64,000 nt of DNA from Chitinophagales bacterium (GTDB lineage Bacteria > Bacteroidota > Bacteroidia > Chitinophagales > CAIOSU01). The DNA is taken from positions 682,001 to 746,000 of the forward strand of contig BPHB01000002.1 in the NCBI GenBank assembly GCA_026003335.1, written 5' to 3'. This document shows, piece after piece, positions 1 to 64,000 of the stretch; position 1 is the stretch's first letter; each line of letters starts with the position of its first letter. The notes beneath the pieces were generated by a model. It worked only from the letters and a program-made list of their open reading frames with translations. It had not been told where the DNA came from and did no database searches. Position numbers and translations under genes: made by a program.

Positions 1-705
1 AGAGATAAACAAAATGATCACTATAGCATGTCTGCGGTAGGTGCGCATCAGTGAGGGACCAATCAACCCTATTTTGGATAAGAAATATACCACCATCGGG
101 AGCTCGAAGATGAGCCCTGACAACAGCACAAACATGCCTATAAAGCCCACATAGTTTGTAAGCGTAAAGCTATTTTCCACGTTGGCACTTACCTGATAAT
201 TACCCAGAAAATTCAACATCGTAGGCACCAGAATAAAATATCCAAATAGCACTCCCGAAAAAAACAAAAGGCTGCTGAAAAAAATAATTCCCCGTGCATA
301 GCTAGCCTCGTGTTCATACAGGGCAGGACGTACAAATCGCCAGAACTCCCAAAACACGTAGGGAAAGGATGCTACAAATCCGGCAAGAATAGACATTTTA
401 ATATGTACCATAAACTGGGCTGCAAGTTCAATATTGATAAAGCGAAAATCAAAAGCCTGAATACATAATGCTTTCCCCAGGGCAATACGTTCGGAAATCC
501 AGCATAGTGCCCGATAAGTGAAAAAGTCAGGCCGTGAAGGGCCGAAAATCAAAGTGTCAAAAACAAACGACTTGTTGACGAACATAAAGGCGCTGAACAG
601 TGCCATGACGATCAAGGAGCGAATGATATGCCACCGGAGCACTTCTACATGATCCAGAAATGGCATTTCAGCTTGGTCAATTTTTGATTTGCCGCTTAAC
701 TTCAT
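1..705 (-). CDS. tatC: Sec-independent protein translocase TatC (partial, 3' end outside window)
   Basis: The multi-spanning core subunit of the twin-arginine translocase in the inner membrane, which binds the RR signal peptide of folded cargo. Reading back from the ATG at 705, all 235 codons to the window edge are open. The N-terminus contains MPFLDHVEVLRWHIIRS, the conserved cytoplasmic start of TatC, followed by a hydrophobic helix. Further on come FPYVFWEFWRFVRPALYEHE, which matches the conserved region before helix 3, and GVLFGYFILVPTMLNFL, the conserved stretch within helix 3. Two more hydrophobic segments follow before the edge (VGFIGMFVLLSGLIFELP and the VIILFIS start). The C-terminal end is outside the window. 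No other tat gene is adjacent here. Identification is by family motifs and topology. Confidence 0.93.
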   Translation of the reverse strand, partial: MKLSGKSKIDQAEMPFLDHVEVLRWHIIRSLIVMALFSAFMFVNKSFVFDTLIFGPSRPDFFTYRALCWISERIALGKALCIQAFDFRFINIELAAQFMVHIKMSILAGFVASFPYVFWEFWRFVRPALYEHEASYARGIIFFSSLLFFSGVLFGYFILVPTMLNFLGNYQVSANVENSFTLTNYVGFIGMFVLLSGLIFELPMVVYFLSKIGLIGPSLMRTYRRHAIVIILFIS

Positions 706-773
706 GGCAGATGGCTGCAGGGCGATTCAGCTCTGCCTGCTTTGCCCAAAATGCAAGCTAAATTAACCCAGAT

Positions 774-1757
774 TTAATTGGGGCTTTCCAGGATTTTGAA
801 TATTTCGTCTAGACGGGGGGCCAGTATAATTTCTGTTCTGCGGTTTTTAGCTTTCCCTTCTTTGGTTGTATTAGGCGCAACCGGCACATATTCGCTTCTT
901 CCGGAAGCAATAAACCTTTCCGGCCGGATGCCTTTATTCTCCTGCAGAATGCGCACAATAGCAGTGGCGCGCAGCACGCTCAGATCCCAGTTGTCTTTTA
1001 TGCATTCGGTTTTGATGGGGTCATTATCCGTATGTCCTTCAATGAGAATGTCCACATCGGTTTGCCTGGCCAGCACATCAGCCAGCTTATTCAGTGCGTC
1101 TCTTCCTTTAGCATCTACAACAGCGCTCCCTGATTTGAACAAGAGCTTTTCCTGCAGGGATACATAAATCTTACCGTCTTTGATTTCCACGCTGAGTTCG
1201 TCTTTATTGAAACTTAGTAAGGCGTTTTCAATGCGTTTCTTCAAATCAGCTATGGCAGCATCTTTCCGGCTGACCAAATCCTCCAGGTCTTTAAGCCTCT
1301 TTTCCCGCTGTGTCAGCTCGGCACTTAGTTGGTCTATTTTGGCTTTCTCGGCATTCAACTCCTGTTCCTTTTGCGCCAGTTCACGCTTTTGGTTTTCCAG
1401 GTCAGCAAGCAATTTTTGTTTTTCGGCCGAAGAAGCCGAAAGCAGCTTTTTATTTTGCTCTACGAGGTCATCATACAGCTTGTTAAGTTCGGTATATTTC
1501 TTCTTTTCTGCTTGTAGCTCCCGGTTTAGCTGCTCCGCATCATTTTGCAGGTGAGCGAGCGATTTCTTTAAGGAGTCATTTTCCTCATCCAGAGATGTTT
1601 TAAGGAGGGTCATCTTCTGCAATTCATCCAGCAGAGCCTCATTTTCCAGCTGCAGATTTTTTGAACGGGCTTGCTCCTGTTCCAGCTTTTTGCTAGACAC
1701 ACAGGAGGTAAATAATATCATCAGGACGATACCATGCAAACAGACCTTTTTCATCAT
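774..1757 (-). CDS. OmpA-family peptidoglycan-binding lipoprotein with long coiled coil
   Basis: A 327-residue envelope protein. The N-terminal signal ends in the lipobox LFTSC, so it is probably a lipoprotein. Residues ~25-185 are almost entirely charged heptad-like sequence (E, K, Q, L), a predicted long coiled coil. Residues ~200-315 are an OmpA/MotB C-terminal domain, with the typical LIEGHTDNDP strand, the DNWDLSVLRA helix (peptidoglycan-binding D and R positions) and the NRRTEIIL ending. It should tether the outer membrane to the cell wall through a rod-like spacer, like Pal or MotB-type proteins of Bacteroidota. A perfect -7 promoter element (TAGCTTTG on the minus strand) lies at 1774-1781, 16 bases before the start. 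Two ATGs are in tandem; the first is used here. Confidence 0.88.
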   Translation of the reverse strand: MMKKVCLHGIVLMILFTSCVSSKKLEQEQARSKNLQLENEALLDELQKMTLLKTSLDEENDSLKKSLAHLQNDAEQLNRELQAEKKKYTELNKLYDDLVEQNKKLLSASSAEKQKLLADLENQKRELAQKEQELNAEKAKIDQLSAELTQREKRLKDLEDLVSRKDAAIADLKKRIENALLSFNKDELSVEIKDGKIYVSLQEKLLFKSGSAVVDAKGRDALNKLADVLARQTDVDILIEGHTDNDPIKTECIKDNWDLSVLRATAIVRILQENKGIRPERFIASGRSEYVPVAPNTTKEGKAKNRRTEIILAPRLDEIFKILESPN

Positions 1758-1932
1758 ATTTTTTATATGACCCCAAAGCTACGCCCGGCGAAGTGGCAGT
1801 GAGATATATACTTATTGACCCGTCAGTGTTAATACCTCTTATATTTTCTACATCGGTGAGCCGGATTATGTTAATGTCCGGAAAAGACCTGCGCCTGATG
1901 GTGCAAGCCTCCCTGCTGTGGCCTTTAAGATT

Positions 1933-3279
1933 TCATTTGCCGAAATAATACACTACGCGGCCGTTTAATTCGGGTGTTTGCAACCGGTAATCATTAGGTC
2001 CTACGGTACGCCTGGTCAATGTATAGCCTGCCTCTATCTGCAATGCCCAGACCGGGCTCAGCCAGATTTCAGCCCCGGTAGCCGTATGAAATTCAGGATG
2101 GTAGCGCCTGGCTCCTGATATGGATAAGTCTGGCGGAGCTATTTGGCCGGAAGGCGAACTGGTAAAACTGCTTGCACTGTCAAAAAAGCCTTCCGTTGTC
2201 ATTCCACTGTTGAAATTGTTATGTCCCGAGAGGGTAGGCATAGGAGGCACCGGTATAGTGTCGCTGCTACCATAAGAGTAGTCAAATGTCTCCTCCAGCT
2301 TTATGACATTAGTAATACCTCCCTTAATATACCAGCTCCAGCGAGGATGATTAATCAGATTTACTTTTAAGTGAATGCTCAATGCAAATGCTCTTACAGA
2401 GGAAGTGTAGGAATCGGGGCAACCAATGGCACCTTCCGGACATGGATACCTCCCGCCATCATATTTTCTGAAAAGGTATGCTTCTTCGGTAACCAGACCC
2501 ACTCTTTCCACAAACATCAGCTCCTGAGTAAGGGCCGCTTTGTAGCCCGGGTAAATTTGCTGCCCTGAAGCGATAAATGACGCAGAGCTCCCCATACCAG
2601 CACCTGTTGCAAAACGTACTTTGGTTTTCCTGAACTTTTTATTTTTTGTCATTTCCAGATGCAGAATGCGGGCTGCATGGATTTCTTCAGGGGAATCTAT
2701 CTGCTCAGCAGGCAATGCCGCAAGCATTCGGGCTTCCGCATGTAATCCGCCAGTGCTCTGAATCAGAGATGGCTTCAGAGCCATAGCCGACCTGCTGCCT
2801 GCACCATCTGCTGCAGACTGCGGCAGCAACCCTGAAGTCATTACGGTTTGGACAGGATGCCTCTTGTTTCCGGCAATGAGAGGCAGAGAGGTGGGCTTTT
2901 TGTTGTAGTCCTGTGAGGATGGTGCAATTTCTTTAGTCAAAAGTGCTGCATTGTTAACCGGTGCTGCATCCTGGGAGTCATTTCGGTCAGAACATTCCGT
3001 GTAAAGAGGTGCGTTGGGCGTAGCCGCCTCATGCCTATGGTTTTTTATAATATAGGGTTCAGAATGGCGTATACTCAGCGGTGCTTCCGGGCTCAGGAAG
3101 ATGCTCCAGATAGCCAATCCGCTAATGCCGGCTGCCAGGATGAATAAGGTTATATACCCTAAACCCTTCTTTCGGTCTTTCTCCAGCAGGGCATGCATAC
3201 GATCCCAGTCTGCGGCCTCGTAAGGTGCCTCAAACTGTTCAAGTTTTTTTCTCAGTTTTTTATCAAACTCATTTTGCAT
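1933..3279 (-). CDS. membrane protein coupled to ECF sigma factor, possible anti-sigma with beta-barrel-like C-terminus
   Basis: A 448-residue protein. Residues 1-55 are a charged cytoplasmic segment (MQNEFDKKLRKKLEQFEAP and onwards), followed by one transmembrane helix near residues 40-62 (YITLFILAAGISGLAIWSIF). Then comes a long low-complexity periplasmic region and a C-terminal ~220 residues of alternating aromatic/hydrophobic strands ending in the aromatic-rich VVYYFGK, which resembles an outer-membrane beta-barrel-type fold. The start overlaps the end of the upstream ECF sigma gene by 11 bases, the usual arrangement for a sigma/anti-sigma pair, so the N-terminal part is probably the sigma-binding part. 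No FecR or zinc-binding anti-sigma motif was recognised. The function is inferred from context. Confidence 0.7.
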   Translation of the reverse strand: MQNEFDKKLRKKLEQFEAPYEAADWDRMHALLEKDRKKGLGYITLFILAAGISGLAIWSIFLSPEAPLSIRHSEPYIIKNHRHEAATPNAPLYTECSDRNDSQDAAPVNNAALLTKEIAPSSQDYNKKPTSLPLIAGNKRHPVQTVMTSGLLPQSAADGAGSRSAMALKPSLIQSTGGLHAEARMLAALPAEQIDSPEEIHAARILHLEMTKNKKFRKTKVRFATGAGMGSSASFIASGQQIYPGYKAALTQELMFVERVGLVTEEAYLFRKYDGGRYPCPEGAIGCPDSYTSSVRAFALSIHLKVNLINHPRWSWYIKGGITNVIKLEETFDYSYGSSDTIPVPPMPTLSGHNNFNSGMTTEGFFDSASSFTSSPSGQIAPPDLSISGARRYHPEFHTATGAEIWLSPVWALQIEAGYTLTRRTVGPNDYRLQTPELNGRVVYYFGK

Positions 3280-3823
3280 AATGCAACATTACTTTATGCA
3301 TCTCGTGTACCATAGCCTGCAGCTTCTTGCGGGCTTTTGCCAGATTGGACTTTACCGTGCCTTCCGAAATGCGGAGTTCACGGGCTATTTGCGCATGACT
3401 CAAACCATCCATAACTGAAAGGTTGAAAACAGTCCGGTAAGCGGGCGTAAGCTTCTGAATGAGTACTATAATCTCCTCTGCGCTGAGGTAATCCAGCACT
3501 TCTGCCGATTCAGCAACGGTATCGGCCTGATCCATGTCAGCCATTCTATCATTATGGCGGCATGAGGAGCGGAAATGATCTATAGCCGTATTGAGTATGA
3601 TTTTATAAATCCAGCTATCCAGCCGCCCTTTTGATGAATCAAAAGATTTAATCTGTCTGAACACTTTCAGAAATCCTTTATTTAAAATGACCGCTGCTTC
3701 ATCCCTGCAGGTGGCATATCTTAAACACACGCCCATCATCCGACCATAGAAGTGCTCATAAAGTTTTTTCTGAGCAAGACGGTCTTCGTTTTTACAACCG
3801 CGGATGAGTTCAGTATAATCCAT
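3269..3823 (-). CDS. RNA polymerase sigma-70 factor, ECF subfamily
   Basis: A 184-residue alternative sigma factor. Region 2 is at about residues 20-90 (FYGRMMGVCLRYATCRDEA, then SKGRLDSWIYKIILNTAID, matching the -10 recognition helix). Region 4 is at about 120-175, with the helix-turn-helix GLSHAQIARELRISEGTVKS followed by NLAKARKKLQ. Length and layout are normal for the ECF family in Bacteroidota. It is first in a two-gene unit: the next gene overlaps it by 11 bases and has the single membrane helix expected of a regulator of the sigma factor. The signal and regulon cannot be seen from this window. Confidence 0.92.
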   Translation of the reverse strand: MDYTELIRGCKNEDRLAQKKLYEHFYGRMMGVCLRYATCRDEAAVILNKGFLKVFRQIKSFDSSKGRLDSWIYKIILNTAIDHFRSSCRHNDRMADMDQADTVAESAEVLDYLSAEEIIVLIQKLTPAYRTVFNLSVMDGLSHAQIARELRISEGTVKSNLAKARKKLQAMVHEMHKVMLHYAK

Positions 3824-3896
3824 CTTTTGTCAGGCGCAGCTTGCCACGCTGCTCAAAGTTGAAGGGATGAATAAAACTCTCCCTACTCCAAGTTAC

Positions 3897-5207
3897 TCAA
3901 TTAACCGGAATATGACTCAATAGCCGGATTGCACGCACGTCACTGTAATCATACTGATAGAGGCCATCCTGTCCGATAAGTATTAACACGTTGCTGGTAG
4001 CAACTGGAATGACATCATACGCGTGTATATTGCCATTGTGTAGCAGCAGATGCTGATCAATGGTGGACACGTCACTGGCATCATAAATTTTCAGGCCTGC
4101 CTGCCCGTCACAAATGAATAATTTTCCCCGGTCAATACCAATCCCGTGCGGATTGTACATGGCATAGGTTTTTACCAACTGAGGATTATACGGATTGCTG
4201 ATATCAATCACTTCTAACTGATTGGTAAAGCCCTGACAGGGGGTTCCTGACCGAAGCGTAACATAGGCATACCGATCATCAGCCACTACCGGATCGCAGC
4301 TGGTTACGTGACTGAATGTAGAAATTTGTGTGGGTTGAGACGGATTGCTGTTATCATAAATATACATCCCGGTGGTGGAGCCGATGAACAACTTGTCCTT
4401 ATAGGGGAAGATGGTTTCAATGTTAAACCCGATGTTGATTTTTGTCCATATCACTGGATTATCAGGATTGGCAATGCTGATAAGCTGCATATCGGAGTTG
4501 TCAATGACATAGAGGTAGTCGGACACGATGGCAAAACGCGCCATAGAGCCTCCCTGCCCGACATTTATAGTAGCATTGGTAATACTTGGCGCCTGGGTAT
4601 TACCGGCCAATACCGGACCAGCGAAATCAATTTCTGGCAGGCCTCCCCAATAATAGTAGTAAGGCTGCGCTTCCTGCCCACAGGGAATGTCAATAACCTG
4701 AGTCTTATCGGTGAGCCGCCATCCGGTGATGACGCCTTTCTCCGAATCAGCATAATAATAGCCCAGATCAGCTATCCGCTGAGGAAAAATGTTCTCCAGG
4801 CGCTTTATCTCGGCAACATTTTCAGGGTTAGTGATATCCACTGCCACCAGATCAACATAGCTATCTGCATAGAGGATATTACTCCGCACTGCAATATCCA
4901 CATTGCCGGGAATAGAAATGAAGGCTTTATTGACCGGTGCAGCCGGATTACTGTTGTCAATGACGTGTACTCCTTCATTCACTTCATTGATGAACAGAAA
5001 CCCGCCCAGTATATAAATCTTTCCGGGATGCTTCAGTGCACGTGGTGCTTCTGAGGCAACCGGCTGGCGCAACTGAGCGTAATCCAGATATACCGGCTCG
5101 TAAATTTGATAGGTGTAGTGAGTTGTGCATTTGTCTTTCATACAGCCTGCCAGCAAAATGACGGCAGATGTCAATGTCAGGAGCAGTGAGCATGATTTTG
5201 AGTACAT
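3897..5207 (-). CDS. LVIVD-repeat lipoprotein (beta-propeller-like)
   Basis: A 436-residue surface or periplasmic lipoprotein with a signal peptide ending in lipobox LLAGC. From residue ~60 on there are repeated blades of the LVIVD type: phrases such as VHVIDNSNPAAP, LVAVDITNPENV, LQLEVID-like segments, MYIYDNSNPSQP and LEVIDISNPYNP recur about every 45 residues. Such repeats are thought to form beta-propellers. No catalytic motif is visible and its ligand is unknown. It is transcribed away from the small Kazal-like gene at 5279, so the ~70-base gap holds a divergent control region. Domain call is firm; the biological role is not known. Confidence 0.85.
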   Translation of the reverse strand: MYSKSCSLLLTLTSAVILLAGCMKDKCTTHYTYQIYEPVYLDYAQLRQPVASEAPRALKHPGKIYILGGFLFINEVNEGVHVIDNSNPAAPVNKAFISIPGNVDIAVRSNILYADSYVDLVAVDITNPENVAEIKRLENIFPQRIADLGYYYADSEKGVITGWRLTDKTQVIDIPCGQEAQPYYYYWGGLPEIDFAGPVLAGNTQAPSITNATINVGQGGSMARFAIVSDYLYVIDNSDMQLISIANPDNPVIWTKINIGFNIETIFPYKDKLFIGSTTGMYIYDNSNPSQPTQISTFSHVTSCDPVVADDRYAYVTLRSGTPCQGFTNQLEVIDISNPYNPQLVKTYAMYNPHGIGIDRGKLFICDGQAGLKIYDASDVSTIDQHLLLHNGNIHAYDVIPVATSNVLILIGQDGLYQYDYSDVRAIRLLSHIPVN

Positions 5208-5278
5208 AGGTCAGGTTTTTATAAAGGAGTACGACCGGTATCTGAAAGCGGTTGCCTGAAGCAAAAAAACCGAAAAGG

Positions 5279-5506
5279 ATGCGCAAGATAAAATCCAGCA
5301 TACTGCTTGTACTTGCAGTAACGTACCTGCAGGGGCTGTCTATGGGAGGCTGTAAAAAAAGTTGCTATGATCCCCGTCTGGTGCATCAGGGGGCTTGCAC
5401 GTTAGATTGTCCGGGGGTATGTGGATGTGACGGAAAATTTTACTGCAACACCTGCGAAGCTCACCGGCATGGCATTGAGGTTGATCCCGGCAGAAAGTGC
5501 AGGTGA
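5279..5506 (+). CDS. small Kazal-like cysteine-rich lipoprotein, putative protease inhibitor
   Basis: A 75-residue exported protein when started at the ATG at 5279 (a further in-frame start at 5252 would prepend a charged leader; 5279 gives a normal signal peptide MRKIKSSILLVLAV). The signal ends in SMGGC, a plausible lipobox with Cys25. The rest carries eight more cysteines, with the core CPGVCGCDGKFYCNTCEA, close to the bacterial Kazal-type signature (VCGCDGxTYxNxCxA). Kazal domains inhibit serine proteases. Here the spacing CPGVCGCDG and the extra cysteine in YCNTC differ from the standard six-cysteine pattern, so inhibitory activity is only inferred. It lies between the divergent LVIVD lipoprotein and an unknown exported protein. 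Confidence 0.72.
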   Translation: MRKIKSSILLVLAVTYLQGLSMGGCKKSCYDPRLVHQGACTLDCPGVCGCDGKFYCNTCEAHRHGIEVDPGRKCR

Positions 5507-5566
5507 TGTTGCTATTATAGGTGCCGTTCATGCTTTTTGTACAAATGCTCAAAAAAAAATTCAGCT

Positions 5567-6331
5567 ATGAAAATCAAAGTTGCGTTTCTGGTTTTTCTTT
5601 CCCTGTTCCTTTTCACCCATGCCCATGCGCAAAAAAAAGGCTTTTATGATGTGGTGTACCTTAAAAACGGCAGCGTGGTGAGAGGTATGATAACCGAATT
5701 CGTTCCGGATGAAAGCGTAAAGATTGAAACTCGTGATAAAAGCATATTCATTTTCTTAATGCATGACGTGGAAAAAATAACGTGGAATAATCCCTCGTCT
5801 GAAAAAAAGACTTATGACCCCGTCATTAAAAAGAGCGGCTACTTTAATGAAACGGAAACAGGTCTCATGCTTGGTAAAAAATCCACAGGCAAGTATGCGG
5901 CTGATCTGTCTGTGCATACTGTGCACGGATATCAGATAAATCGTCATGTACGCGTAGGTTGCGGCACCGGTGTTGACCACTACGCGGAATACGGCAATAC
6001 CTTTGTGCCTGTTTTCGGCAGTATTTCAGGTGATATTATTAAATACTGGATCACTCCGTTTTATTCTGCACACGCTGGCTATGGTTTTCTGGTAGAAAAA
6101 GACACTTATGCCGGTGAAACGCGCGATAATTCTTTCAAAGGGGGTTGGCTGGTGCAAAGTGGTTTAGGTGTCCGGTTTTACACCCCGGCAAAAATTTCCT
6201 TATCGCTGATTTTTGCTATCAAACTGCAGTACAGCCAGCGCAGCTACACCTATGATTACGCTCCGGAAACCCTTTACAGAGAGGAACGTCTCTACCGGAG
6301 ATACGCAGTACGGCTAGGCATGCATTTCTAA
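5567..6331 (+). CDS. exported protein of unknown function, probable outer-membrane beta-barrel
   Basis: A 254-residue protein starting at the ATG at 5567 with A-rich bases just before it; an upstream TTG in frame at 5537 gives no signal-like sequence. Residues 1-21 (MKIKVAFLVFLSLFLFTHAHA) are a signal peptide. Residues ~25-75 read as a small beta domain (DVVYLKNGSVVRGMITEFVP, then a KITWNN segment) often found at the N-terminus of Bacteroidota exported proteins. The C-terminal ~150 residues have alternating amphipathic strands with many tyrosines and end with YAVRLGMHF, an outer-membrane-barrel-like last strand with terminal Phe. No enzyme motif is seen. Function unknown. Confidence 0.75.
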   Translation: MKIKVAFLVFLSLFLFTHAHAQKKGFYDVVYLKNGSVVRGMITEFVPDESVKIETRDKSIFIFLMHDVEKITWNNPSSEKKTYDPVIKKSGYFNETETGLMLGKKSTGKYAADLSVHTVHGYQINRHVRVGCGTGVDHYAEYGNTFVPVFGSISGDIIKYWITPFYSAHAGYGFLVEKDTYAGETRDNSFKGGWLVQSGLGVRFYTPAKISLSLIFAIKLQYSQRSYTYDYAPETLYREERLYRRYAVRLGMHF

Positions 6332-6380
6332 TTTCAGATCAGCCCTCTTTTGCTTGATGCGGGGAGGAGTATTGGATTTT

Positions 6381-7142
6381 TCATCCCTTGTTTTTCAGAA
6401 ATTCCCTGAGAAAATCCTCCCGGTCAGTGATGGCCACATCATAGCTCAATTCAAAGTTCAGTCCTTCGCGTAGGGTAGTATGACTGCCTTCATAATAGAG
6501 CTTCTTAAATGCAGCTATAGTTTGACGGCTGTTATTAAGAATCTGCTGCGCTACTTCATTTACATAGGCCTGGAGGTTTTCAGCCGGGAGAGCGCGATTA
6601 GCGAGGCCATAAGCTTCTGCTTCCCTTCCTGTAATTGTTTTTGCGGTAAAAGACATTTCTTTTGCCCGCAGGAGGCCCACCCTCTGTGGCAGCCTCTGCG
6701 ACATGCCCCACTTGGGCAGAATACCCCATTTGGTATGGGTATCTCCCAACTTCGCATCTTCGGCCACATAAATGAGATCAAACGCAAGAGCAAGTTCCAA
6801 CGCACCGGTGTAGCAAAATCCATGTATCATGGCAATGCATACTTTAGGCATGGTTTGAATATTATCAATCAGGGCAAGACCGGCTTTCAGTATATCATCC
6901 TGCGAAAATTTCCCGCCCTGAATCGTTTCATTCATCGCCTTCAGATCCACACCCGCGGAAAAAGCCCTTCCCGCCCCGGATAAAACAATTACCCCGCATT
7001 CCTTATCGGAAGCCGCAGCTTCAAAAGCCTGTTTCAGTTCCAACACCAACCTGGGACTGAGGGCATTCAAAACAGAAGGCCGGTTAAGTTCTATCCGGCA
7101 TATTGCGCCTTCTTTACGAAAGAGAATATCTCTGTATTCCAT
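6381..7142 (-). CDS. enoyl-CoA hydratase/isomerase family protein
   Basis: A 253-residue crotonase-fold protein, normal family length. The oxyanion-hole segment SGAGRAFSAGVDLKAM (residues ~55-70) and the second conserved segment GALELALAFDLIYV (with the first catalytic-type Glu) are present. The region that normally carries the second catalytic Glu reads LGDTHTKWGILPKWGMSQRLP, where the Glu is replaced by Thr/His; this variant is seen in an EchA-like subgroup, so plain hydratase chemistry should not be assumed. The substrate would be an acyl-CoA thioester. It stands alone, flanked by a convergent plus-strand gene and followed at its 5' side by a cargo gene on the same strand with 174 bases between. 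Confidence 0.87.
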   Translation of the reverse strand: MEYRDILFRKEGAICRIELNRPSVLNALSPRLVLELKQAFEAAASDKECGVIVLSGAGRAFSAGVDLKAMNETIQGGKFSQDDILKAGLALIDNIQTMPKVCIAMIHGFCYTGALELALAFDLIYVAEDAKLGDTHTKWGILPKWGMSQRLPQRVGLLRAKEMSFTAKTITGREAEAYGLANRALPAENLQAYVNEVAQQILNNSRQTIAAFKKLYYEGSHTTLREGLNFELSYDVAITDREDFLREFLKNKG

Positions 7143-7316
7143 TTGAAAATTTGTTTAAAATCCGATGCCTCTTCCCTTTCAGAAAAAGCATTATCACCTT
7201 GGAGTTTTTACCTCAAAACAGAGCCAATACATGCCTGAACTTTTTCAGGTAAGCTGACTGTAGGATGTCAAACTGCAATTTCAGATTTCATCGCAGAAGA
7301 ATATCGGATTACAGAG

Positions 7317-9137
7317 TCAGAAGCCCACCAATAATTTTCCGGTGAATTTTCCGCTGGCTGAGTGTATCTGCAGCAGATATACCCCCGGGGCTAGTGCGGA
7401 AACATCCAGCTCCAGAGCTTCCACCTGCACGCCTGAGCGCGTGATAAGGGACTGACCTAAAGTATTCACCACCGCGACCTCCGCAATGCCCTGATAAAGA
7501 CCCCGAATGACAAGCCGCACCTTCCCGTTAGCCGGATTAGGGAAGATCAACACTTCCTCAGAAGGTATATGATGGATGCCTACCGGAAAAACCTGAGACG
7601 AATCAGGTTGAGGCGGATTAATGCCAAAATGTACAACTCCCTCATAACCATAGCTGGCAAAGCCGGAAACGATGGTCACAAAGTTTTCATCCCGTAACAG
7701 AAAACCTGTATTGGAACCCAATATGCCATCGCCATAACTATCTTTAGCAATAAACCTGTAACAGTCTCCGCCGGGGAGAGTAAATGTTTCGGTTATAGGG
7801 GTAGGCAGCGGGCCCGATTCATCGGGGTCGTCCTGATAAGGTCCTCCGGAATACAGGGTGTCATTACCTGAATTGACTACATACCACGTGATTTCCGAAC
7901 CATAATAATCCATCTGCAGCACCATGGTGATGGCGTTGCTTACATTCGGGGCAGGAAGGAAGTCAATGACCTGCCTGTTATTATTTGCATCCCCATCCGT
8001 CTGTCCGTTGGGATTTTTAATCTCTACCACCAGCTGATTGGTATCTTGGGGGAAGAAATTGATGTCTGGCAGCGTAACCTCAGTTTCCTCTATCGGATTC
8101 AGAAAACCCGTCCAGTTGTAAGTTTTTTGAGGGCTTCCGTTGATGGAGTACACAATATCCAGGCTGGAAACCGGCTGACTGCCGTAGTTTTGAATTCTCA
8201 CCTTGGGTATGCCGTTATATCCGCAGAAAGGCGCATCCTTCATTTGGGCCGACACCAGGTTCACATCATAGGCATGCGGGAAATTCACGAAGGTGGGTTT
8301 GATAGCATGGCCAGTATAAATTTCCTTGGGACCTTCAGAAATAAAGGCGACAATCTCCAGATCATTGAGAACAACAGGAATTTCATAGATAGAATCACCT
8401 ACAGTGTAGGTGTATGTACGATCAAAAAATGAACCGGCTGTTACCGGTTGAATGACGTCACCATATTGGCCAGTCATCAGATGACGCAATACATGATTGT
8501 GAATATAATCGCCATTGGGCAGCACCAGATTCGGATCAGTTTCCACTCCTGCTCCGATAATCTGAGGGCCAATCAGATTATTCTGGAGAATAGCAACATT
8601 GATTCTTCCGGAGTTAACCGGTGGAATTGCCGTATAGTACACCTGCACCCTTACGGTAAGCTCACGGGTTTGCACGTCAAAAGTGGCTTCCACTCCGAGG
8701 TTTGCCGGAGAATTTTCTGAAAGAATCTGATTGGTTGCCGTTGACCAGTTGTTGGTGCTCATGGCAATAGAGTTAGTGCCCTGCCCCAGTCCAGGGAAGA
8801 CATGGCGGTTGATGGATCCGGCAGGATAGCCCGTTAAACCTGACTGATTAAGCAGAGACGTGCCAAAAGGAGTGCGATAATCGGGTTCTCCCGGATTAGG
8901 CACAGCATAGCTTCCGGCCTGAATATCTATGATGATGAAATCACCTGGATGTGCAGCCTGGAGCTCATTGGCGATTTTATCTCCCCGAGGACAAAACTGG
9001 CAATGTATGCCTGAATAAAGTTCCAGGATAGCGTTTTTCTTTTCAATAGTTTGGGAAACTGGTATGGTTTGGGCCCATAAGCCACCTCCGATTACCATGC
9101 TGAGTATGAATGTGGCCGTAAAGTAATTCCTTTTCAT
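7317..9137 (-). CDS. Omp28-family thioredoxin-like secreted protein with T9SS type A sorting domain
   Basis: A 606-residue secreted protein started at the ATG at 9137, which gives a signal peptide MKRNYFTATFILSMVIGGGLWAQ (the longer in-frame start at 9209 does not). Residues ~33-130 match Omp28-type N-terminal domains: LELYSGIHCQFCPRGD with a CXXC pair at Cys46/Cys49 and then a thioredoxin-like stretch. The middle contains beta-rich repeats. The last ~80 residues (PNPANGKVRLVIRGL and GVYLLQIHSASGKFTGKLLV) are a T9SS type A sorting domain, so the protein should be exported to the surface. It may act in thiol-disulfide chemistry outside the cell. It is divergently transcribed from the gene at 9266. 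Confidence 0.82.
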   Translation of the reverse strand: MKRNYFTATFILSMVIGGGLWAQTIPVSQTIEKKNAILELYSGIHCQFCPRGDKIANELQAAHPGDFIIIDIQAGSYAVPNPGEPDYRTPFGTSLLNQSGLTGYPAGSINRHVFPGLGQGTNSIAMSTNNWSTATNQILSENSPANLGVEATFDVQTRELTVRVQVYYTAIPPVNSGRINVAILQNNLIGPQIIGAGVETDPNLVLPNGDYIHNHVLRHLMTGQYGDVIQPVTAGSFFDRTYTYTVGDSIYEIPVVLNDLEIVAFISEGPKEIYTGHAIKPTFVNFPHAYDVNLVSAQMKDAPFCGYNGIPKVRIQNYGSQPVSSLDIVYSINGSPQKTYNWTGFLNPIEETEVTLPDINFFPQDTNQLVVEIKNPNGQTDGDANNNRQVIDFLPAPNVSNAITMVLQMDYYGSEITWYVVNSGNDTLYSGGPYQDDPDESGPLPTPITETFTLPGGDCYRFIAKDSYGDGILGSNTGFLLRDENFVTIVSGFASYGYEGVVHFGINPPQPDSSQVFPVGIHHIPSEEVLIFPNPANGKVRLVIRGLYQGIAEVAVVNTLGQSLITRSGVQVEALELDVSALAPGVYLLQIHSASGKFTGKLLVGF

Positions 9138-9215
9138 TCTGACCGAATTTTTACTTATTTTGACCGTATAAAGATAGGAATAGGGGTTAATAATTGTTAA
9201 TTGTTGCAAAGAAAC

Positions 9216-9248
9216 TTTTGTATTCCCGTATGGGGTTTTATAAATTTG
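9216..9248 (+). promoter_or_regulatory. candidate Bacteroidota-type promoter for the 9266 gene
   Basis: TTTTG at 9216-9220 and TAAATTTG at 9241-9248 match the -33 (TTG) and -7 (TAnnTTTG) elements, with 20 bases between. The start codon of the cargo gene follows 17 bases after the -7 element. No experimental support. Confidence 0.5.
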
Positions 9249-9265
9249 AATTGCTGATACGGTTG

Positions 9266-9973
9266 ATGAAAAGGCTTATTCCCATATTGATTCTTTCGAT
9301 GGCGGTATCTCTGCATGCTCAGGTGGTGTTGACCCACAGTGTGGATACGGCCGGAGTTATAGGCTTGGCCAATGAAGCGGAGATCGTCTTGCCCGGCTTT
9401 GTGTACAATAATTCTAATGATACTGTAAGAATGCGCTGGGAGCGCATAGAAAATATACCTGCGGGTTGGCTTACTGCAATTTGTGATAACATACAGTGCT
9501 GGGCTGAAGTAGTGAGTAGGTCTCCGTTGCCTGTCATTATTCCTCCGAGAGGTCAGTCCACTATGGATGTGCACTTCTTCCCCAACAGCATTGCCGGAAC
9601 GGGCTCGGTAACTATCCGGGCATGGGTTGAAGGAGACAGTGCAGCCACAGTGGTTGTCAGCGCGCCCAAACAAGCTACAGCCAATCAGCCTGTAGGTTTT
9701 GATGCATCCACCGACAACGATCGTATAAGAGTGTATCCCAATCCGGTGAGGGATTATTTCATTATCCGGAACTTGCCTGCCGGAAAGGTATCAACGGTGG
9801 AAGTGTTTAATATATTTGGCAAGAAGATGCTTTCTTTTTCCCAGCCTGCCTTAAGGTCTAATGCGGTAGTGCATCGCTTTGACATCAGCAGCCTATCCAA
9901 AGGTATTTATTTGGTGCGTGTTTTTGATGAAAACATGAACGTGATTTTTACCAAATCTCTGTCGAAGGAATAA
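9266..9973 (+). CDS. secreted protein with T9SS type A sorting domain, unknown N-terminal function
   Basis: A 235-residue protein started at the ATG at 9266, giving the signal peptide MKRLIPILILSMAVSLHAQ; a longer in-frame start at 9194 adds a non-signal extension. Residues ~20-145 form a beta-rich immunoglobulin-like region (EIVLPGFVYNNSNDTVRMRW, later SVTIRAWVEGD) with a CXXXXC pair (CDNIQC). Residues ~155-235 are a T9SS sorting domain (RVYPNPVRDYFIIRNLP, then KGIYLVRVFDENMNVIFTKS). It is divergent from the Omp28-family gene and shares its control region. It should be secreted to the surface; the rest is unknown. Confidence 0.8.
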   Translation: MKRLIPILILSMAVSLHAQVVLTHSVDTAGVIGLANEAEIVLPGFVYNNSNDTVRMRWERIENIPAGWLTAICDNIQCWAEVVSRSPLPVIIPPRGQSTMDVHFFPNSIAGTGSVTIRAWVEGDSAATVVVSAPKQATANQPVGFDASTDNDRIRVYPNPVRDYFIIRNLPAGKVSTVEVFNIFGKKMLSFSQPALRSNAVVHRFDISSLSKGIYLVRVFDENMNVIFTKSLSKE

Positions 9974-9997
9974 AGCCTGCTTCCGCTATTAGTTAGC

Positions 9998-10516
9998 CTA
10001 TCGTGCCTGCAAGAGCGTTTTGATATGATCTTCCAGAATCAGCTCATCTCCGTTTTTATAGCCCATGTGGGTATGTACGATATATCCGTTCTGGTCAGTA
10101 AGTACGGTAAAAGGAGGCATCTGAAAATTAAAAGCACGTTTTAACTCCTGATTGGGGTCTAGTAAAATTTCAAAAGGCCACTCCTGAGCCTGCACAAAGG
10201 AACGCACCTTAGCTGTATTCCTTGAATCATCAATAGAAACAGCAATGAGCTCCACATTGTAATCCTCAAGCCACTCATCATATATCTGGGCTATATTATT
10301 CAGCTCAAGTTTACAGGGGCCGCACCACGTTGCCCAAAAATTGATTACTGTTATTTTGCCGTTCTTGCCGTAATCAGCAATGTTGACATTTTTACCATCC
10401 AGAGTTTGCACTTCCACATCCGGCAGTTTTTTACGGGTGAGCATCTCTTTCACCTGGCCTGAAGCACCAGCAACCAATCCCATAAGTATTCCGATAAGAA
10501 AAAATACCTGTTTCAT
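9998..10516 (-). CDS. TlpA-like periplasmic thiol-disulfide oxidoreductase
   Basis: A 172-residue thioredoxin-fold protein. Signal peptide MKQVFFLIGILMGLVAGASG, then a TlpA/AhpC-TSA-like domain with FWATWCGPCKLEL, CXXC at Cys65/Cys68, and the cis-proline loop QMPPFTVLTDQNG. It should act as a periplasmic or membrane-anchored reductase. It is convergent with the preceding T9SS gene and divergent from the DUF6029-like/Omp28 pair at 10646. The closeness of three CXXC proteins in this area suggests a shared redox function (inference). Confidence 0.88.
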   Translation of the reverse strand: MKQVFFLIGILMGLVAGASGQVKEMLTRKKLPDVEVQTLDGKNVNIADYGKNGKITVINFWATWCGPCKLELNNIAQIYDEWLEDYNVELIAVSIDDSRNTAKVRSFVQAQEWPFEILLDPNQELKRAFNFQMPPFTVLTDQNGYIVHTHMGYKNGDELILEDHIKTLLQAR

Positions 10517-10645
10517 ATTTATCCTTTTTATTTAGGGGAAACAATTTTCATTCCATATCTTTCGCAACAACCCCGTTATTCCAAATTTACGCATCCGTCT
10601 TAAAAGAGCAGTGTAAAGATTTATTTTTACCTCAGTTATATCCGC

Positions 10646-12352
10646 ATGCACTATTGGATTTTACTGGTTATTGCCTATGGCGTGCCCGGTATTCTGGTTG
10701 CACAGGAGCAGGAAGCGGGTAATTTTTTCGGAGGTATTCAACTTAATACAGATTTCTACATTCGCGACTCTTTCATTGGTGCAGCCGGCACTCCGCATTA
10801 CGATAACCTGAAATCTTCTACCGATAGCTGGCTGAATCTGAATTATGTAAACCATCGCTACCAGCTGGATGCCGGATTCCGTCTGGATATTCATAATAAC
10901 TCCAATCTGCATCATCCGGGAGTGCCTTACTCCAAAATCGGTATCGGTAATTTTTACGTGCGCAAAAGAATGAAATATCTGCAGATCACCGGAGGGTATT
11001 TCTATGATCAATTCGGTTCTGGTATCGTTTTTCGTGCCTATGAAGACCGGTCGCTGGGCATTGATAATGCCATTCTGGGTATTCACCTGGTGACAGAACC
11101 TCTCAAGCAAATGAAACTAAAGGCTTTTACCGGGGTGCAGAAAAATCGCCTTGCACTCTTTAAGCCTATCGTTACAGGCATCAATACTGAATTAAATTTT
11201 CAGCTGAGTTCCAAAGTAAGCATAATGCCTGGCTTTTCGGTGCTGAACCGGGTATTGGATGAGGCTTCCATGCAATTTATCGTCAGCACGCTTGAAACCT
11301 ATGATCCCGCATCGCGTTTCATCCCTCGTTACAATGTGTATGTCTGTGGAGGGTACCTTACCCTGAATGCCGGCAATTTCACCTGGTATGCCGAAGGAGC
11401 AGGCAAAACGCGCGAGGCTATCTACTTGGGCGACTCACTGGTAAATCGCTCCGGTCATGTGCTCTATTCCACTTTGGAATTTTCAGTGCCTCGCTTCGGC
11501 TTTGCCCTGCAATTCAAGCAGGTAAAGAATTTTCCCCTCCGCACCAGCCCGAAAGAAACCCTGCTGGAGGGCGTACTGAATTTTATTCCACCGATAACAC
11601 GTCAAAATGCCCTTCGGCTTCCCGCCCGCTATAATGCGGTGGTACAGGAGCTCAGTGAGGCCGGTTATTCTGTTGACCTCCACTATACCCCCGCCAAGGG
11701 CTTTATTCTCAACCTTAGCTATGCAGAAACAAGCAATGAAGCTGTACTGGCCGAACAGGACAATGCCATTGCCGCCTTATCCGTGCGCGGAAAAAAAAGA
11801 TGGGGCATTGCACGCAATCCTTTGTTCCGTGAAGTATTTGCCGAGCTAAACGTCAAGAAAAAGAAAAACTGGCAATCCAATCTGGGCTTTCAGTTTGTGC
11901 AATACCACCAGGAGGCTTACGAAGGAGAAAAATACGGTGAATACACACGCGTATACGCCTATACCCCTTTTGCCGATTTTAACTACCGGATTAGCCGCAA
12001 ACATGCTCTGAAAGCTGAACTGCAGATTCAGATTACCAATACCTACCAGGACCCCGCTTCGGGAGCCGAATATCATACAGATTACGGCAACTGGCTATAC
12101 GGTTTGTTGGAATATTCTTTTGCGCCCTGGTTTTCGGTTGCCTTATCGGACATGTATAACTTCAAGCCTAATCCCAACCGTCTGAATAAAGACATTCATT
12201 ATTACAATGTTTTTGCTTCCTTTACCTACCAGTCGCATGTGTTAACTTTAGCCTACGTGCGTCAGGTGGCCGGCATTGTGTGCACCGGAGGTGTTTGCAG
12301 ATACGAACCTGCTTTTAATGGCATAAGGCTAACTTTCAATTCAACTTTCTGA
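10646..12352 (+). CDS. DUF6029-like outer-membrane protein
   Basis: A 568-residue protein with a signal peptide (MHYWILLVIAYGVPGILVAQ) and a body made of repeated amphipathic strands rich in Tyr, Phe and Arg, ending in RLTFNSTF, a typical outer-membrane barrel terminus (last residue Phe). The phrases FYVRKRMKYLQITGGYFYDQ and GSGIVFRAYEDRSLGIDNAI resemble the Bacteroidota family annotated as DUF6029; I give that name with moderate certainty. The next gene, an Omp28-like lipoprotein, begins one base after its stop, so the two are almost surely co-transcribed and may form an outer-membrane complex. Ligand or cargo unknown. Confidence 0.72.
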   Translation: MHYWILLVIAYGVPGILVAQEQEAGNFFGGIQLNTDFYIRDSFIGAAGTPHYDNLKSSTDSWLNLNYVNHRYQLDAGFRLDIHNNSNLHHPGVPYSKIGIGNFYVRKRMKYLQITGGYFYDQFGSGIVFRAYEDRSLGIDNAILGIHLVTEPLKQMKLKAFTGVQKNRLALFKPIVTGINTELNFQLSSKVSIMPGFSVLNRVLDEASMQFIVSTLETYDPASRFIPRYNVYVCGGYLTLNAGNFTWYAEGAGKTREAIYLGDSLVNRSGHVLYSTLEFSVPRFGFALQFKQVKNFPLRTSPKETLLEGVLNFIPPITRQNALRLPARYNAVVQELSEAGYSVDLHYTPAKGFILNLSYAETSNEAVLAEQDNAIAALSVRGKKRWGIARNPLFREVFAELNVKKKKNWQSNLGFQFVQYHQEAYEGEKYGEYTRVYAYTPFADFNYRISRKHALKAELQIQITNTYQDPASGAEYHTDYGNWLYGLLEYSFAPWFSVALSDMYNFKPNPNRLNKDIHYYNVFASFTYQSHVLTLAYVRQVAGIVCTGGVCRYEPAFNGIRLTFNSTF

Positions 12353-12353
12353 G

Positions 12354-13217
12354 ATGGGTTTTTTCAGAAATATCCCGTGGTTACCCTGTGCGGCATTTTT
12401 AGTCTGCTGCCTGCAGGCCTGTGAAGAAGTGCCCCCTGCGATTGATTTGTTGGGGTCAACCCTCGCTGACACGACCTACATCAGTTCATCCGTAGAAACA
12501 CCCCAGCAGAAGAACGTTTTGATGGAAGAATTTACGGGCGTGAAATGTGTGAACTGTCCGGTCGGACACGATCTGATTGCCAGCCTTAAAAATCAATACG
12601 GGAGCCGCCTGATTACTGTCTCGGCACACAGCAATTTTCTGGCCTCTCCCTACGAGGGAGATCCTGACCTGCGCAACGAAGACGCGGAAGCTTTGGAAAA
12701 ACTTCTGGGCCCGCTGATTGCTAAACCCTCGGCTGCTATTGACCGTACCCTGTTCGCGGGAGAATCTTCATTACTCGTGCTCACACCTAAGTGGGCATCC
12801 TTTGTGGCCCAGCAAATGAACCAAACCACCCCCGTAAATCTGAAAATTGAAACTACCTACCTGCCCTCGGACCGAAAGCTAACCATCACTATTATCCTGC
12901 ACTACACCAAAGAGGAAACAGCTCCCAATAAACTGATGGTTATGCTTATTGAAAACAATATCGTTACCCAGCAACTGGATCACTCCGGCATCATACCCGA
13001 CTATGTTCAGAACAATGTATTGCGAAAAATACTTACTTCGGTCAACAGCCTCTCCATTACACCCGAGAAGCTACCCGGCCGTGTAATTGTCTTGAGCTTC
13101 GGACCTTTATCCGTACCAGACAGCTGGAAAGCAACTGACCTGATGGTGGTGGCTTTTGTCCATCGTGAAGGGGCTTCACAACAGGTTTTGCAAGTGGCTC
13201 AGAAAAGTATACTCTAA
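12354..13217 (+). CDS. Omp28-family lipoprotein with CXXC motif
   Basis: A 287-residue lipoprotein. Signal peptide with lipobox CLQAC (Cys23). The start of the mature part reads VLMEEFTGVKCVNCPVGHDL, a thioredoxin-type CXXC pair at Cys65/Cys68, as in Omp28-type proteins. The rest is beta-rich with a conserved HNVLRK-like region (VQNNVLRKILTS). It lacks a T9SS tail and should sit in the outer membrane, facing either side. It follows the DUF6029-like gene with one base between and precedes pheT by 18 bases. Related in sequence to the larger Omp28-type cargo protein at 7317. Confidence 0.82.
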   Translation: MGFFRNIPWLPCAAFLVCCLQACEEVPPAIDLLGSTLADTTYISSSVETPQQKNVLMEEFTGVKCVNCPVGHDLIASLKNQYGSRLITVSAHSNFLASPYEGDPDLRNEDAEALEKLLGPLIAKPSAAIDRTLFAGESSLLVLTPKWASFVAQQMNQTTPVNLKIETTYLPSDRKLTITIILHYTKEETAPNKLMVMLIENNIVTQQLDHSGIIPDYVQNNVLRKILTSVNSLSITPEKLPGRVIVLSFGPLSVPDSWKATDLMVVAFVHREGASQQVLQVAQKSIL

Positions 13218-13235
13218 AGATAATGACTACCCGGC

Positions 13236-15653
13236 ATGAAGATTTCTTACAACTGGCTCAAAGAATACCTTAATCTGGAGCTATCTCCTTACGAAACCGC
13301 AGAATTACTGACCGATATCGGGCTGGAGACCGAAGCCGTTACCGAGTACAAAAACCCTCACCATGGTTGGGATGGGCTGGTTATTGGAGCGGTTAAAAAA
13401 GTCAGCCGGCACCCCAATGCCGATAAGCTCCACATCGCCCTCGTTGATATAGGTCAGACTGAAAACCTGCAAATCGTCTGCGGTGCGCCTAACATTGCTT
13501 CTGGCCAAAAAGTGGTTGTGGCTTTGCCAGGCACCACCATCTATCCTTCAAAGGGCCAACCTGTCACCATCCGGAAGGCAACTATCCGCGGCACGGAATC
13601 TTCCGGTATGATATGCGCAGAAGACGAAATAGGGCTTGGCACCAGCCATGACGGCATTCTTGTTTTACCCGACAATGCACCTGCCGGGGCGCCTTTAAGT
13701 ACGCTTTTTACAGTACATACGGATTACGTCTTTGATATTGGTCTGACACCTAACCGGGCTGATGCTTTCAGCCATATCGGAGTAGCGCGTGACCTGCGTG
13801 CAGCCATCAACATTCGTCAGGACAAAAACCTACAACTCCTGTTGCCGGAGATTAACGAAAATCTCTTTACCAGCCATAGCCATCCCATTGAAGTGATTGT
13901 GGAGAATCCGACATTATGCCCCCGCTATGCTGGCGTGGTTATCCAAAACCTCCGGGTGGGCCCCTCGCCCCAATGGCTGCAACAAAGGCTGCTTGCGGTG
14001 GGTCAACGCCCCATTAACAATATCGTGGATATCACCAACTACATTTTACTTGAATTGGGCCAGCCTCTGCACGCCTTTGATGCGGCAAAAATCAAGGGTC
14101 GGAAAATCATAGTCAAAACCCTTCCTCAAAAAACGCCATTTACTACCCTGGACGGAAATCAGCATGAGCTCAACGCTGAAGACCTGATGATTTGCGATGC
14201 AGAGGAAGGGCTTTGTATAGCCGGAGTGTTCGGGGGCCTTGGTTCAGGCGTTACCGAACAAACCACAACCATTTTTCTGGAAAGCGCCTATTTCCTTCCG
14301 TCATCTGTACGTAAGACATCTACCCGGCACAACCTGCGTACTGAAGCGGCAATGCGTTTTGAAAAAGGCGTCAATCCTGACAACGTGGTTTATGCCCTCA
14401 AACGTGCAGCATCCCTCATGGTTGAGCTTGCAGGCGGTGAAGTAGCCTCTGCCATAGTAGATATCTATCCTAAAAAAATTGAACCCTTTGCCGTCACCCT
14501 ACGCTTCAATCACCTGGACCGCCTGGCAGGTTACACCATTGATGCGGACACCATCAAAGATATTCTGGAACAACTGGACATTCGGATAGAAAAAGAAACC
14601 CAGGAAACCCTGCAGCTTCAGGTACCCCCCTTTAAACCCGATGTCCAGCGTGAGGCAGACATTGCCGAGGAAATTCTTCGCATTTACGGCTTCAACCGTA
14701 TTCCCATACCCGAAACCTTTCACACTGCCCTCTCCCATGCCGATGTTACCGATGCACGGGAGCATGTGAACCATGTGATCTGCGACTATCTGTCAGCTGC
14801 TGGCTTTCACGAAATAATCAACAATTCTCTGTCGCAATCTGAATATTATGCAAATCAGGAAGACGTTGTCCGGCTGCTTAAAAGTACCAACACAAGCCTG
14901 AATATTCTGCGAAAGAACATGGTTTTTTCCGGACTGGAAACAATACGCTTCAACCTTTATCGCCATAACAACGATTTGAAATTATTTGAGCTCGGTAAAT
15001 CATACCACTTCAAGGAGGGCAGCTATTCAGAAAAGACCCATCTGGCGCTGTTTCTCACCGGCAATAACCACCCCGAAAGCTGGAAAGAAAAAAGTAAGCC
15101 GACCGACTTCTTCTACCTGAAATCCGTAGTACATAACCTGCTGCAACGCGGAGGTATCACCACTACGGATGAACAACCGGCTGATCCGAAACTGTTTGAT
15201 TTCGGCCTTACGTATTTTGCCAATCAGCAGCCTTTAGTCTCTTTCGGGTTGCTGCAAAAAAAACTGACCGCATCAATGGATATCCGGCAAGAGGTCTATC
15301 ATGCTGATTTTGACTGGGAACTGTTTTTTCATCTTGCACAGCAGCATGTTATCCGCTTCCGGGAGATACCCCGCTTTCCGGGCATAAGACGAGATCTGGC
15401 GCTGTTGCTTGCTGAAGACATTCCCTTTAAGGCTGTCCGTAAAATAGCCCTGGAGGAAGGCAGAAGACTTTTAAAAGACGTAAATTTATTTGACCTTTAC
15501 AGGGATCCGAAATGGGGCAATCAAAAAAAGTCCTATGCAGTGAGTTATTTTTTTATGGATGAAAACAAAACCCTGACGGATAAAGACATAGACGAGATTA
15601 TGGAACGTATGATTCAGCGCTACAGAGCTGAACTACAGGCAGAGATTCGTTGA
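13236..15653 (+). CDS. pheT: phenylalanine-tRNA ligase beta subunit
   Basis: An 805-residue protein of normal length for bacterial PheT, the beta chain of the (alpha-beta)2 enzyme that charges tRNA-Phe. Starts MKISYNWLKEYLNLELSP. The N-terminal OB/tRNA-binding domain holds HPNADKLHIALVDIG. The B3/B4 editing domain follows, including PTLCPRYAGVVIQNL and PINNIVDITNYILLELGQPLHA. The B5 domain shows PFKPDVQREADIAEEILRIYG, and the C-terminal anticodon-binding domain includes RFPGIRRDLALLLAEDIP. It is followed 3 bases later by a coiled-coil gene and then zapA, a conserved arrangement in Bacteroidota. pheS is not in this window. Confidence 0.97.
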   Translation: MKISYNWLKEYLNLELSPYETAELLTDIGLETEAVTEYKNPHHGWDGLVIGAVKKVSRHPNADKLHIALVDIGQTENLQIVCGAPNIASGQKVVVALPGTTIYPSKGQPVTIRKATIRGTESSGMICAEDEIGLGTSHDGILVLPDNAPAGAPLSTLFTVHTDYVFDIGLTPNRADAFSHIGVARDLRAAINIRQDKNLQLLLPEINENLFTSHSHPIEVIVENPTLCPRYAGVVIQNLRVGPSPQWLQQRLLAVGQRPINNIVDITNYILLELGQPLHAFDAAKIKGRKIIVKTLPQKTPFTTLDGNQHELNAEDLMICDAEEGLCIAGVFGGLGSGVTEQTTTIFLESAYFLPSSVRKTSTRHNLRTEAAMRFEKGVNPDNVVYALKRAASLMVELAGGEVASAIVDIYPKKIEPFAVTLRFNHLDRLAGYTIDADTIKDILEQLDIRIEKETQETLQLQVPPFKPDVQREADIAEEILRIYGFNRIPIPETFHTALSHADVTDAREHVNHVICDYLSAAGFHEIINNSLSQSEYYANQEDVVRLLKSTNTSLNILRKNMVFSGLETIRFNLYRHNNDLKLFELGKSYHFKEGSYSEKTHLALFLTGNNHPESWKEKSKPTDFFYLKSVVHNLLQRGGITTTDEQPADPKLFDFGLTYFANQQPLVSFGLLQKKLTASMDIRQEVYHADFDWELFFHLAQQHVIRFREIPRFPGIRRDLALLLAEDIPFKAVRKIALEEGRRLLKDVNLFDLYRDPKWGNQKKSYAVSYFFMDENKTLTDKDIDEIMERMIQRYRAELQAEIR

Positions 15654-15656
15654 ACC

Positions 15657-15950
15657 ATGGAGCAGATACACACCCGGCTGGATGATATTTCGCGGAAAGT
15701 ATCCGTGCTCGTAAACCGTTTTAACGAATTAAAGGAAAAATATGCTGCACTGCAAAGTGAAAATACCGACCTGAAAAACCAGCTCAGGGAATTGCAGGCG
15801 GAAAACCAAAAATTGACGAATGAGCTCAGGACTGCTAAATTAGTCAGAGCTTTGGCGCCCGCAGATGAAACCGAACGTGCCGAATTGAAGAAAAAACTCA
15901 ATGAGTACATAAAAGAAATTGACAGGTGTGTTGCGATGTTAAATGATTGA
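15657..15950 (+). CDS. small coiled-coil protein, ZapB-like by position
   Basis: A 97-residue protein, nearly all one heptad-rich coiled coil (VNRFNELKEKYAALQSENTD, then LRELQAENQKLTNEL), with no signal or membrane segment. It lies between pheT and zapA (3 bases from each), where Bacteroidota genomes usually have a short coiled-coil gene. A role beside ZapA in the Z-ring, similar to ZapB, is inferred from position and fold only; I see no sequence evidence beyond the coil. Confidence 0.7.
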   Translation: MEQIHTRLDDISRKVSVLVNRFNELKEKYAALQSENTDLKNQLRELQAENQKLTNELRTAKLVRALAPADETERAELKKKLNEYIKEIDRCVAMLND

Positions 15951-15953
15951 GCA

Positions 15954-16253
15954 GTGAGCAACAAGGAGTTGATAAATATAAATCTCATCATTGCCGGCAG
16001 GTCTTATCCGCTGAAGATACGCCCTGAGGAAGAAGAGGTAGTCAGAAAGGCTGCAAAGCAGTTAAATGAAAAAGTAAATGAACTGCAGGAAATGTACGCA
16101 GCTAAAGACAAGCAGGATTACCTGGCCATGTGCGCATTGATGAATGAAGTAGAAGTAATAGCCGGACAACGCCAAAATAGCTTTGATGACCCGGCTTTGC
16201 TGAATAAACTTCTTGCCATAGATTCCCTGCTCTCTCAGACGGTGGATGCCTGA
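15954..16253 (+). CDS. zapA: cell division protein ZapA
   Basis: A 99-residue ZapA: a Z-ring associated protein that cross-links FtsZ filaments. The N-terminal part INLIIAGRSYPLKIRPEEEE is the conserved ZapA head (beta hairpin and helix), followed by VRKAAKQLNEKVNELQEMYA and the C-terminal coiled coil. The start is GTG at 15954, 3 bases after the stop of the preceding gene; no ATG is possible without losing the conserved head. Length matches the family (~95-110). Directly upstream of rny, 66 bases away. Confidence 0.88.
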   Translation: MSNKELININLIIAGRSYPLKIRPEEEEVVRKAAKQLNEKVNELQEMYAAKDKQDYLAMCALMNEVEVIAGQRQNSFDDPALLNKLLAIDSLLSQTVDA

Positions 16254-16319
16254 ACCCAAGGCAGCATTGTAATCATCTGCCCGCCTGTTGTTGGTTAAAC
16301 AATTTAAAATTTCAGGCTT

Positions 16320-17930
16320 ATGCAACTTGACTTGCAAACTATTCTCCTTATAGCCGGAGTTGCAACTGCAACACTGGCCATTGGCTTTTTCATAGGCAAA
16401 ATGATTTATCAGCAGGCCGCACGGCAGGAGGAAGAACGTGCAAAAAAAGCTGCACGTCAGGAAGAAGAACGTGCCCGTAAAGAGGCTGAACGCATTATTG
16501 AAGAGGCCAAAAAGGAAAGCGAAACCATCAAGCGTGACCGCATCCTGGAGGCCAAGGAAAAGGTGCTGCAGATGAAGGCAGAATATGAAGAGCAAACCGC
16601 TCAGCGCACCAAGAAACTGGAAGAACGTGAACGCACACTGAAACAGAAGGAGCAGCAGATACATCAACAGCGCGAACAACTTCGGAAAAAAGAAGAGGAA
16701 ACCGAGCAAATCAAAAACAACCTTACACGGCAACTTGAACTGGTAACCATAAAACAAAAAGAACTGGAAAAGGCACACCTTGAACATGTGCAAAAGCTGG
16801 AACAGATTGCTCAGCTCTCGGCTCAGGAAGCCCGCCAGCAACTCATGGAATCGCTGAAAGAAGAAGCCAAAACCCGATCCATGGCAGTTATCAAGCAAAT
16901 TATGGATGAAGCAAAGCTGAAGGCTACCAAAGAAGCCAAAAAAATCGTGCTGCAAACTATTCAGCGCACCGCTGCCGAAACTACGATAGAAAATACCGTT
17001 TCGGTGTTCAACCTCACCTCAGATGAACAAAAGGGACAAATCATCGGCAGGGAAGGAAGAAACATCCGTGCTCTGGAAGCTGCTACAGGAGTAGAAATCA
17101 TTGTGGATGACACTCCTGAAGCCATTATTTTATCAGCCTACGATCCGGTAAGGCGCGAAATAGCGCGTCTGGCGCTGCAACGCCTGGTTACGGATGGCCG
17201 CATCCATCCGGCCCGCATTGAAGAGGTAGTTAACAAAACCCGCAAGCAACTGGAGGAACAAATCGTAGAAATCGGAGAACGCACCGTCATTGAACTGGGT
17301 ATTCACGGCCTGCATCCGGAGCTTATCCGCATGGTAGGGCGCATGCGGTTCCGCTCGTCCTACGGACAAAATCTGCTGATGCATTCCAAAGAAGTGGCAC
17401 ACCTATGTGCCACCATGGCTGCAGAATTGGGGCTCAACCCTAAGCTTGCCAAACGGGCAGGCCTGTTGCATGACATTGGGAAAGTGCCTGATGAGGAATC
17501 AGAATTGTCGCATGCCCTGCTGGGCATGAAATGGTGTGAAAAATATGGTGAGCACCCGGCCGTGTGTAATGCGGTAGGCGCCCACCATGATGAAATTGAA
17601 ATGACTTATATCATTTCCCCTATAGTGCAGGCTTGTGATGCTATTTCAGGTGCCCGCCCCGGAGCCCGCAGGGAAACAATGGAAAACTATCTGCAGCGAA
17701 TAAAAGACCTGGAAACCCTGGCGCTCAATTTTGATGGCGTGGAGAAAGCTTACGCTATCCAGGCTGGACGTGAACTGCGCGTCATCGTGGAGAGTGAAAA
17801 AGTGGGCGACAAACAAGCCGATGACCTGGCCTTTGCCATTTCTGAAAAAATTCAAAACGAGATGCAATATCCCGGCCAGGTGAAAGTTACCGTTATCCGC
17901 GAAAAGCGCGCAGTAGCTTTCGCCCGTTAA
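16320..17930 (+). CDS. rny: ribonuclease Y
   Basis: A 536-residue RNase Y, the membrane-anchored endoribonuclease that starts mRNA decay. The N-terminal helix ([20 protein letters not shown], residues ~10-30) anchors it. A long coiled coil follows (residues ~33-185). The KH domain holds [20 protein letters not shown], and the HD domain holds [14 protein letters not shown], then HDEIEMTYI, the metal-binding residues of the HD active site. Normal length is about 520. A 33-base in-frame duplication lengthens the coil (see the repeat at 16419). It ends the pheT-coil-zapA-rny run; a convergent gene follows. Confidence 0.97.
16419..16484 (+). repeat. 33-base tandem duplication in the RNase Y coiled coil
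   Basis: Two in-frame 11-codon units sit end to end: 16419-16451 and 16452-16484. They encode [11 protein letters not shown] and [11 protein letters not shown] (codons 34-44 and 45-55). Nine of the eleven residues are the same, with synonymous changes in the DNA. This hendecad length is compatible with a coiled coil and should leave the helix in register. Confidence 0.8.
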
Positions 17931-18001
17931 ACAGCGAAGCCCCATTAATTACAATTACCTGCTGCTGGTTTAAAAAATCCTATGCCGTCAAGTATACATT
18001 C

Positions 18002-18023
18002 ATGCATGCCTTGCAGGATGCAT
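18002..18023. other. small hairpin between two convergent genes
   Basis: ATGCAT, a bulged G, CCT, the loop TGC and AGGATGCAT form a nine-pair stem. It lies between the ends of rny (plus) and the GNAT-like gene (minus), where a bidirectional transcript end is expected. There is no run of T on either side, so a rho-independent terminator is not supported. Confidence 0.3.
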
Positions 18024-18064
18024 CTCCATAAAGGGAACCAATGCCATTTGAGCAAAAAAGAAGG

Positions 18065-19225
18065 TTAGTCTTCTATGGGAGCACGTTTAAACTCCGCGTT
18101 TTCGTCAAAAAGTTTGCGGTAGGTAGCATGGGTTTTTACAATTCGCGCACCTAAATTTTCGGCCACTTTCATCATTTTGGGATTGAAGTCAGCTATCCAG
18201 GTGAGCTCAATATCGTCCCAGCGCTTTTTGGGCTGAACCACCGCATTGGCAGCAATGACGATACTACCTTCCACGCCCTTGCCCTGATGCTCTGGCACCA
18301 CACCAAACACAAAACCAAAAACTTTGCGACAGGTGCCTCTCCAGCGATGGTAAGCAAACTTTAATTTACCCAGCCAGTCCATTTTACCATTTACGTACTT
18401 AAAGAGCTTATTTAGCTCCGGAAGCATGAAGAAAATGGCAATAGGCTCATCCTTGTAATAACCAAACCAAAACAGGTAGTCCACGATAACGGGTTTCATG
18501 GACTGCATCAGGCGGGTAGCCTGCTCCTGACTGAGCTCTTTCACCCCGGCCCTGCCGCCAAAGGCTTTGTTATAGATGGTTCTGAAATCTTCGGTAAACT
18601 TTTCAATGCGCTTCATATCCAGATGGCAAAACCAATAGTTAGGGTCTTGCATAAGCTTTTCGGCTTTCTCATAGTATTTTTTCGGGCGGGGCTCGTTCAT
18701 ACCGAGACCATAGGAATACTGATAGAAATAGACCTTAAATCCGTAAGCTTCAAAGAGGTCTTTATAGTAAGGCGGATTGTAATTCATCAGATAGGTAGGC
18801 TCCGTAAAGCCGTCTATCAGCAAACCCCACCAGGCATTGCGCTCACCGAAGTTGATCGGACCATCCATGGCTTGCATTCCGCGTGCCTGGAGCCATTCTT
18901 TACATTGGTCAAAAAGCATGAAGGCCGATTTCCGGTCATTGATGCATTCAAAAAAGCCCATGCCCCCGGTTGGCTGCTCGTAGGTGTATGCTTTGCTTTC
19001 GTTGATAAAAGCAGCCACCCTTCCGATAGTTTTATCAGAATCATCTTTAAGTAGCCAGCGTGTGGCTGTACCATGTTTAAAAAACTTATTGCGCTCCGGA
19101 TCAAACACCTTACGGATGTCATCATCCAGCGGCCGGATATAATTGGGGTCACCTTTGTATAAGGATACAGGGAATCTAATAAACTCTTCCCCCTGCTCGT
19201 AAGTGGTTACTTCAATAAGCCGCAC
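18065..19225 (-). CDS. GNAT-like acyltransferase family protein (YghO-like)
   Basis: A 386-residue cytoplasmic protein with no signal or membrane helix. Segments such as FPVSLYKGDPNYIRPLDDDI and WLQARGMQAMDGPINFGERN are typical of a family that Bacteroidota share with E. coli YghO, which has a GNAT-type C-terminal fold (here VFGVVPEHQGKGVEGSIVIA resembles the acetyl-CoA-binding loop with the Q/RxxGxG/A pattern). Acetyltransferase activity is inferred from fold; the substrate is unknown. A -7 element (TACCTTTG, minus strand) lies at 19252-19259. It is downstream of the DnaJ-TPR gene on the same strand with 66 bases between. Confidence 0.72.
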   Translation of the reverse strand: MRLIEVTTYEQGEEFIRFPVSLYKGDPNYIRPLDDDIRKVFDPERNKFFKHGTATRWLLKDDSDKTIGRVAAFINESKAYTYEQPTGGMGFFECINDRKSAFMLFDQCKEWLQARGMQAMDGPINFGERNAWWGLLIDGFTEPTYLMNYNPPYYKDLFEAYGFKVYFYQYSYGLGMNEPRPKKYYEKAEKLMQDPNYWFCHLDMKRIEKFTEDFRTIYNKAFGGRAGVKELSQEQATRLMQSMKPVIVDYLFWFGYYKDEPIAIFFMLPELNKLFKYVNGKMDWLGKLKFAYHRWRGTCRKVFGFVFGVVPEHQGKGVEGSIVIAANAVVQPKKRWDDIELTWIADFNPKMMKVAENLGARIVKTHATYRKLFDENAEFKRAPIED

Positions 19226-19251
19226 GTTTTGCTATAGTGCTTTACGGAGCG

Positions 19252-19282
19252 CAAAGGTACACAACAGAGCGGCTATTTGAAA
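19252..19282 (-). promoter_or_regulatory. candidate Bacteroidota-type promoter for the GNAT-like gene
   Basis: On the minus strand, TTTC (about 19279-19282) and TACCTTTG (19259-19252) are spaced by 19 bases, close to the -33 TTG / -7 TAnnTTTG layout; the -33 part is one base off consensus. The start codon is 26 bases further on. Confidence 0.4.
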
Positions 19283-19291
19283 ACCCTCTCC

Positions 19292-20332
19292 CTAAGAAGG
19301 GGAAGAAGCTATGTCAAGACATTTCTTTTTCCCGAAGTCGGGAGTCACATAGCCCATTTCCTTGGCTTTCATCCAGTCACTGCAGGTGCCTTCTTCATCA
19401 CCGGCCATTTCTTTGGCATCTCCGCGATCATAGTAATATTGCGGTTGCCGTGGATTTAGCTCTATTGCCCTATCAATATCTCTGATTGCCGCTTCAAAGT
19501 CATTCAGATAATAGTAGGCCAGCCCCCTGTTAAAGTAAAGAGAGTCATTATAAGGATCATATTTGATAGCTTCAGTAAAATCGGCTATTGCTCCTCGGTT
19601 ATCATCCATGTCATATTTAATTTTAGCTCTTACCCAATGACCGTTTTTATAGGAGGGGCTCAGCCGGAGGGTTTTGTTCAAATCAGCCAAAGCGGCCTGA
19701 TAGTCTTTCAGTAGATAATGCAGTAACCCGCGATGAAAATACACATCGGGATTATGGGGTGACAGCTCGGCTGCCTTGTTGAAATAGACTTTGGCCAGTT
19801 CGGTGTTTTTTTCCCGCATCAACATTCTTGCACGTTGGATATACTCTTCAGCCAGTTGCTGGTCGCTCATTCCGGCTGCGTATTGGTTGTGGCTAACACT
19901 CTTTTCCGGAGTTGTCTCCGATTGCGTCCCCATCCGTATGATAAAAACATTGGCAGCAGCCACCAACAGAATAATGAGGCCGATCAAGGCACTGGTGGAG
20001 TTGAAAGCAATCCTTTTTTCTGGCTCGGGCTCCTGCTCTACAACCGGAGGTTTGTACTTTTTGGGTTTGTTCTTCTGGTCTTTAAGAAATTTTGCCAGCT
20101 CAACAGGATTGGACAGATAGGTTTCGTATGCGAGCTGAGCGTCAAAATGATTTCTTTTCCGTTCATCGCACAGCACCTCATAAGCCTCCTGTATCAGCTT
20201 AAACTTTTCTGCATAGCCCCGGTTACGATCAGGATGGTATTTCCTCACCAGCTTACGGTAAGTGGCTTTTATTTCCTCCTGAGTAGCCGTAGACGGAAGG
20301 CCCAGTATTTTATAGTAATTCTTTACCGGCAT
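19292..20332 (-). CDS. membrane-anchored DnaJ-domain protein with TPR repeats
   Basis: A 346-residue protein. Residues 4-66 are a J domain with the HPD motif at 33-35 (KYHPDRNRGYAEKFKLIQEA), which stimulates DnaK ATPase. A charged linker (residues ~85-108) precedes one transmembrane helix (SALIGLIILLVAAANVFII, ~residues 112-132). Then come at least four TPR repeats (ELAKVYFNKAAELSPHNPDV, YQAALADLNKTLRLSPSY, DFTEAIKYDPYND, AAIRDIDRAIELNPRQPQ). It ends with a CSDWMKAKEMGY segment. It probably recruits DnaK to the membrane. It is transcribed in the same direction as the GNAT-like gene and has its own -7-like element upstream. Confidence 0.88.
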   Translation of the reverse strand: MPVKNYYKILGLPSTATQEEIKATYRKLVRKYHPDRNRGYAEKFKLIQEAYEVLCDERKRNHFDAQLAYETYLSNPVELAKFLKDQKNKPKKYKPPVVEQEPEPEKRIAFNSTSALIGLIILLVAAANVFIIRMGTQSETTPEKSVSHNQYAAGMSDQQLAEEYIQRARMLMREKNTELAKVYFNKAAELSPHNPDVYFHRGLLHYLLKDYQAALADLNKTLRLSPSYKNGHWVRAKIKYDMDDNRGAIADFTEAIKYDPYNDSLYFNRGLAYYYLNDFEAAIRDIDRAIELNPRQPQYYYDRGDAKEMAGDEEGTCSDWMKAKEMGYVTPDFGKKKCLDIASSPS

Positions 20333-20471
20333 TTACCCTAAAATTAGTCATTTGGAAAGGTCATTTCTGATTTTCGGCATGCTGCTGCCAACAGCTACTT
20401 GTGCGTCTGTTTAGCTTTAAAACCAATATCTCCCTGAATACGTAATTCGGAAAAGATAGTTTGTCAAGGGC

Positions 20472-20942
20472 CTACCGTTCTACCCTGGGCACAGAGGAAT
20501 AGTTCACTTTTAAGGCGTTGCTTTTTCTCAGTTCCTGTTTTACATCGGAAACAATTCCCATCTTTACCCCTTTATCTACGCGAAGGGCAAAGGTCATGGC
20601 CGGCTGCAGCCGCTCATCTACCTTGGTACGTTCATTTTCCACGAAGGCCGCTATGTCGTTTACCGTAGCAAACTGATTATTTAATTGTATGCGGGGGGCT
20701 GTTCCGAGTTGAGCCTGATATTTTTCAATAGGAGGACCAATGTAGATATAGCTTACCAGGGATTTCCTTTCCAGCTTGGTGAGTTCGGTTGCCTGGGGAA
20801 GGCGGTTTTTTACCTTGAGCTCCACATCCCGCAAAACCGTAACCACCATGAAGAAAAACAAGAGAATAAAGATAATGTCAGGCAGCGATGCCGTGGAAAT
20901 AGTCGGGGTGTGTGCTGACCTTTCTTTTTTGATTTTTGCCAT
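20472..20942 (-). CDS. exbD: ExbD/TolR-family biopolymer transport protein (second copy)
   Basis: A 156-residue single-pass protein. The cytoplasmic start is followed by one transmembrane helix with the key aspartate (SLPDIIFILLFFFMVVTVL, residues ~20-38), the proton-carrying residue of ExbD/TolR, and then a periplasmic domain. Together with ExbB it would form the proton channel that energises TonB at the outer membrane (or a related system). Its ATG overlaps the stop of the upstream exbD by one base. Two different ExbD in tandem are common in Bacteroidota. Confidence 0.9.
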   Translation of the reverse strand: MAKIKKERSAHTPTISTASLPDIIFILLFFFMVVTVLRDVELKVKNRLPQATELTKLERKSLVSYIYIGPPIEKYQAQLGTAPRIQLNNQFATVNDIAAFVENERTKVDERLQPAMTFALRVDKGVKMGIVSDVKQELRKSNALKVNYSSVPRVER

Positions 20943-21484
20943 TATTGTTCTCCTATTGCTTTCGGTTCTGCTTCAGATAGCCGCAGCGGATATTCTTTAG
21001 CTACCATTTTGGCTGCTTCTTTATCCAGGTCTTTATACAGCTTGCCGTAGCGTTGCATAGCATATGCATCTCTCAACTCGCGGTAAGCCGCCTTGAGTTC
21101 ATTTTGCACTTGTATATACATATCATAAGAGGTGCCGCGGTCATTCTGCAGGGATATCACGGCTTCCTGAGGACTGTCCGACAGGTTGGGTTTTCTGCCC
21201 CGGTTGTCAATAAACTCTTTGGCCTTCTTTCTCAGTTCAGAAATCTGCAACAATTCGTTATTTACAAGGAGCTTGTCTTGTGCATTGATCAAAACTATGA
21301 GCACATTTCTGCGGTTGGCTTCCTGTTCCACGGGAGGCACATCCCAAGGAGGGAGCTTGTTTAATATTCCTTTATCCACATCAATGGTTGTGGTCACCAG
21401 AAAGAAAATAAGCAGCAGAAATGCAATGTCAGCCATAGAGCTGGCATTGATTTCATTAGACATTCGGTTTTTGCTCTTGGCCAT
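20942..21484 (-). CDS. exbD: ExbD/TolR-family biopolymer transport protein (first copy)
   Basis: A 180-residue single-pass protein with the conserved helix INASSMADIAFLLLIFFLVT (residues ~12-31), including the aspartate typical of ExbD, and a periplasmic domain containing VPPVEQEANRRNVLIVLINA. Longer than the second copy. It lies between a conserved 107-residue membrane gene and the second exbD; all are on the minus strand and tightly packed, so they form one operon with the exbB gene. Confidence 0.9.
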   Translation of the reverse strand: MAKSKNRMSNEINASSMADIAFLLLIFFLVTTTIDVDKGILNKLPPWDVPPVEQEANRRNVLIVLINAQDKLLVNNELLQISELRKKAKEFIDNRGRKPNLSDSPQEAVISLQNDRGTSYDMYIQVQNELKAAYRELRDAYAMQRYGKLYKDLDKEAAKMVAKEYPLRLSEAEPKAIGEQ

Positions 21485-21514
21485 GAGGCTTTTCAGGCTG
21501 CTTTACCTTATTGT

Positions 21515-21838
21515 TTAATTGAATGCGTTTTTGACTTCAAAGAAAACGGCAGTAATAATTGCCAAAGCCCCCATGAAAATGGTCATATTTATTCCTGCAC
21601 CAATCAGCTTAACGGCCTGCTGACTATAGTTCATTTTGTTTTCAATGCCTGGAAAATAAAAGTCCCCGGAAGCCGTAAAGTAGGAAATTACTGCTATCAC
21701 TATTATTACTCCTATGCCAATCAGCACTTTCCGGGCTTCTTCAAGGTGTCTCAACATGTACACCGCAGGAAACAATACTGCAGAAAGCATTGCTATAATG
21801 AGCAGGGCATAAGCAAGATACAATCCTATATCAACCAT
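21515..21838 (-). CDS. small membrane protein of the exbB-exbD cluster
   Basis: A 107-residue protein with three hydrophobic segments (YLAYALLIIAMLSAVLFPAV, VLIGIGVIIVIAVISYF, AGINMTIFMGALAIITAVFF). It lies between exbB and exbD, 37 bases downstream of exbB and 30 upstream of exbD, and is transcribed with them. I recognise the arrangement from other Bacteroidota but not a named family. A role in the same energy-transduction complex is likely by position only. Confidence 0.75.
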   Translation of the reverse strand: MVDIGLYLAYALLIIAMLSAVLFPAVYMLRHLEEARKVLIGIGVIIVIAVISYFTASGDFYFPGIENKMNYSQQAVKLIGAGINMTIFMGALAIITAVFFEVKNAFN

Positions 21839-21875
21839 CGCAGTGGATTTTTGGGGACTTCACTCCTAATAAATA

Positions 21876-22713
21876 TTATTGCGCAACCTTGTATTTGACC
21901 AACAAGTCAACAAAGCTGATTGATGCATCTTCCATATCATGCACCAGGCCGTCTACCTTATTTACAATGTAATTGTAAAACAACTGCAGAATAATAGCCA
22001 CAATAAGCCCGAATACAGTAGTGAGCAACGCCACTTTAATACCTCCGGCTACCAGCGAAGGAGAAATATCACCGGCAACTTCAATAGCATCAAAAGCTTC
22101 AATCATCCCGATCACCGTACCCATAAAACCCAGCATAGGAGCGAGGGCTATAAATAGAGACATCCACACCAGCCCGCGTTCCAACAGCCCCATCTGCACC
22201 GAGCCGAAAGAAACGATAGACTTTTCTACAATTTCAATGCCTTCGGAAACCCGGGATAATCCCTGGTAGAAAGATACTCGCCACCGGGCCTCTGGTAGAT
22301 TTGCAGATTTCTTTTGCTTTCTCCACATTCCCTGAAGAAAGCTCATTTTCTATGTTGGCCAATATTTTTTTGGTATTGACAGTAGCCAGGTTTAGCGTGA
22401 TAATACGCTCAATTGCCAGTGCCAGACCCAAAATAAGGATGATCAGGATAGGCGTCATGAAAGGAACACCACCTTCAATGAAATATTTTTTCAGCAATTG
22501 ATGGCCGGAGACTTTGGTTTGCTGGGCAGCTGCCGGTGCAGCGCCTTCTGCACCAGCCTCATCTGCTTCGGCTGCATTGTCATCGGCAACGGGGGCCTGT
22601 GCTGCTGCTGTATCATTATTACCTCCGAGTGTATCCTGCTGCGCATAGCTAATGAGCTGCATTCCGCTGACAGCGAGGCCCATGAAGAGTAAAAGCACGA
22701 AAATCTTTTTCAT
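21876..22713 (-). pseudogene. exbB: ExbB/MotA-TolQ proton channel gene, disrupted by a one-base frameshift
   Basis: Read as one gene from the ATG at 22713 (the longer in-frame start is a TTG) to the stop at 21876, it encodes a standard ExbB: signal-like N-terminus, an Ala/Glu/Asp-rich low-complexity part, a first transmembrane helix (FMTPILIILILGLALAIERI), then the MotA/TolQ/ExbB core (LAPMLGFMGTVIGMIEAFDA and GLIVAIILQLFYNYIVNKVD). The reading frame breaks near 22265: the first part ends ...SIFLPGIIPGFRRH and the second part continues QGLSRVSEGIEIVEKS only after a shift of one. One extra base in the pair at 22265-22266 (minus-strand CTACCAG instead of CTACAG) explains it exactly. Either an assembly error in an essential gene, or a true loss. 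Confidence 0.88.
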
Positions 22714-22763
22714 ATGGATTAACAAATTTAGGGTTGAAGGATTTTAAAAATTTATTTTTCTCG

Positions 22764-22851
22764 CGGAGAGAGAGGGATTCGAACCCTCGAAACCCTTTTG
22801 GGGTTTACACACTTTCCAGGCGTGCCTGTTCGACCACTCCAGCATCTCTCC
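22764..22851 (-). tRNA. tRNA-Ser (anticodon GGA)
   Basis: An 88-base cloverleaf with acceptor stem GGAGAGA/TCTCTCC, discriminator G, anticodon GGA at 22817-22815 in the loop CTGGAAA, a long variable arm (class II) and the T loop GGTTCGAATCCC. The CCA end is not encoded. It reads the UCC and UCU codons. It sits between exbB (same strand, downstream) and serC. Confidence 0.95.
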
Positions 22852-23071
22852 GATAATTTAAAATTACGTACATTCTCCTCAAACCATCCCGCCTCACATT
22901 TTTTAACAGGGCACAAAGATTGAAAAATTATGGTCAATTATCAAACGGTTGTCCGAAATTTTAGACCCTTCATCCGGGTTCTTCCGTGGCGGTTTACGTC
23001 TGCATGCAATCCGGTTTGCCTGCAAGGCAGGTAAATTTGAATTTGTAGTTTTGTCGGGTAATTCTCCTGGT

Positions 23072-24139
23072 ATGAGAAAGCACATTTTCAATGCCGGACC
23101 AGCTGTACTGCCCGAAGAGGTATTACAGCAAGCCTCTGAAGCAGTTGTTGACCTGCATGCCAGCGGCATGTCTGTTTTAGAAATTTCTCACCGGGCAACA
23201 GCCTTTGACGACATCCTTCGTGAAGCCCAATCACTCGTTAAAGAGCTTATGGGGCTGGGTGAGGATTACTCGGTGCTCTTTCTGCAAGGCGGAGCGAGCC
23301 TTCAGTTCAGCATGCTGCCCATGAATCTGCTCTCTGAAGAGGATGCGGCCGGTTATGCCGATACTGGCACCTGGTCAGTAAAAGCCATCAAAGAGGCACG
23401 CCTCTTCGGACAAATTCATGTACTGGCTTCCTCGAAACAGGATAACTATCGCCACATCCCAAAAGGATATACTATCCCCGACAACCTGAAATATTTTCAT
23501 ATCACCACCAACAATACCATTTTTGGCACACAATATCATACCTTCCCCGATGCCCCTGTGCCACTCATTGCCGACATGTCGTCAGACATCCTCTGCCGGA
23601 AAATGGAAGCAACCCGTTTTGACTTCATTTATGCCGGTGCTCAAAAAAATCTTGGTCCTGCAGGTGTCACGCTGGTCATTATAAAACAAAGCCTGCTTAA
23701 TCTTATCCGGAAAACTCTGCCCTCTATGCTGGATTACCGGGTACACGTAGAAAACAACTCGCTTTACAATACCCCGTGCGTGTTTGGCATCTATGTGTGT
23801 CTGCTTACCCTCAGATGGCTGAAGAGCAAAGGTCTGGATGCGATTGAAGCCCTGAACAAACAGAAAGCATCGCTCATTTACTCGGTCATTGACCGATATC
23901 CGCTCTTTAGCGGACATGCCGTGCCGGAAGATCGCTCACTGATGAATATTACCTTTACCCTGACCAAACCAGAGCTGGAAAGTCAGTTGCTTGAAGAAAC
24001 CAAAAAAGCCGGCATCACCGGCATTAAAGGCCACCGGTCAGTAGGAGGTTTCCGCGCCTCCGTGTATAATGCCTTGCCTCTGAAAAGTGTATCGCTGCTG
24101 TGTGAAATAATGGAAGATTTTGGTAAAAAGTACTCCTGA
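23072..24139 (+). CDS. serC: phosphoserine aminotransferase
   Basis: A 355-residue PLP enzyme converting 3-phosphohydroxypyruvate and glutamate to phosphoserine and 2-oxoglutarate; the family is about 360 long. Start at the ATG at 23072 gives MRKHIFNAGPAVLPEEVLQQ, the canonical beginning; an upstream in-frame ATG at 22949 adds an unlikely tail. Key segments: HRATAFDDILREAQ, LFLQGGASLQFSMLPMNLL, IADMSSDILCR, FIYAGAQKNLGPAGVTLVII (with the lysine that binds PLP) and GFRASVYNALP near the end. A perfect -7 element lies at 23046-23053. First gene of serC-serA-DUF1015. Confidence 0.97.
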   Translation: MRKHIFNAGPAVLPEEVLQQASEAVVDLHASGMSVLEISHRATAFDDILREAQSLVKELMGLGEDYSVLFLQGGASLQFSMLPMNLLSEEDAAGYADTGTWSVKAIKEARLFGQIHVLASSKQDNYRHIPKGYTIPDNLKYFHITTNNTIFGTQYHTFPDAPVPLIADMSSDILCRKMEATRFDFIYAGAQKNLGPAGVTLVIIKQSLLNLIRKTLPSMLDYRVHVENNSLYNTPCVFGIYVCLLTLRWLKSKGLDAIEALNKQKASLIYSVIDRYPLFSGHAVPEDRSLMNITFTLTKPELESQLLEETKKAGITGIKGHRSVGGFRASVYNALPLKSVSLLCEIMEDFGKKYS

Positions 24140-24150
24140 AACTACAAGCC

Positions 24151-25119
24151 ATGATAAAAATTCTGGCTAATGACGGACTGGAACCTGAAGGGGTGGACAA
24201 ACTTAAGCATGCCGGATTTGAAATCAACACGGTAAAGATCCCGCAGGAAGAACTGCGAACCAAGCTCAACGGTTTTGATGTGCTCGTTGTACGCAGTGCC
24301 ACCCGTGTTACCAGCCGCGAAATTGACAGCGCTCCTACTTTGAAACTGATTGTAAGAGCAGGAACGGGCACTGATAATATTGATGTGGATTATGCCCGCT
24401 CTAAAAACATTGCAGTATTGACCACCCCTGGCGTTTCAGCGCAATCGGTAGCTGAACTGGTTTTTGCCCACCTGTTTTCCATGGCCCGTTTCCTGCATGA
24501 CGCCAACCGCAAGATGCCCCTGCAGGGAGCAGAACACTTTCAGGATCTTAAAAAAGCCTATGCTCATGGTTTGGAGCTTAAAGGCAAAACCCTTGGAATC
24601 ATCGGGTTTGGTTCTATCGGGCAAACCGTTGCCAAAATTGCTCTTGCTTTGGGTATGAAAGTATTGCCCTTTAAGCTGCATCATGCGGAAGTAAAAATTG
24701 AACTGGATTTTTTTAAAATAGGTAATGCCGGTATCACCGTAAGCTTGCAAACCGTTCCGTTTGAACAGCTTCTTGAGCAAAGCGATTTTATCACTCTGCA
24801 TGTGCCCTTTAAAAAGGGCGACCCTCCCATTCTATACAAAGAGCGCATCAACAGAATGAAAAACGGAGTCATGATTGTAAACACCTCCAGGGGTGGCGTT
24901 ATCGTAGAAAGCGACCTTTTGGATGCTTTGAACTCCGGCAAAGTGGCAGCGGCAGCTCTGGACGTCTTTGAAGGAGAACCCACACCCCGCAAAGAAATTC
25001 TGCAGCACCCCAAAGTATCCCTGTCACCGCACATTGGTGCTTCCACAGTGGAAGCCCAGCAGCGTGTAGGATTATCCGTTGCAGACAAGATTATTCAGTT
25101 TTTTAATACTACTCCATGA
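24151..25119 (+). CDS. serA: D-3-phosphoglycerate dehydrogenase (short form)
   Basis: A 322-residue NAD-dependent dehydrogenase, the first step of serine synthesis. It has the D-isomer 2-hydroxyacid dehydrogenase fold: the catalytic-type Arg in VVRSATRVTSREID, the NAD-binding LGIIGFGSIGQTVAKIALAL, the Glu/His pair in ALDVFEGEP and LSPHIGASTVEAQ. It lacks the C-terminal ACT regulatory domain of longer SerA proteins, so serine feedback inhibition is not expected from this protein. Lies 11 bases after serC and overlaps the next gene by 4 bases (ATGA). Confidence 0.92.
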   Translation: MIKILANDGLEPEGVDKLKHAGFEINTVKIPQEELRTKLNGFDVLVVRSATRVTSREIDSAPTLKLIVRAGTGTDNIDVDYARSKNIAVLTTPGVSAQSVAELVFAHLFSMARFLHDANRKMPLQGAEHFQDLKKAYAHGLELKGKTLGIIGFGSIGQTVAKIALALGMKVLPFKLHHAEVKIELDFFKIGNAGITVSLQTVPFEQLLEQSDFITLHVPFKKGDPPILYKERINRMKNGVMIVNTSRGGVIVESDLLDALNSGKVAAAALDVFEGEPTPRKEILQHPKVSLSPHIGASTVEAQQRVGLSVADKIIQFFNTTP

Positions 25120-26357
25120 TCACTATTAAGGCGTTCAGAGGTATCAGACCCCTGCCAGAATACGCAGCCCGCGTTGCTTCCCGTCCCTATGACGTGATGA
25201 ACCGGCAGGAGGCAAAACAGGAAGCAGCAGGAAATCCCTTGTCGTTTCTGCATGTCATCCGCCCAGAAATTGACCTGCCGGATAGTATAGATGAGCATGA
25301 CCCCCGTGTGTATCAAAAGGCAAAAGAAAATTTTCAATCCTTGCTCGCTCAGGGAATTTTCAAACAAGAGTCTGCTGACTGTTTCTACGTCTACGAGCTC
25401 ACCATGCACAACCGCTCTCAAACGGGCCTGGTTGCCTGTTCCAGCGTGGACGATTACTTTGCCGACAAAATCAAAAAACATGAACACACCCGACCGGTTA
25501 AGGAACAAGACCGTATAGACCACATGTTGATAACCGGCATACACGCTGAGCCCGTCTTTCTCACCTTCAGAGATGTAGATGCCGTAACCTATATCCTGTT
25601 TCAGATAAAAGACCAATCCCCTGATTATGACTTTATCTCTTCAGACAATATAAAGCACCGGTTTTGGGTTATGCGTGATCCGTCAGCAATCTCTCAACTA
25701 ACACAAATCTTCAAAACCCATGTCCCCGCCACCTATATTGCTGATGGTCATCATCGTGCAGCTTCTTCAGCAAAGGTCGGCCGGCTCCTGGCTGAACAAA
25801 ACCCACACCACTCGGGCAAAGAAGAGTACAACTTCTTCCTTACGGTTCTTTTCCCTGCCAGCCAGCTCCATATTATGGACTATAACAGGCTGGTGGCTGA
25901 TTTAAACGGTTTGACCGAAGCCGAATTCCTACAAAAAGTGGCGGAAAAATTTCAGGTACATCAGAGAAACGACAGCTTCCGACCTTCCGGCATGCATGAA
26001 TTCGGCATGTATCTGGGCGGTAAATGGTATAAACTCCTCCCGCATCCGGGCACATTCGCGGAAGATGACCCTATCGGCAGTCTGGATGTTTCCATTTTGC
26101 AGGACAACCTTTTGCGCCCCATCTTAGGTATTACAGATCCTCGCACAGACAAGCGCATAGACTTTTCAGGAGGCATTCGTGGACTGCAGGAGCTGGAGCG
26201 CAGGGTCAACCAAGGTGAAATGCAGGTGGCTTTTGCTCTTTACCCTGTTTCCATGGAGCAGCTTTTACGTATTGCCGATATGGGCCAGGTGATGCCTCCA
26301 AAATCCACCTGGTTTGAACCCAAGTTGCGCAGCGGTCTGATTATTCACCCGTTTTAG
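25116..26357 (+). CDS. DUF1015-family protein
   Basis: A 413-residue soluble protein of the DUF1015 family. It starts at the ATG that overlaps the serA stop, so translation is coupled. Conserved points: GIRPLPEYAARVASRPYDVM near the start and TYIADGHHRAASSAKVGRLL around residues 205-225. No catalytic mechanism is established for the family, but its frequent position beside serC/serA suggests a role connected to serine metabolism. The end is 190 bases upstream of the next gene. Confidence 0.88.
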   Translation: MITIKAFRGIRPLPEYAARVASRPYDVMNRQEAKQEAAGNPLSFLHVIRPEIDLPDSIDEHDPRVYQKAKENFQSLLAQGIFKQESADCFYVYELTMHNRSQTGLVACSSVDDYFADKIKKHEHTRPVKEQDRIDHMLITGIHAEPVFLTFRDVDAVTYILFQIKDQSPDYDFISSDNIKHRFWVMRDPSAISQLTQIFKTHVPATYIADGHHRAASSAKVGRLLAEQNPHHSGKEEYNFFLTVLFPASQLHIMDYNRLVADLNGLTEAEFLQKVAEKFQVHQRNDSFRPSGMHEFGMYLGGKWYKLLPHPGTFAEDDPIGSLDVSILQDNLLRPILGITDPRTDKRIDFSGGIRGLQELERRVNQGEMQVAFALYPVSMEQLLRIADMGQVMPPKSTWFEPKLRSGLIIHPF

Positions 26358-26591
26358 ATGCTCTCAATGATTGCGCGCGGTTGGACCTGCATGCATTTGC
26401 TTGAACCATGTTACTCCTGTGCCACTTGCCACAGCAGCTATCAGGTTATACAAACCCTTATTTACTATAGTTGGCGGCACACAGAGCCCTGAACAATAGG
26501 AAGCCCCCGGCCTGATATTCGTATTTGCTCAGATAATGGAAAATACCTTTTGGTTGGTTTGGTCAATTTTTTCATCTTCGGAGCCAAAAAA

Positions 26592-27473
26592 ATGCGCATG
26601 ATAACATCAAAACCCCTTGTTTATGTTTTCTTTTTTGCCCTGCTGGCAGGAATGCTGTTTTACCCGGCTTTTATCTACACGGAAACCAGTGCGCCCGGAC
26701 CCGGTCATTCCGGTGCTCCCGGTGAAGCCACCTGCGCAGCATCCGGCTGTCACACCGGAAGTGCAGAAAATCTGGACCCCTCCAAACTCACCATTGCCAG
26801 CATAGGTACGCCCAGTCTGAGCAACGGCTACGTTCCCGGAACAGTGTACAATATATCTGTAAGCATGGGCAGCGTGCAAAGTCAGGTAAAAGGCTTTCAG
26901 CTTACCGTGCTGGACGCCAACGGCAACGGTGCCGGCACCCTGACTATCACCGACATCAATCATACTACTAAAACCAACTTGGGCAATCGCCAATACATTA
27001 GCCACAAAAATGCAAACACCACCAGCGCCTGGGTATTTCGCTGGGAGTCGCCTCCCACTGACATAGGGCCGGTAACCTTTTATGCCTCCGGTATAGGCGC
27101 CAACGGAGACAATCAGGCCACCGGTGATGTGGTATATCGCTCAAAAGCAGGAGTTTCCACTACCTCGGGTCTTATACAATACAATCTGACAGCGCTGCCG
27201 CCCGTGCCGGCAGATATCGCAGGAATAACCATCTTTCCTAATCCATTCCGGAAAGAAATTTTTATAGAGTATCCTGTAACAGAAGAAGGAAGCGTGCAGA
27301 TAGAGCTTGTCTCTATAAATGGGGAAAAGGTAGCTTCGATATGCTGCAAAGCACAACTACCCGGCATACATCTGCAAAAGCTGACTGTGCCCTCAGGTAT
27401 TGCTGCCGGATTATATATGCTGCAGATGCAGGCAGGCAGCCAGCGTTTCTTTAAAAAGCTCATTGCCGAATGA
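26592..27473 (+). CDS. choice-of-anchor V / Reeler-like secreted protein with T9SS sorting domain and possible haem motif
   Basis: A 293-residue secreted protein from the ATG at 26592 (in-frame ATGs at 26550 and 26598 are alternatives). A signal/anchor helix (YVFFFALLAGMLFYPAFIYT) is followed by SGAPGEATCAASGCHTGSAE, a CX4CH motif like a variant haem c attachment site. Then a Reeler-like beta domain (FQLTVLDANGNGAGTLTITD, later WVFRWESPPTDIGPVTFYAS), which NCBI families call choice-of-anchor V, and a C-terminal T9SS type A tail (IFPNPFRKEIFIEY, GLYMLQMQAGSQRFFKKLI). It stands alone, ending seven bases before DUF5606 (convergent). Confidence 0.75.
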   Translation: MRMITSKPLVYVFFFALLAGMLFYPAFIYTETSAPGPGHSGAPGEATCAASGCHTGSAENLDPSKLTIASIGTPSLSNGYVPGTVYNISVSMGSVQSQVKGFQLTVLDANGNGAGTLTITDINHTTKTNLGNRQYISHKNANTTSAWVFRWESPPTDIGPVTFYASGIGANGDNQATGDVVYRSKAGVSTTSGLIQYNLTALPPVPADIAGITIFPNPFRKEIFIEYPVTEEGSVQIELVSINGEKVASICCKAQLPGIHLQKLTVPSGIAAGLYMLQMQAGSQRFFKKLIAE

Positions 27474-27479
27474 CGCAGA

Positions 27480-28070
27480 TCACCCCGCCTTACGAGGACC
27501 CATAGGCTTTTTTGCCTCTGCCTTGCGGGTGGATGCTTTTACAGGTTTCTCTTTGGGTTTTTCCTTGGTTTCCTTTCTGGGCGCTTTCGCTTCCTTTTGG
27601 GTCTGTTTTGTCTTTCCAGCCTTTACAGGTTTTTTCTCCTCTGCGGGTTTTTCCTTTTCCTCCTTCTCCTTTGCCGGAGGAGCAGGCTCCTTCACCAAAT
27701 CATATTTGTGCAATAGCTGAAACCACCTAATTACCTTTTTTATATCACTTGCATATACCCTCTCTTCATCATAATCAGGCAGGATTTTTTTGAAGTAGCT
27801 CCGCAACTCTTCCGGTCCGGCATTTGCACTTACAGGCGGATTATCGTTTAGTTGTTTTTTCATTTCCAGCAACACTTGCAACAGCTCTACCGTGTCTTTT
27901 GTGGTGTAGATGGTAATGGTTTCAAGAGGAGAAAAAACGTGATTCCGGCTGGAAACAAAGCGGGGTTTCCGCTCTTCCAGCCCGCGCACAATCATGCCAT
28001 CTTCCCGCTTGGCAATCACTTCAAATAATCCGCCCAGACCTCTTATGGCGACAATATCCTTATACTCCAT
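27480..28070 (-). CDS. DUF5606 protein with Lys/Pro-rich tail
   Basis: A 196-residue protein. Residues 1-130 are the DUF5606 family (KDIVAIRGLGGLFEVIAKRE, VSSRNHVFSPLETITIYTTK, then IKKVIRWFQLLHKYDL), common in Bacteroidota and of unknown function. Residues ~140-196 are a disordered tail of Lys, Pro, Ala, Glu and Thr (PAPPAKEKEEKEKPAEEKKP and on), like the DNA-binding tail of histone H1-type proteins; net charge is positive. It is convergent with the preceding cargo gene and divergent from uvrB. The tail length is likely to vary between strains. Confidence 0.85.
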   Translation of the reverse strand: MEYKDIVAIRGLGGLFEVIAKREDGMIVRGLEERKPRFVSSRNHVFSPLETITIYTTKDTVELLQVLLEMKKQLNDNPPVSANAGPEELRSYFKKILPDYDEERVYASDIKKVIRWFQLLHKYDLVKEPAPPAKEKEEKEKPAEEKKPVKAGKTKQTQKEAKAPRKETKEKPKEKPVKASTRKAEAKKPMGPRKAG

Positions 28071-28204
28071 AGCTTAATTTTACCGCTAAAATAGTAAGCT
28101 CTTATCAAAAATTATTCAGGTAAAATCAGCACCGTCTCAGCAAGAAGCGCACGGACGCATGCACCACTTGCTGTTGAAATAGCTCAGCATACCGCTCACT
28201 GGAT

Positions 28205-30238
28205 ATGAAATTCAAACTCACCTCTGCATTTCGTCCTGCGGGAGACCAGCCGGAAGCCATTCGTCAGCTCACCGAAGGCGTGTTGCGGGGCGACAGGGCT
28301 CAGGTGCTGCTGGGTGTTACCGGCTCGGGAAAGACATTTACTATTGCCAACGTTATTCAAAATGTACAGAAGCCCACGCTGGTGTTGAGCCATAACAAAA
28401 CCCTGGTGGCTCAGCTCTACGGTGAGTTCCGACAGTTTTTCCCTGAAAATGCCGTGGAGTATTTTGTTTCTTATTACGATTACTATCAACCTGAAGCCTA
28501 TCTGCCGGTGACAGACACCTACATTGAAAAAGACCTGTCAATCAATGAAGAGGTAGAAAAGCTACGGCTGAAAGCTACAGCATCGCTGCTTTCCGGCAGG
28601 CGGGATATTATTGTCGTGGCAACAGTATCCTGCATTTATGGCATCGGCAATCCGTCTGAATACACCAGACGCATCATCCGCTTGCATAAGGGGCAGTTGC
28701 TGGGGCGCAATCAGTTTCTCTACTGCCTTGTAGATAGTCTTTATTCCCGAACGGAATCTGAATTCAAGCGCGCCAACTTCCGTGTGCGTGGAGATTCGGT
28801 AGATATCTTTCTTCCCTACGCTGATTACGCCCTGCGTATTTCTTTTTTCGGCAATGAAATTGAAGAGATTCAGCGTTTTGACCCTGAGACCGGAAAAGGC
28901 TTAGAATCGCTGGACGAAGTAGCCATCTTTCCTGCCAACATGTATATGACGCCCCAGGATGAATTTGAAGAAATGCTGGCCGAAATTCAAGAGGAGCTGC
29001 ACCGCCAGGTAGAATATTTCAACTCCATTGGAAAAGAGGCGGAAGCCAAACGCTTGACCGAGCGCGTCAACTTTGACATGGAAATGATGCGCGAACTGGG
29101 CTACTGCTCGGGCATTGAGAACTATTCACGCTTTCTGGACAGACGCAAGCCCGGAGAGCGTCCTTTCTGCCTGCTGGATTATTTTCCGGATGACTATCTG
29201 ATGGTCATTGATGAGAGCCATGTGACTATCCCGCAAATAGGGGGTATGTACGGGGGCGATCGCGCAAGGAAACTGAATCTCGTAGAATATGGGTTCAGGC
29301 TGCCTTCAGCACTGGATAATCGCCCGCTGAATTTTTCTGAGTTTGAAGGACTCATTAACCAGGTGATTTTCGTGAGCGCCACCCCGGCCGACTATGAGCT
29401 GGAAAAAGCCGGTGGAGTGATCGTAGAGCAGGTAGTGCGCCCTACCGGTTTGCTGGACCCCGTTATTGAAGTGAGGCCCAGTGTAAATCAGATAGACGAT
29501 TTGCTGGACGAAATAGATGAGAGAATAAAAAAACACGAGCGGGTGTTGGTAACTACTCTTACCAAACGCATGGCCGAAGAGTTGTCAAAATATTTGCTGC
29601 GCCTGGACATCCGCTGCCGCTATATCCACTCCGAAGTAGATACGCTGGAACGCGTGGAAATACTGCGCGACCTGCGGTTGGGCAAGTTTGATGTGCTCAT
29701 TGGTGTAAATCTGCTACGTGAAGGACTGGATTTGCCTGAAGTGTCGCTGGTAGCTATTCTGGATGCCGATAAAGAAGGCTTCCTGCGCTCCGAACGCTCG
29801 CTGACCCAGATTGCCGGTCGTGCGGCCCGCAACATCCACGGCAAGGTAATCATGTATGCAGACACCATAACCGAGTCTATGCAAAAAACTATAGATGAAA
29901 CTCATCGCAGGCGCGAAAAGCAGCTGAAATACAACGAAGAGCATCAGATTGTACCGCAATCTATCAGAAAAACGAAGGAAGAAATTATCGGGCAAACCGC
30001 TGTGCTGAATATCCGCTCTGATGGCAAGCAGCCCTACTACGTAGAGCAGGAAGAGTCAACTTCTTTGGTCGCTGACCCAGTGGTGCAGTATATGAACAAA
30101 GACCAACTGGAAAAACTCATATCCCAAACACGCAAAAAAATGGAAGCTGCCGCCAAAGACCTGGACTTTATGGAAGCTGCCCGTTACCGAAATGAAATGT
30201 ACAGCCTGCAGAGCTTGTTGAAAGAGCGTTTCGGGTAG
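28205..30238 (+). CDS. uvrB: excinuclease ABC subunit B
   Basis: A 677-residue UvrB, the damage-verifying helicase of nucleotide excision repair. Walker A GVTGSGKTFTIANVI (residues ~37-51), the beta-hairpin region DYYQPEAYLPVTDTYIEKDL, Walker B DYLMVIDESHVTIPQIGGMY, motif V/VI LREGLDLPEVSLVAILDADK and QIAGRAARNI. The C-terminal UVR motif (LISQTRKKMEAAAKDLDFME) binds UvrC. Full length matches other UvrB. It is single, with uvrA and uvrC elsewhere. Confidence 0.98.
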   Translation: MKFKLTSAFRPAGDQPEAIRQLTEGVLRGDRAQVLLGVTGSGKTFTIANVIQNVQKPTLVLSHNKTLVAQLYGEFRQFFPENAVEYFVSYYDYYQPEAYLPVTDTYIEKDLSINEEVEKLRLKATASLLSGRRDIIVVATVSCIYGIGNPSEYTRRIIRLHKGQLLGRNQFLYCLVDSLYSRTESEFKRANFRVRGDSVDIFLPYADYALRISFFGNEIEEIQRFDPETGKGLESLDEVAIFPANMYMTPQDEFEEMLAEIQEELHRQVEYFNSIGKEAEAKRLTERVNFDMEMMRELGYCSGIENYSRFLDRRKPGERPFCLLDYFPDDYLMVIDESHVTIPQIGGMYGGDRARKLNLVEYGFRLPSALDNRPLNFSEFEGLINQVIFVSATPADYELEKAGGVIVEQVVRPTGLLDPVIEVRPSVNQIDDLLDEIDERIKKHERVLVTTLTKRMAEELSKYLLRLDIRCRYIHSEVDTLERVEILRDLRLGKFDVLIGVNLLREGLDLPEVSLVAILDADKEGFLRSERSLTQIAGRAARNIHGKVIMYADTITESMQKTIDETHRRREKQLKYNEEHQIVPQSIRKTKEEIIGQTAVLNIRSDGKQPYYVEQEESTSLVADPVVQYMNKDQLEKLISQTRKKMEAAAKDLDFMEAARYRNEMYSLQSLLKERFG

Positions 30239-30268
30239 TTCCCTATACCATCTGTATATTTGCCTGGT

Positions 30269-32170
30269 ATGAAACGCTGCGTGTATTTACTGTTGCTGCA
30301 ATGGATTAATCCCACTTTGGTCTTTGGGCAAGGCTCTTTCCGCTATCAGCAGGCACCTTTGCAATTTTGCCCGTTGGCGGCATCTGTTTCTCCCAAAGAC
30401 ATCACCCGGGAATTCCGGCCCAACCTTATCCATCTGGAAATGCCCTCACCGGGGGGAAATTCTTATCATGCTTTTTTACAAACACAAAAACAACAGCTCA
30501 CATCCCTTGCACCTAAAACCGGAGGGGGCACCGTTATCCTGGGTGAGGCTGACAGCCCCTTGATTCTGGAAGGTTTTCCGGGTAATCCCTTTGATGGTAG
30601 TGTGCCCACCGATAACCATCTGGCTATTTCTAACTCCGGCATGCTGGTATCTGTAGCAAACTCCACGCTTTTCTTTTATGATACAGAAAACAGCATCACC
30701 CTGGACACCATTGCTCTGGAAGATTTTTTTGATACCCTTGGTTTGCCTGCTAATAAATATGACCCACGCGTACTTTACGATCCCAAAGCAGACCGCTTTA
30801 TCGTGGTTTGCCTGAGCGGCAGTGAAGACTCTACCAGCCACATTGTTCTGGCTTTTTCGCAAACAAGTAATCCCGTGGGCATCTGGAATATGTATAAGCT
30901 GGAAGGCAATCCTTTAGGGAACAGCACATGGTCTGACTTTCCGATGGTGGCAATTACCGATGAGGAATTATTTATAACCGTAAACCTGCTGGCGAACGAT
31001 ACCATCAACACTCCAGACAGCTGGAAGTACTTATTTCAGCAAAGCGTCATCTGGCAGATTAACAAACGCAACGGCTATGATGGACAACCTCTTCAAAACC
31101 GCTTCTATCATGACATACAATACAACAATGCACCCGTGCGCAACCTGTGTCCGATTCAAGGTGCCACTACGACCGCCGGACCTAATATCTATTTGCTATC
31201 TAACCGCAATTTTGCAATTCAAAACGACACTTTCTTCATTCTGGAAATAACCAATCTGCTGCATCACCCGCAAACTCAGCTTACATTAAGAATCAGCACG
31301 GCCGATATACCCTATGGGCTACCTCCTGACGGTAAGGAGCGATCAAACCGCATTTTGCTGACCAATGATGCCCGCGTACTAGACGGATTCATTGAAAACC
31401 AAAAAATTCATTTTGTACAAAACACAAGAAACCCCGACACGATGAGAGCGGCAATCTACCATGGTGTGATCAGTAATCTTTCCATGGGAACCGGGCCGGT
31501 TATCCGCGGAGCTGTCATCGGCTCTGAGTCGCTGGATTTTGCTTATCCGGCAATTTCGTTTAGCGGGCAATCTCCGGCAGATGAAGAAGCAATCATTACC
31601 TTTAATCATACCTCAGTAGATTCGTTTGCCGGAGTGTCGGCTGTGTTTTACAATGGCACAGGGTATTCTGAGCGTGTTACCCTGAAGGCAGGCGAAGACT
31701 TTGTGGCGATACTTCCAGGCCTTAGGCAGCGGTGGGGTGATTATTCCGGATCACAACGCAAATACAATGAGCCGGGTAAGGTATGGATTTCGGGGTTTTA
31801 TGGCATTCGGTTGGGCACCGGCCTGAACCAGGTTAGAACAAATGCCACCTGGATTGCAGCCCTGGCTAGCCCCGATACCCTAAATACTTTCATGGCTCAG
31901 GTGAAAAAGCATAGGTACGCTGTAACAACATATCCCATTCCTTTTGAAAAGGATTTTTCCGTTGAGTTTGAGTTGCCGGAGGCAAAAGTTTTGGACATCT
32001 CTTTATACAATGATGAGGGGCGACTAATCAAAACATTCATACGTGATAAAGTAAACTCCGGAAAAAACAAATTCAGCTTCTCACCGCAACCGCTATCCGC
32101 GGGCACTTATTTTCTTCAGATACGGGATAATTCCCGGATAATCTTATCAGAGAAAATCATCAAGCTATGA
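30269..32170 (+). CDS. secreted protein with T9SS type A sorting domain, unknown core
   Basis: A 633-residue protein started at the ATG at 30269 (the in-frame TTG at 30260 gives two spare codons). Signal peptide MKRCVYLLLLQWINPTLVFG. The central ~480 residues are beta-rich, with sequences such as LGEADSPLILEGFPGNPFDG, SFNHTSVDSFAG-like repeats and DNHLAISNSGMLVSVANSTL that recall beta-propeller or sialidase-like folds of secreted Bacteroidota proteins; I do not recognise a family. The C-terminus (YPIPFEKDFSVEFELPEAKV, LSAGTYFLQIRDNSRIILSE) is a T9SS sorting domain. A -7 element (TATATTTG, 30255-30262) is only 6 bases before the ATG. Confidence 0.75.
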   Translation: MKRCVYLLLLQWINPTLVFGQGSFRYQQAPLQFCPLAASVSPKDITREFRPNLIHLEMPSPGGNSYHAFLQTQKQQLTSLAPKTGGGTVILGEADSPLILEGFPGNPFDGSVPTDNHLAISNSGMLVSVANSTLFFYDTENSITLDTIALEDFFDTLGLPANKYDPRVLYDPKADRFIVVCLSGSEDSTSHIVLAFSQTSNPVGIWNMYKLEGNPLGNSTWSDFPMVAITDEELFITVNLLANDTINTPDSWKYLFQQSVIWQINKRNGYDGQPLQNRFYHDIQYNNAPVRNLCPIQGATTTAGPNIYLLSNRNFAIQNDTFFILEITNLLHHPQTQLTLRISTADIPYGLPPDGKERSNRILLTNDARVLDGFIENQKIHFVQNTRNPDTMRAAIYHGVISNLSMGTGPVIRGAVIGSESLDFAYPAISFSGQSPADEEAIITFNHTSVDSFAGVSAVFYNGTGYSERVTLKAGEDFVAILPGLRQRWGDYSGSQRKYNEPGKVWISGFYGIRLGTGLNQVRTNATWIAALASPDTLNTFMAQVKKHRYAVTTYPIPFEKDFSVEFELPEAKVLDISLYNDEGRLIKTFIRDKVNSGKNKFSFSPQPLSAGTYFLQIRDNSRIILSEKIIKL

Positions 32171-32191
32171 GGTGTGTCGTATCCGTTTGGA

Positions 32192-35191
32192 CTATCTTAT
32201 CAGAGAAAAGGCACCGGAGAGTTTAATCCGTGTGCCATCAATCATATCTGTCACGGCATAATAAATGTAGGTACCTGCCGGCTGATCTTTACCTTGATAG
32301 CGGCCGTCCCAAGCAGTGGTGGAATTATGCAGAAGTTCACCCCAGCGATTATACACCCGAAACTCCCTGACCTCCCCGGAGCCTCCGAAAATTTTTACTT
32401 CAAAAACATCATTATGACCATCTCCGTTGGGTGTAAAAGCATCGGGTATTCTTGGGGGTATCACTTCCGGTAAAACCCGTATAGTGATACTATCGTTGCC
32501 GGAACACTCCTGACTGTCAGAAAAGGTTACAACATAGGTGATGTCTTCAGTCGGACTGGCAACGGGTGACGGGCAATCAGTGCAGCTCAATGCAACAGGG
32601 GGAGACCAGAAAAAAAATCCCTGCGGGTTTCCTGATACCGTTGCCGTAAGCGGAATGCTGGTACCGCTGATGATGGTGCGGTCTTCCCCAGCATTCACCT
32701 GGTAGGGGCTGATGAATGTGATTTCTACGGAATCGCTTCCCTGGCAGCCCACTGGCGTGGTGACGGTAACCGAATAGACACCTCCTTGGGTTACTTCCAG
32801 GACTGAACTTGTATCACCGGTAGACCACTGATACACACTCCAGTTGCTCCCCGGACTGAGACTCACGATATGCCCCTCGCACAAACTGATGTTTTCGCCC
32901 AGATTTACCTCCACAGGAGGAGGGCTGCCTATTACCACCGTATCTACCACAGAGCAATTGTTATAGTCAGTTACCGTTACGGTGTAAATCCCCGAACAGA
33001 GGTCCGTGCGTACAGCTGCCTGCTGGCCGCTATCAGACCACTGATAACGGAACGGAGGGAAGCCATTTGCCGGCTGAATTTCGGCATAGCCATCACAGCT
33101 GTATGAGCAGCGGGTGTTGCTGCTCAGCGCGGTAGTGATCATACTGCAGCAAAGCGGACCGGCAGGAATGATTACCTCGGTAACAGTTTTACAGTTGTTT
33201 ACATCAGTTATCGTAACGGTGTATCGCCCGGCAGCCAGACCACTAACCGAAGAACCTCCCATGCCGTTGCTCCACAAGATAAAAACTGAACCCGGATTAG
33301 ACACATCAAGATCTATAATGGCCTGGCCATCTCCTTCTCCGCGACAGGATTCCGGAGTTACGCTGATGCTGTTGATTACCGGAGCGTTCACCGTTGAAAG
33401 GATAAACGAAGTATCAACCTGACAATGCTGCAAGTCTGTGATAGTAACCGAATAGATTCCGGCACCCAGTCCGGAGACATCCTCCGTAGTATCACCTGTG
33501 CTCCAGACATACACATAGTTGCCCGATCCCCCGCTCACATTAATATCAATGATGCCGTCGGAGGCACCGCACTGAGGAGCGGTTATCTGGGCGTTAATCT
33601 GCAGGGCTACACTATCTATGGTTATGGTAACAGAATCTGTGCGTGCTACACAACCTGCCGAATCGGTAGCGAACAGTGTATAGGTAATATCCTCCTGCGG
33701 ACAAATAACCGGAGTCAGGGAGTTGGAATCACTCATATAGGTAGAGGGTGACCAGATAAAATCAGCCGGGTAGCTGATTTCAGGATCGCTGAAGGTGATT
33801 GACCATCCTGAAAAAGTGCCTACACCAAAACCTCCTGGTGATGCCGGCACAACCACAATAGACCAAAGGCCGTTGGCTGTGCAGCCCACCAAATTGTCAA
33901 AAGGCTGGTTAGGCATAAAATTGCCCGTATAAGGCAGGGATGCTGTAGCAATGGAGGTAGTGGAATTGAGAGTAAAACAGGTGTTCACATAGCCGGTGAA
34001 CGGATCAACCGAGGTGGTAACTCCTTGCGGCACCAACGTGATGCGGGTACCATCCGGACATTGAAGGAAGATGATCAGGTCTCCAATGGTCTGCTGACCG
34101 GGAACGGGAAAAATAACCGTTCCGAAAAAGGATAAGCCGGTGATACACACCTGTGTGATGGATCCGGGAGTGATGCGCGAAATATTCAGGCCCGTAACAT
34201 TAATATTGATTGAAGTTTCAGAACCAAACACCGCTGTAACAGGCGTAAATTCAGCATTTGCAAAGGTTACTGTCTTGGCTTCCCGTTTAATTACTTTGGC
34301 TGTAGCATTCAGGGTTACACATTCTCCGGCACACACCCTTACATCCTCGCCCGCATCCAGGGCAAGTAAAGGATCTTTCACAATGACAGTAACCGTGTCT
34401 CTGCAGCTTTCAAAGCCATTGGACATCTCCACAATATAGTCGGTAGTAACGCGTGGGCAAACCACATGGGGGCCACCACTGTTGCCCTGTCCGTAGGAAT
34501 AATTATCGTTGAGCCACACTATTTCATAGGTAGGATCATTGAAGTAGATAACCACGTTATCCAGCCCCCAGTGGTCAAAATCCGCACCGGAATCATTGTC
34601 CTGAAACCAGCGTATCTGAGTATTGGGTGAAATAGCATCTTGCGGTAACTGAAAGCACCAGTTGTTCCAGTTTACCAGGAGGGGGTCTGTGCCTCCGTTG
34701 GGGTCAAAATAATGTATGGTATGCCAGGTCACACCACCATCGGTAGAGTATTGAAGATAAACTCCCTCATCAGGCTCATCCGGTCCTTCGCAGGGAGTAC
34801 CGCTGTTGCCGGTTTGTGTGGCAAACAACAGGTCAAAACACACCGTTACTCCAGCCGTAGCGGGCGTAAGGTCATAGGGTATTGTACGCAGCAGCCGTGG
34901 TACGCCCGAGCTATTGCCAAACCAGATATGCGGAGTGCCATCTACTCCGGTCGGACTGCAGGGGTTGTCAAAGCGGGCCTGCTGGGTAGTGTCCCATCCT
35001 ACAGGAACTCCCGAATTAAAATTTTCGGAAAAAACAGATAAGCCCTGTCCCCGACCAGAAGCATTCAGTACCGTGCAGTCACCACAGATAATGTCAGGCT
35101 CCGTCAGAGAGGCTGTAACCACGCACTGGGCTACTGCTTGATATAGCGCTGCCAGAGTACAAAACAGGGTAGCAGATAAAACAGATTTCAT
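32192..35191 (-). CDS. large surface protein with P-domain, SprB repeats and T9SS type B (gliding-motility) C-terminus
   Basis: A 999-residue secreted protein. Signal peptide at residues 1-21. A MAM/jelly-roll-like region follows (LQYSTDGGVTWHTIHYFDPN, then CFQLPQDAISPNTQIRWFQD), and a proprotein-convertase P-domain (TQVCITGLSFFGTVIFPVPG and GGFGVGTFSGWSITFSDPEI) near residues 310-440. Then three SprB-like repeats (VWSTGDTTEDVSGLGAGIYS, ILWSNGMGGSSVSGLAAGRY, YQWSDSGQQAAVRTDLCSGI), a PKD-like domain (VSLSPGSNWSVYQWSTGDTS), and a C-terminal CHU_C/gliding domain (PDAFTPNGDGHNDVFEVKIF, WDGRYQGKDQPAGTYIYYAV). Such proteins can be cell-surface adhesins in gliding. The small gene at 35197 follows with 5 bases between. 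Confidence 0.85.
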   Translation of the reverse strand: MKSVLSATLFCTLAALYQAVAQCVVTASLTEPDIICGDCTVLNASGRGQGLSVFSENFNSGVPVGWDTTQQARFDNPCSPTGVDGTPHIWFGNSSGVPRLLRTIPYDLTPATAGVTVCFDLLFATQTGNSGTPCEGPDEPDEGVYLQYSTDGGVTWHTIHYFDPNGGTDPLLVNWNNWCFQLPQDAISPNTQIRWFQDNDSGADFDHWGLDNVVIYFNDPTYEIVWLNDNYSYGQGNSGGPHVVCPRVTTDYIVEMSNGFESCRDTVTVIVKDPLLALDAGEDVRVCAGECVTLNATAKVIKREAKTVTFANAEFTPVTAVFGSETSININVTGLNISRITPGSITQVCITGLSFFGTVIFPVPGQQTIGDLIIFLQCPDGTRITLVPQGVTTSVDPFTGYVNTCFTLNSTTSIATASLPYTGNFMPNQPFDNLVGCTANGLWSIVVVPASPGGFGVGTFSGWSITFSDPEISYPADFIWSPSTYMSDSNSLTPVICPQEDITYTLFATDSAGCVARTDSVTITIDSVALQINAQITAPQCGASDGIIDINVSGGSGNYVYVWSTGDTTEDVSGLGAGIYSVTITDLQHCQVDTSFILSTVNAPVINSISVTPESCRGEGDGQAIIDLDVSNPGSVFILWSNGMGGSSVSGLAAGRYTVTITDVNNCKTVTEVIIPAGPLCCSMITTALSSNTRCSYSCDGYAEIQPANGFPPFRYQWSDSGQQAAVRTDLCSGIYTVTVTDYNNCSVVDTVVIGSPPPVEVNLGENISLCEGHIVSLSPGSNWSVYQWSTGDTSSVLEVTQGGVYSVTVTTPVGCQGSDSVEITFISPYQVNAGEDRTIISGTSIPLTATVSGNPQGFFFWSPPVALSCTDCPSPVASPTEDITYVVTFSDSQECSGNDSITIRVLPEVIPPRIPDAFTPNGDGHNDVFEVKIFGGSGEVREFRVYNRWGELLHNSTTAWDGRYQGKDQPAGTYIYYAVTDMIDGTRIKLSGAFSLIR

Positions 35192-35196
35192 AAGCT

Positions 35197-35613
35197 CTAC
35201 TTGTTCTTGATTTGAATATCGTTCAGCTCAAATTTTGTAAGTGCCTTGCTTTTCACATTCAGCAACCGCTCCAGGACAAAAAAAGCTTTATCCCTTAGGC
35301 CACATTCTCCTTCTTTAATACCTTTTGCCGGTAAATCAACAGAAAACCGGCTTTCAGCCGTGTTTTCACAGCTTATACATATGCCGTCATACCAGAGTGC
35401 CCGGTTGAAACTAACCACAACTGGAGTTGCATTGAGATTTATGTAACGAAATACCACCAAGGCTTTATGGATGTCATTTGCCTGATCATGGCACTCTACA
35501 CGCTTGTAATCTATCTGCAGGTCAGGACTGCTGTAATAATTTATCCAACCCTCCTGTGCGTTCGCATTGGCAAAAAACACGGGTAGCAGCAGCAAAATAC
35601 AATACCTTGTCAT
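35197..35613 (-). CDS. small exported protein of unknown function
   Basis: A 138-residue exported protein with signal peptide MTRYCILLLLPVFFANANAQ and a mature part having several cysteines (ECHDQANDIHKALVVFRYIN, YDGICISCENTAESRFS) and a C-terminal KFELNDIQIKNK. No family is recognised. It lies upstream of the large surface protein on the same strand with 5 bases between, so the two are likely co-transcribed and may work together. Confidence 0.6.
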   Translation of the reverse strand: MTRYCILLLLPVFFANANAQEGWINYYSSPDLQIDYKRVECHDQANDIHKALVVFRYINLNATPVVVSFNRALWYDGICISCENTAESRFSVDLPAKGIKEGECGLRDKAFFVLERLLNVKSKALTKFELNDIQIKNK

Positions 35614-35786
35614 GATTTTGATTTTGGGGGTGAAAATAACAAATACTTACTGCAATAAGCTGTGTAAAAACATAATCTTTGGTTGGCACAATCCGGATAA
35701 CTGCATTTTTTTTTACCGTTTTCACCTTAAAGCAGGAAAAACCGGCTACCTTTGATATAAATACATAACCCTTTAAAATTAAAATC

Positions 35787-36281
35787 ATGAAAGCAGCTCC
35801 CGACACTGTCGTAAAAATCACATACGAACTCAGAACCGAGCCGGGTGGTGAAATTGTTGACTTTGCTGATCAGGATAGTCCTTTAACCTTTCTGTGTGGC
35901 CATCAGCAACTTCTTGAAAAATTTGAACAGAACATTGAAGGTCTGGAAGAAGGCGAAACTTTTGAATTTAATCTCTCTCCCTCAGAAGGCTATGGGGAAT
36001 ACGATGAAGATGCGTTGATTACCCTGGACAGGGAACTGTTCGGAGGTCCTGATCAGTACGGACACCTGCTGGTTGAAGGCAACATGATTCCGCTGCGGGA
36101 TGAGCAGGGTAACCAGTATGAGGGTCGTATTGCCTCTATTAATGACACCAGCGTGGTTGTAGATATGAACCACCCGCTGGCCGGCAAAACGCTCTACTTC
36201 ACGGGTGTGATATTATCTGTTCGTGCAGCTGATCCTGCTGAGATAGCGCATGGACACATCCATGAAGGCAATGAGCACTAA
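35787..36281 (+). CDS. FKBP-type peptidyl-prolyl isomerase, SlyD-like
   Basis: A 164-residue SlyD-like protein: FKBP domain in two halves with an insert-in-flap (IF) domain. Residues ~8-60 (VVKITYELRTEPGGEIVDFA and LTFLCGHQQLLEKFEQNIEG) and ~120-150 (DMNHPLAGKTLYFTGVILSV) make the FKBP part; the middle ~60-120 with PSEGYGEYDEDALITLDREL is the IF domain. It ends with HGHIHEGNEH, a short His-rich metal-binding tail as in SlyD. It may act as a folding chaperone and nickel/cobalt carrier. A -7 element (TACCTTTG) sits at 35747-35754, with an A-rich ribosome-binding region just before the ATG. Confidence 0.88.
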   Translation: MKAAPDTVVKITYELRTEPGGEIVDFADQDSPLTFLCGHQQLLEKFEQNIEGLEEGETFEFNLSPSEGYGEYDEDALITLDRELFGGPDQYGHLLVEGNMIPLRDEQGNQYEGRIASINDTSVVVDMNHPLAGKTLYFTGVILSVRAADPAEIAHGHIHEGNEH

Positions 36282-36428
36282 GAGTAAGGTGCTGATATAA
36301 ACGCCTGAGAATCGCTCCTTGCGTATTACTTTAGCATCAACCACACTTTGGCGCCTCTGCAACCTTGAACTTCTCTTGATTCAGGCTTATTGCCGGCAGC
36401 AAAATGCTGCTAACTTCGTGACAGAGTG

Positions 36429-38237
36429 ATGGAGCAGTTTGCTATTCCCACATCTTCGGTAAAAGGCAGTCTTATTGACTTCGGTCTGCTGAAAAAAATC
36501 ATCCGGCTTGCGGCTCCTTTTAAAAAAGAGTTTATTGCTGCTACGGTGCTGGCACTGTTTCTGGCTGCACTGGCCCCTTTGCGCCCCTGGCTCATTAAAA
36601 TCACAGTAGATAACTACATCCTGAATTATGACTATGAGGGATTGATGCTGATGAGTTTGCTGCTGATTGGCCAGTTGTTGGTAGAAAGCGGAACACAATA
36701 CCACTTCCGATATCTCACCAGCTGGCTGGGGCAATCGGTGATTAAAAACCTGCGGGTACGGGTATTTAATCACGTCATCCGGCTTCGTCTGCGCTTTTTT
36801 GATCGCACGCCAATTGGCACTATTACCACACGCACGATAAATGACGTGGAAGCCGTAAATGATATTTTTTCCGAAGGGCTTATTACCATCATAGCCGACC
36901 TGCTCACTATCCTTGCCATCATAGCAGTCATGCTGGCTGAAGACTGGCGGCTTACACTGGTGAGCCTGTCCACTTTCCCGTTATTGCTGTATGCAACTTA
37001 CATATTCAAGGAGCGGATAAAATCATCTTTTAACAAAGTCCGCAATCAGGTAGCCCAGTTGAATGCTTTTCTGCAGGAACATATCTCCGGCATGCGCATC
37101 ATACAAATATTTACGGCAGAAAAGCAGGAAATGGAAAAATTTAAAGTCATCAATGCGCGACACAGGGATGCCAATATTGAGTCTATCTGGTACTTCTCCA
37201 TTTTTTTCCCGCTGGTAGAAGTGGTGCTGGCCAGTGCTCTGGGATTGATGGTTTGGTATGGAGCCGTAAGGGTCATGCAATCACAGGGTGTAATTGCTGA
37301 AGGGCCCACTATCGGGACGCTGGTTTCCTTTATCTTCTACCTGAATATGCTGTTCCGCCCCTTGCGGGTATTAGCCGACAAGTTTAACACCCTACAAATG
37401 GGTATGGTAGCCGGGGAGCGGGTGTTTGCTCTGCTTGAACGAAAGGAGCAAATAGAAAACACCGGCTCGCTAAAAGCCGATACTATCCGCGGAGATATTG
37501 CTTTTCGCAATGTATGGTTTGCTTATGTGGATGAGCTTTTTGTATTAAAAAACATCAGTTTCTCACTGCCTGCCGGTAAAACGCTGGCTATCGTAGGAGC
37601 TACGGGTTCAGGGAAAACCTCTATCATAAATACTCTGAACCGCTTCTATGAAATTCAGAAAGGGTCTATCTGCGTAGATGAGCATGATATCCGCGATTAT
37701 GATGTCTATTCGCTGCGCTCCCAAATAGGTATGGTGTTGCAGGATGTCTTTTTGTTTTCCGGCTCCATCATGGAAAATATCACTCTGCGCAATGAGCAGA
37801 TAAGCCAGGAGGAAGTAATACGCGCAGCACAGCTGGTAGGCGCCCATGATTTTATCATGAAGCTACCCGGGCAATACGACTATAATGTACAGGAACGGGG
37901 AGCCACCTTGTCAATGGGTCAAAGACAGCTGATTTCCTTTGTGCGTGCATTGGTTTTCAATCCGCGCATTCTGATATTGGATGAGGCAACCTCTTCCATT
38001 GATACGGAAAGCGAACAACTGATTCAGCAAGCTATCGCCAAACTGGTAAAGGGACGAACTTCCATCGTGATTGCCCACCGCCTGTCAACCATTGAGAATG
38101 CAGATCTCATTCTGGTGCTGGATGATGGGCAGGTGAAAGAAATGGGCACACACCAAGAGCTTCTTGGCAAGGAAGGCTATTACAAGCGCCTGCATCAGAT
38201 GCAGTTCAGCAGCCGCAAGCCGGCCACACCTGCTTAA
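36429..38237 (+). CDS. ABC exporter, MsbA-like (ATPase and permease fused)
   Basis: A 602-residue half-transporter. Six transmembrane helices in residues ~30-330 (FIAATVLALFLAALAPLRPW, LMLMSLLLIGQLLVESGTQY, and so on) with the coupling-helix region. The nucleotide-binding domain follows: Walker A GATGSGKTSIINTL, Q-loop QDVFLFSGSIMENI, signature TLSMGQRQL, Walker B RILILDEATSSIDTE, H-loop IVIAHRLSTIENAD. Length and order match lipid A/ drug exporters of the MsbA type. It is the usual single-gene homodimer form. It is convergent with and overlaps gltA by 4 bases. TTG-N18-TAACTTCG before its start (36390-36418) is a possible promoter. Confidence 0.92.
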   Translation: MEQFAIPTSSVKGSLIDFGLLKKIIRLAAPFKKEFIAATVLALFLAALAPLRPWLIKITVDNYILNYDYEGLMLMSLLLIGQLLVESGTQYHFRYLTSWLGQSVIKNLRVRVFNHVIRLRLRFFDRTPIGTITTRTINDVEAVNDIFSEGLITIIADLLTILAIIAVMLAEDWRLTLVSLSTFPLLLYATYIFKERIKSSFNKVRNQVAQLNAFLQEHISGMRIIQIFTAEKQEMEKFKVINARHRDANIESIWYFSIFFPLVEVVLASALGLMVWYGAVRVMQSQGVIAEGPTIGTLVSFIFYLNMLFRPLRVLADKFNTLQMGMVAGERVFALLERKEQIENTGSLKADTIRGDIAFRNVWFAYVDELFVLKNISFSLPAGKTLAIVGATGSGKTSIINTLNRFYEIQKGSICVDEHDIRDYDVYSLRSQIGMVLQDVFLFSGSIMENITLRNEQISQEEVIRAAQLVGAHDFIMKLPGQYDYNVQERGATLSMGQRQLISFVRALVFNPRILILDEATSSIDTESEQLIQQAIAKLVKGRTSIVIAHRLSTIENADLILVLDDGQVKEMGTHQELLGKEGYYKRLHQMQFSSRKPATPA

Positions 38238-39541
38238 TGTCTCAGCTTGGGCCCGATGTATATCTGCCTGGGGCGGCTGATAGGTTGCTTCTGATCAATC
38301 ATCTCTTTCCATTGCGCAATCCATCCGGGCAGGCGACCCAGCGCAAACATGACGGTGAACAGATGTACCGGAAAGCCAATAGCCCGGTAAATAATTCCCG
38401 AGTAGAAATCTACGTTGGGGTAAAGCTTTCTCTCAATAAAATACGGATCAGCAAGTGCAGCTTCTTCCAGGCTTTTGGCTATTTCCAGAATGGGATCATT
38501 AATGCCCAACTTGTTCAATACATTATCACAGGCCTTTTTAATGATTTTGGCCCGCGGGTCAAAGTTTTTATATACCCGATGACCAAAGCCCATGAGGCGA
38601 AAAGGATCGTTTTTGTCTTTAGCCTTATCCAGCCATTTTTTAATGTTGCCCCCATCGGCTTTAATTCTTTCGAGCATTTCAATCACTTCCTGATTTGCAC
38701 CGCCATGCAGAGGGCCCCACAGAGCGGCAACTCCGGCCGCAATTGCCGCATACAGGTTGGCCTGTGATGAACCTACCATCCTCACCGTGGAAGTCGAACA
38801 GTTTTGTTCATGGTCGGCATGCAGTATGAGCAACTTATCCAGGGCATCCACCACAACAGGATCGGGCTCGTAAGGTTCGGTAACATTTCCAAAAGTCATG
38901 TAAAGAAAATTGGAAATGTAGTCCAAACTATTGTTAGGATACATGGTGGGATGACCAATAGATTTCTTATGAATCATGGCGACAATGGTGGGCATCTTGG
39001 CTAAAAGCCTGATCATGGTGAGCAGCTTCTTCTCCTCAGGCCGATTGGGATTGAGTGACTCGGGGTAAAAAGAAGACAGAGAAGAAATCAAAGCCATGAG
39101 CTGACCCATGGGATGCGAATTGGTGGGATAGGCATCAAAAATCTCCTTGATATCTTCGTGTACCAGCGTATGCCGCTTGATAGTGTTGGCAAAATTTTCT
39201 GACTGCTGCTTATCCGGCTTTTCTCCGAAGATGAGCAGATAAGCCACATCCAGAAAGGTGGAATTTTCAGCCAGCTCTTCTATCGGATAACCACGATACC
39301 GGAGAATGCCTTGCTCTCCATCCAGATAAGTGATGGCACTGGTGGTTGATCCGGTATTCTTGTAGCCTATGTCTAAGGTGATGTATCCCGTTGTATCCCG
39401 CAGTTTGGAGATGTCAATTGCTTTTTCGTTTTCGGTTCCGGTGATTACAGGAAACTCAAAAGTCTTTCCATCCAGTTGAATTAGGGCCTTTTCGGTAGCA
39501 GCACTTGTTTTTGATGCAGACGCAGATACATTTTCGGGCAT
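38234..39541 (-). CDS. gltA: citrate synthase
   Basis: A 435-residue type II citrate synthase, joining acetyl-CoA and oxaloacetate at the entry of the TCA cycle. A short N-terminal region (residues ~1-35) precedes GYITLDIGYKNTGSTTSAIT. Catalytic elements: HADHEQNCSTS with the first His, WGPLHGGANQEVIEML, MGFGHRVYKNFDPRAKIIKK (second catalytic His), and the conserved Asp in PNVDFYSGIIY. Length is normal for the hexameric Gram-negative type, usually regulated by NADH. A -7 element (TAGCTTTG, minus strand) lies at 39575-39568, 26 bases before the start. Confidence 0.96.
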   Translation of the reverse strand: MPENVSASASKTSAATEKALIQLDGKTFEFPVITGTENEKAIDISKLRDTTGYITLDIGYKNTGSTTSAITYLDGEQGILRYRGYPIEELAENSTFLDVAYLLIFGEKPDKQQSENFANTIKRHTLVHEDIKEIFDAYPTNSHPMGQLMALISSLSSFYPESLNPNRPEEKKLLTMIRLLAKMPTIVAMIHKKSIGHPTMYPNNSLDYISNFLYMTFGNVTEPYEPDPVVVDALDKLLILHADHEQNCSTSTVRMVGSSQANLYAAIAAGVAALWGPLHGGANQEVIEMLERIKADGGNIKKWLDKAKDKNDPFRLMGFGHRVYKNFDPRAKIIKKACDNVLNKLGINDPILEIAKSLEEAALADPYFIERKLYPNVDFYSGIIYRAIGFPVHLFTVMFALGRLPGWIAQWKEMIDQKQPISRPRQIYIGPKLRH

Positions 39542-39683
39542 GATACAAAAGCAATTTTGGTTGTCTGCAAAGCTACATTATGTACCGTAAAATTTTAAGA
39601 ACCTTTTGAAATATCATTGTGCTAAATCTGGAAATGCCGCAACCTTAGTCATCAACGGCCTTTTTTAATAATAGAAAAACAGC

Positions 39684-40400
39684 TTATTTGCAGCTTTCTT
39701 TCTTCTGTGCCGTAGCAGCGGCAGAGCCCAGTTCAGCTGCTTTGGAAAAGTCATTGCACGCCTTGTCTTTATTACCGGTTTTCAGATAAACCTTCCCCCG
39801 GTGAAAGTAATACTCCGCATCATCCGGTTTCTGCTCAATGGCTTTGGAGTAATCCTGTATAGCGGCATCAGACTGCCCGGTTTCATTTTTTATGAAGGCG
39901 CGATTGGCATAGGCTTCATGAAAAGTGGGGCTGAGTTTTATAGCCTGGTTGTAATCATTTACGGCACCCTCTTTCACGCCTGAAAAATATTTTGCAATGC
40001 CGGAATTGTAGTAGGCATAGACATCATCGGGATGCAGTTGTATGACCACGGCAAGGTCTTCGAGGGCTTTGCCGTATTCCTGCCTTTTCAGATAGAGTAT
40101 AGCGCGGTTATAGTGTGCCTCCGGATAATAAGAGGAAAGTTCAATGGCCTTGTTGAAGTCAGCCAGTGCACCGGCATAGTCCTGCAGCATTAGCTTACAG
40201 ACACCTCGGTCATTCCATGAGGCCTGATGGTCGGGATATTTTTCAATGGCATCGGAAAACAGACTGACCAGTTTTTCGTAATCCGAATAATGGGTTTTGG
40301 CCAAAGTGCCGCGGACGTCTTCCATAGGTGGCTTCAGTTGCGCAAAAGCAGCTGAGGTGAAGAAGATAAAGAACAGCAACGGGAACAGATTTTTATTCAT
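39684..40400 (-). CDS. periplasmic TPR-repeat protein
   Basis: A 238-residue protein with a signal peptide (MNKNLFPLLFFIFFTSAAFAQ) and about five TPR units (YPDHQASWNDRGVCKLMLQD, AGALADFNKAIELSSYYPE, YGKALEDLAVVIQLHPDDVY, GAVNDYNQAIKLSPTFHEAY, DAAIQDYSKAIEQKPDDAEY). TPR arrays bind partner proteins. It is third and last of a chain starting with the lipoprotein at 41269 and the TPR protein at 40491, which follow the GH31 gene on the same strand. Partner unknown. Confidence 0.88.
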   Translation of the reverse strand: MNKNLFPLLFFIFFTSAAFAQLKPPMEDVRGTLAKTHYSDYEKLVSLFSDAIEKYPDHQASWNDRGVCKLMLQDYAGALADFNKAIELSSYYPEAHYNRAILYLKRQEYGKALEDLAVVIQLHPDDVYAYYNSGIAKYFSGVKEGAVNDYNQAIKLSPTFHEAYANRAFIKNETGQSDAAIQDYSKAIEQKPDDAEYYFHRGKVYLKTGNKDKACNDFSKAAELGSAAATAQKKESCK

Positions 40401-40490
40401 TTCAACATATTTTTAGTTTTTAAAAAAGAAAAGAAACACCTCACCGTAGTGACGGGGTGATTCAGGCACGTTAAATTTAATCCGGTCATT

Positions 40491-41258
40491 TTATCTGCAA
40501 TGTTGTTTAAGCATTTGCACTGCCTCGGGGCTTCCCAAGGCGGCTGCTTTCTGCCAGGAGTCGCAGGCCTCCTTCGTTTTGCCAAGCATTTGTTCAGCCA
40601 GTCCGATGCTGTACACCACTTCAGCCGACTCTGGGTTTAGCTCCAGTGCTTTCTGATAATATTCAAGAGCCGTTTTTGCATCTTTTTTATCCAGACAGGC
40701 ATCCCCCTTACGCAAATAGGCGCTGGCTACCACGTTTACTGATATTTGCTGCTCCCTGCAATGTTCGCTGATTCTGCGTGTTGCCTCAAAATAGCCCAGA
40801 CGGTAAGCCTTATCCCAGTCTTCGCAGGCACCGGCCACATCGCCTACTTTGAGTTTTGACTCAGCCCGGTACCAAAAAGCAAGGGCACTGTTGTCATACA
40901 GTTCAAGAGACAGATTAAAGTCACTGATAGCGCCCTGCCAGTTGCCCATCATATATTTGGCATAACCTCGCAGGTAAAATGCTTTGTGATGCCGGGGATT
41001 GAGTTCAATGACACGGGTGTAGTCCTGAACGGCCTGAAGGTATTTTTTTTGTTCACTGTAAATTCTTCCACGTTCATACCAGGCTTCTTCATTGGAGGGA
41101 TTATCCTGGATTATTCGGCTTAGGTCAGACAGGGCTCCCTGGATATCTCCGTCATAATACTTTTCCTTTGCCTCCCGCAACGTAATTTGCTGCGCCATGC
41201 TCCGGGGAGCATTAGACACACAAGCCACTATGAGGAGAATCACAAGAGGTGCGGACAT
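40491..41258 (-). CDS. exported TPR-repeat protein
   Basis: A 255-residue protein with signal peptide MSAPLVILLIVACVSNAPRSMAQ and several TPR units (DIQGALSDLSRIIQDNPSNE, YLQAVQDYTRVIELNPRHHK, WQGAISDFNLSLELYDNSAL, KTALEYYQKALELNPESAEV). It begins 10 bases after the stop of the small lipoprotein at 41269, so is probably in the same transcript. Its sequence is similar in kind to the TPR protein at 39684, suggesting an ancient duplication. Function unknown. Confidence 0.86.
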   Translation of the reverse strand: MSAPLVILLIVACVSNAPRSMAQQITLREAKEKYYDGDIQGALSDLSRIIQDNPSNEEAWYERGRIYSEQKKYLQAVQDYTRVIELNPRHHKAFYLRGYAKYMMGNWQGAISDFNLSLELYDNSALAFWYRAESKLKVGDVAGACEDWDKAYRLGYFEATRRISEHCREQQISVNVVASAYLRKGDACLDKKDAKTALEYYQKALELNPESAEVVYSIGLAEQMLGKTKEACDSWQKAAALGSPEAVQMLKQHCR

Positions 41259-41268
41259 AACAGGGGCA

Positions 41269-41718
41269 TTATTTACAATACTTGTCCAGCAGATGATTCA
41301 GGCCAGTAATACCCAGCTCCCTGGCTTTTAATAAATCGGCACATCCGCTTTGCACTTCTCCTAACTCAATTTTGTTGCGACCACGTTCCGCATATGCTTT
41401 GCCGTCATGGGGATTTTGCTGAATGCGTTCATCCATCTGGCGAATGACGGCCTTCAGGGCGTCTTTGTTTATTTGGATATTTTGCGAATCCATGTTGGTG
41501 GTCCGGTTTTGAATTAAAGCCGAATCCGTGAGCATCTCAGGAGGAAGGGTGTCAGCAGGCAGGGAAGGAACAACGCTGGATATCTGCTGGTCAGAAATAT
41601 TTTCGGGGGGAGCCGCAGCGGGTACATTTTTCTTTGCACAGCCGGCAAGAGTAGAAAACACTACAATGAGCACAAGCGTCTCTGATTTGCACAGAGGATG
41701 AATGAGATGTTTATTCAT
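41269..41718 (-). CDS. lipoprotein with short TPR-like C-terminus
   Basis: A 149-residue lipoprotein: signal with lipobox TLAGC, a linker rich in Pro, Ala and Ser (PAAAPPENISDQQ), then a C-terminal segment GKAYAERGRNKIELGEVQSG and KARELGITGLNHLLDKY resembling one TPR unit plus a capping helix. Its ATG overlaps the stop of the upstream GH31 gene by four bases (ATGA), so translation is coupled. The same Cys-containing TPR style is used by the next two proteins in this transcript. Confidence 0.75.
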   Translation of the reverse strand: MNKHLIHPLCKSETLVLIVVFSTLAGCAKKNVPAAAPPENISDQQISSVVPSLPADTLPPEMLTDSALIQNRTTNMDSQNIQINKDALKAVIRQMDERIQQNPHDGKAYAERGRNKIELGEVQSGCADLLKARELGITGLNHLLDKYCK

Positions 41719-43262
41719 TGTATGGTATTAAAATCAATGGCATCAACCAATGGGGAACCCTCGCGCAGAAAAACCGGAAACTCCTCATAAGGAACAATCA
41801 GGTTGTATGTCTGTTCGCCCTCATAAATCCGCGATTCATCATATAGATAAATCCAGCGGCTGCCTGCAGGAAAATGCACCGTAATGCTGGTACCCTCTTC
41901 CAGAAAGGGAGCTACAAAAATATCAGACCCAAGGGTGAAGCTATAGTCCGTGCTGTTAAAAAAATGCACCATGGAGCGATTTTCATTCCATGCCAGCTGT
42001 GCCTGTTCCATCAGATAAGGCAGCAGACAGCTATGACGGAGTTTCACCAGCTTACGATAGATGTCTTCGGTCTGCTGATCAAACATCCAGGGCCGATGTT
42101 CTCCACCGCCACCGTTTTCCATGAGCGGAGAAAAAGCCCCTACCTGAGCCCACCGGATAAACAACTCTTTTGATCGCTTGTGTATAGGATAATTATCATC
42201 TTCGCGATAGCCTCCTATGTCAGAACCAAATCCAAGATATCCGTAATTGGCTGAGTGATACATATTGTTCAGCGCATTTTTTAACCCCTGAAAGGTAGCA
42301 TCCTGATCGCCCACCCATGTACACCAGGCAATATCTTTGGGAGTAAATGCTACCGTGCTTCCGCTCAGGAAAGTGAGGCCATAGTTATCAATCGGGCGGG
42401 ACATGATTATGCGGTCATTCCCCAGGCGCTGACGCGTGTAGTCGTGAAACAGCCGGTAATAGGCATCTGAATAATCCTGACGGGTAACATTGCGTCCCAG
42501 GTAGGGTGAATAGAAAGCCGGATTGAGGATATCATTGGGATCTATCAGCGTGTAGTCGGTGCCATCACATTTCCAGCCGTCAATACCCAGATTCAGTGTT
42601 TTATCCATGAGAGTTTTCCACCAGGCAACAGCATCAGGATTGAAGAAATCTACCATACTACCCCAGCCTTTCCACCATTTGATTTTAGCAGGTCCGGAAG
42701 TGGCATTTTTCTGCATGAAGAATTGACGGGATGCTGCGTAATCATACAAAGAATCTCTTACCGGGTGATAAGGTTCGTTCAACGTATCAAAATTCATCGC
42801 GCTGGTGATCCATACAACCACGCGCACGTTTTTAGCATGGAAATAATCAATCATGCCCTGCGGATCTGGGTAGAGAGCAGGGTCCCAGTCAAAAGTATTG
42901 TAGCCGGTTTCCCATGGGCTATCAATAATGATGGCGCCCACCGGAATGCCGCGTGCAAGATAATCATCCACCAGCTCCTGTGCGCTTTGCTGTGTGCTCT
43001 CATCATACCAAACCCAATGATGAAAGATCCATTCCGGCCAGGGGGTATTCCAGTTGTGCCCTGAGCCATCACAGCCATTGCTGTTATTATTATTATTATT
43101 GTTGTTGTCGTTATTGTTATTGTTATTGTTATTGTTATTGTTGTTGTTGTTGTTGTTTGAGATGTTATTGTTGTTCACAACATCCTTCTCTTTATCGCAA
43201 TTAGCAAGTAAGAGGATTGCGAACAAAACCACTGCTGCAGCAAGTAAGCGAAACGGATTCAT
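41715..43262 (-). CDS. glycoside hydrolase family 31 lipoprotein with poly-Asn linker
   Basis: A 515-residue lipoprotein (lipobox LLANC, Cys22). Residues ~30-62 are a run of asparagines with one Asp and a few other residues, a flexible linker. The rest is a GH31 catalytic (beta/alpha)8 domain: the nucleophile Asp233 in DGWKCDGTDYTL, the acid/base Asp319 in WVGDQDATFQGLKNA, and the DIGGY-type signature GFGSDIGGYRED. GH31 enzymes hydrolyse alpha-glucosidic or related bonds; substrate is not predictable here, and the protein is shorter than most GH31, lacking the large accessory domains. It begins the operon that continues with the small lipoprotein and two TPR proteins. Confidence 0.87.
   Translation of the reverse strand: MNPFRLLAAAVVLFAILLLANCDKEKDVVNNNNISNNNNNNNNNNNNNNNNDNNNNNNNNSNGCDGSGHNWNTPWPEWIFHHWVWYDESTQQSAQELVDDYLARGIPVGAIIIDSPWETGYNTFDWDPALYPDPQGMIDYFHAKNVRVVVWITSAMNFDTLNEPYHPVRDSLYDYAASRQFFMQKNATSGPAKIKWWKGWGSMVDFFNPDAVAWWKTLMDKTLNLGIDGWKCDGTDYTLIDPNDILNPAFYSPYLGRNVTRQDYSDAYYRLFHDYTRQRLGNDRIIMSRPIDNYGLTFLSGSTVAFTPKDIAWCTWVGDQDATFQGLKNALNNMYHSANYGYLGFGSDIGGYREDDNYPIHKRSKELFIRWAQVGAFSPLMENGGGGEHRPWMFDQQTEDIYRKLVKLRHSCLLPYLMEQAQLAWNENRSMVHFFNSTDYSFTLGSDIFVAPFLEEGTSITVHFPAGSRWIYLYDESRIYEGEQTYNLIVPYEEFPVFLREGSPLVDAIDFNTIQ
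43083..43175 (-). repeat. AAC/AAT trinucleotide repeat (poly-Asn linker of GH31)
   Basis: A run of about 30 codons, nearly all AAT or AAC on the minus strand, with one GAC, one ATC and one TCA codon breaking it. It encodes the poly-Asn linker of the GH31 lipoprotein. It is a microsatellite that can change length by slippage in whole codons, keeping the frame. Confidence 0.9.
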
Positions 43263-43505
43263 AGGATGTGATTTAACAGCTAATATACAACTAATATAAG
43301 GAGTAACTTTCTACATTACTTTCCTCCACACATTCGCATGAGCGGATTTGAAAAAACGAATAAAGAAACATTTTTTGCGGAGTAGATTTTTATGTACAGG
43401 TTATTAACAAAGTGTAGAAAACTAAACCTTCATAGAATTTCGTCCGTATAAAAAAGTGCTTTAACTTTCAAGTGTGTTCTTATTTTTTAATTAAAAATTG
43501 TAAAC

Positions 43506-43652
43506 ATGCCAGTAAAAAAAGCAAAAAAGGCAAAAAAGGCTGTGAAGAAAAAGGTTACCAAAAAATCAGCTGCTACCAAGAAGGCTAAGAAAAAGCCTGC
43601 AGCTAAGAAAAAACCCGCAGCTAAGAAGAAGCCTGCCAAGAAGAAGAAGTAA
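43506..43652 (+). CDS. 48-residue histone-H1-like basic protein
   Basis: Starts MPVKKAKKAKKAVKKKVTKK and ends KKPAAKKKPAKKKK. It is composed almost only of Lys, Ala, Pro, Val, Thr and Ser, with KKPAAK-type repeats as in the C-terminal tail of histone H1 or chlamydial Hc1/Hc2. It should bind DNA non-specifically and compact the nucleoid. It has a plausible promoter (TTTCG, then TAACTTTC at 43462-43469) in the AT-rich upstream region, an A-rich ribosome-binding region, and its own terminator at 43678. Codons are mixed AAA and AAG. It stands alone; its opposite strand gives an unconvincing longer frame. Confidence 0.82.
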   Translation: MPVKKAKKAKKAVKKKVTKKSAATKKAKKKPAAKKKPAAKKKPAKKKK

Positions 43653-43677
43653 TCACTTCTTGTTTCTTGAAGCGAAA

Positions 43678-43710
43678 AGCCCTCCGCACATGCAGAGGGC
43701 TTTTTCTTTT
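43678..43710 (+). terminator. rho-independent terminator after the H1-like gene
   Basis: AGCCCTC (43678-43684), a 10-base loop, GAGGGCT (43695-43701), then TTTTTCTTTT. On the minus strand the same stem is followed by TTTTCGC, so it may also serve the fcl transcript. Confidence 0.85.
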
Positions 43711-43731
43711 GCGTTGACTTCACCACCTATA

Positions 43732-44670
43732 TCAGACAGAAGCAGAGAGCTCATACAACATAGCAGTATAGGTACCTGCAATGCCGTCCTTCAAGGCTAT
43801 GCGATGCTCCCATCCAAGACGATGGAGGCGTGACACATCCAGTAATTTACGCGGAGTACCATCAGGTTTTTGTGTATCAAAGACGAAAGATCCGGAGTAT
43901 CCTACCACTTCCTTTATTAGCTCAGCCAGTTCGCGGATGGAGATATCTTTACCCGTTCCTACGTTGATTATTTCGGGGTCATCATAGTTTTTCATCAGAA
44001 AAAGACAGGCATCTGCCAGATCATCCACGTGCAGAAATTCACGCCTGGGGGTACCGGTTCCCCAAATAACTACCTGCTTATCTGCACGGAGTTTGGCTTC
44101 ATGAATTTTTCTGAGTAAGGCAGGCAGCACATGTGACGTTTCCAGATCGTAATTATCGTTGGGGCCATAAATATTGGTGGGCATCACCGATATAAAATTG
44201 CATCTGTACTGACTGCGATAGGCCTGACACATTTTTATACCGGCAATCTTGGCGACTGCATACGGTTCATTGGTGGGCTCCAGCGAGCCTGTGAGCAGAT
44301 ATTCCTCTCTGATGGGTTGCGGAGCAAATTTGGGATAGATACAGGAAGAGCCCAAAAAAAGCAGTTTCTCCACTCCGCTGAGAAAAGCATGGTGAATCAC
44401 ATTGGTTTGAATCATCAGGTTATCATAAATAAACTCCGCACGATACGTATTATTGGCGTAAATGCCACCCACCTTTGCTGCAGCCAGAAAAACATAGCGG
44501 GGTTTTTCATTCATAAAAAAATCCCTCACGGCAGCCTGGTCGCGCAGATCAAGTTCGGCTGAAGTGCGCAAGACAAAATTGTGGTAGCCTTCTTTTTTCA
44601 GTCTGCGCAGAATTGCTGATCCCACCATGCCACGATGACCGGCAATATAGATTTTTGCATCTTTGTCCAT
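43732..44670 (-). CDS. fcl: GDP-L-fucose synthase
   Basis: A 312-residue NADPH-dependent epimerase/reductase, the second step to GDP-L-fucose. Short-chain dehydrogenase fold: nucleotide-binding [18 protein letters not shown] at the start, the catalytic YxxxK ([20 protein letters not shown]), the Ser before it ([15 protein letters not shown]), and the substrate region [20 protein letters not shown]. Start taken at 44670, five bases after the upstream gmd stop; an ATG 12 bases earlier (44682, overlapping gmd) is an alternative. Length matches E. coli Fcl (~320). Co-transcribed with gmd. Confidence 0.93.
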
Positions 44671-44674
44671 GACG

Positions 44675-45760
44675 CTACTCATTAAAGTTAAATACCCTGT
44701 GTCCGCCTTCAATAAGGTATTTGTCTTTGGCAAACAACGCGAGGTCCGCGGCAACCATTTCCCGGATGAGGTCCTGCACCGTACACTCGGGCTGCCATCC
44801 CAGTTTCTGATGCGCCTTGGAGTAATCCCCCACTAAAAGATCTACCTCTGTGGGTCTGAAGTAGGTTTTATCTACTTCCACCAATACATTGCCGGTTGCC
44901 CTGTCAATACCTTTTTCTTCAATTCCCTTTCCGGTCCAATCAATTTCAATTCCTGCTTCCTTGAATGCAAGGGTGGCAAACTCTCTCACCGTGATTGTTT
45001 TGCCGGTTGCCAGTACATAATCATCCGGCTGTTCCTGCTGCAGCATCATCCACATACCTCTGACAAAATCCCGGGCATGCCCCCAGTCGCGACTGGCATC
45101 CAGATTGCCGATGAAAAGTTTTTTCTGTAGCCCTAGCTTGATGCGGGCTACGGCACGGGTAATCTTGCGGGTAACAAATGTTTCCCCGCGCACCGGACTT
45201 TCATGATTAAATAAAATGCCGTTACATGCAAAAATGTTGTAGGCCTCACGATAATTCACCGTAATCCAGAAAGCGTACAGCTTGGCTGCACCGTAAGGGC
45301 TGCGAGGATAAAAGGGAGTCTTCTCGTTTTGCGGAATAGCCGCCACCTTGCCGAACAGTTCCGATGTGGACGCCTGATAAAAACGGGTCTTATGCTCCAG
45401 CTTCAAAATGCGGATAGCCTCCAGCAGCCGCAATGCGCCTAAGGCATCGGCATTGGCAGTGTACTCCGGAGTTTCAAAAGAAACCTTGACGTGCGACTGG
45501 GCAGCAAGATTATATATTTCATCCGGCTGCACCTCCTGCACAACGCGGATAAGATTGGCAGAGTCCGTCATATCTCCGTAATGCAAGCGGAACCGCACAT
45601 CGGGCTCATGCGGATCCTGATAAAGATGATCAATACGGGCGGTATTAAACAGCGAACTTCTGCGCTTGATTCCATGCACTTCATAACCCTTCTTCAACAG
45701 AAATTCAGCCAGATAGGCACCGTCCTGACCGGTAATGCCAGTAATCAATGCTTTTTTCAT
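44675..45760 (-). CDS. gmd: GDP-mannose 4,6-dehydratase
   Basis: A 361-residue SDR enzyme that makes GDP-4-keto-6-deoxymannose, the precursor used by fcl. Start at the ATG 45760 (a GTG 9 bases earlier is less likely) gives [20 protein letters not shown], the NAD(P)-binding Rossmann motif. Catalytic elements: [29 protein letters not shown] with YxxxK, then [20 protein letters not shown]. Length ~370 in other bacteria. Together with fcl it supplies GDP-L-fucose for surface sugars. purN is divergent, 156 bases away. Confidence 0.96.
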
Positions 45761-45916
45761 CCGGGTCACTTTGGTTAAATAAAATTTTTTCAGCCTTCTG
45801 CTTTTGTTTCAACGGCTTGCGCCTGTTATGCTGAACTTTGCACGGGCTGAAAACGAAATTACAAATCACTATCGGCTTCATATAAGGTTTCCTTATTTCA
45901 CTCTAATTTTGCCCCA

Positions 45917-46501
45917 ATGAAACACCTGGCGATTTTCGCCTCCGGAAGGGGAAGTAATGCTGAAGCGATCATCCGGTTTTTTCAAAACCATCCTAAAATA
46001 TCAGTTGCACTTATTGTAACCAACAATCCGGATGCGGGAGTTATTCAGATAGCCCGCCAGTACCATATACCTTATCTCGTCATCTCCAAAAAACAGCTTT
46101 CCGAAGGAACTGTTCTGCTCAAAACTTTACAGGAAAAGCATATTGATTTCATCGTTCTGGCCGGCTTTATCCTGCTGCTTCCGCCTTATCTTATTGATCG
46201 CTACCCCGGGCGAATAGTAAACATTCACCCCGCTTTGCTGCCTAAATTTGGGGGCAAAGGCATGTACGGAATAAAGGTACACGAAGCTGTTCTGAAGGCA
46301 GGAGAACGACAAACAGGCATTACCATCCACTATGTGGATGAGCAATATGACCATGGTGCAATTATTCTGCAGAAGACCTGTGCAATTCAGGAAGACGAAA
46401 CGCCTGGCTCCCTGATGAAAAAAGTACAACAACTGGAACACTACCATTATCCGCGTGTCATTGAAAGTCTGATATTAAAGGAAGAAACTTTACATTCATG
46501 A
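45917..46501 (+). CDS. purN: phosphoribosylglycinamide formyltransferase
   Basis: A 194-residue GART that transfers a formyl group from 10-formyl-THF to GAR in purine synthesis. Starts MKHLAIFASGRGSNAEAIIR (phosphate-binding loop). The Asn/His/Asp catalytic set is present: VNIHPALLPKFGGKGMYG and ITIHYVDEQYDHGAIILQK. The -7 element TAATTTTG (45904-45911) is only 5 bases before the ATG, leaving almost no leader. It overlaps purH by 4 bases (ATGA). Confidence 0.95.
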   Translation: MKHLAIFASGRGSNAEAIIRFFQNHPKISVALIVTNNPDAGVIQIARQYHIPYLVISKKQLSEGTVLLKTLQEKHIDFIVLAGFILLLPPYLIDRYPGRIVNIHPALLPKFGGKGMYGIKVHEAVLKAGERQTGITIHYVDEQYDHGAIILQKTCAIQEDETPGSLMKKVQQLEHYHYPRVIESLILKEETLHS

Positions 46502-48066
46502 ATCATTCTGCTGAAACCCTGAAAACAAAAGGAAAAACTGCTCCAGCGTTGAAGCCGATAAAGTCCGCCCTCATCTCTGTGTATTATAAAGAAGGGCTGG
46601 ATGAAATTATTCGGCTTCTGCAGAAGTATCAGGTACCCCTCTATTCAACCGGAGGCACGCAGACTTTCATTGAAAGTCTTGGAGCAGACGTTACTCCTGT
46701 AGAACGGCTGACTTCTTACCCCAGTATTCTCGGAGGACGCGTGAAAACACTGCATCCTAAAATATTCGGAGGCATTCTGGGACGCAGAAGCAACCCTGAA
46801 GATCAGCAACAGATGCAGCAGTACCAGATACCGGAAATAGATCTGGTGATTGTAGACCTTTATCCTTTTGAAGAAACCGTGGCAAAGACGAATGATGAAA
46901 AGTCTATCATTGAAAAGATTGATATAGGGGGCACCTCTCTTATCCGCGCTGCAGCCAAAAACTTTGAAGACGTGCTGGTGGTAGCAGGCAAAAGTCAATA
47001 CCCGCAACTTATCAGCCTGCTTCAGGAGAAAAAGGGATACTCCGCTCTGGAAGACCGCAGAGCCTTTGCTGCCGAAGCATTTAACATTACCTCTCACTAT
47101 GACACGGCCATATTCAAATATTTCAACCGACAGCAAACAGTGCATGCCTTCAAAGAAAGTATTCTTCATGGCCGGCCCCTGCGTTATGGTGAAAACCCGC
47201 ATCAGCAGGGTATGTTCTATGGCAACCTTGAGGAGGTATTTGAAATTCTGGGGGGCAAGGAATTGTCCTATAACAATCTGGTTGATATTGACGCTGCCAT
47301 GCAGCTTATCGGGGAATTTCAGGAAAATACCTTCGCCATCATCAAGCACACTAATGCCTGCGGTGTAGCTTCCAGGCCTGATGTTTTGCAGGCATGGAAA
47401 GATGCTCTTGCGGCTGACCCTTTATCTGCCTTTGGCGGTATTCTTATCACCAACACCATTGTCACTGCACATGCAGCACGGGCTATCCATGAATTGTTTT
47501 TTGAAGTACTGCTGGCTCCTGGCTATGAGCCGCAGGCGCTGGAACTGCTCCGGTCAAAAAAGAATCGTATTCTGCTGCAAATGCGGCAACAGGCTTTTGC
47601 ATCCTGGCAGTTCAGAAGTTTGCTGAACGGAGTGGTGGCACAGGAAACCGACAGCAAAACTGAAACACCTGCGGAGTTGAAGCCGGTGACACAAAGGCAA
47701 CCTGATGCGCAACAGGTCGAAGACCTGCTCTTTGCCAACCGCATAGTAAAACATTTAAAATCCAACGCCATCGTACTGGCAAAAAACAAACAAATGCTGG
47801 GCATGGGTTGTGGCCAGACTTCCCGCGTAGATGCCCTGAAACAAGCCATCCTGAAAGCACGCACCTTCGGCTTTGACCTTTCCGGGGCCGTGATGGCCTC
47901 CGATGCGTTTTTCCCGTTCCCTGACTGTGTAGAGATAGCACACCAGGCCGGCATATCAGCCGTTATTCATCCGGGAGGCTCTGTACGCGACCAGGAATCT
48001 ATTGACTACTGCAATGCCCACCAAATGACTATGGTGGTGACAGGCTTCCGGCATTTCAGACACTAG
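46498..48066 (+). CDS. purH: bifunctional AICAR transformylase / IMP cyclohydrolase
   Basis: A 522-residue enzyme catalysing the last two steps of IMP synthesis. The N-terminal cyclohydrolase domain (~1-200) contains VPLYSTGGTQTFIESLGADV and GRVKTLHPKIFGGILGRRS; the C-terminal AICAR transformylase domain includes LRYGENPHQQGMFY, FAIIKHTNACGVASRPD and AVMASDAFFPFPDCVEIAH, ending VVTGFRHFRH. Length matches bacterial PurH (~510-530). Translation is coupled to purN. It ends 117 bases before mreB, which has its own candidate promoter. Confidence 0.97.
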   Translation: MNHSAETLKTKGKTAPALKPIKSALISVYYKEGLDEIIRLLQKYQVPLYSTGGTQTFIESLGADVTPVERLTSYPSILGGRVKTLHPKIFGGILGRRSNPEDQQQMQQYQIPEIDLVIVDLYPFEETVAKTNDEKSIIEKIDIGGTSLIRAAAKNFEDVLVVAGKSQYPQLISLLQEKKGYSALEDRRAFAAEAFNITSHYDTAIFKYFNRQQTVHAFKESILHGRPLRYGENPHQQGMFYGNLEEVFEILGGKELSYNNLVDIDAAMQLIGEFQENTFAIIKHTNACGVASRPDVLQAWKDALAADPLSAFGGILITNTIVTAHAARAIHELFFEVLLAPGYEPQALELLRSKKNRILLQMRQQAFASWQFRSLLNGVVAQETDSKTETPAELKPVTQRQPDAQQVEDLLFANRIVKHLKSNAIVLAKNKQMLGMGCGQTSRVDALKQAILKARTFGFDLSGAVMASDAFFPFPDCVEIAHQAGISAVIHPGGSVRDQESIDYCNAHQMTMVVTGFRHFRH

Positions 48067-48100
48067 ACATGAAGCCTGCCTGCATCCCGTCAAAATCTTA

Positions 48101-48134
48101 TTTGCGTTTGCCTGCTTTAGGTGCCGTAATTTTG
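48101..48134 (+). promoter_or_regulatory. candidate Bacteroidota-type promoter for mreB
   Basis: TTTG (48101-48104, also 48107-48110) and TAATTTTG (48127-48134) match the -33 and -7 elements, with 22 or 16 bases between. The mreB start follows at 48184. Confidence 0.5.
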
Positions 48135-48183
48135 CTCCAACAGATTTCCGGTTTTTTCGTATTATTTGCACGTTGTTAGATGT

Positions 48184-49203
48184 ATGAAATTCAACTTTTT
48201 CAATCAGGAGATTGCCATTGACCTGGGCACAGCCAATACCCTGATCATCCATAATGACAAAGTTATTGTGGATGAGCCATCCATTGTTGCCCGGGATAAA
48301 AAAACCAATAAGGTCATAGCGGTCGGCAACAAAGCCGTTCAAATGCATGAAAAAACCAACCCGTCTATAGAAACTATCAGACCGCTGAAGGATGGTGTGA
48401 TTGCAGACTTTGATGCCGCGGAAAACATGATGCGGGAAATGATTAAAATGATTTACAAAAAGCCCCCCCTTTTTCCGCCATCATATACAATGGTTATCTG
48501 TATTCCTTCCGGCATTACTGAGGTAGAAAAGCGGGCTGTCAAAGATTCAGCCGAGCATGCAGGCGCCCGTGAAGTGTATCTCATCTATGAACCCATGGCT
48601 GCCGCAATCGGTATCGGCATTGATGTAGAAGAACCGCGCGGCAATATGGTTATTGATATTGGCGGTGGCACCACTGAAATTGCCGTCATCTCGCTTTCCG
48701 GCATCGTATGTGACCAGTCTATCCGTATTGCCGGAGATGCCTTTACCAGCGACATTATAGACTTCATGCGCCGGCAACATAATATGATGATTGGTGAACG
48801 CACTGCCGAACGTATCAAAATTGCCGTTGGAGCCGCACTCACTGAACTGGATGATCCGCCACCGGACTTTCCTGTAAACGGAAAAGACCTCATGACGGGC
48901 ATCCCCAAGCAAATCATGGTTTCCTACTCTGAAATTGCACATGCCATGGACAAGTCTATTTCCAAAATTGAAGAGGCTGTGCTTAGAGGTCTGGAAATCA
49001 CCCCTCCTGAGCTGGCCGCTGACATCTACAAAACAGGCGTGTATCTGACCGGTGGCGGGGCATTAATCCGCGGACTGGACAAGCGCCTATCCCAGAAAAC
49101 CAAGCTGCCGGTGCACGTAGCTGAAGACCCGCTGAGAGCCGTTGTGCGGGGAACCGGCATCGCCCTGAAAAACATCGGCAGATTTTCATTTTTGATGACA
49201 TGA
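48184..49203 (+). CDS. mreB: rod shape-determining protein MreB
   Basis: A 339-residue actin-like ATPase which forms filaments under the membrane and guides wall synthesis for elongation. Starts MKFNFFNQEIAIDLGTANTL (phosphate 1 loop; an in-frame ATG at 48166 adds six residues but gives a poorer N-terminus). Phosphate 2: VIDIGGGTTEIAVISLSG. Adenosine: GVYLTGGGALIRGLDKRL. Length normal (~340). It begins the mreB-mreC-mreD-mrdA-rodA shape cluster; 96 bases separate it from mreC. Confidence 0.98.
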   Translation: MKFNFFNQEIAIDLGTANTLIIHNDKVIVDEPSIVARDKKTNKVIAVGNKAVQMHEKTNPSIETIRPLKDGVIADFDAAENMMREMIKMIYKKPPLFPPSYTMVICIPSGITEVEKRAVKDSAEHAGAREVYLIYEPMAAAIGIGIDVEEPRGNMVIDIGGGTTEIAVISLSGIVCDQSIRIAGDAFTSDIIDFMRRQHNMMIGERTAERIKIAVGAALTELDDPPPDFPVNGKDLMTGIPKQIMVSYSEIAHAMDKSISKIEEAVLRGLEITPPELAADIYKTGVYLTGGGALIRGLDKRLSQKTKLPVHVAEDPLRAVVRGTGIALKNIGRFSFLMT

Positions 49204-49299
49204 GGATAAATGATACCTTCTGCAAAACAGCGTGCACACCCGTCAGGGGCATAAAGTTTTGTATGGGCCTGATGAAATTTTGGCTGAAGTGACTGGCGA

Positions 49300-50124
49300 A
49301 TGCGTAATCTTATTCACTTTGTCGCACGATTTAACCACATTTTCATATTTCTTGCCCTTGAAGCTCTTTCCCTGATTTTTGTAATCCGTTATCACTCTTA
49401 TCATCGTGCCGGCTTTTTAAATTCATCCGGCTTCGTGATTGGCAACATTTACAATTCCTATTCCCGCATCAAAGATTTTTTTAGCCTGGCGTCTGTCAAC
49501 CAGCAGCTTATGGAGGAAAATGCAAGGCTGAGAAACCGCCTCGCCATCTTGGAAGACCAGCAAAGTGTATTACCGGAATGGTGTGATGACCTGACGGGTG
49601 ATTTTTATTTCATTCCGGTTAAGGTAATCAACTTTACGTCCAACCGCATTGCCAACTACATCACGGTCAATAAAGGCGCATCGGCAGGTATCCGCAAAGA
49701 CATGGGATTAATCACCGACCAGGGCATTGCCGGAATCATTAACCATGTTTCGGAAAACTTTGCCACAGCCATGTCTGTATTGCATAAAGACAGCCGCATC
49801 AGCATCAAGATTGTACGCTTTAATTATCCTGGAACACTGCAGTGGAACGGAGGCAGTCCGATGGAAGGAGTTGTAACCGGCATACCCCAGTATCTCCCGA
49901 TTGCAACAGGCGATACAATAGTGACCAGCGGCTTTTCAGCTATCTTCCCTGCAAATATTCCGGTGGGCGTGATAACCGATTATTATCCTCAAAAGGGCAG
50001 TAGCTTCTACATTATAAAAATCCGCTTCACAACCCCGTTGGACAAACTGGAATATGCCTATGTAGTACATAACCTAAACCAGGAGGAACTGCGTAGCCTG
50101 GAGAGCCAAAACAAAAATGAATAA
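49300..50124 (+). CDS. mreC: rod shape-determining protein MreC
   Basis: A 274-residue protein with an N-terminal transmembrane helix (FNHIFIFLALEALSLIFVIR), a coiled coil (residues ~65-90, QQLMEENARLRNRLAILEDQ) and a beta-rich periplasmic domain (NYITVNKGASAGIRKDMGLI, GDTIVTSGFSAIFPANIPVG). It links MreB filaments to the wall enzymes. It overlaps mreD by 8 bases. Confidence 0.93.
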   Translation: MRNLIHFVARFNHIFIFLALEALSLIFVIRYHSYHRAGFLNSSGFVIGNIYNSYSRIKDFFSLASVNQQLMEENARLRNRLAILEDQQSVLPEWCDDLTGDFYFIPVKVINFTSNRIANYITVNKGASAGIRKDMGLITDQGIAGIINHVSENFATAMSVLHKDSRISIKIVRFNYPGTLQWNGGSPMEGVVTGIPQYLPIATGDTIVTSGFSAIFPANIPVGVITDYYPQKGSSFYIIKIRFTTPLDKLEYAYVVHNLNQEELRSLESQNKNE

Positions 50125-50635
50125 TACCCTCTTTCAGAATTTTTTACGCTTTGTCGGTCTGTTGCTGCTGCAGGTGCTGGTAGCAAGCCACCTGCAACTT
50201 GGTTTTTATATCAATCCTTATGTCTATCCGCTTTTTCTGATGATGCTTCCTTTCAGCATACCTCAGGGTCTTTTGTTGCTGATTGGGTTTCTTACCGGAT
50301 TGACAGTGGATGCCTTTTCCAACACTTTTGGCATCCACGCTGCTGCCTGTACATTTATGATTTTTATTCGCCCCGTTATCCTTCGGCTTCTCACTCCGAA
50401 AAGCAGTTATGAAAACATGGTACAACCCAGACTGCATTCTCTCGGTTACCTCTGGTTCTTTCTTTATACCGGATTACTTACCTTCTTCCATCATCTGATT
50501 TATTTTTTTCTGGAGGTTTTTAGTTTTAATAACTTTCTTATCACACTGGGGAAAGTATTGTTAAGCACTTCGGTTTCCGTTTTGATCATCATGCTGATGG
50601 TCTTTATCTTTTCTTCCGGCAGAAGGCGCAACTGA
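50117..50635 (+). CDS. mreD: rod shape-determining protein MreD
   Basis: A 172-residue integral membrane protein with about five or six hydrophobic helices (FLRFVGLLLLQVLVASHLQL, LFLMMLPFSIPQGLLLLIGF, LTGLTVDAFSNTFGIHAAAC and on). The pattern and length are those of MreD. It overlaps mreC by 8 bases and mrdA begins 3 bases after it, so all belong to one transcript. Confidence 0.9.
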   Translation: MNNTLFQNFLRFVGLLLLQVLVASHLQLGFYINPYVYPLFLMMLPFSIPQGLLLLIGFLTGLTVDAFSNTFGIHAAACTFMIFIRPVILRLLTPKSSYENMVQPRLHSLGYLWFFLYTGLLTFFHHLIYFFLEVFSFNNFLITLGKVLLSTSVSVLIIMLMVFIFSSGRRRN

Positions 50636-50638
50636 GGT

Positions 50639-52474
50639 ATGGATCTGTATAAAAGCCGAAGAATTGTCATCCAGGCAATGATTGTTCTGGTGATGGGCAT
50701 CTTTCTGGTGCGCCTGTTTCATCTGCAGGTGCTCTCTAAAACCTACAGTGACCTTGCCAGTCAGAATGTAATAAGAAGAATACAACTCCATGCTGCCCGT
50801 GGCTTAATGTATGACAGAAAAGGCAATCTCATTGTCACCAATGACGCGGTGTATGACCTCTATGTAGTGCCGCGGCAGGTAGCTAAAAATATGGACACAC
50901 TCCTGTTTTGCAAGCTTCTTCAGATTGACCGTGAGTTTTTCAACCGACAGATGAAAAAAGCTTTTCAGTATTCACGCTATCGCCCCTCCCTGTTTTTAAA
51001 ACAAATTACCACTGAAGAAATTGCCCGTTTTCAGGAATATCTGTATCAGTTTCCGGGCTTCTATACGGAAATGCGCACGATTCGCAGATACCCTTACAAG
51101 TCAGGTCTGCACGTAGTAGGATATGTAGGTGAGGCTGATCCTGAGCTAGTGGAAACTTCCGACTACTATAAGGCCGGTGATTATGTAGGCATTAATGGTC
51201 TGGAAAAAATCTATGAGAAAGAGCTGCGCGGAGTACGCGGCAGTAAATACATCCTCGTAGACGTACACAACCGCGAGAAAGGGTCATTCAGAAATGGAGC
51301 AATGGATACATTTGCTATCAACGGACACGACCTGCATCTGTCGCTGGATATTGAATTGCAGATTTATGGCGAGCAACTCATGCAAAACAAGAAGGGCAGC
51401 ATCACCGCAATTGAACCCGCTACCGGTGAAATACTGGCAATGATCAGCAGCCCTTCGGTTGACCCTAATCTGCTGAGCGGAAGAATGCGGGGAGAAAACT
51501 TCCGCATGCTCACCATGGACACCCTCAAGCCTCTCTTTAATCGGCCTGTAATGGGCTTTTATCCTCCCGGCAGCACCTTCAAGCCGCTTATGGCGCTAAT
51601 TGGGCTGGAAGAAAAAGTGCTTACTCCGGGCACTTCGTTCCGGTGTGCCTCCGGCTATGTGGTCGGCTCATTTTCTGTAGGATGTCGTCCGCATCCACCT
51701 CCGGTAAACCTCTTTGTCGGCCTGCAATATTCCTGTAATGCCTATTTCTGCTCAGTTTTTCGTGCTATCCTTGACCAGCCTCGTTATAAAAACATTCAGG
51801 AAAGTTATGCGGTATGGCGTAACTATGTAACCAGCTTCGGATTGGGCAATCGTCTTGGCACGGATATCCCCAACGAGTTTCAGGGACTTGTCCCTCCTGT
51901 TGAGTACTATAATAAGCTCTATAAAACTGAAAACTGGAAATCGCTCACCATCATCTCTCTGGGTATTGGTCAGGGAGAATTGGCCGTCACCCCTCTACAA
52001 TTGGCCAACATGACGGCTGCTATAGCCAACCGGGGCTTCTACTACACCCCTCACTTTGTCACCCGCATTGAAGGAGATACTTCCCAAAGACTCAGCCAGT
52101 TCATAGAAAGGCATCAGACGCTGGTGAGTGAAAAAAATTTTGAACCGGTTATAGAGGCTATGTATCAGACCGTAGAAACCGGAACCGCACGGGCATCCCG
52201 CATCCCCGGCATCAGCGTGTGCGGAAAAACCGGCACTGCCCAAAACCCGCAGGGTGAAGACAATTCCCTCTTTCTGGCATTTGCTCCCAAAGACAACCCG
52301 AAAATCGCTATAGCGGTTGTGGTGGAAAATGCCGGCCATGGCTCCGCTTATGCCGCGCCAATTGCCACCCTGATGATTGAAAAATATCTGAATGATACCA
52401 TCTCTGCATCGCGGCTGAAGCTGGAGCAGAAAATGCTTGAGGCAAATCTGATTCAAAAACCCTTGCTGCCATGA
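50639..52474 (+). CDS. mrdA: penicillin-binding protein 2 (transpeptidase)
   Basis: A 611-residue class B PBP. Starts with a single transmembrane helix (IVIQAMIVLVMGIFLVRLFH), then a pedestal domain (ARGLMYDRKGNLIVTND), and the transpeptidase domain: SxxK is GSTFKPLMAL, SxN is SCNAYFCSVF, KTG is CGKTGTAQNP. It cross-links peptidoglycan in the elongation complex and pairs with RodA, which follows and overlaps it by 4 bases (ATGA). Confidence 0.97.
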   Translation: MDLYKSRRIVIQAMIVLVMGIFLVRLFHLQVLSKTYSDLASQNVIRRIQLHAARGLMYDRKGNLIVTNDAVYDLYVVPRQVAKNMDTLLFCKLLQIDREFFNRQMKKAFQYSRYRPSLFLKQITTEEIARFQEYLYQFPGFYTEMRTIRRYPYKSGLHVVGYVGEADPELVETSDYYKAGDYVGINGLEKIYEKELRGVRGSKYILVDVHNREKGSFRNGAMDTFAINGHDLHLSLDIELQIYGEQLMQNKKGSITAIEPATGEILAMISSPSVDPNLLSGRMRGENFRMLTMDTLKPLFNRPVMGFYPPGSTFKPLMALIGLEEKVLTPGTSFRCASGYVVGSFSVGCRPHPPPVNLFVGLQYSCNAYFCSVFRAILDQPRYKNIQESYAVWRNYVTSFGLGNRLGTDIPNEFQGLVPPVEYYNKLYKTENWKSLTIISLGIGQGELAVTPLQLANMTAAIANRGFYYTPHFVTRIEGDTSQRLSQFIERHQTLVSEKNFEPVIEAMYQTVETGTARASRIPGISVCGKTGTAQNPQGEDNSLFLAFAPKDNPKIAIAVVVENAGHGSAYAAPIATLMIEKYLNDTISASRLKLEQKMLEANLIQKPLLP

Positions 52475-53718
52475 GACGCAAGAGCCTGCTGGCAAGCCTG
52501 GACTGGTTCACCGTTTTTTTGTATATCCTCCTGCTTATACTGGGATGGCTTTCTATTTATGCTGCTGAATATGACGGCACTCCCACCGGTATTCTTGATA
52601 TGCAAACCAATCATGGAAAACAGCTCGTCTGGATAATGATTGCCATCGGGCTGGGAGTTATGCTGTTGATAATTGACAGCAAGTTCTACACCACCTTTGC
52701 CTATATCATCTATCTGTTCGTTCTTCTGTCATTGATAGGTATTTTGTTTTTCGGAACCACCATTAAAGGCAGCAAATCGTGGTTTACTATTGGCGGCATC
52801 AGCATGCAGCCAGCGGAATTTGCCAAACTGGCCACTGCGCTGGCTATTGCAAAATACCTCAGCGGGCTGAATGTAAATCTAAAAAATATCAAAGTGCAGT
52901 TGATCTGTTTTCTGCTGCTGGTACTGCCATCAGCGCTTATTCTCTTTCAGGGCGATTTCGGCTCGGCTCTGGTGTTTGTTGCATTCTTGCTGGTGTTGTT
53001 TCGTGAGGGGCTGAGTCCAGTTTATCTGATACTGGTTTTTTTGCTGGTCCTGTTGTCTATCCTGGCACTGATTGTAAACTACTTCTACATTGTTGCATCT
53101 CTGCTGCTGGTGACAGGAGGAGTGGCTTATTTTTTCCGTAAGAACAGGCAACCTGTGGCACCACTCATTGGTTTGTTTATACTTGCTACAGCCTATGTGT
53201 TTACTGTAGATTACGTGTTTGAAAATTTTCTTGAGGAGCGACACCGCGACCGCATCAATGTCATGCTGGGCAAATCCGGGAACGACTGGAATGTGAATCA
53301 GGCAAAAATTGCTATCGGCTCGGGCGGCTGGACAGGAAAAGGCTTTCTGAACGGCACCCAAACAAAATATGATTTTGTGCCCGAACTGTCTACCGATTTT
53401 ATCTTCTGCACTATTGGCGAGGAACATGGCTTTGCGGGCACTACGCTGGTTATCCTGCTGTTTTTCGGCTTTCTTTTTCGTATTATCTACCTTGCGGAAA
53501 GACAGCGCTCGCGTTTCAGCCGGATATTTGGCTATAGCCTCGCCTCCGTTTTGTTTTTTCATATTGCGGTAAATATCGGTATGACAATAGGACTTGTGCC
53601 GGTAATAGGCATACCGCTGCCCTATTTCAGTTACGGTGGCTCTTCCTTGATTGGATTTACCACCTTTCTGTTCATCCTGCTGAAGCTGGATGCTGACCGT
53701 CTAGCTGTGTTACGATAA
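52471..53718 (+). CDS. rodA: RodA, SEDS peptidoglycan glycosyltransferase
   Basis: A 415-residue SEDS-family membrane protein with about ten helices. It has the SEDS signatures: KGSKSWFTIGGISMQPAEFA, FQGDFGSALVFVAFLLVLF, then PELSTDFIFCTIGEEHGFAG and GIPLPYFSYGGSSLIGFTTF at the end. It polymerises glycan strands for elongation with PBP2. It overlaps mrdA by 4 bases. It ends 52 bases before gldA. Confidence 0.96.
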   Translation: MRRKSLLASLDWFTVFLYILLLILGWLSIYAAEYDGTPTGILDMQTNHGKQLVWIMIAIGLGVMLLIIDSKFYTTFAYIIYLFVLLSLIGILFFGTTIKGSKSWFTIGGISMQPAEFAKLATALAIAKYLSGLNVNLKNIKVQLICFLLLVLPSALILFQGDFGSALVFVAFLLVLFREGLSPVYLILVFLLVLLSILALIVNYFYIVASLLLVTGGVAYFFRKNRQPVAPLIGLFILATAYVFTVDYVFENFLEERHRDRINVMLGKSGNDWNVNQAKIAIGSGGWTGKGFLNGTQTKYDFVPELSTDFIFCTIGEEHGFAGTTLVILLFFGFLFRIIYLAERQRSRFSRIFGYSLASVLFFHIAVNIGMTIGLVPVIGIPLPYFSYGGSSLIGFTTFLFILLKLDADRLAVLR

Positions 53719-53770
53719 TGCAGTTTCTGCCCAAGTCCACGGGCATTGTTATTTTTGACGTGCCTGAACA

Positions 53771-54688
53771 ATGTCCATAAAAGTACATCAGCTCTCCAAG
53801 GTTTACGGCTCACAGCGCGCAGTTGACAATATCTCCTTTGAGATAGCACGAGGCGAAGTAGTAGGACTTCTCGGGCCCAACGGTGCCGGGAAAACTACCA
53901 CCATGAAAATGATTACTACCTATATACCACAAAACAGTGGTGAAGTCACCGTGTGCGGCTTTGACACGGTGCAGCAGCCTCTGGAGATCAGAAAACGCAT
54001 TGGCTATCTGCCTGAAAACAATCCACTTTACCTGGAAATGTATGTGCAGGAATATCTGCGCTTCGTGGCACGTTGCTACCGGTTGAAAAATTATACAAAG
54101 AGAATAGCCGAGATGATCGAGCTCACCGGCCTTTCGGCCGAATCCGGAAAAAAAATCGGAGCGCTATCCAAAGGGTATCGCCAGCGTGTAGGACTAGCCC
54201 AGGCGCTGCTGCACGACCCTGAAGTGCTCATACTGGATGAACCAACTTCCGGACTTGACCCCAACCAGTTGCTGGAAGTGCGCAACCTGATAAAAACCCT
54301 TGGCAAGGAAAAAACAGTTATCCTTTCCACACATATCATGCAGGAGGTAGAAGCCGTATGCAGCAGGGTAATCATCATTCATAAAGGCAAAATTGTAGCC
54401 GATGATACCACTGAACGTCTGCAGCGCCATTTGACGGACAAGGCAACCGTAAAGGCAGAATTTAAAGAAGACGTGCCTTTGGAACAGCTGAAGAACATCC
54501 AAGGGGTAAGCCGGGTACAACGGGAAACTTCTCATCAATATCTGCTTTATGGTAATGGCAGCAATGACCTGCGCGAACAGGTATTTCGTTTTGCCGTGGA
54601 GAAGGGCTATACCCTCCTGACTCTCTACCAGCCGGAGTCTGATCTCGAAGAGGTATTTAAAAACCTTACATCCGAAACTGCAGCATGA
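53771..54688 (+). CDS. gldA: gliding motility ABC transporter ATP-binding protein GldA
   Basis: A 305-residue ABC ATPase. Walker A GLLGPNGAGKTTTMKM, signature SKGYRQRVGLAQALL, Walker B VLILDEPTSGLDPNQ, His in VILSTHIMQEVEAV. The C-terminal extension (residues ~220-305) is typical of GldA. With GldF and GldG (next two genes) it forms the ABC transporter needed for gliding motility in Flavobacterium. Overlaps gldF by 4 bases. Confidence 0.9.
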   Translation: MSIKVHQLSKVYGSQRAVDNISFEIARGEVVGLLGPNGAGKTTTMKMITTYIPQNSGEVTVCGFDTVQQPLEIRKRIGYLPENNPLYLEMYVQEYLRFVARCYRLKNYTKRIAEMIELTGLSAESGKKIGALSKGYRQRVGLAQALLHDPEVLILDEPTSGLDPNQLLEVRNLIKTLGKEKTVILSTHIMQEVEAVCSRVIIIHKGKIVADDTTERLQRHLTDKATVKAEFKEDVPLEQLKNIQGVSRVQRETSHQYLLYGNGSNDLREQVFRFAVEKGYTLLTLYQPESDLEEVFKNLTSETAA

Positions 54689-55419
54689 TAGCCGTTTACC
54701 TAAAAGAAATCAATGCCTTTTTCAGCTCTCTGACCGGCTATCTGGTCCTATCGGTATTTCTCCTGCTGACCGGTTTATTTGTATGGATATTTCCGGACAC
54801 CAGCGTGCTCAATTACGGATTTGCCACGCTGGAAGGATTGTTCATGACAGCACCCTGGGTGTTTATGTTTCTTATTCCGGCCATTACCATGCGTTCCTTT
54901 TCCGAAGAACTGCAGTCGGGCACTTATGAACTGCTATCCACGCGTCCGCTGACCGAAACAGCCATAATTGCCGGTAAGTACATGGCGGCACTGACGCTTA
55001 TTCTTTTCGCCCTTCTGCCCACGCTGATTTATTTTTTTTCTGTTTACAGGCTCGGCTCTCCTCCCGGTAATATTGACACCGGAGGATCTCTGGGCTCTTA
55101 CCTGGGACTTCTGTTACTGGGGGCGGCCTTTGCAGCAATAGGTATTTTCTCTTCTGCTGTAACACGCAATCAGATTGTTGCTTTTCTGTTGGCCGTTTTT
55201 CTGTGTTTCTTCTTTTTTATGGCATTTGATTTCCTCAGCCGTCTGGATATTTTTTATGCCAAAACCGATGACCTCATTGAAACACTGGGTATTTATGCAC
55301 ATTATAATTCGGTGAGCCGGGGGGTAGTGGACACCCGCGATCTGTTGTATTTCTTTTCTCTGGACATCTTTTTTCTCTGGCTTACTTATCTGGTTTTGCA
55401 AAGCCGCAAATGGACATGA
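54685..55419 (+). CDS. gldF: gliding motility ABC transporter permease GldF
   Basis: A 244-residue permease with six hydrophobic helices (FSSLTGYLVLSVFLLLTGLF, APWVFMFLIPAITMRSFSEE, AALTLILFALLPTLIYFF and on), the ABC-2 type. The segment SFSEELQSGTYELLSTRPLT is the conserved cytoplasmic loop of this permease type. It overlaps gldA and gldG by 4 bases each. Confidence 0.9.
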   Translation: MIAVYLKEINAFFSSLTGYLVLSVFLLLTGLFVWIFPDTSVLNYGFATLEGLFMTAPWVFMFLIPAITMRSFSEELQSGTYELLSTRPLTETAIIAGKYMAALTLILFALLPTLIYFFSVYRLGSPPGNIDTGGSLGSYLGLLLLGAAFAAIGIFSSAVTRNQIVAFLLAVFLCFFFFMAFDFLSRLDIFYAKTDDLIETLGIYAHYNSVSRGVVDTRDLLYFFSLDIFFLWLTYLVLQSRKWT

Positions 55420-57122
55420 AGCTCTCCGCTCCCAAATATCAGGAACTGCTTCGCTTCATTATTGCCATGGCGATACTGGTGCTGATAAATATAATAGGTA
55501 ACCAGTATTATTACCGCTTTGACCTTACCAAAGAGAAACGCTATTCGCTTTCGGCAGCCACCAAAGAGCTGCTCAACAACCTGGACGATGTAGTGTACGT
55601 GAAAATTTATCTGGAAGGCGATTTCCCTGCCGGCTTCAAACGACTGCAGCGTGCCACACGTGACATGTTGGAAGAATTTAAATCTTATGCGCGCGGAAAC
55701 ATCGTTTACGAGTTCATCAACCCTTCAAAAGGAACTGCTGCCGAAAAAGAAGCACTCTATAAGGAACTTATCAACAAAGGATTGCTCCCTACCAACTTAC
55801 GGGTGAAGGGCGATGAACAGCTTTCTGAAAGGATAATCTTTCCGGGGGCACTGTTTTACTATCGCAATAAGGAGCTGCCGGTGCACTTGCTGGAAAACCA
55901 GATTGGCTTCTCTCCTCAGGAAGTGCTCAATCACTCTATTGAATTGCTGGAATACAAGTTTGCCAACAGCATTAAAAAGCTGATTCAGCGCATACCTCCA
56001 ACCGTGCTTTTCAGCCGGGGGCAGGGTGAACTGGCTGGTGCACAAATCGCTGACATCATGCAAACGCTTCGCAATCTGCAGTACGAATGCGACACGATTA
56101 ACCTGAGAGCAAGTCTGCTTCCGCTGCGCACAAAAGTGCTTGTGGTAGCTAAACCCCTGCAGGCTTTTCGTGAGCAGGAGAAATTCAAGATTGACCAGTT
56201 TATCATGAATGGAGGAAGTGTTTTGTGGCTGATTGATCCGGTCATAGCGGAGATGGATAGTCTGCGCGGCAGGTCTGTTTTTCTGGCGCAACAACGCAAC
56301 CTGAACCTGGATGATCAATTTTTCCGCTATGGTTTTCGCGTGAACACCGACCTGCTCATGGACCTGCAGTGTAACCGCATCCCTCTGATTACAGGCAGCC
56401 TGGGAAATGTGCCGCAGACGGAGCTGTTCCCCTGGTATTATTTTCCGCTGGTCACCCCCAGGAATGAGCATGCCATTGTGCGCAATCTGGATGCTATTGA
56501 TCTGCATTTTGCCAGCACGATTGATACGGTAGGCAAAAGCTTTGCTACACACCCGCTGCGGAAGATTGCATTACTGCACTCGTCTCCTTATAGTAAAGCA
56601 CTGCTTGCTCCGGTGAGAATTCATTTTTCCATGCTCAGAGAACCACCCGACCCTTCAGCCTTCATGCAGAAAAATCTCATGCTTGCCCTACTGGTAGAAG
56701 GAAAATTTGAGTCTGTATTTAAAAATCGCCTGCATCCGGATTTTCAAGCAGTGCTGGATAGTCTGAAAAGACCTTTCCGGGATGAAGGAGTTTTTTCAAG
56801 AATGATTATAGTAGGTGATGGCGATGTCATTCGTAATGCAGTCAGCAGCAGCGGAGGCACCTATCCACTGGGCTATTATCCATTTACCGAACAAACTTTT
56901 GCCAATAAAGAATTTATTCTTAACTGTATTGAGTATCTCGCAGATGACAACCGCCTGATAGAAACCCGCAACAAGGAAATTCGCCTGCGACTGCTGGATA
57001 CAACCCGCATAAGAAATGAAAAACTACAATGGCAGTTATTGAATACATTGCTTCCCCTGCTTGTCGTTATGGTGTTCGGATTGTTTTACAACTGGATGAG
57101 AAAAAGAAAATATGCCTCATGA
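55416..57122 (+). CDS. gldG: gliding motility-associated ABC transporter component GldG
   Basis: A 568-residue protein with N- and C-terminal transmembrane helices (ELLRFIIAMAILVLINIIGN; LLNTLLPLLVVMVFGLFYNW) and a large periplasmic domain of the IFT52/GldG type (TKEKRYSLSAATKELLNNLD, VLFSRGQGELAGAQIADIM). The start is taken at the ATG in the ATGA overlap at 55416; an ATG two codons earlier (55410) is possible. It overlaps the DUF4340 gene by 4 bases. Confidence 0.91.
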   Translation: MKLSAPKYQELLRFIIAMAILVLINIIGNQYYYRFDLTKEKRYSLSAATKELLNNLDDVVYVKIYLEGDFPAGFKRLQRATRDMLEEFKSYARGNIVYEFINPSKGTAAEKEALYKELINKGLLPTNLRVKGDEQLSERIIFPGALFYYRNKELPVHLLENQIGFSPQEVLNHSIELLEYKFANSIKKLIQRIPPTVLFSRGQGELAGAQIADIMQTLRNLQYECDTINLRASLLPLRTKVLVVAKPLQAFREQEKFKIDQFIMNGGSVLWLIDPVIAEMDSLRGRSVFLAQQRNLNLDDQFFRYGFRVNTDLLMDLQCNRIPLITGSLGNVPQTELFPWYYFPLVTPRNEHAIVRNLDAIDLHFASTIDTVGKSFATHPLRKIALLHSSPYSKALLAPVRIHFSMLREPPDPSAFMQKNLMLALLVEGKFESVFKNRLHPDFQAVLDSLKRPFRDEGVFSRMIIVGDGDVIRNAVSSSGGTYPLGYYPFTEQTFANKEFILNCIEYLADDNRLIETRNKEIRLRLLDTTRIRNEKLQWQLLNTLLPLLVVMVFGLFYNWMRKRKYAS

Positions 57123-58159
57123 AAAAGACGCTGACTTATCTGGCCGTTCTGCTGGTAATGGCTGCACTGGTAATCTTTATCAACCAGAATAAAAAGCAAC
57201 ATGCGCAGGTTCCGCCTGACCAAGATTTTGCCGTCAAGGATGTATCTATCATAGGGCGTATCAGGCTTACTGACCCCCAGGGCACCACAGCTGACCTGCG
57301 CAGGGCAAACGGTTACTGGACCATTAACGGAAAGTATCGTGTCATGCCTTCCAAGATACAGCTGCTGCTGGAAACTGTACAGAAGATAACCATATCAAAA
57401 TATGTTTCCAACGTGCAGATGCCACACGTGATGAAAGAGCTTTCCGAAAAAGCTACCCGGGTGGAACTGTTTAAAGAAGGAGAGGAAAAACCTTTTAAGG
57501 TTTATTATGTGGGCGGCCATACTGCAGACAGCAAGGGCACTTATATGATCATGGAAATAAAGGGGCAGAAGGCAAATCGTCCCTATGTCATGTACATACC
57601 TGGCATGGAGGGCATCGTAGATGTGCGCTATTTTACCAATGAAGAGGAATGGCGGGATACTCGCATCTTTAGTCATACACTGGACGATATTGATGCAGTG
57701 GCCGTAACCTATCCGGAACAACCGGAAAATTCTTTTCGCATTCAGGTGATGCATGAAGATTCCTTTCAGGTCTTCTCAGGTGCCGGCCAGACAAATCATC
57801 CGGGCACCTTGTATAAAGAAGGAGTAAAACGCTATTTGTCTTCCTTTTCATTTATTCATGCAGAGGCCTTTGTTAACGAGCGTGCCATACGCGATTCGCT
57901 GGTGCATACCCGGCCTTTTGCCATTATTTCCCTGACGGATAAAAGCGGATCAACTCACGAAGTAACGATATATCTTATGCCCCTCAACAAACGCAGCAAG
58001 CTGCAATATGATCAGTTTGGCAATAAGCTGCCTTACGATCTGGATCGGTATTATGCCTTTATCAATCAGGGAAAAGATTTTGTAATCATTCAGGATTTCG
58101 TTTTTGGCAAACTGCTCAGGAAATATCCGGACTTTTTTACCAAACGAAACCCCACATAA
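57119..58159 (+). CDS. DUF4340 protein, likely partner of the GldFG transporter
   Basis: A 346-residue protein starting MKKTLTYLAVLLVMAALVIF, one transmembrane anchor, then a periplasmic region with two or three DUF4340-type repeats (FAVKDVSIIGRIRLTDPQGT and LRRANGYWTINGKYRVMPSK; later IDAVAVTYPEQPENSFRIQ). The start at 57119 overlaps the gldG stop by 4 bases; an in-frame ATG at 57029 inside gldG is not needed. DUF4340 proteins follow GldG-like genes in many genomes, so it is likely part of the same complex. Function otherwise unknown. Confidence 0.85.
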   Translation: MKKTLTYLAVLLVMAALVIFINQNKKQHAQVPPDQDFAVKDVSIIGRIRLTDPQGTTADLRRANGYWTINGKYRVMPSKIQLLLETVQKITISKYVSNVQMPHVMKELSEKATRVELFKEGEEKPFKVYYVGGHTADSKGTYMIMEIKGQKANRPYVMYIPGMEGIVDVRYFTNEEEWRDTRIFSHTLDDIDAVAVTYPEQPENSFRIQVMHEDSFQVFSGAGQTNHPGTLYKEGVKRYLSSFSFIHAEAFVNERAIRDSLVHTRPFAIISLTDKSGSTHEVTIYLMPLNKRSKLQYDQFGNKLPYDLDRYYAFINQGKDFVIIQDFVFGKLLRKYPDFFTKRNPT

Positions 58160-58352
58160 ACAAAACACACCAAGAAAACCGGAAAGGTCAACCCTCCTGG
58201 GGTCAAATAAGGGCCAGACGTCCAACATGCTTCCGTTCAGAGTAGTTGCTGTTGTTGTGAGCAGTTTTTGCCTATGGGTCACAAAAGTGCACGACCGGTC
58301 CTTTTTATGACCTGGCGAGACAGCTGGTTGCCCCACGCTTCATCTATCGGTT

Positions 58353-60149
58353 TTAATCTTCGATAACCAGCTTCAATACCTGCCGGTACGGCAAATGTGT
58401 AATCTCAATCAGGTAAAAGCCTCCCGGCAAGGGCCGATTATTCCATTCCCATTGCATTCCCTGTATTTGCTCCTGTATTATAGCCCGACCCATGAGATCA
58501 TATATTTTAACAGAGTATGTATCCATCTCAGCCATCTTAATTGTAAAGCGCTCCCGGACTGGATTGGGATAAACTATAGCACGACCTGTTTCAGCCTTCA
58601 CCGGCAGGGCCGTTGGAGATTCAATAACACTTACTACTGTGTTGGTACGTATAGGAGGATTGTAATCAAAATAAATGTCTGCGAAATTGGATATGGCAGT
58701 AAGCGGTGCAAGGTCAGGTTGCTGCGCTATACGGAAAGTCACATGCCCGTGGCTTTCGGGTTCGCTGCTGACTGAATCAGGTAGCCAGATGTCATTAAAC
58801 AGGAACACCACTACATTGCCCGACTGCTGCACTTTCATAGGATGGCTGTGACTCAGAATAGTAATGCTGGCTAAGTTCAGATTAGCATCCAGGGTATCCA
58901 CTATCCGGACATCTTTTGCCGGGAAATTACCCGTATTCTGGAAACGAATCGTATAGATGACGTCCTGATTAGGTTGAATAATGCCCTGCACGCTGCGTCC
59001 ATTGCTCTGCCCATTTTTATCGTTGGGATCGTAGGAAGTAACCACCTGGGCACATACAGTATCCGCATTATTGGCAGGATTGATATCTCCCGAATCAGGA
59101 GTAACGGTAACCCTAAAACACACTGTATCATTTAAGGTTGTCTGCAGTGGGTCAGCTTTTGCATAAATATAACCACTCACTATACCAACAGGAGTTACAT
59201 GAACACCCGGAATACTCACCGTGTTGCCGGATATTACAGGGCTGATAAGTTGTGGAGTGAATGATCCATTGTTAAAATAAATAACGGCCGAATCTGTAGT
59301 GGATGGAATAATTCTGTTGTCCAAATAAAAAGTTACCGTAGCATTGTTGTAAGAGGTGCAGCTGTTGTTTTTAACTGAAAAATACAGCCCTCTGTAAACC
59401 GTTTGCGCAAGAAGTGTTGAGGAACTGTTTATTTGTGCATCATACCCCGGAGGGCAGGAAAAGATAAAATGATTATTGGAGTCCGGAGCAAGAAGACCAT
59501 TGCCTGCCAGGGTGGTGTTGCAGGCTGGTTGTAACACACTCTGGAGATTAACTGTAGATAAAAATACATCGTAAGAGGGAGGAACCCAAAGGGTATAGTT
59601 ACCAAGCGCATCTGTATAAGCAAATCCTGCGGGCTGGTTGTTTTTGACAGCAAAAGCCATCAGATTAGGCAGCGGTATATCTCCGGGTGTAAAGGTGCAA
59701 CTGCTATCTTCATCTAAATACGCTTTGCCGGTAATGCTGGTACAACTATCAGTCACAATAACATAATTGACATAGTCCATCGCAAGCGAATCCTGGATAC
59801 CCGGGTGTATAGTGCCCCATGCCCTGAATTCTAAAATGGTATCACCGCAGGCAGAACTGAAAACCCTATAATAAGGATACTAAATACCTGCCGTTTGATA
59901 GAAATGGGAAATGACCAGAACCTGTAGCGGTTGTGAGATCGTATCACTGGTATTATCACCCCAGAAAATGATCATGCTGTCAACTACTGTTCCGGAAGTA
60001 TAAATCTGAATCTGGAAAGTATCTTGATTGCAGACATAAGGAAAAGTTGTGTTACGTGAATTGCTTTCCACCCAGCAGGCAAATTGTCCTTGCAGAGGAT
60101 GAAAAGATGCTGCAAACAGGAGCGAAAGGACGATGCTTCTGTAATTCAA
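58353..60149 (-). pseudogene. secreted T9SS type A cargo gene interrupted by an in-frame amber codon
   Basis: Read from the ATG at 60149 the frame codes for a signal peptide (MNYRSIVLSLLFAASFHPLQ), a beta-rich domain up to SHFYQTAGI, then TAG at 59882-59880, and goes on in the same frame for 33 open codons (YPYYRVFSSACGDTILEF and on) before joining the open frame from 59780 to 58353. That second part has a conserved DUF11-like repeat (TIRFQNTGNFPAKDVRIVDT, ISNFADIYFDYNPPIRTNTV) and a T9SS tail (VYPNPVRERFTIKMAEM). One changed base (TAT or TAC to TAG) would restore a ~597-residue protein. Real inactivation and sequence error are both possible. Confidence 0.8.
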
Positions 60150-60484
60150 ATGAAGTCAGTTTTTATCAATTTCAAAATTCAGCAATACTACCGAAACTCC
60201 TTCCCATGCCACACAAGTTTTGCTCCCTAAATGCCTGGTTTACCTCCTTAAACCAATAGCGCAGGTAGCATAGCAAACCCGCTTTTTCCGTCCTCCTGAA
60301 ATTTAATAATTTTAGCGAACACAAGGCGGAAAGCATATACAGAAAACTCGGCCTGTAGCTCATGTATGAATTGTTAGATACAAACACAGGAGGCCGCTGA
60401 GCCCGGTAACTGCACAGCCTGCGCAAAAGCCTGAATTCGGAAAGAGGAATCAATTCTTTATATTTACCCGCAAAACAGGCAGCT
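60150..60484. other. 335-base non-coding gap before dnaN
   Basis: No convincing gene. It holds the promoter region of dnaN: TATATTTA at 60459-60466 is one base off the TAnnTTTG element, 18 bases from the dnaN ATG. An imperfect inverted repeat (CGGCC-TGT at 60349-60356 with ACA-GGA-GGCCG at 60386-60396) could fold into a hairpin. The minus-strand frame from 60654 to 60172 that overlaps it and dnaN has no support. Confidence 0.4.
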
Positions 60485-61609
60485 ATGAAGTTTGTTGTAT
60501 CCTCAGGTGCTTTGTTAAACCACGTGCAGCTTATCAACGGAGTGATAACATCCAATCCGAGTCCGGTGGTGCCTATACTGGAATTTTTTCTCTTTGATGT
60601 AAAAGACTCTACACTGACCCTATACGCTACTAACCTAGAAACCAGTATGATCACCTCACTTCAAATTGAATCTAAAGCAAAAGGAAGAGTAGCCGTGCCC
60701 GCGAAAATATTATTGGAAACCCTGAAAAACTTAGGTGAACAGCCGCTGACCTTCAACATACAAGAGCAGACCAATACAATAGAAATCACCTCAGACTATG
60801 GCAAATACCGGCTGGCGGGTGAACAAGGAGACGATTTCCCCAGAATTCCCGAAGCCGATAGCAAGGCAACGGCCAACATACCGTCCAATATGTTAGCTAA
60901 AGCCATATCCAAAACCATATTTGCCGTGGGCAACGATGAACTGCGCCCTGCTATGACGGGTGTATTTTTTCAGCTGGATAAAAAGGAAGCCACGTTTGTG
61001 GGTACTGATGCCCATAAGCTTGTGCGCTACAAGCGCACTGATATTTCCGGTGAAAAGGCTGTCTCTTTCATTGTGCCCAAAAAGTCTCTTCAGCAGTTAA
61101 GGTCTATTTTGCCCTCAGGGTCTGAAAACGTATCCATCACTTACACCAACTCCAATGCTTTTTTCACCTTTGGCACCACCACTCTGATATGCCGGCTTAT
61201 TGAGCAAAAATATCCTGACTATAATGCTGTTATTCCACGAGACAACAGCAGCACGCTGACCATCAATCGGCTTTCTTTTCTTAGTTCCCTGAAGCGGGTT
61301 ATTATCTTTTCCAATAAAACTACTACCCAGATTGTGCTGAAAATGGCGGGCAGTGAGCTGACAGTTTCAGCACAAGACTTGGATTTCTCCAGTGAAGCCA
61401 GCGAAAAACTGATTTGCTCCTATGAGGGCCCTGATCTGGAAATCGGGTTCAACGGCAAGTTTCTAATTGAAATGATCAGCGCTCTGGAAAGTGATGAAGT
61501 GATCTTTAAACTATCCGGACCCTCACGGGCAGGAGTGCTGCTGCCGGCTGAAAAAGAAGATGCCGAAGACCTTCTGATGCTGGTGATGCCGGTGATGCTG
61601 GTTACCTGA
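60485..61609 (+). CDS. dnaN: DNA polymerase III sliding clamp (beta subunit)
   Basis: A 374-residue clamp, normal length (about 370). Starts MKFVVSSGALLNHVQLINGV. It shows the three-domain clamp layout, with phrases such as GRVAVPAKILLETLKNLGEQ, LAGEQGDDFPRIPEADS, GVFFQLDKKEATFVGTDAHK (domain 2) and VIPRDNSSTLTINRLSFLSS, and ends LLMLVMPVMLVT, the conserved C-terminal MPM pocket region. dnaA is not in this window; standing alone is common in Bacteroidota. Confidence 0.96.
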   Translation: MKFVVSSGALLNHVQLINGVITSNPSPVVPILEFFLFDVKDSTLTLYATNLETSMITSLQIESKAKGRVAVPAKILLETLKNLGEQPLTFNIQEQTNTIEITSDYGKYRLAGEQGDDFPRIPEADSKATANIPSNMLAKAISKTIFAVGNDELRPAMTGVFFQLDKKEATFVGTDAHKLVRYKRTDISGEKAVSFIVPKKSLQQLRSILPSGSENVSITYTNSNAFFTFGTTTLICRLIEQKYPDYNAVIPRDNSSTLTINRLSFLSSLKRVIIFSNKTTTQIVLKMAGSELTVSAQDLDFSSEASEKLICSYEGPDLEIGFNGKFLIEMISALESDEVIFKLSGPSRAGVLLPAEKEDAEDLLMLVMPVMLVT

Positions 61610-61710
61610 AAACACCCTGAAGCTAATCCAATAAGGCAATATTCTTTCACTCCGCACCTACCTTACAGGAATTTATTCTAACTTTTCAGCCTAAAAAATT
61701 TTTGTTGCCT

Positions 61711-63561
61711 ATGATACATTTGATACACAGGTTAACCGCGTGTGCGGCAATACTGGGCTGCTGTTTTTGCTATGCGCAGGGACCTATCGTTATTGTCTCC
61801 TCTGACATGCCGGTTCCAGGAGAGGTTTTCTATTCTCACCGCGACACTACGCTCAGCAGCTTCAGCATCGGACCATCAGGCCCCAACAGAACGTGGGATT
61901 TCAGCATGCTTTCTCCTGATGCTACCGACACCTCTTACGCTGCAGCGCCTTCATCCACGCCTTATGCTTCGGACTTTCCCAACTCCAATCTTGCCCTAAC
62001 CCCTGATTTTACTTTTTATCTGTATTATCGCAATACCCCCACCGCACTGAAAGTGGAAGGCTTTGCCAACAATGACCCCAATCTGGGAATTGTTACGGTT
62101 AACTTTAATCCCATACCTGATCAGTACCGCTTTCCCACAACATACCCGGGCAACTTCTCCGGCTCCAGTGGCTTTCAGGAATCCAAGCCTTTCAACCAGC
62201 TTCCCCCAAGCATTCAGCAGCAGATAAACTCTGCCATCAGTAGCATACCAGGCGTAAGCGTCTCTAAGGTGCGCGTGACCTTTACTTCCACGTATACCGA
62301 TACTATTGACGCGTGGGGGCTGGTAACCACACCGCTGGGCACTTACAAATCCCTACGCAGAAAACGTGTAGAAAATTCCAACACCAAGATTGAAGTGGAG
62401 CTGGATCCTATCATAGGATCCAATTTCTGGCAGGAAATATCCAACACCAGCTCTACCACCACTGATCACTCCTGGCTGGCCAAAAACACCAAGCTTCCAT
62501 TGATTCTCCTGGGGTATGATTCTTTGAGAAATATTGTTTCGGCCTCCTATTCAAACATCCCTCCCCTGCCTGTTGCTTCGTTTAGCTGGAGCAACCCTTC
62601 CGGGGGCCTCGTAGCCTTTACCGACAATTCCCTTAACACCCCTTCCTCCTTTCTGTGGGATTTTGGTGACGGCACCACCTCCTCCCAGCAGCATCCCAAT
62701 CATACCTACACATCCAACGGCAGGTATTACGTTTGCCTTACTGCAACCAATGCCCAGGGTAGTGATACCTATTGTGATTCCGTTGAAGTTACCCGCATAG
62801 GTTCGGGAAACAATCCGCCCATCGCTGTAGATGACTCCGTGCAGATTGTCTATCCTGACAGTGGCATGATTGCCGTGCTGAACAACGATATAGACCCTGA
62901 CGGAGACAGCCTCACTGTCGTACTGGTATTTCCGGCAGCCAACGGCACTACCACAAAGCTTCCGGGTGGTGTAGTGCAATATAAAGCCAATGCCGGATTC
63001 AGGGGTTTTGACAGTTTTCAATATATCGTTGAAGACAATGGCACACCCACGCTGCGCGATACGGCTACGGTGGTAGTGCACGTGGTGGGACCTCCTTTTG
63101 CAGACTTTAGCTATGCCATAAGCGGTATGACAGTTACCTATACCAGCCTGTCATCCGGTGCTGACAGTGTAGCATGGAATTTGGGTGATGGTACCACAGC
63201 GAGTGGCAATATTGTGGTGCACACCTATGCCACCAAGTCTGTGTACACGGTGTGTCTGACAGCATTCAACGGTTATGGCTCTGATGCCAATTGCAAAAAT
63301 GTAGACCTCAATGCCGTAGGAATCAGCTCTATTAACCCCGCTTCGGTAAGTGTGTTTCCCAATCCGGCACATACCCTGCTGCGCATAGAGACTGATTTTC
63401 CCCTTCACAGTGTAGAGATACTGGAATGCACCGGCAAGCGGGTGCTTTCTGCAGTATACACGCACCTGATGCATATAGCCGGCCTACCTGCAGGTTTTTA
63501 TCTGCTCCGTGCTACCGGTATGCACGGAGAGGTTGCCTATGTGCGCCTCATTAAGAAATGA
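61711..63561 (+). CDS. secreted PKD/cadherin-like protein with T9SS type A sorting domain
   Basis: A 616-residue protein started at the ATG at 61711 (an in-frame TTG at 61702 is spare). Signal peptide MIHLIHRLTACAAILGCCFC. Residues ~20-280 are an unassigned beta-rich domain. PKD domain 1 has FLWDFGDGTTSSQQHPNHTY. A cadherin-like domain follows (AVLNNDIDPDGDSLTVVLVF, FRGFDSFQYIVEDNGTPTLR). PKD domain 2 has VAWNLGDGTTASGNIVVHTY. The C-terminus (VFPNPAHTLLRIETDFPLHS, LPAGFYLLRATGMHGEVAYV) is a T9SS sorting domain. It likely acts in adhesion or carries another unknown activity. Confidence 0.85.
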   Translation: MIHLIHRLTACAAILGCCFCYAQGPIVIVSSDMPVPGEVFYSHRDTTLSSFSIGPSGPNRTWDFSMLSPDATDTSYAAAPSSTPYASDFPNSNLALTPDFTFYLYYRNTPTALKVEGFANNDPNLGIVTVNFNPIPDQYRFPTTYPGNFSGSSGFQESKPFNQLPPSIQQQINSAISSIPGVSVSKVRVTFTSTYTDTIDAWGLVTTPLGTYKSLRRKRVENSNTKIEVELDPIIGSNFWQEISNTSSTTTDHSWLAKNTKLPLILLGYDSLRNIVSASYSNIPPLPVASFSWSNPSGGLVAFTDNSLNTPSSFLWDFGDGTTSSQQHPNHTYTSNGRYYVCLTATNAQGSDTYCDSVEVTRIGSGNNPPIAVDDSVQIVYPDSGMIAVLNNDIDPDGDSLTVVLVFPAANGTTTKLPGGVVQYKANAGFRGFDSFQYIVEDNGTPTLRDTATVVVHVVGPPFADFSYAISGMTVTYTSLSSGADSVAWNLGDGTTASGNIVVHTYATKSVYTVCLTAFNGYGSDANCKNVDLNAVGISSINPASVSVFPNPAHTLLRIETDFPLHSVEILECTGKRVLSAVYTHLMHIAGLPAGFYLLRATGMHGEVAYVRLIKK

Positions 63562-63576
63562 CCTTTACAAAGGTTT

Positions 63577-64000
63577 TTAATCCAGGCCGGTGTTGGGGTG
63601 CTCACGCCCAAGGGGCTTCTTTTTGGTGATTACCGTATCCGGCTCGGCTTGCTCCAGTTCGCGTTGTAGCTGCTCATCCACCCGGGGATTCAACAGCCCA
63701 TCAAGATCAGGCTGGCCGGCATTAACCCAGGCTGTGAACCAAAAGCTGCCTACAGTGATAATGGCTTCCCTTAGCCTGCGCTGCACCATGTCATTCAACC
63801 TTTGATCATAGGCCTTACTAAACGCTTCAGAATAAACCCTTACCACAGTGTTACCCCTCTGCTCATAGGTGTAGATTTTGTCTTCGGGAAATTCATTCCG
63901 TAGCTGCCGTTCCAGGCTCAGTACGCTGTCCACAAGCAAGTGGCTGGCCAGCACTACATCCCATATCTTCTCCAATGGCTGGTCAATATACTGCGCTTTC
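63577..64000 (-). CDS. zinc-dependent phospholipase C / S1-P1-nuclease-like protein (partial, 5' end outside window)
   Basis: The C-terminal 140 residues of a longer protein; the frame is open to the window edge (a TTG at 63975 is not the start). The segment ASHLLVDSVLSLERQLRNEF, then VRVYSEAFSKAYDQRLNDMV and VGSFWFTAWVNAGQPDLDGL, match the C-terminal half of zinc-dependent phospholipase C-type proteins of Bacteroidota, with the conserved W-TAW-DAGQP-like ending. The zinc ligands of the N-terminal half lie mostly outside this window. It is convergent with the cargo gene at 61711, 15 bases apart. Confidence 0.8.
   Translation of the reverse strand, partial: KAQYIDQPLEKIWDVVLASHLLVDSVLSLERQLRNEFPEDKIYTYEQRGNTVVRVYSEAFSKAYDQRLNDMVQRRLREAIITVGSFWFTAWVNAGQPDLDGLLNPRVDEQLQRELEQAEPDTVITKKKPLGREHPNTGLD

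Follow-up and report, generated by a model that had tools for sequence, protein, structure and literature searches.

A one-base frame break in an exbB gene of a Chitinophagales bacterium, probably an error of the assembled consensus

An exbB gene of a Chitinophagales bacterium is divided over two reading frames by what appears to be one extra base. The gene lies on the minus strand of a stretch of 64,000 nucleotides (GenBank assembly GCA_026003335.1, contig BPHB01000002.1, positions 682,001 to 746,000), the whole of which is referred to here as the window. Judged from its context, the extra base is probably an error of the assembled consensus, with a probability of about 0.75. The break is most likely an assembly mistake because similar breaks recur in conserved genes of this assembly, and the corresponding genes are intact in the relatives examined. 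A preliminary description of the window had named an assembly error, a recent mutation and, as the less likely option, a recoding site; the extra-base breaks in other conserved genes favour the first of these. On our best reading, a consensus error ranks first, followed by a real recent mutation. The break would accordingly be absent from the DNA of the living organism, and the real gene would encode an ordinary, intact ExbB of 278 residues.

The two reading frames of exbB

The N-terminal part of exbB (22234 to 22713, minus strand) is read in the frame 22713-22237, beginning with an ATG at 22713 and ending with a stop codon at 22234-22236. By eye, it comprises a signal-like segment, a low-complexity linker, and the first hydrophobic helix. 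It is out of frame with the remainder of the gene, aligns with read-through residues 1-152, and by itself gave no match in a Pfam scan. The C-terminal part (21876 to 22346 including the stop codon, 22346-21879 without it, minus strand) encodes most of the MotA_ExbB domain. It matches PF01618 over profile positions 23-126 of 127 with E = 1.1e-26 and 93.5 bits, the cut-off being 22.9, and the start of this open reading frame lies inside the gene. A member of the MotA/TolQ/ExbB family is expected to be encoded in a single continuous reading frame, whereas the exbB of the window occupies two. One frame change joins both into a stop-free ExbB of 278 residues, and the read-through translation revealed no second lesion in either half.

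The frames had initially been joined by dropping one base of the pair 22265-22266. A single ExbB does result from this, but the crossing fits better at 22269-22273 (minus strand). With a profile built from 14 homologous loci, among which L004 and L033 are one and the same gene, this position scored 442.4 bits versus 438.4 bits for 22265-22266, a modest preference. The zero-frame codons at the crossing are ATC TTT CTA and a +1 reading is needed to pass from one frame to the other. The residues obtained there by read-through match those of the commonest homologues. The ab initio scan described below, which does not use homology, also flags the break in exbB, at position 22275.

Homologues of exbB in other genomes

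Of 112 loci that were compared, two represent the gene of the window itself. The remaining 110 comprise 98 loci of the exbB type, with 95 different protein stretches, and 12 loci of the TolQ type, namely 11 from relatives and one paralogue of this genome. None of the 110 is broken at this point, and all are read in one stop-free frame (exbB type 98/98, TolQ type 12/12). Of the 98, 80 come from a set of 212 confirmed loci, of which the best 80 were kept. This selection could hide a broken homologue, because a broken copy would rank lower. In a whole-genome search of 39 relatives, the window's genome not being counted and some genomes being incomplete, 18 were found to carry this exbB type, each as one open frame. 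The other 21 are without a match of the type, with 19 giving weaker matches only and two giving none. No further genome of the same genus was found for comparison, and a search of viral contigs returned no relative.

The unbroken frame of the homologues argues for a consensus error. It also bears on the idea that the two frames are separate genes that arose through natural gene fission. In its favour, the two open reading frames overlap. However, the downstream one begins within the domain, and the cut separates residues that are adjacent in the 98 loci of the exbB type, 80 of which are the best 80 of the 212. Gene fission is therefore disfavoured and appears scarcely credible.

Frame breaks across the genome

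For a genome-wide scan, a frameshift-aware ab initio gene finder was written. The sample covered 864 kb of the 3,905 kb of this genome (G000), consisting of the window and 40 stretches of 20 kb each, from contigs C1 and C2 only. Controls were 800 kb from three related genomes (G026, G014, and G001), with a GC content of 0.36-0.46 versus 0.46 for G000. The models of the finder were trained per genome, and for the second G000 sample the two G000 samples were used jointly for training. Of 160 simulated breaks, 113 were detected. Detection reached 56 of 83 insertions and 57 of 77 deletions, so extra bases are not markedly favoured. Predicted breaks within 100 nt of the end of a called gene were dropped before counting, and those kept are called interior. 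The first 464 kb of G000 contained 21 predicted breaks, 15 of which were kept as interior, and for the second 400 kb interior predictions only were collected. For the controls G026, G014, and G001, the numbers were 6, 6, and 2 predicted breaks, with 3, 2, and 2 kept as interior.

Altogether, 27 interior breaks were predicted in G000 (20 extra-base, 7 missing-base) versus 7 in the controls (3 and 4, respectively). A conditional binomial comparison gave p = 0.0005 for extra-base breaks and p = 0.0009 for all interior breaks. Some breaks share a gene; counted by gene, the extra-base breaks number 17 versus 3 (p = 0.002). A consensus error leads one to expect that breaks of its kind are unusually frequent in the assembly, and this is what was observed, with 20 versus 3 of the extra-base kind.

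The pieces of all 27 breaks, apart from one 47-residue piece of L127, were scanned against Pfam and some of them against NCBIfam. For seven of the 27 breaks, that in exbB among them, the two halves were confirmed to belong to a single gene; each of these breaks has an extra base. The Pfam halves are 2-68 and 63-307 of 309 for an asparaginase, 3-120 and 82-182 for a DUF2490 protein, 1-291 and 290-460 for an aldehyde dehydrogenase, and 1-63 and 56-173 for a DUF4256 protein. A Ca/Na antiporter is split into halves 5-153 and 175-310 of the NCBIfam family TIGR00367. The remaining case, an NrfD-type membrane subunit (L198:12842-14279), was, like exbB, confirmed by comparison with relatives. Its open frame has 356 aa, whereas 18 of the 19 relatives searched gave a match, each with a single frame of 466-517 aa. 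It is the sole match of its search in this genome. Because there is only this match and the genome is otherwise complete, its loss would be easier to credit as an error.

The other 20 predicted breaks were unconfirmed: some correspond to neighbouring or intact genes, others to repeats or a mobile-looking region, and the rest are undecided. Real breaks were rejected at L187, L195 (5203), L123, L128, and L142 (10087), where ordinary neighbouring genes were found instead, and at L191 (7411), where the gene is intact. A break predicted at window position 5169 was dropped, the gene being of full length with 437 aa versus 430-468 aa in the best matches of relatives.

Contiguous Pfam halves, the one test applied to both sides, were found for 4 of 27 breaks in 864 kb versus 0 of 7 in 800 kb. 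With p = 0.07, calculated from the lengths scanned, this excess by itself is suggestive only. When all seven confirmed G000 breaks are counted, p is 0.01, although the NCBIfam and relatives' comparisons behind this value were applied to G000 only. The Pfam scan of the seven control breaks revealed no split family; two of these breaks lie in one place (L156), where no family covers the break.

Two split TonB-dependent receptors come in addition to these counts. They lie outside the 864 kb sample, were found by their short frames, and were missed by the scanner. The two shortest of the 22 receptor frames with a plug domain were read, and in each of them the plug is encoded in another frame than the barrel. 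By the coordinates of the open reading frames, the receptor at L143:985-3361 is of the extra-base kind and that at L144:1175-3579 of the missing-base kind.

At L142:1-4708, a series of frames overlaps on a single strand. It includes an LPD3 domain and a match to a phosphoribosyltransferase, and may represent a single large polyvalent mobile-element protein that is broken at several points. The genes cas1 and cas2 are adjacent at L141:5330-6630.

Consensus error or real mutation

Insertion-dominated consensus error has been documented for Flye nanopore drafts (PMC8011154), and would bear on the present assembly if it was made in that way. A hint at the cause comes from a repeat array at L136:17800-20000 (about 47,800-50,000 of contig C1 of G000). 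The array consists mostly of 72-base units of the Dicty_CTDC type, and its host gene is very large, with a match to the Por secretion tail below the cut-off. Three units have 73 bases and show the same one-base excess. From their sequence, the 73-base units seem to combine two versions of the unit, both of which occur in the array. Such units could be the product of a consensus from mixed reads, or of recombination between units, and a mixed consensus would give blends of this kind.

Other observations speak against a consensus error. The break in exbB is located at a run of just three identical bases, the split receptor at L144 is of the missing-base kind, and 20 of the 27 predicted breaks are unconfirmed. 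Furthermore, a lineage undergoing real decay would likewise show many breaks.

The consequences of a real break depend on whether the genome holds another copy. The split gene had been described as the only exbB, with the warning that its loss would halt energy transduction if there were no other copy. It is the only one within the cluster, but a search elsewhere in the genome, which had been proposed as a check, identified a second MotA_ExbB gene on contig C1. This gene is intact, encodes 224 aa, and is 39% identical over residues 76-272. It is followed downstream by an ExbD and by a TonB/TolA-like protein, whose TolA match is under the cut-off and whose TonB C-terminal match is exactly at the cut-off. 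In total, the genome contains three TonB_C matches and 22 plug domains. The putative TolQ/ExbB-ExbD/TolR-TonB/TolA-like set on C1 has the MotA_ExbB and ExbD families in common with the window cluster, and with this intact set present, energy transduction might not depend on the broken gene.

A real recent frameshift, either fixed or present in part of the population, could therefore have inactivated exbB, with the second TolQ/ExbB set carrying on. Within the order, the cluster is apparently not essential, since 21 of the 39 relatives, some of them with incomplete genomes, lack a match of the type. The lack of a second lesion in both halves would also suit a recent event. On the other hand, the seven confirmed breaks are all of one kind and hit conserved genes, and both exbD genes and the gene of the 107-residue protein next to exbB are intact. 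A real mutation is consequently regarded as unlikely, and a consensus error is the preferred explanation.

Because the split genes also include conserved ones such as the NrfD-type subunit, the aldehyde dehydrogenase, and two TonB-dependent receptors, claims of gene loss, pseudogenes, or recoding made from this assembly are unsafe pending a check of the reads. Should the reads uphold the breaks, the tolerance of frameshifts could be tested on this list of genes.

Recoding as an improbable explanation of the crossing

Slippery heptamers are sites of -1 frameshifting. The preliminary description had noted that no such heptamer is seen at the break; the crossing needs a +1 shift, however, and a sequence regarded as prone to this shift, UUU_CUA, is present. 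PMC5009743 describes the tetranucleotide UUU_Ynn as especially prone to +1 shifts in bacteria, and the zero-frame codons UUU_CUA at the crossing fit this pattern. They are weak evidence for recoding, because any extra T in a TTC codon creates such a site.

If ribosomes shifted +1 at UUU_CUA, some full-length ExbB would be made and the break would be tolerated or even used. Read-through yields residues that are usual in exbB homologues, in line with this idea. Against it, all 98 loci of the exbB type (80 of them the best 80 of 212) are unbroken here, and the five localised breaks of this genome share no motif by eye; the breaks of the asparaginase and the NrfD-type subunit could be placed only within about ten bases or more. 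A tolerated or used shift is thus considered very improbable. Conserved recoding was rejected, as none of the 110 other loci, including the best 80 of 212, shares the break and no motif is common to the five breaks. PMC3711429 reports that prokaryotic frame transitions cluster as pseudogenes and programmed frameshifts, and that recoding clusters are conserved in position and carry motifs. The break in exbB gives an ab initio signal of the same kind as these frame transitions but, unlike such recoding clusters, was found in one genome only. The breaks might also be real in a lineage where many genes are translated with +1 shifts, UUU_CUA then being one of several scattered, unconserved tolerated extra bases; this is more improbable still.

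The exbB cluster and its naming

On the minus strand of the window, exbB is followed by the gene of a 107-residue protein and by two exbD genes. The small protein (21515 to 21838, minus strand) is located between exbB and exbD, appears membrane-type by eye, and has no Pfam match above cut-off. L003 and L033 have a counterpart at the corresponding position, with 42% and 33% identity. The first exbD (20942 to 21484, minus strand) matches PF02472 with E = 2.9e-21 and the second (20472 to 20942, minus strand) with E = 3.8e-12. All three genes had been described as intact, and their open reading frames bear this out. The same order with an unbroken exbB was found in both relatives inspected.

The read-through protein stays below the equivalog cut-offs of both ExbB (TIGR02797, 43.9 versus 206.2 bits) and TolQ (TIGR02796, 56.1 versus 221 bits), and the name ExbB therefore rests on the cluster. 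A Ton/Tol energiser has an ExbD/TolR partner alongside, and two PF02472 proteins are encoded downstream. Together, ExbB, the 107-residue protein, and the two ExbD proteins would form a proton-driven energiser of the Ton/Tol type, as in Bacteroidota. Just upstream of exbB, a tRNA-Ser(GGA) is located at window positions 22763-22851, and the gene beyond it is presumably serC, judging by its sequence.

The cluster resembles the Ton cluster of Riemerella anatipestifer, given as exbB2-exbD21-exbD22-tonB2 in PMC4446302, in that a long ExbB of about 30 kDa is followed by two ExbD genes in both. This likeness is one of gene order. The window cluster differs in its split exbB, in the 107-residue protein encoded between exbB and exbD, and in the location of the three TonB_C matches of the genome, which all lie outside the window.
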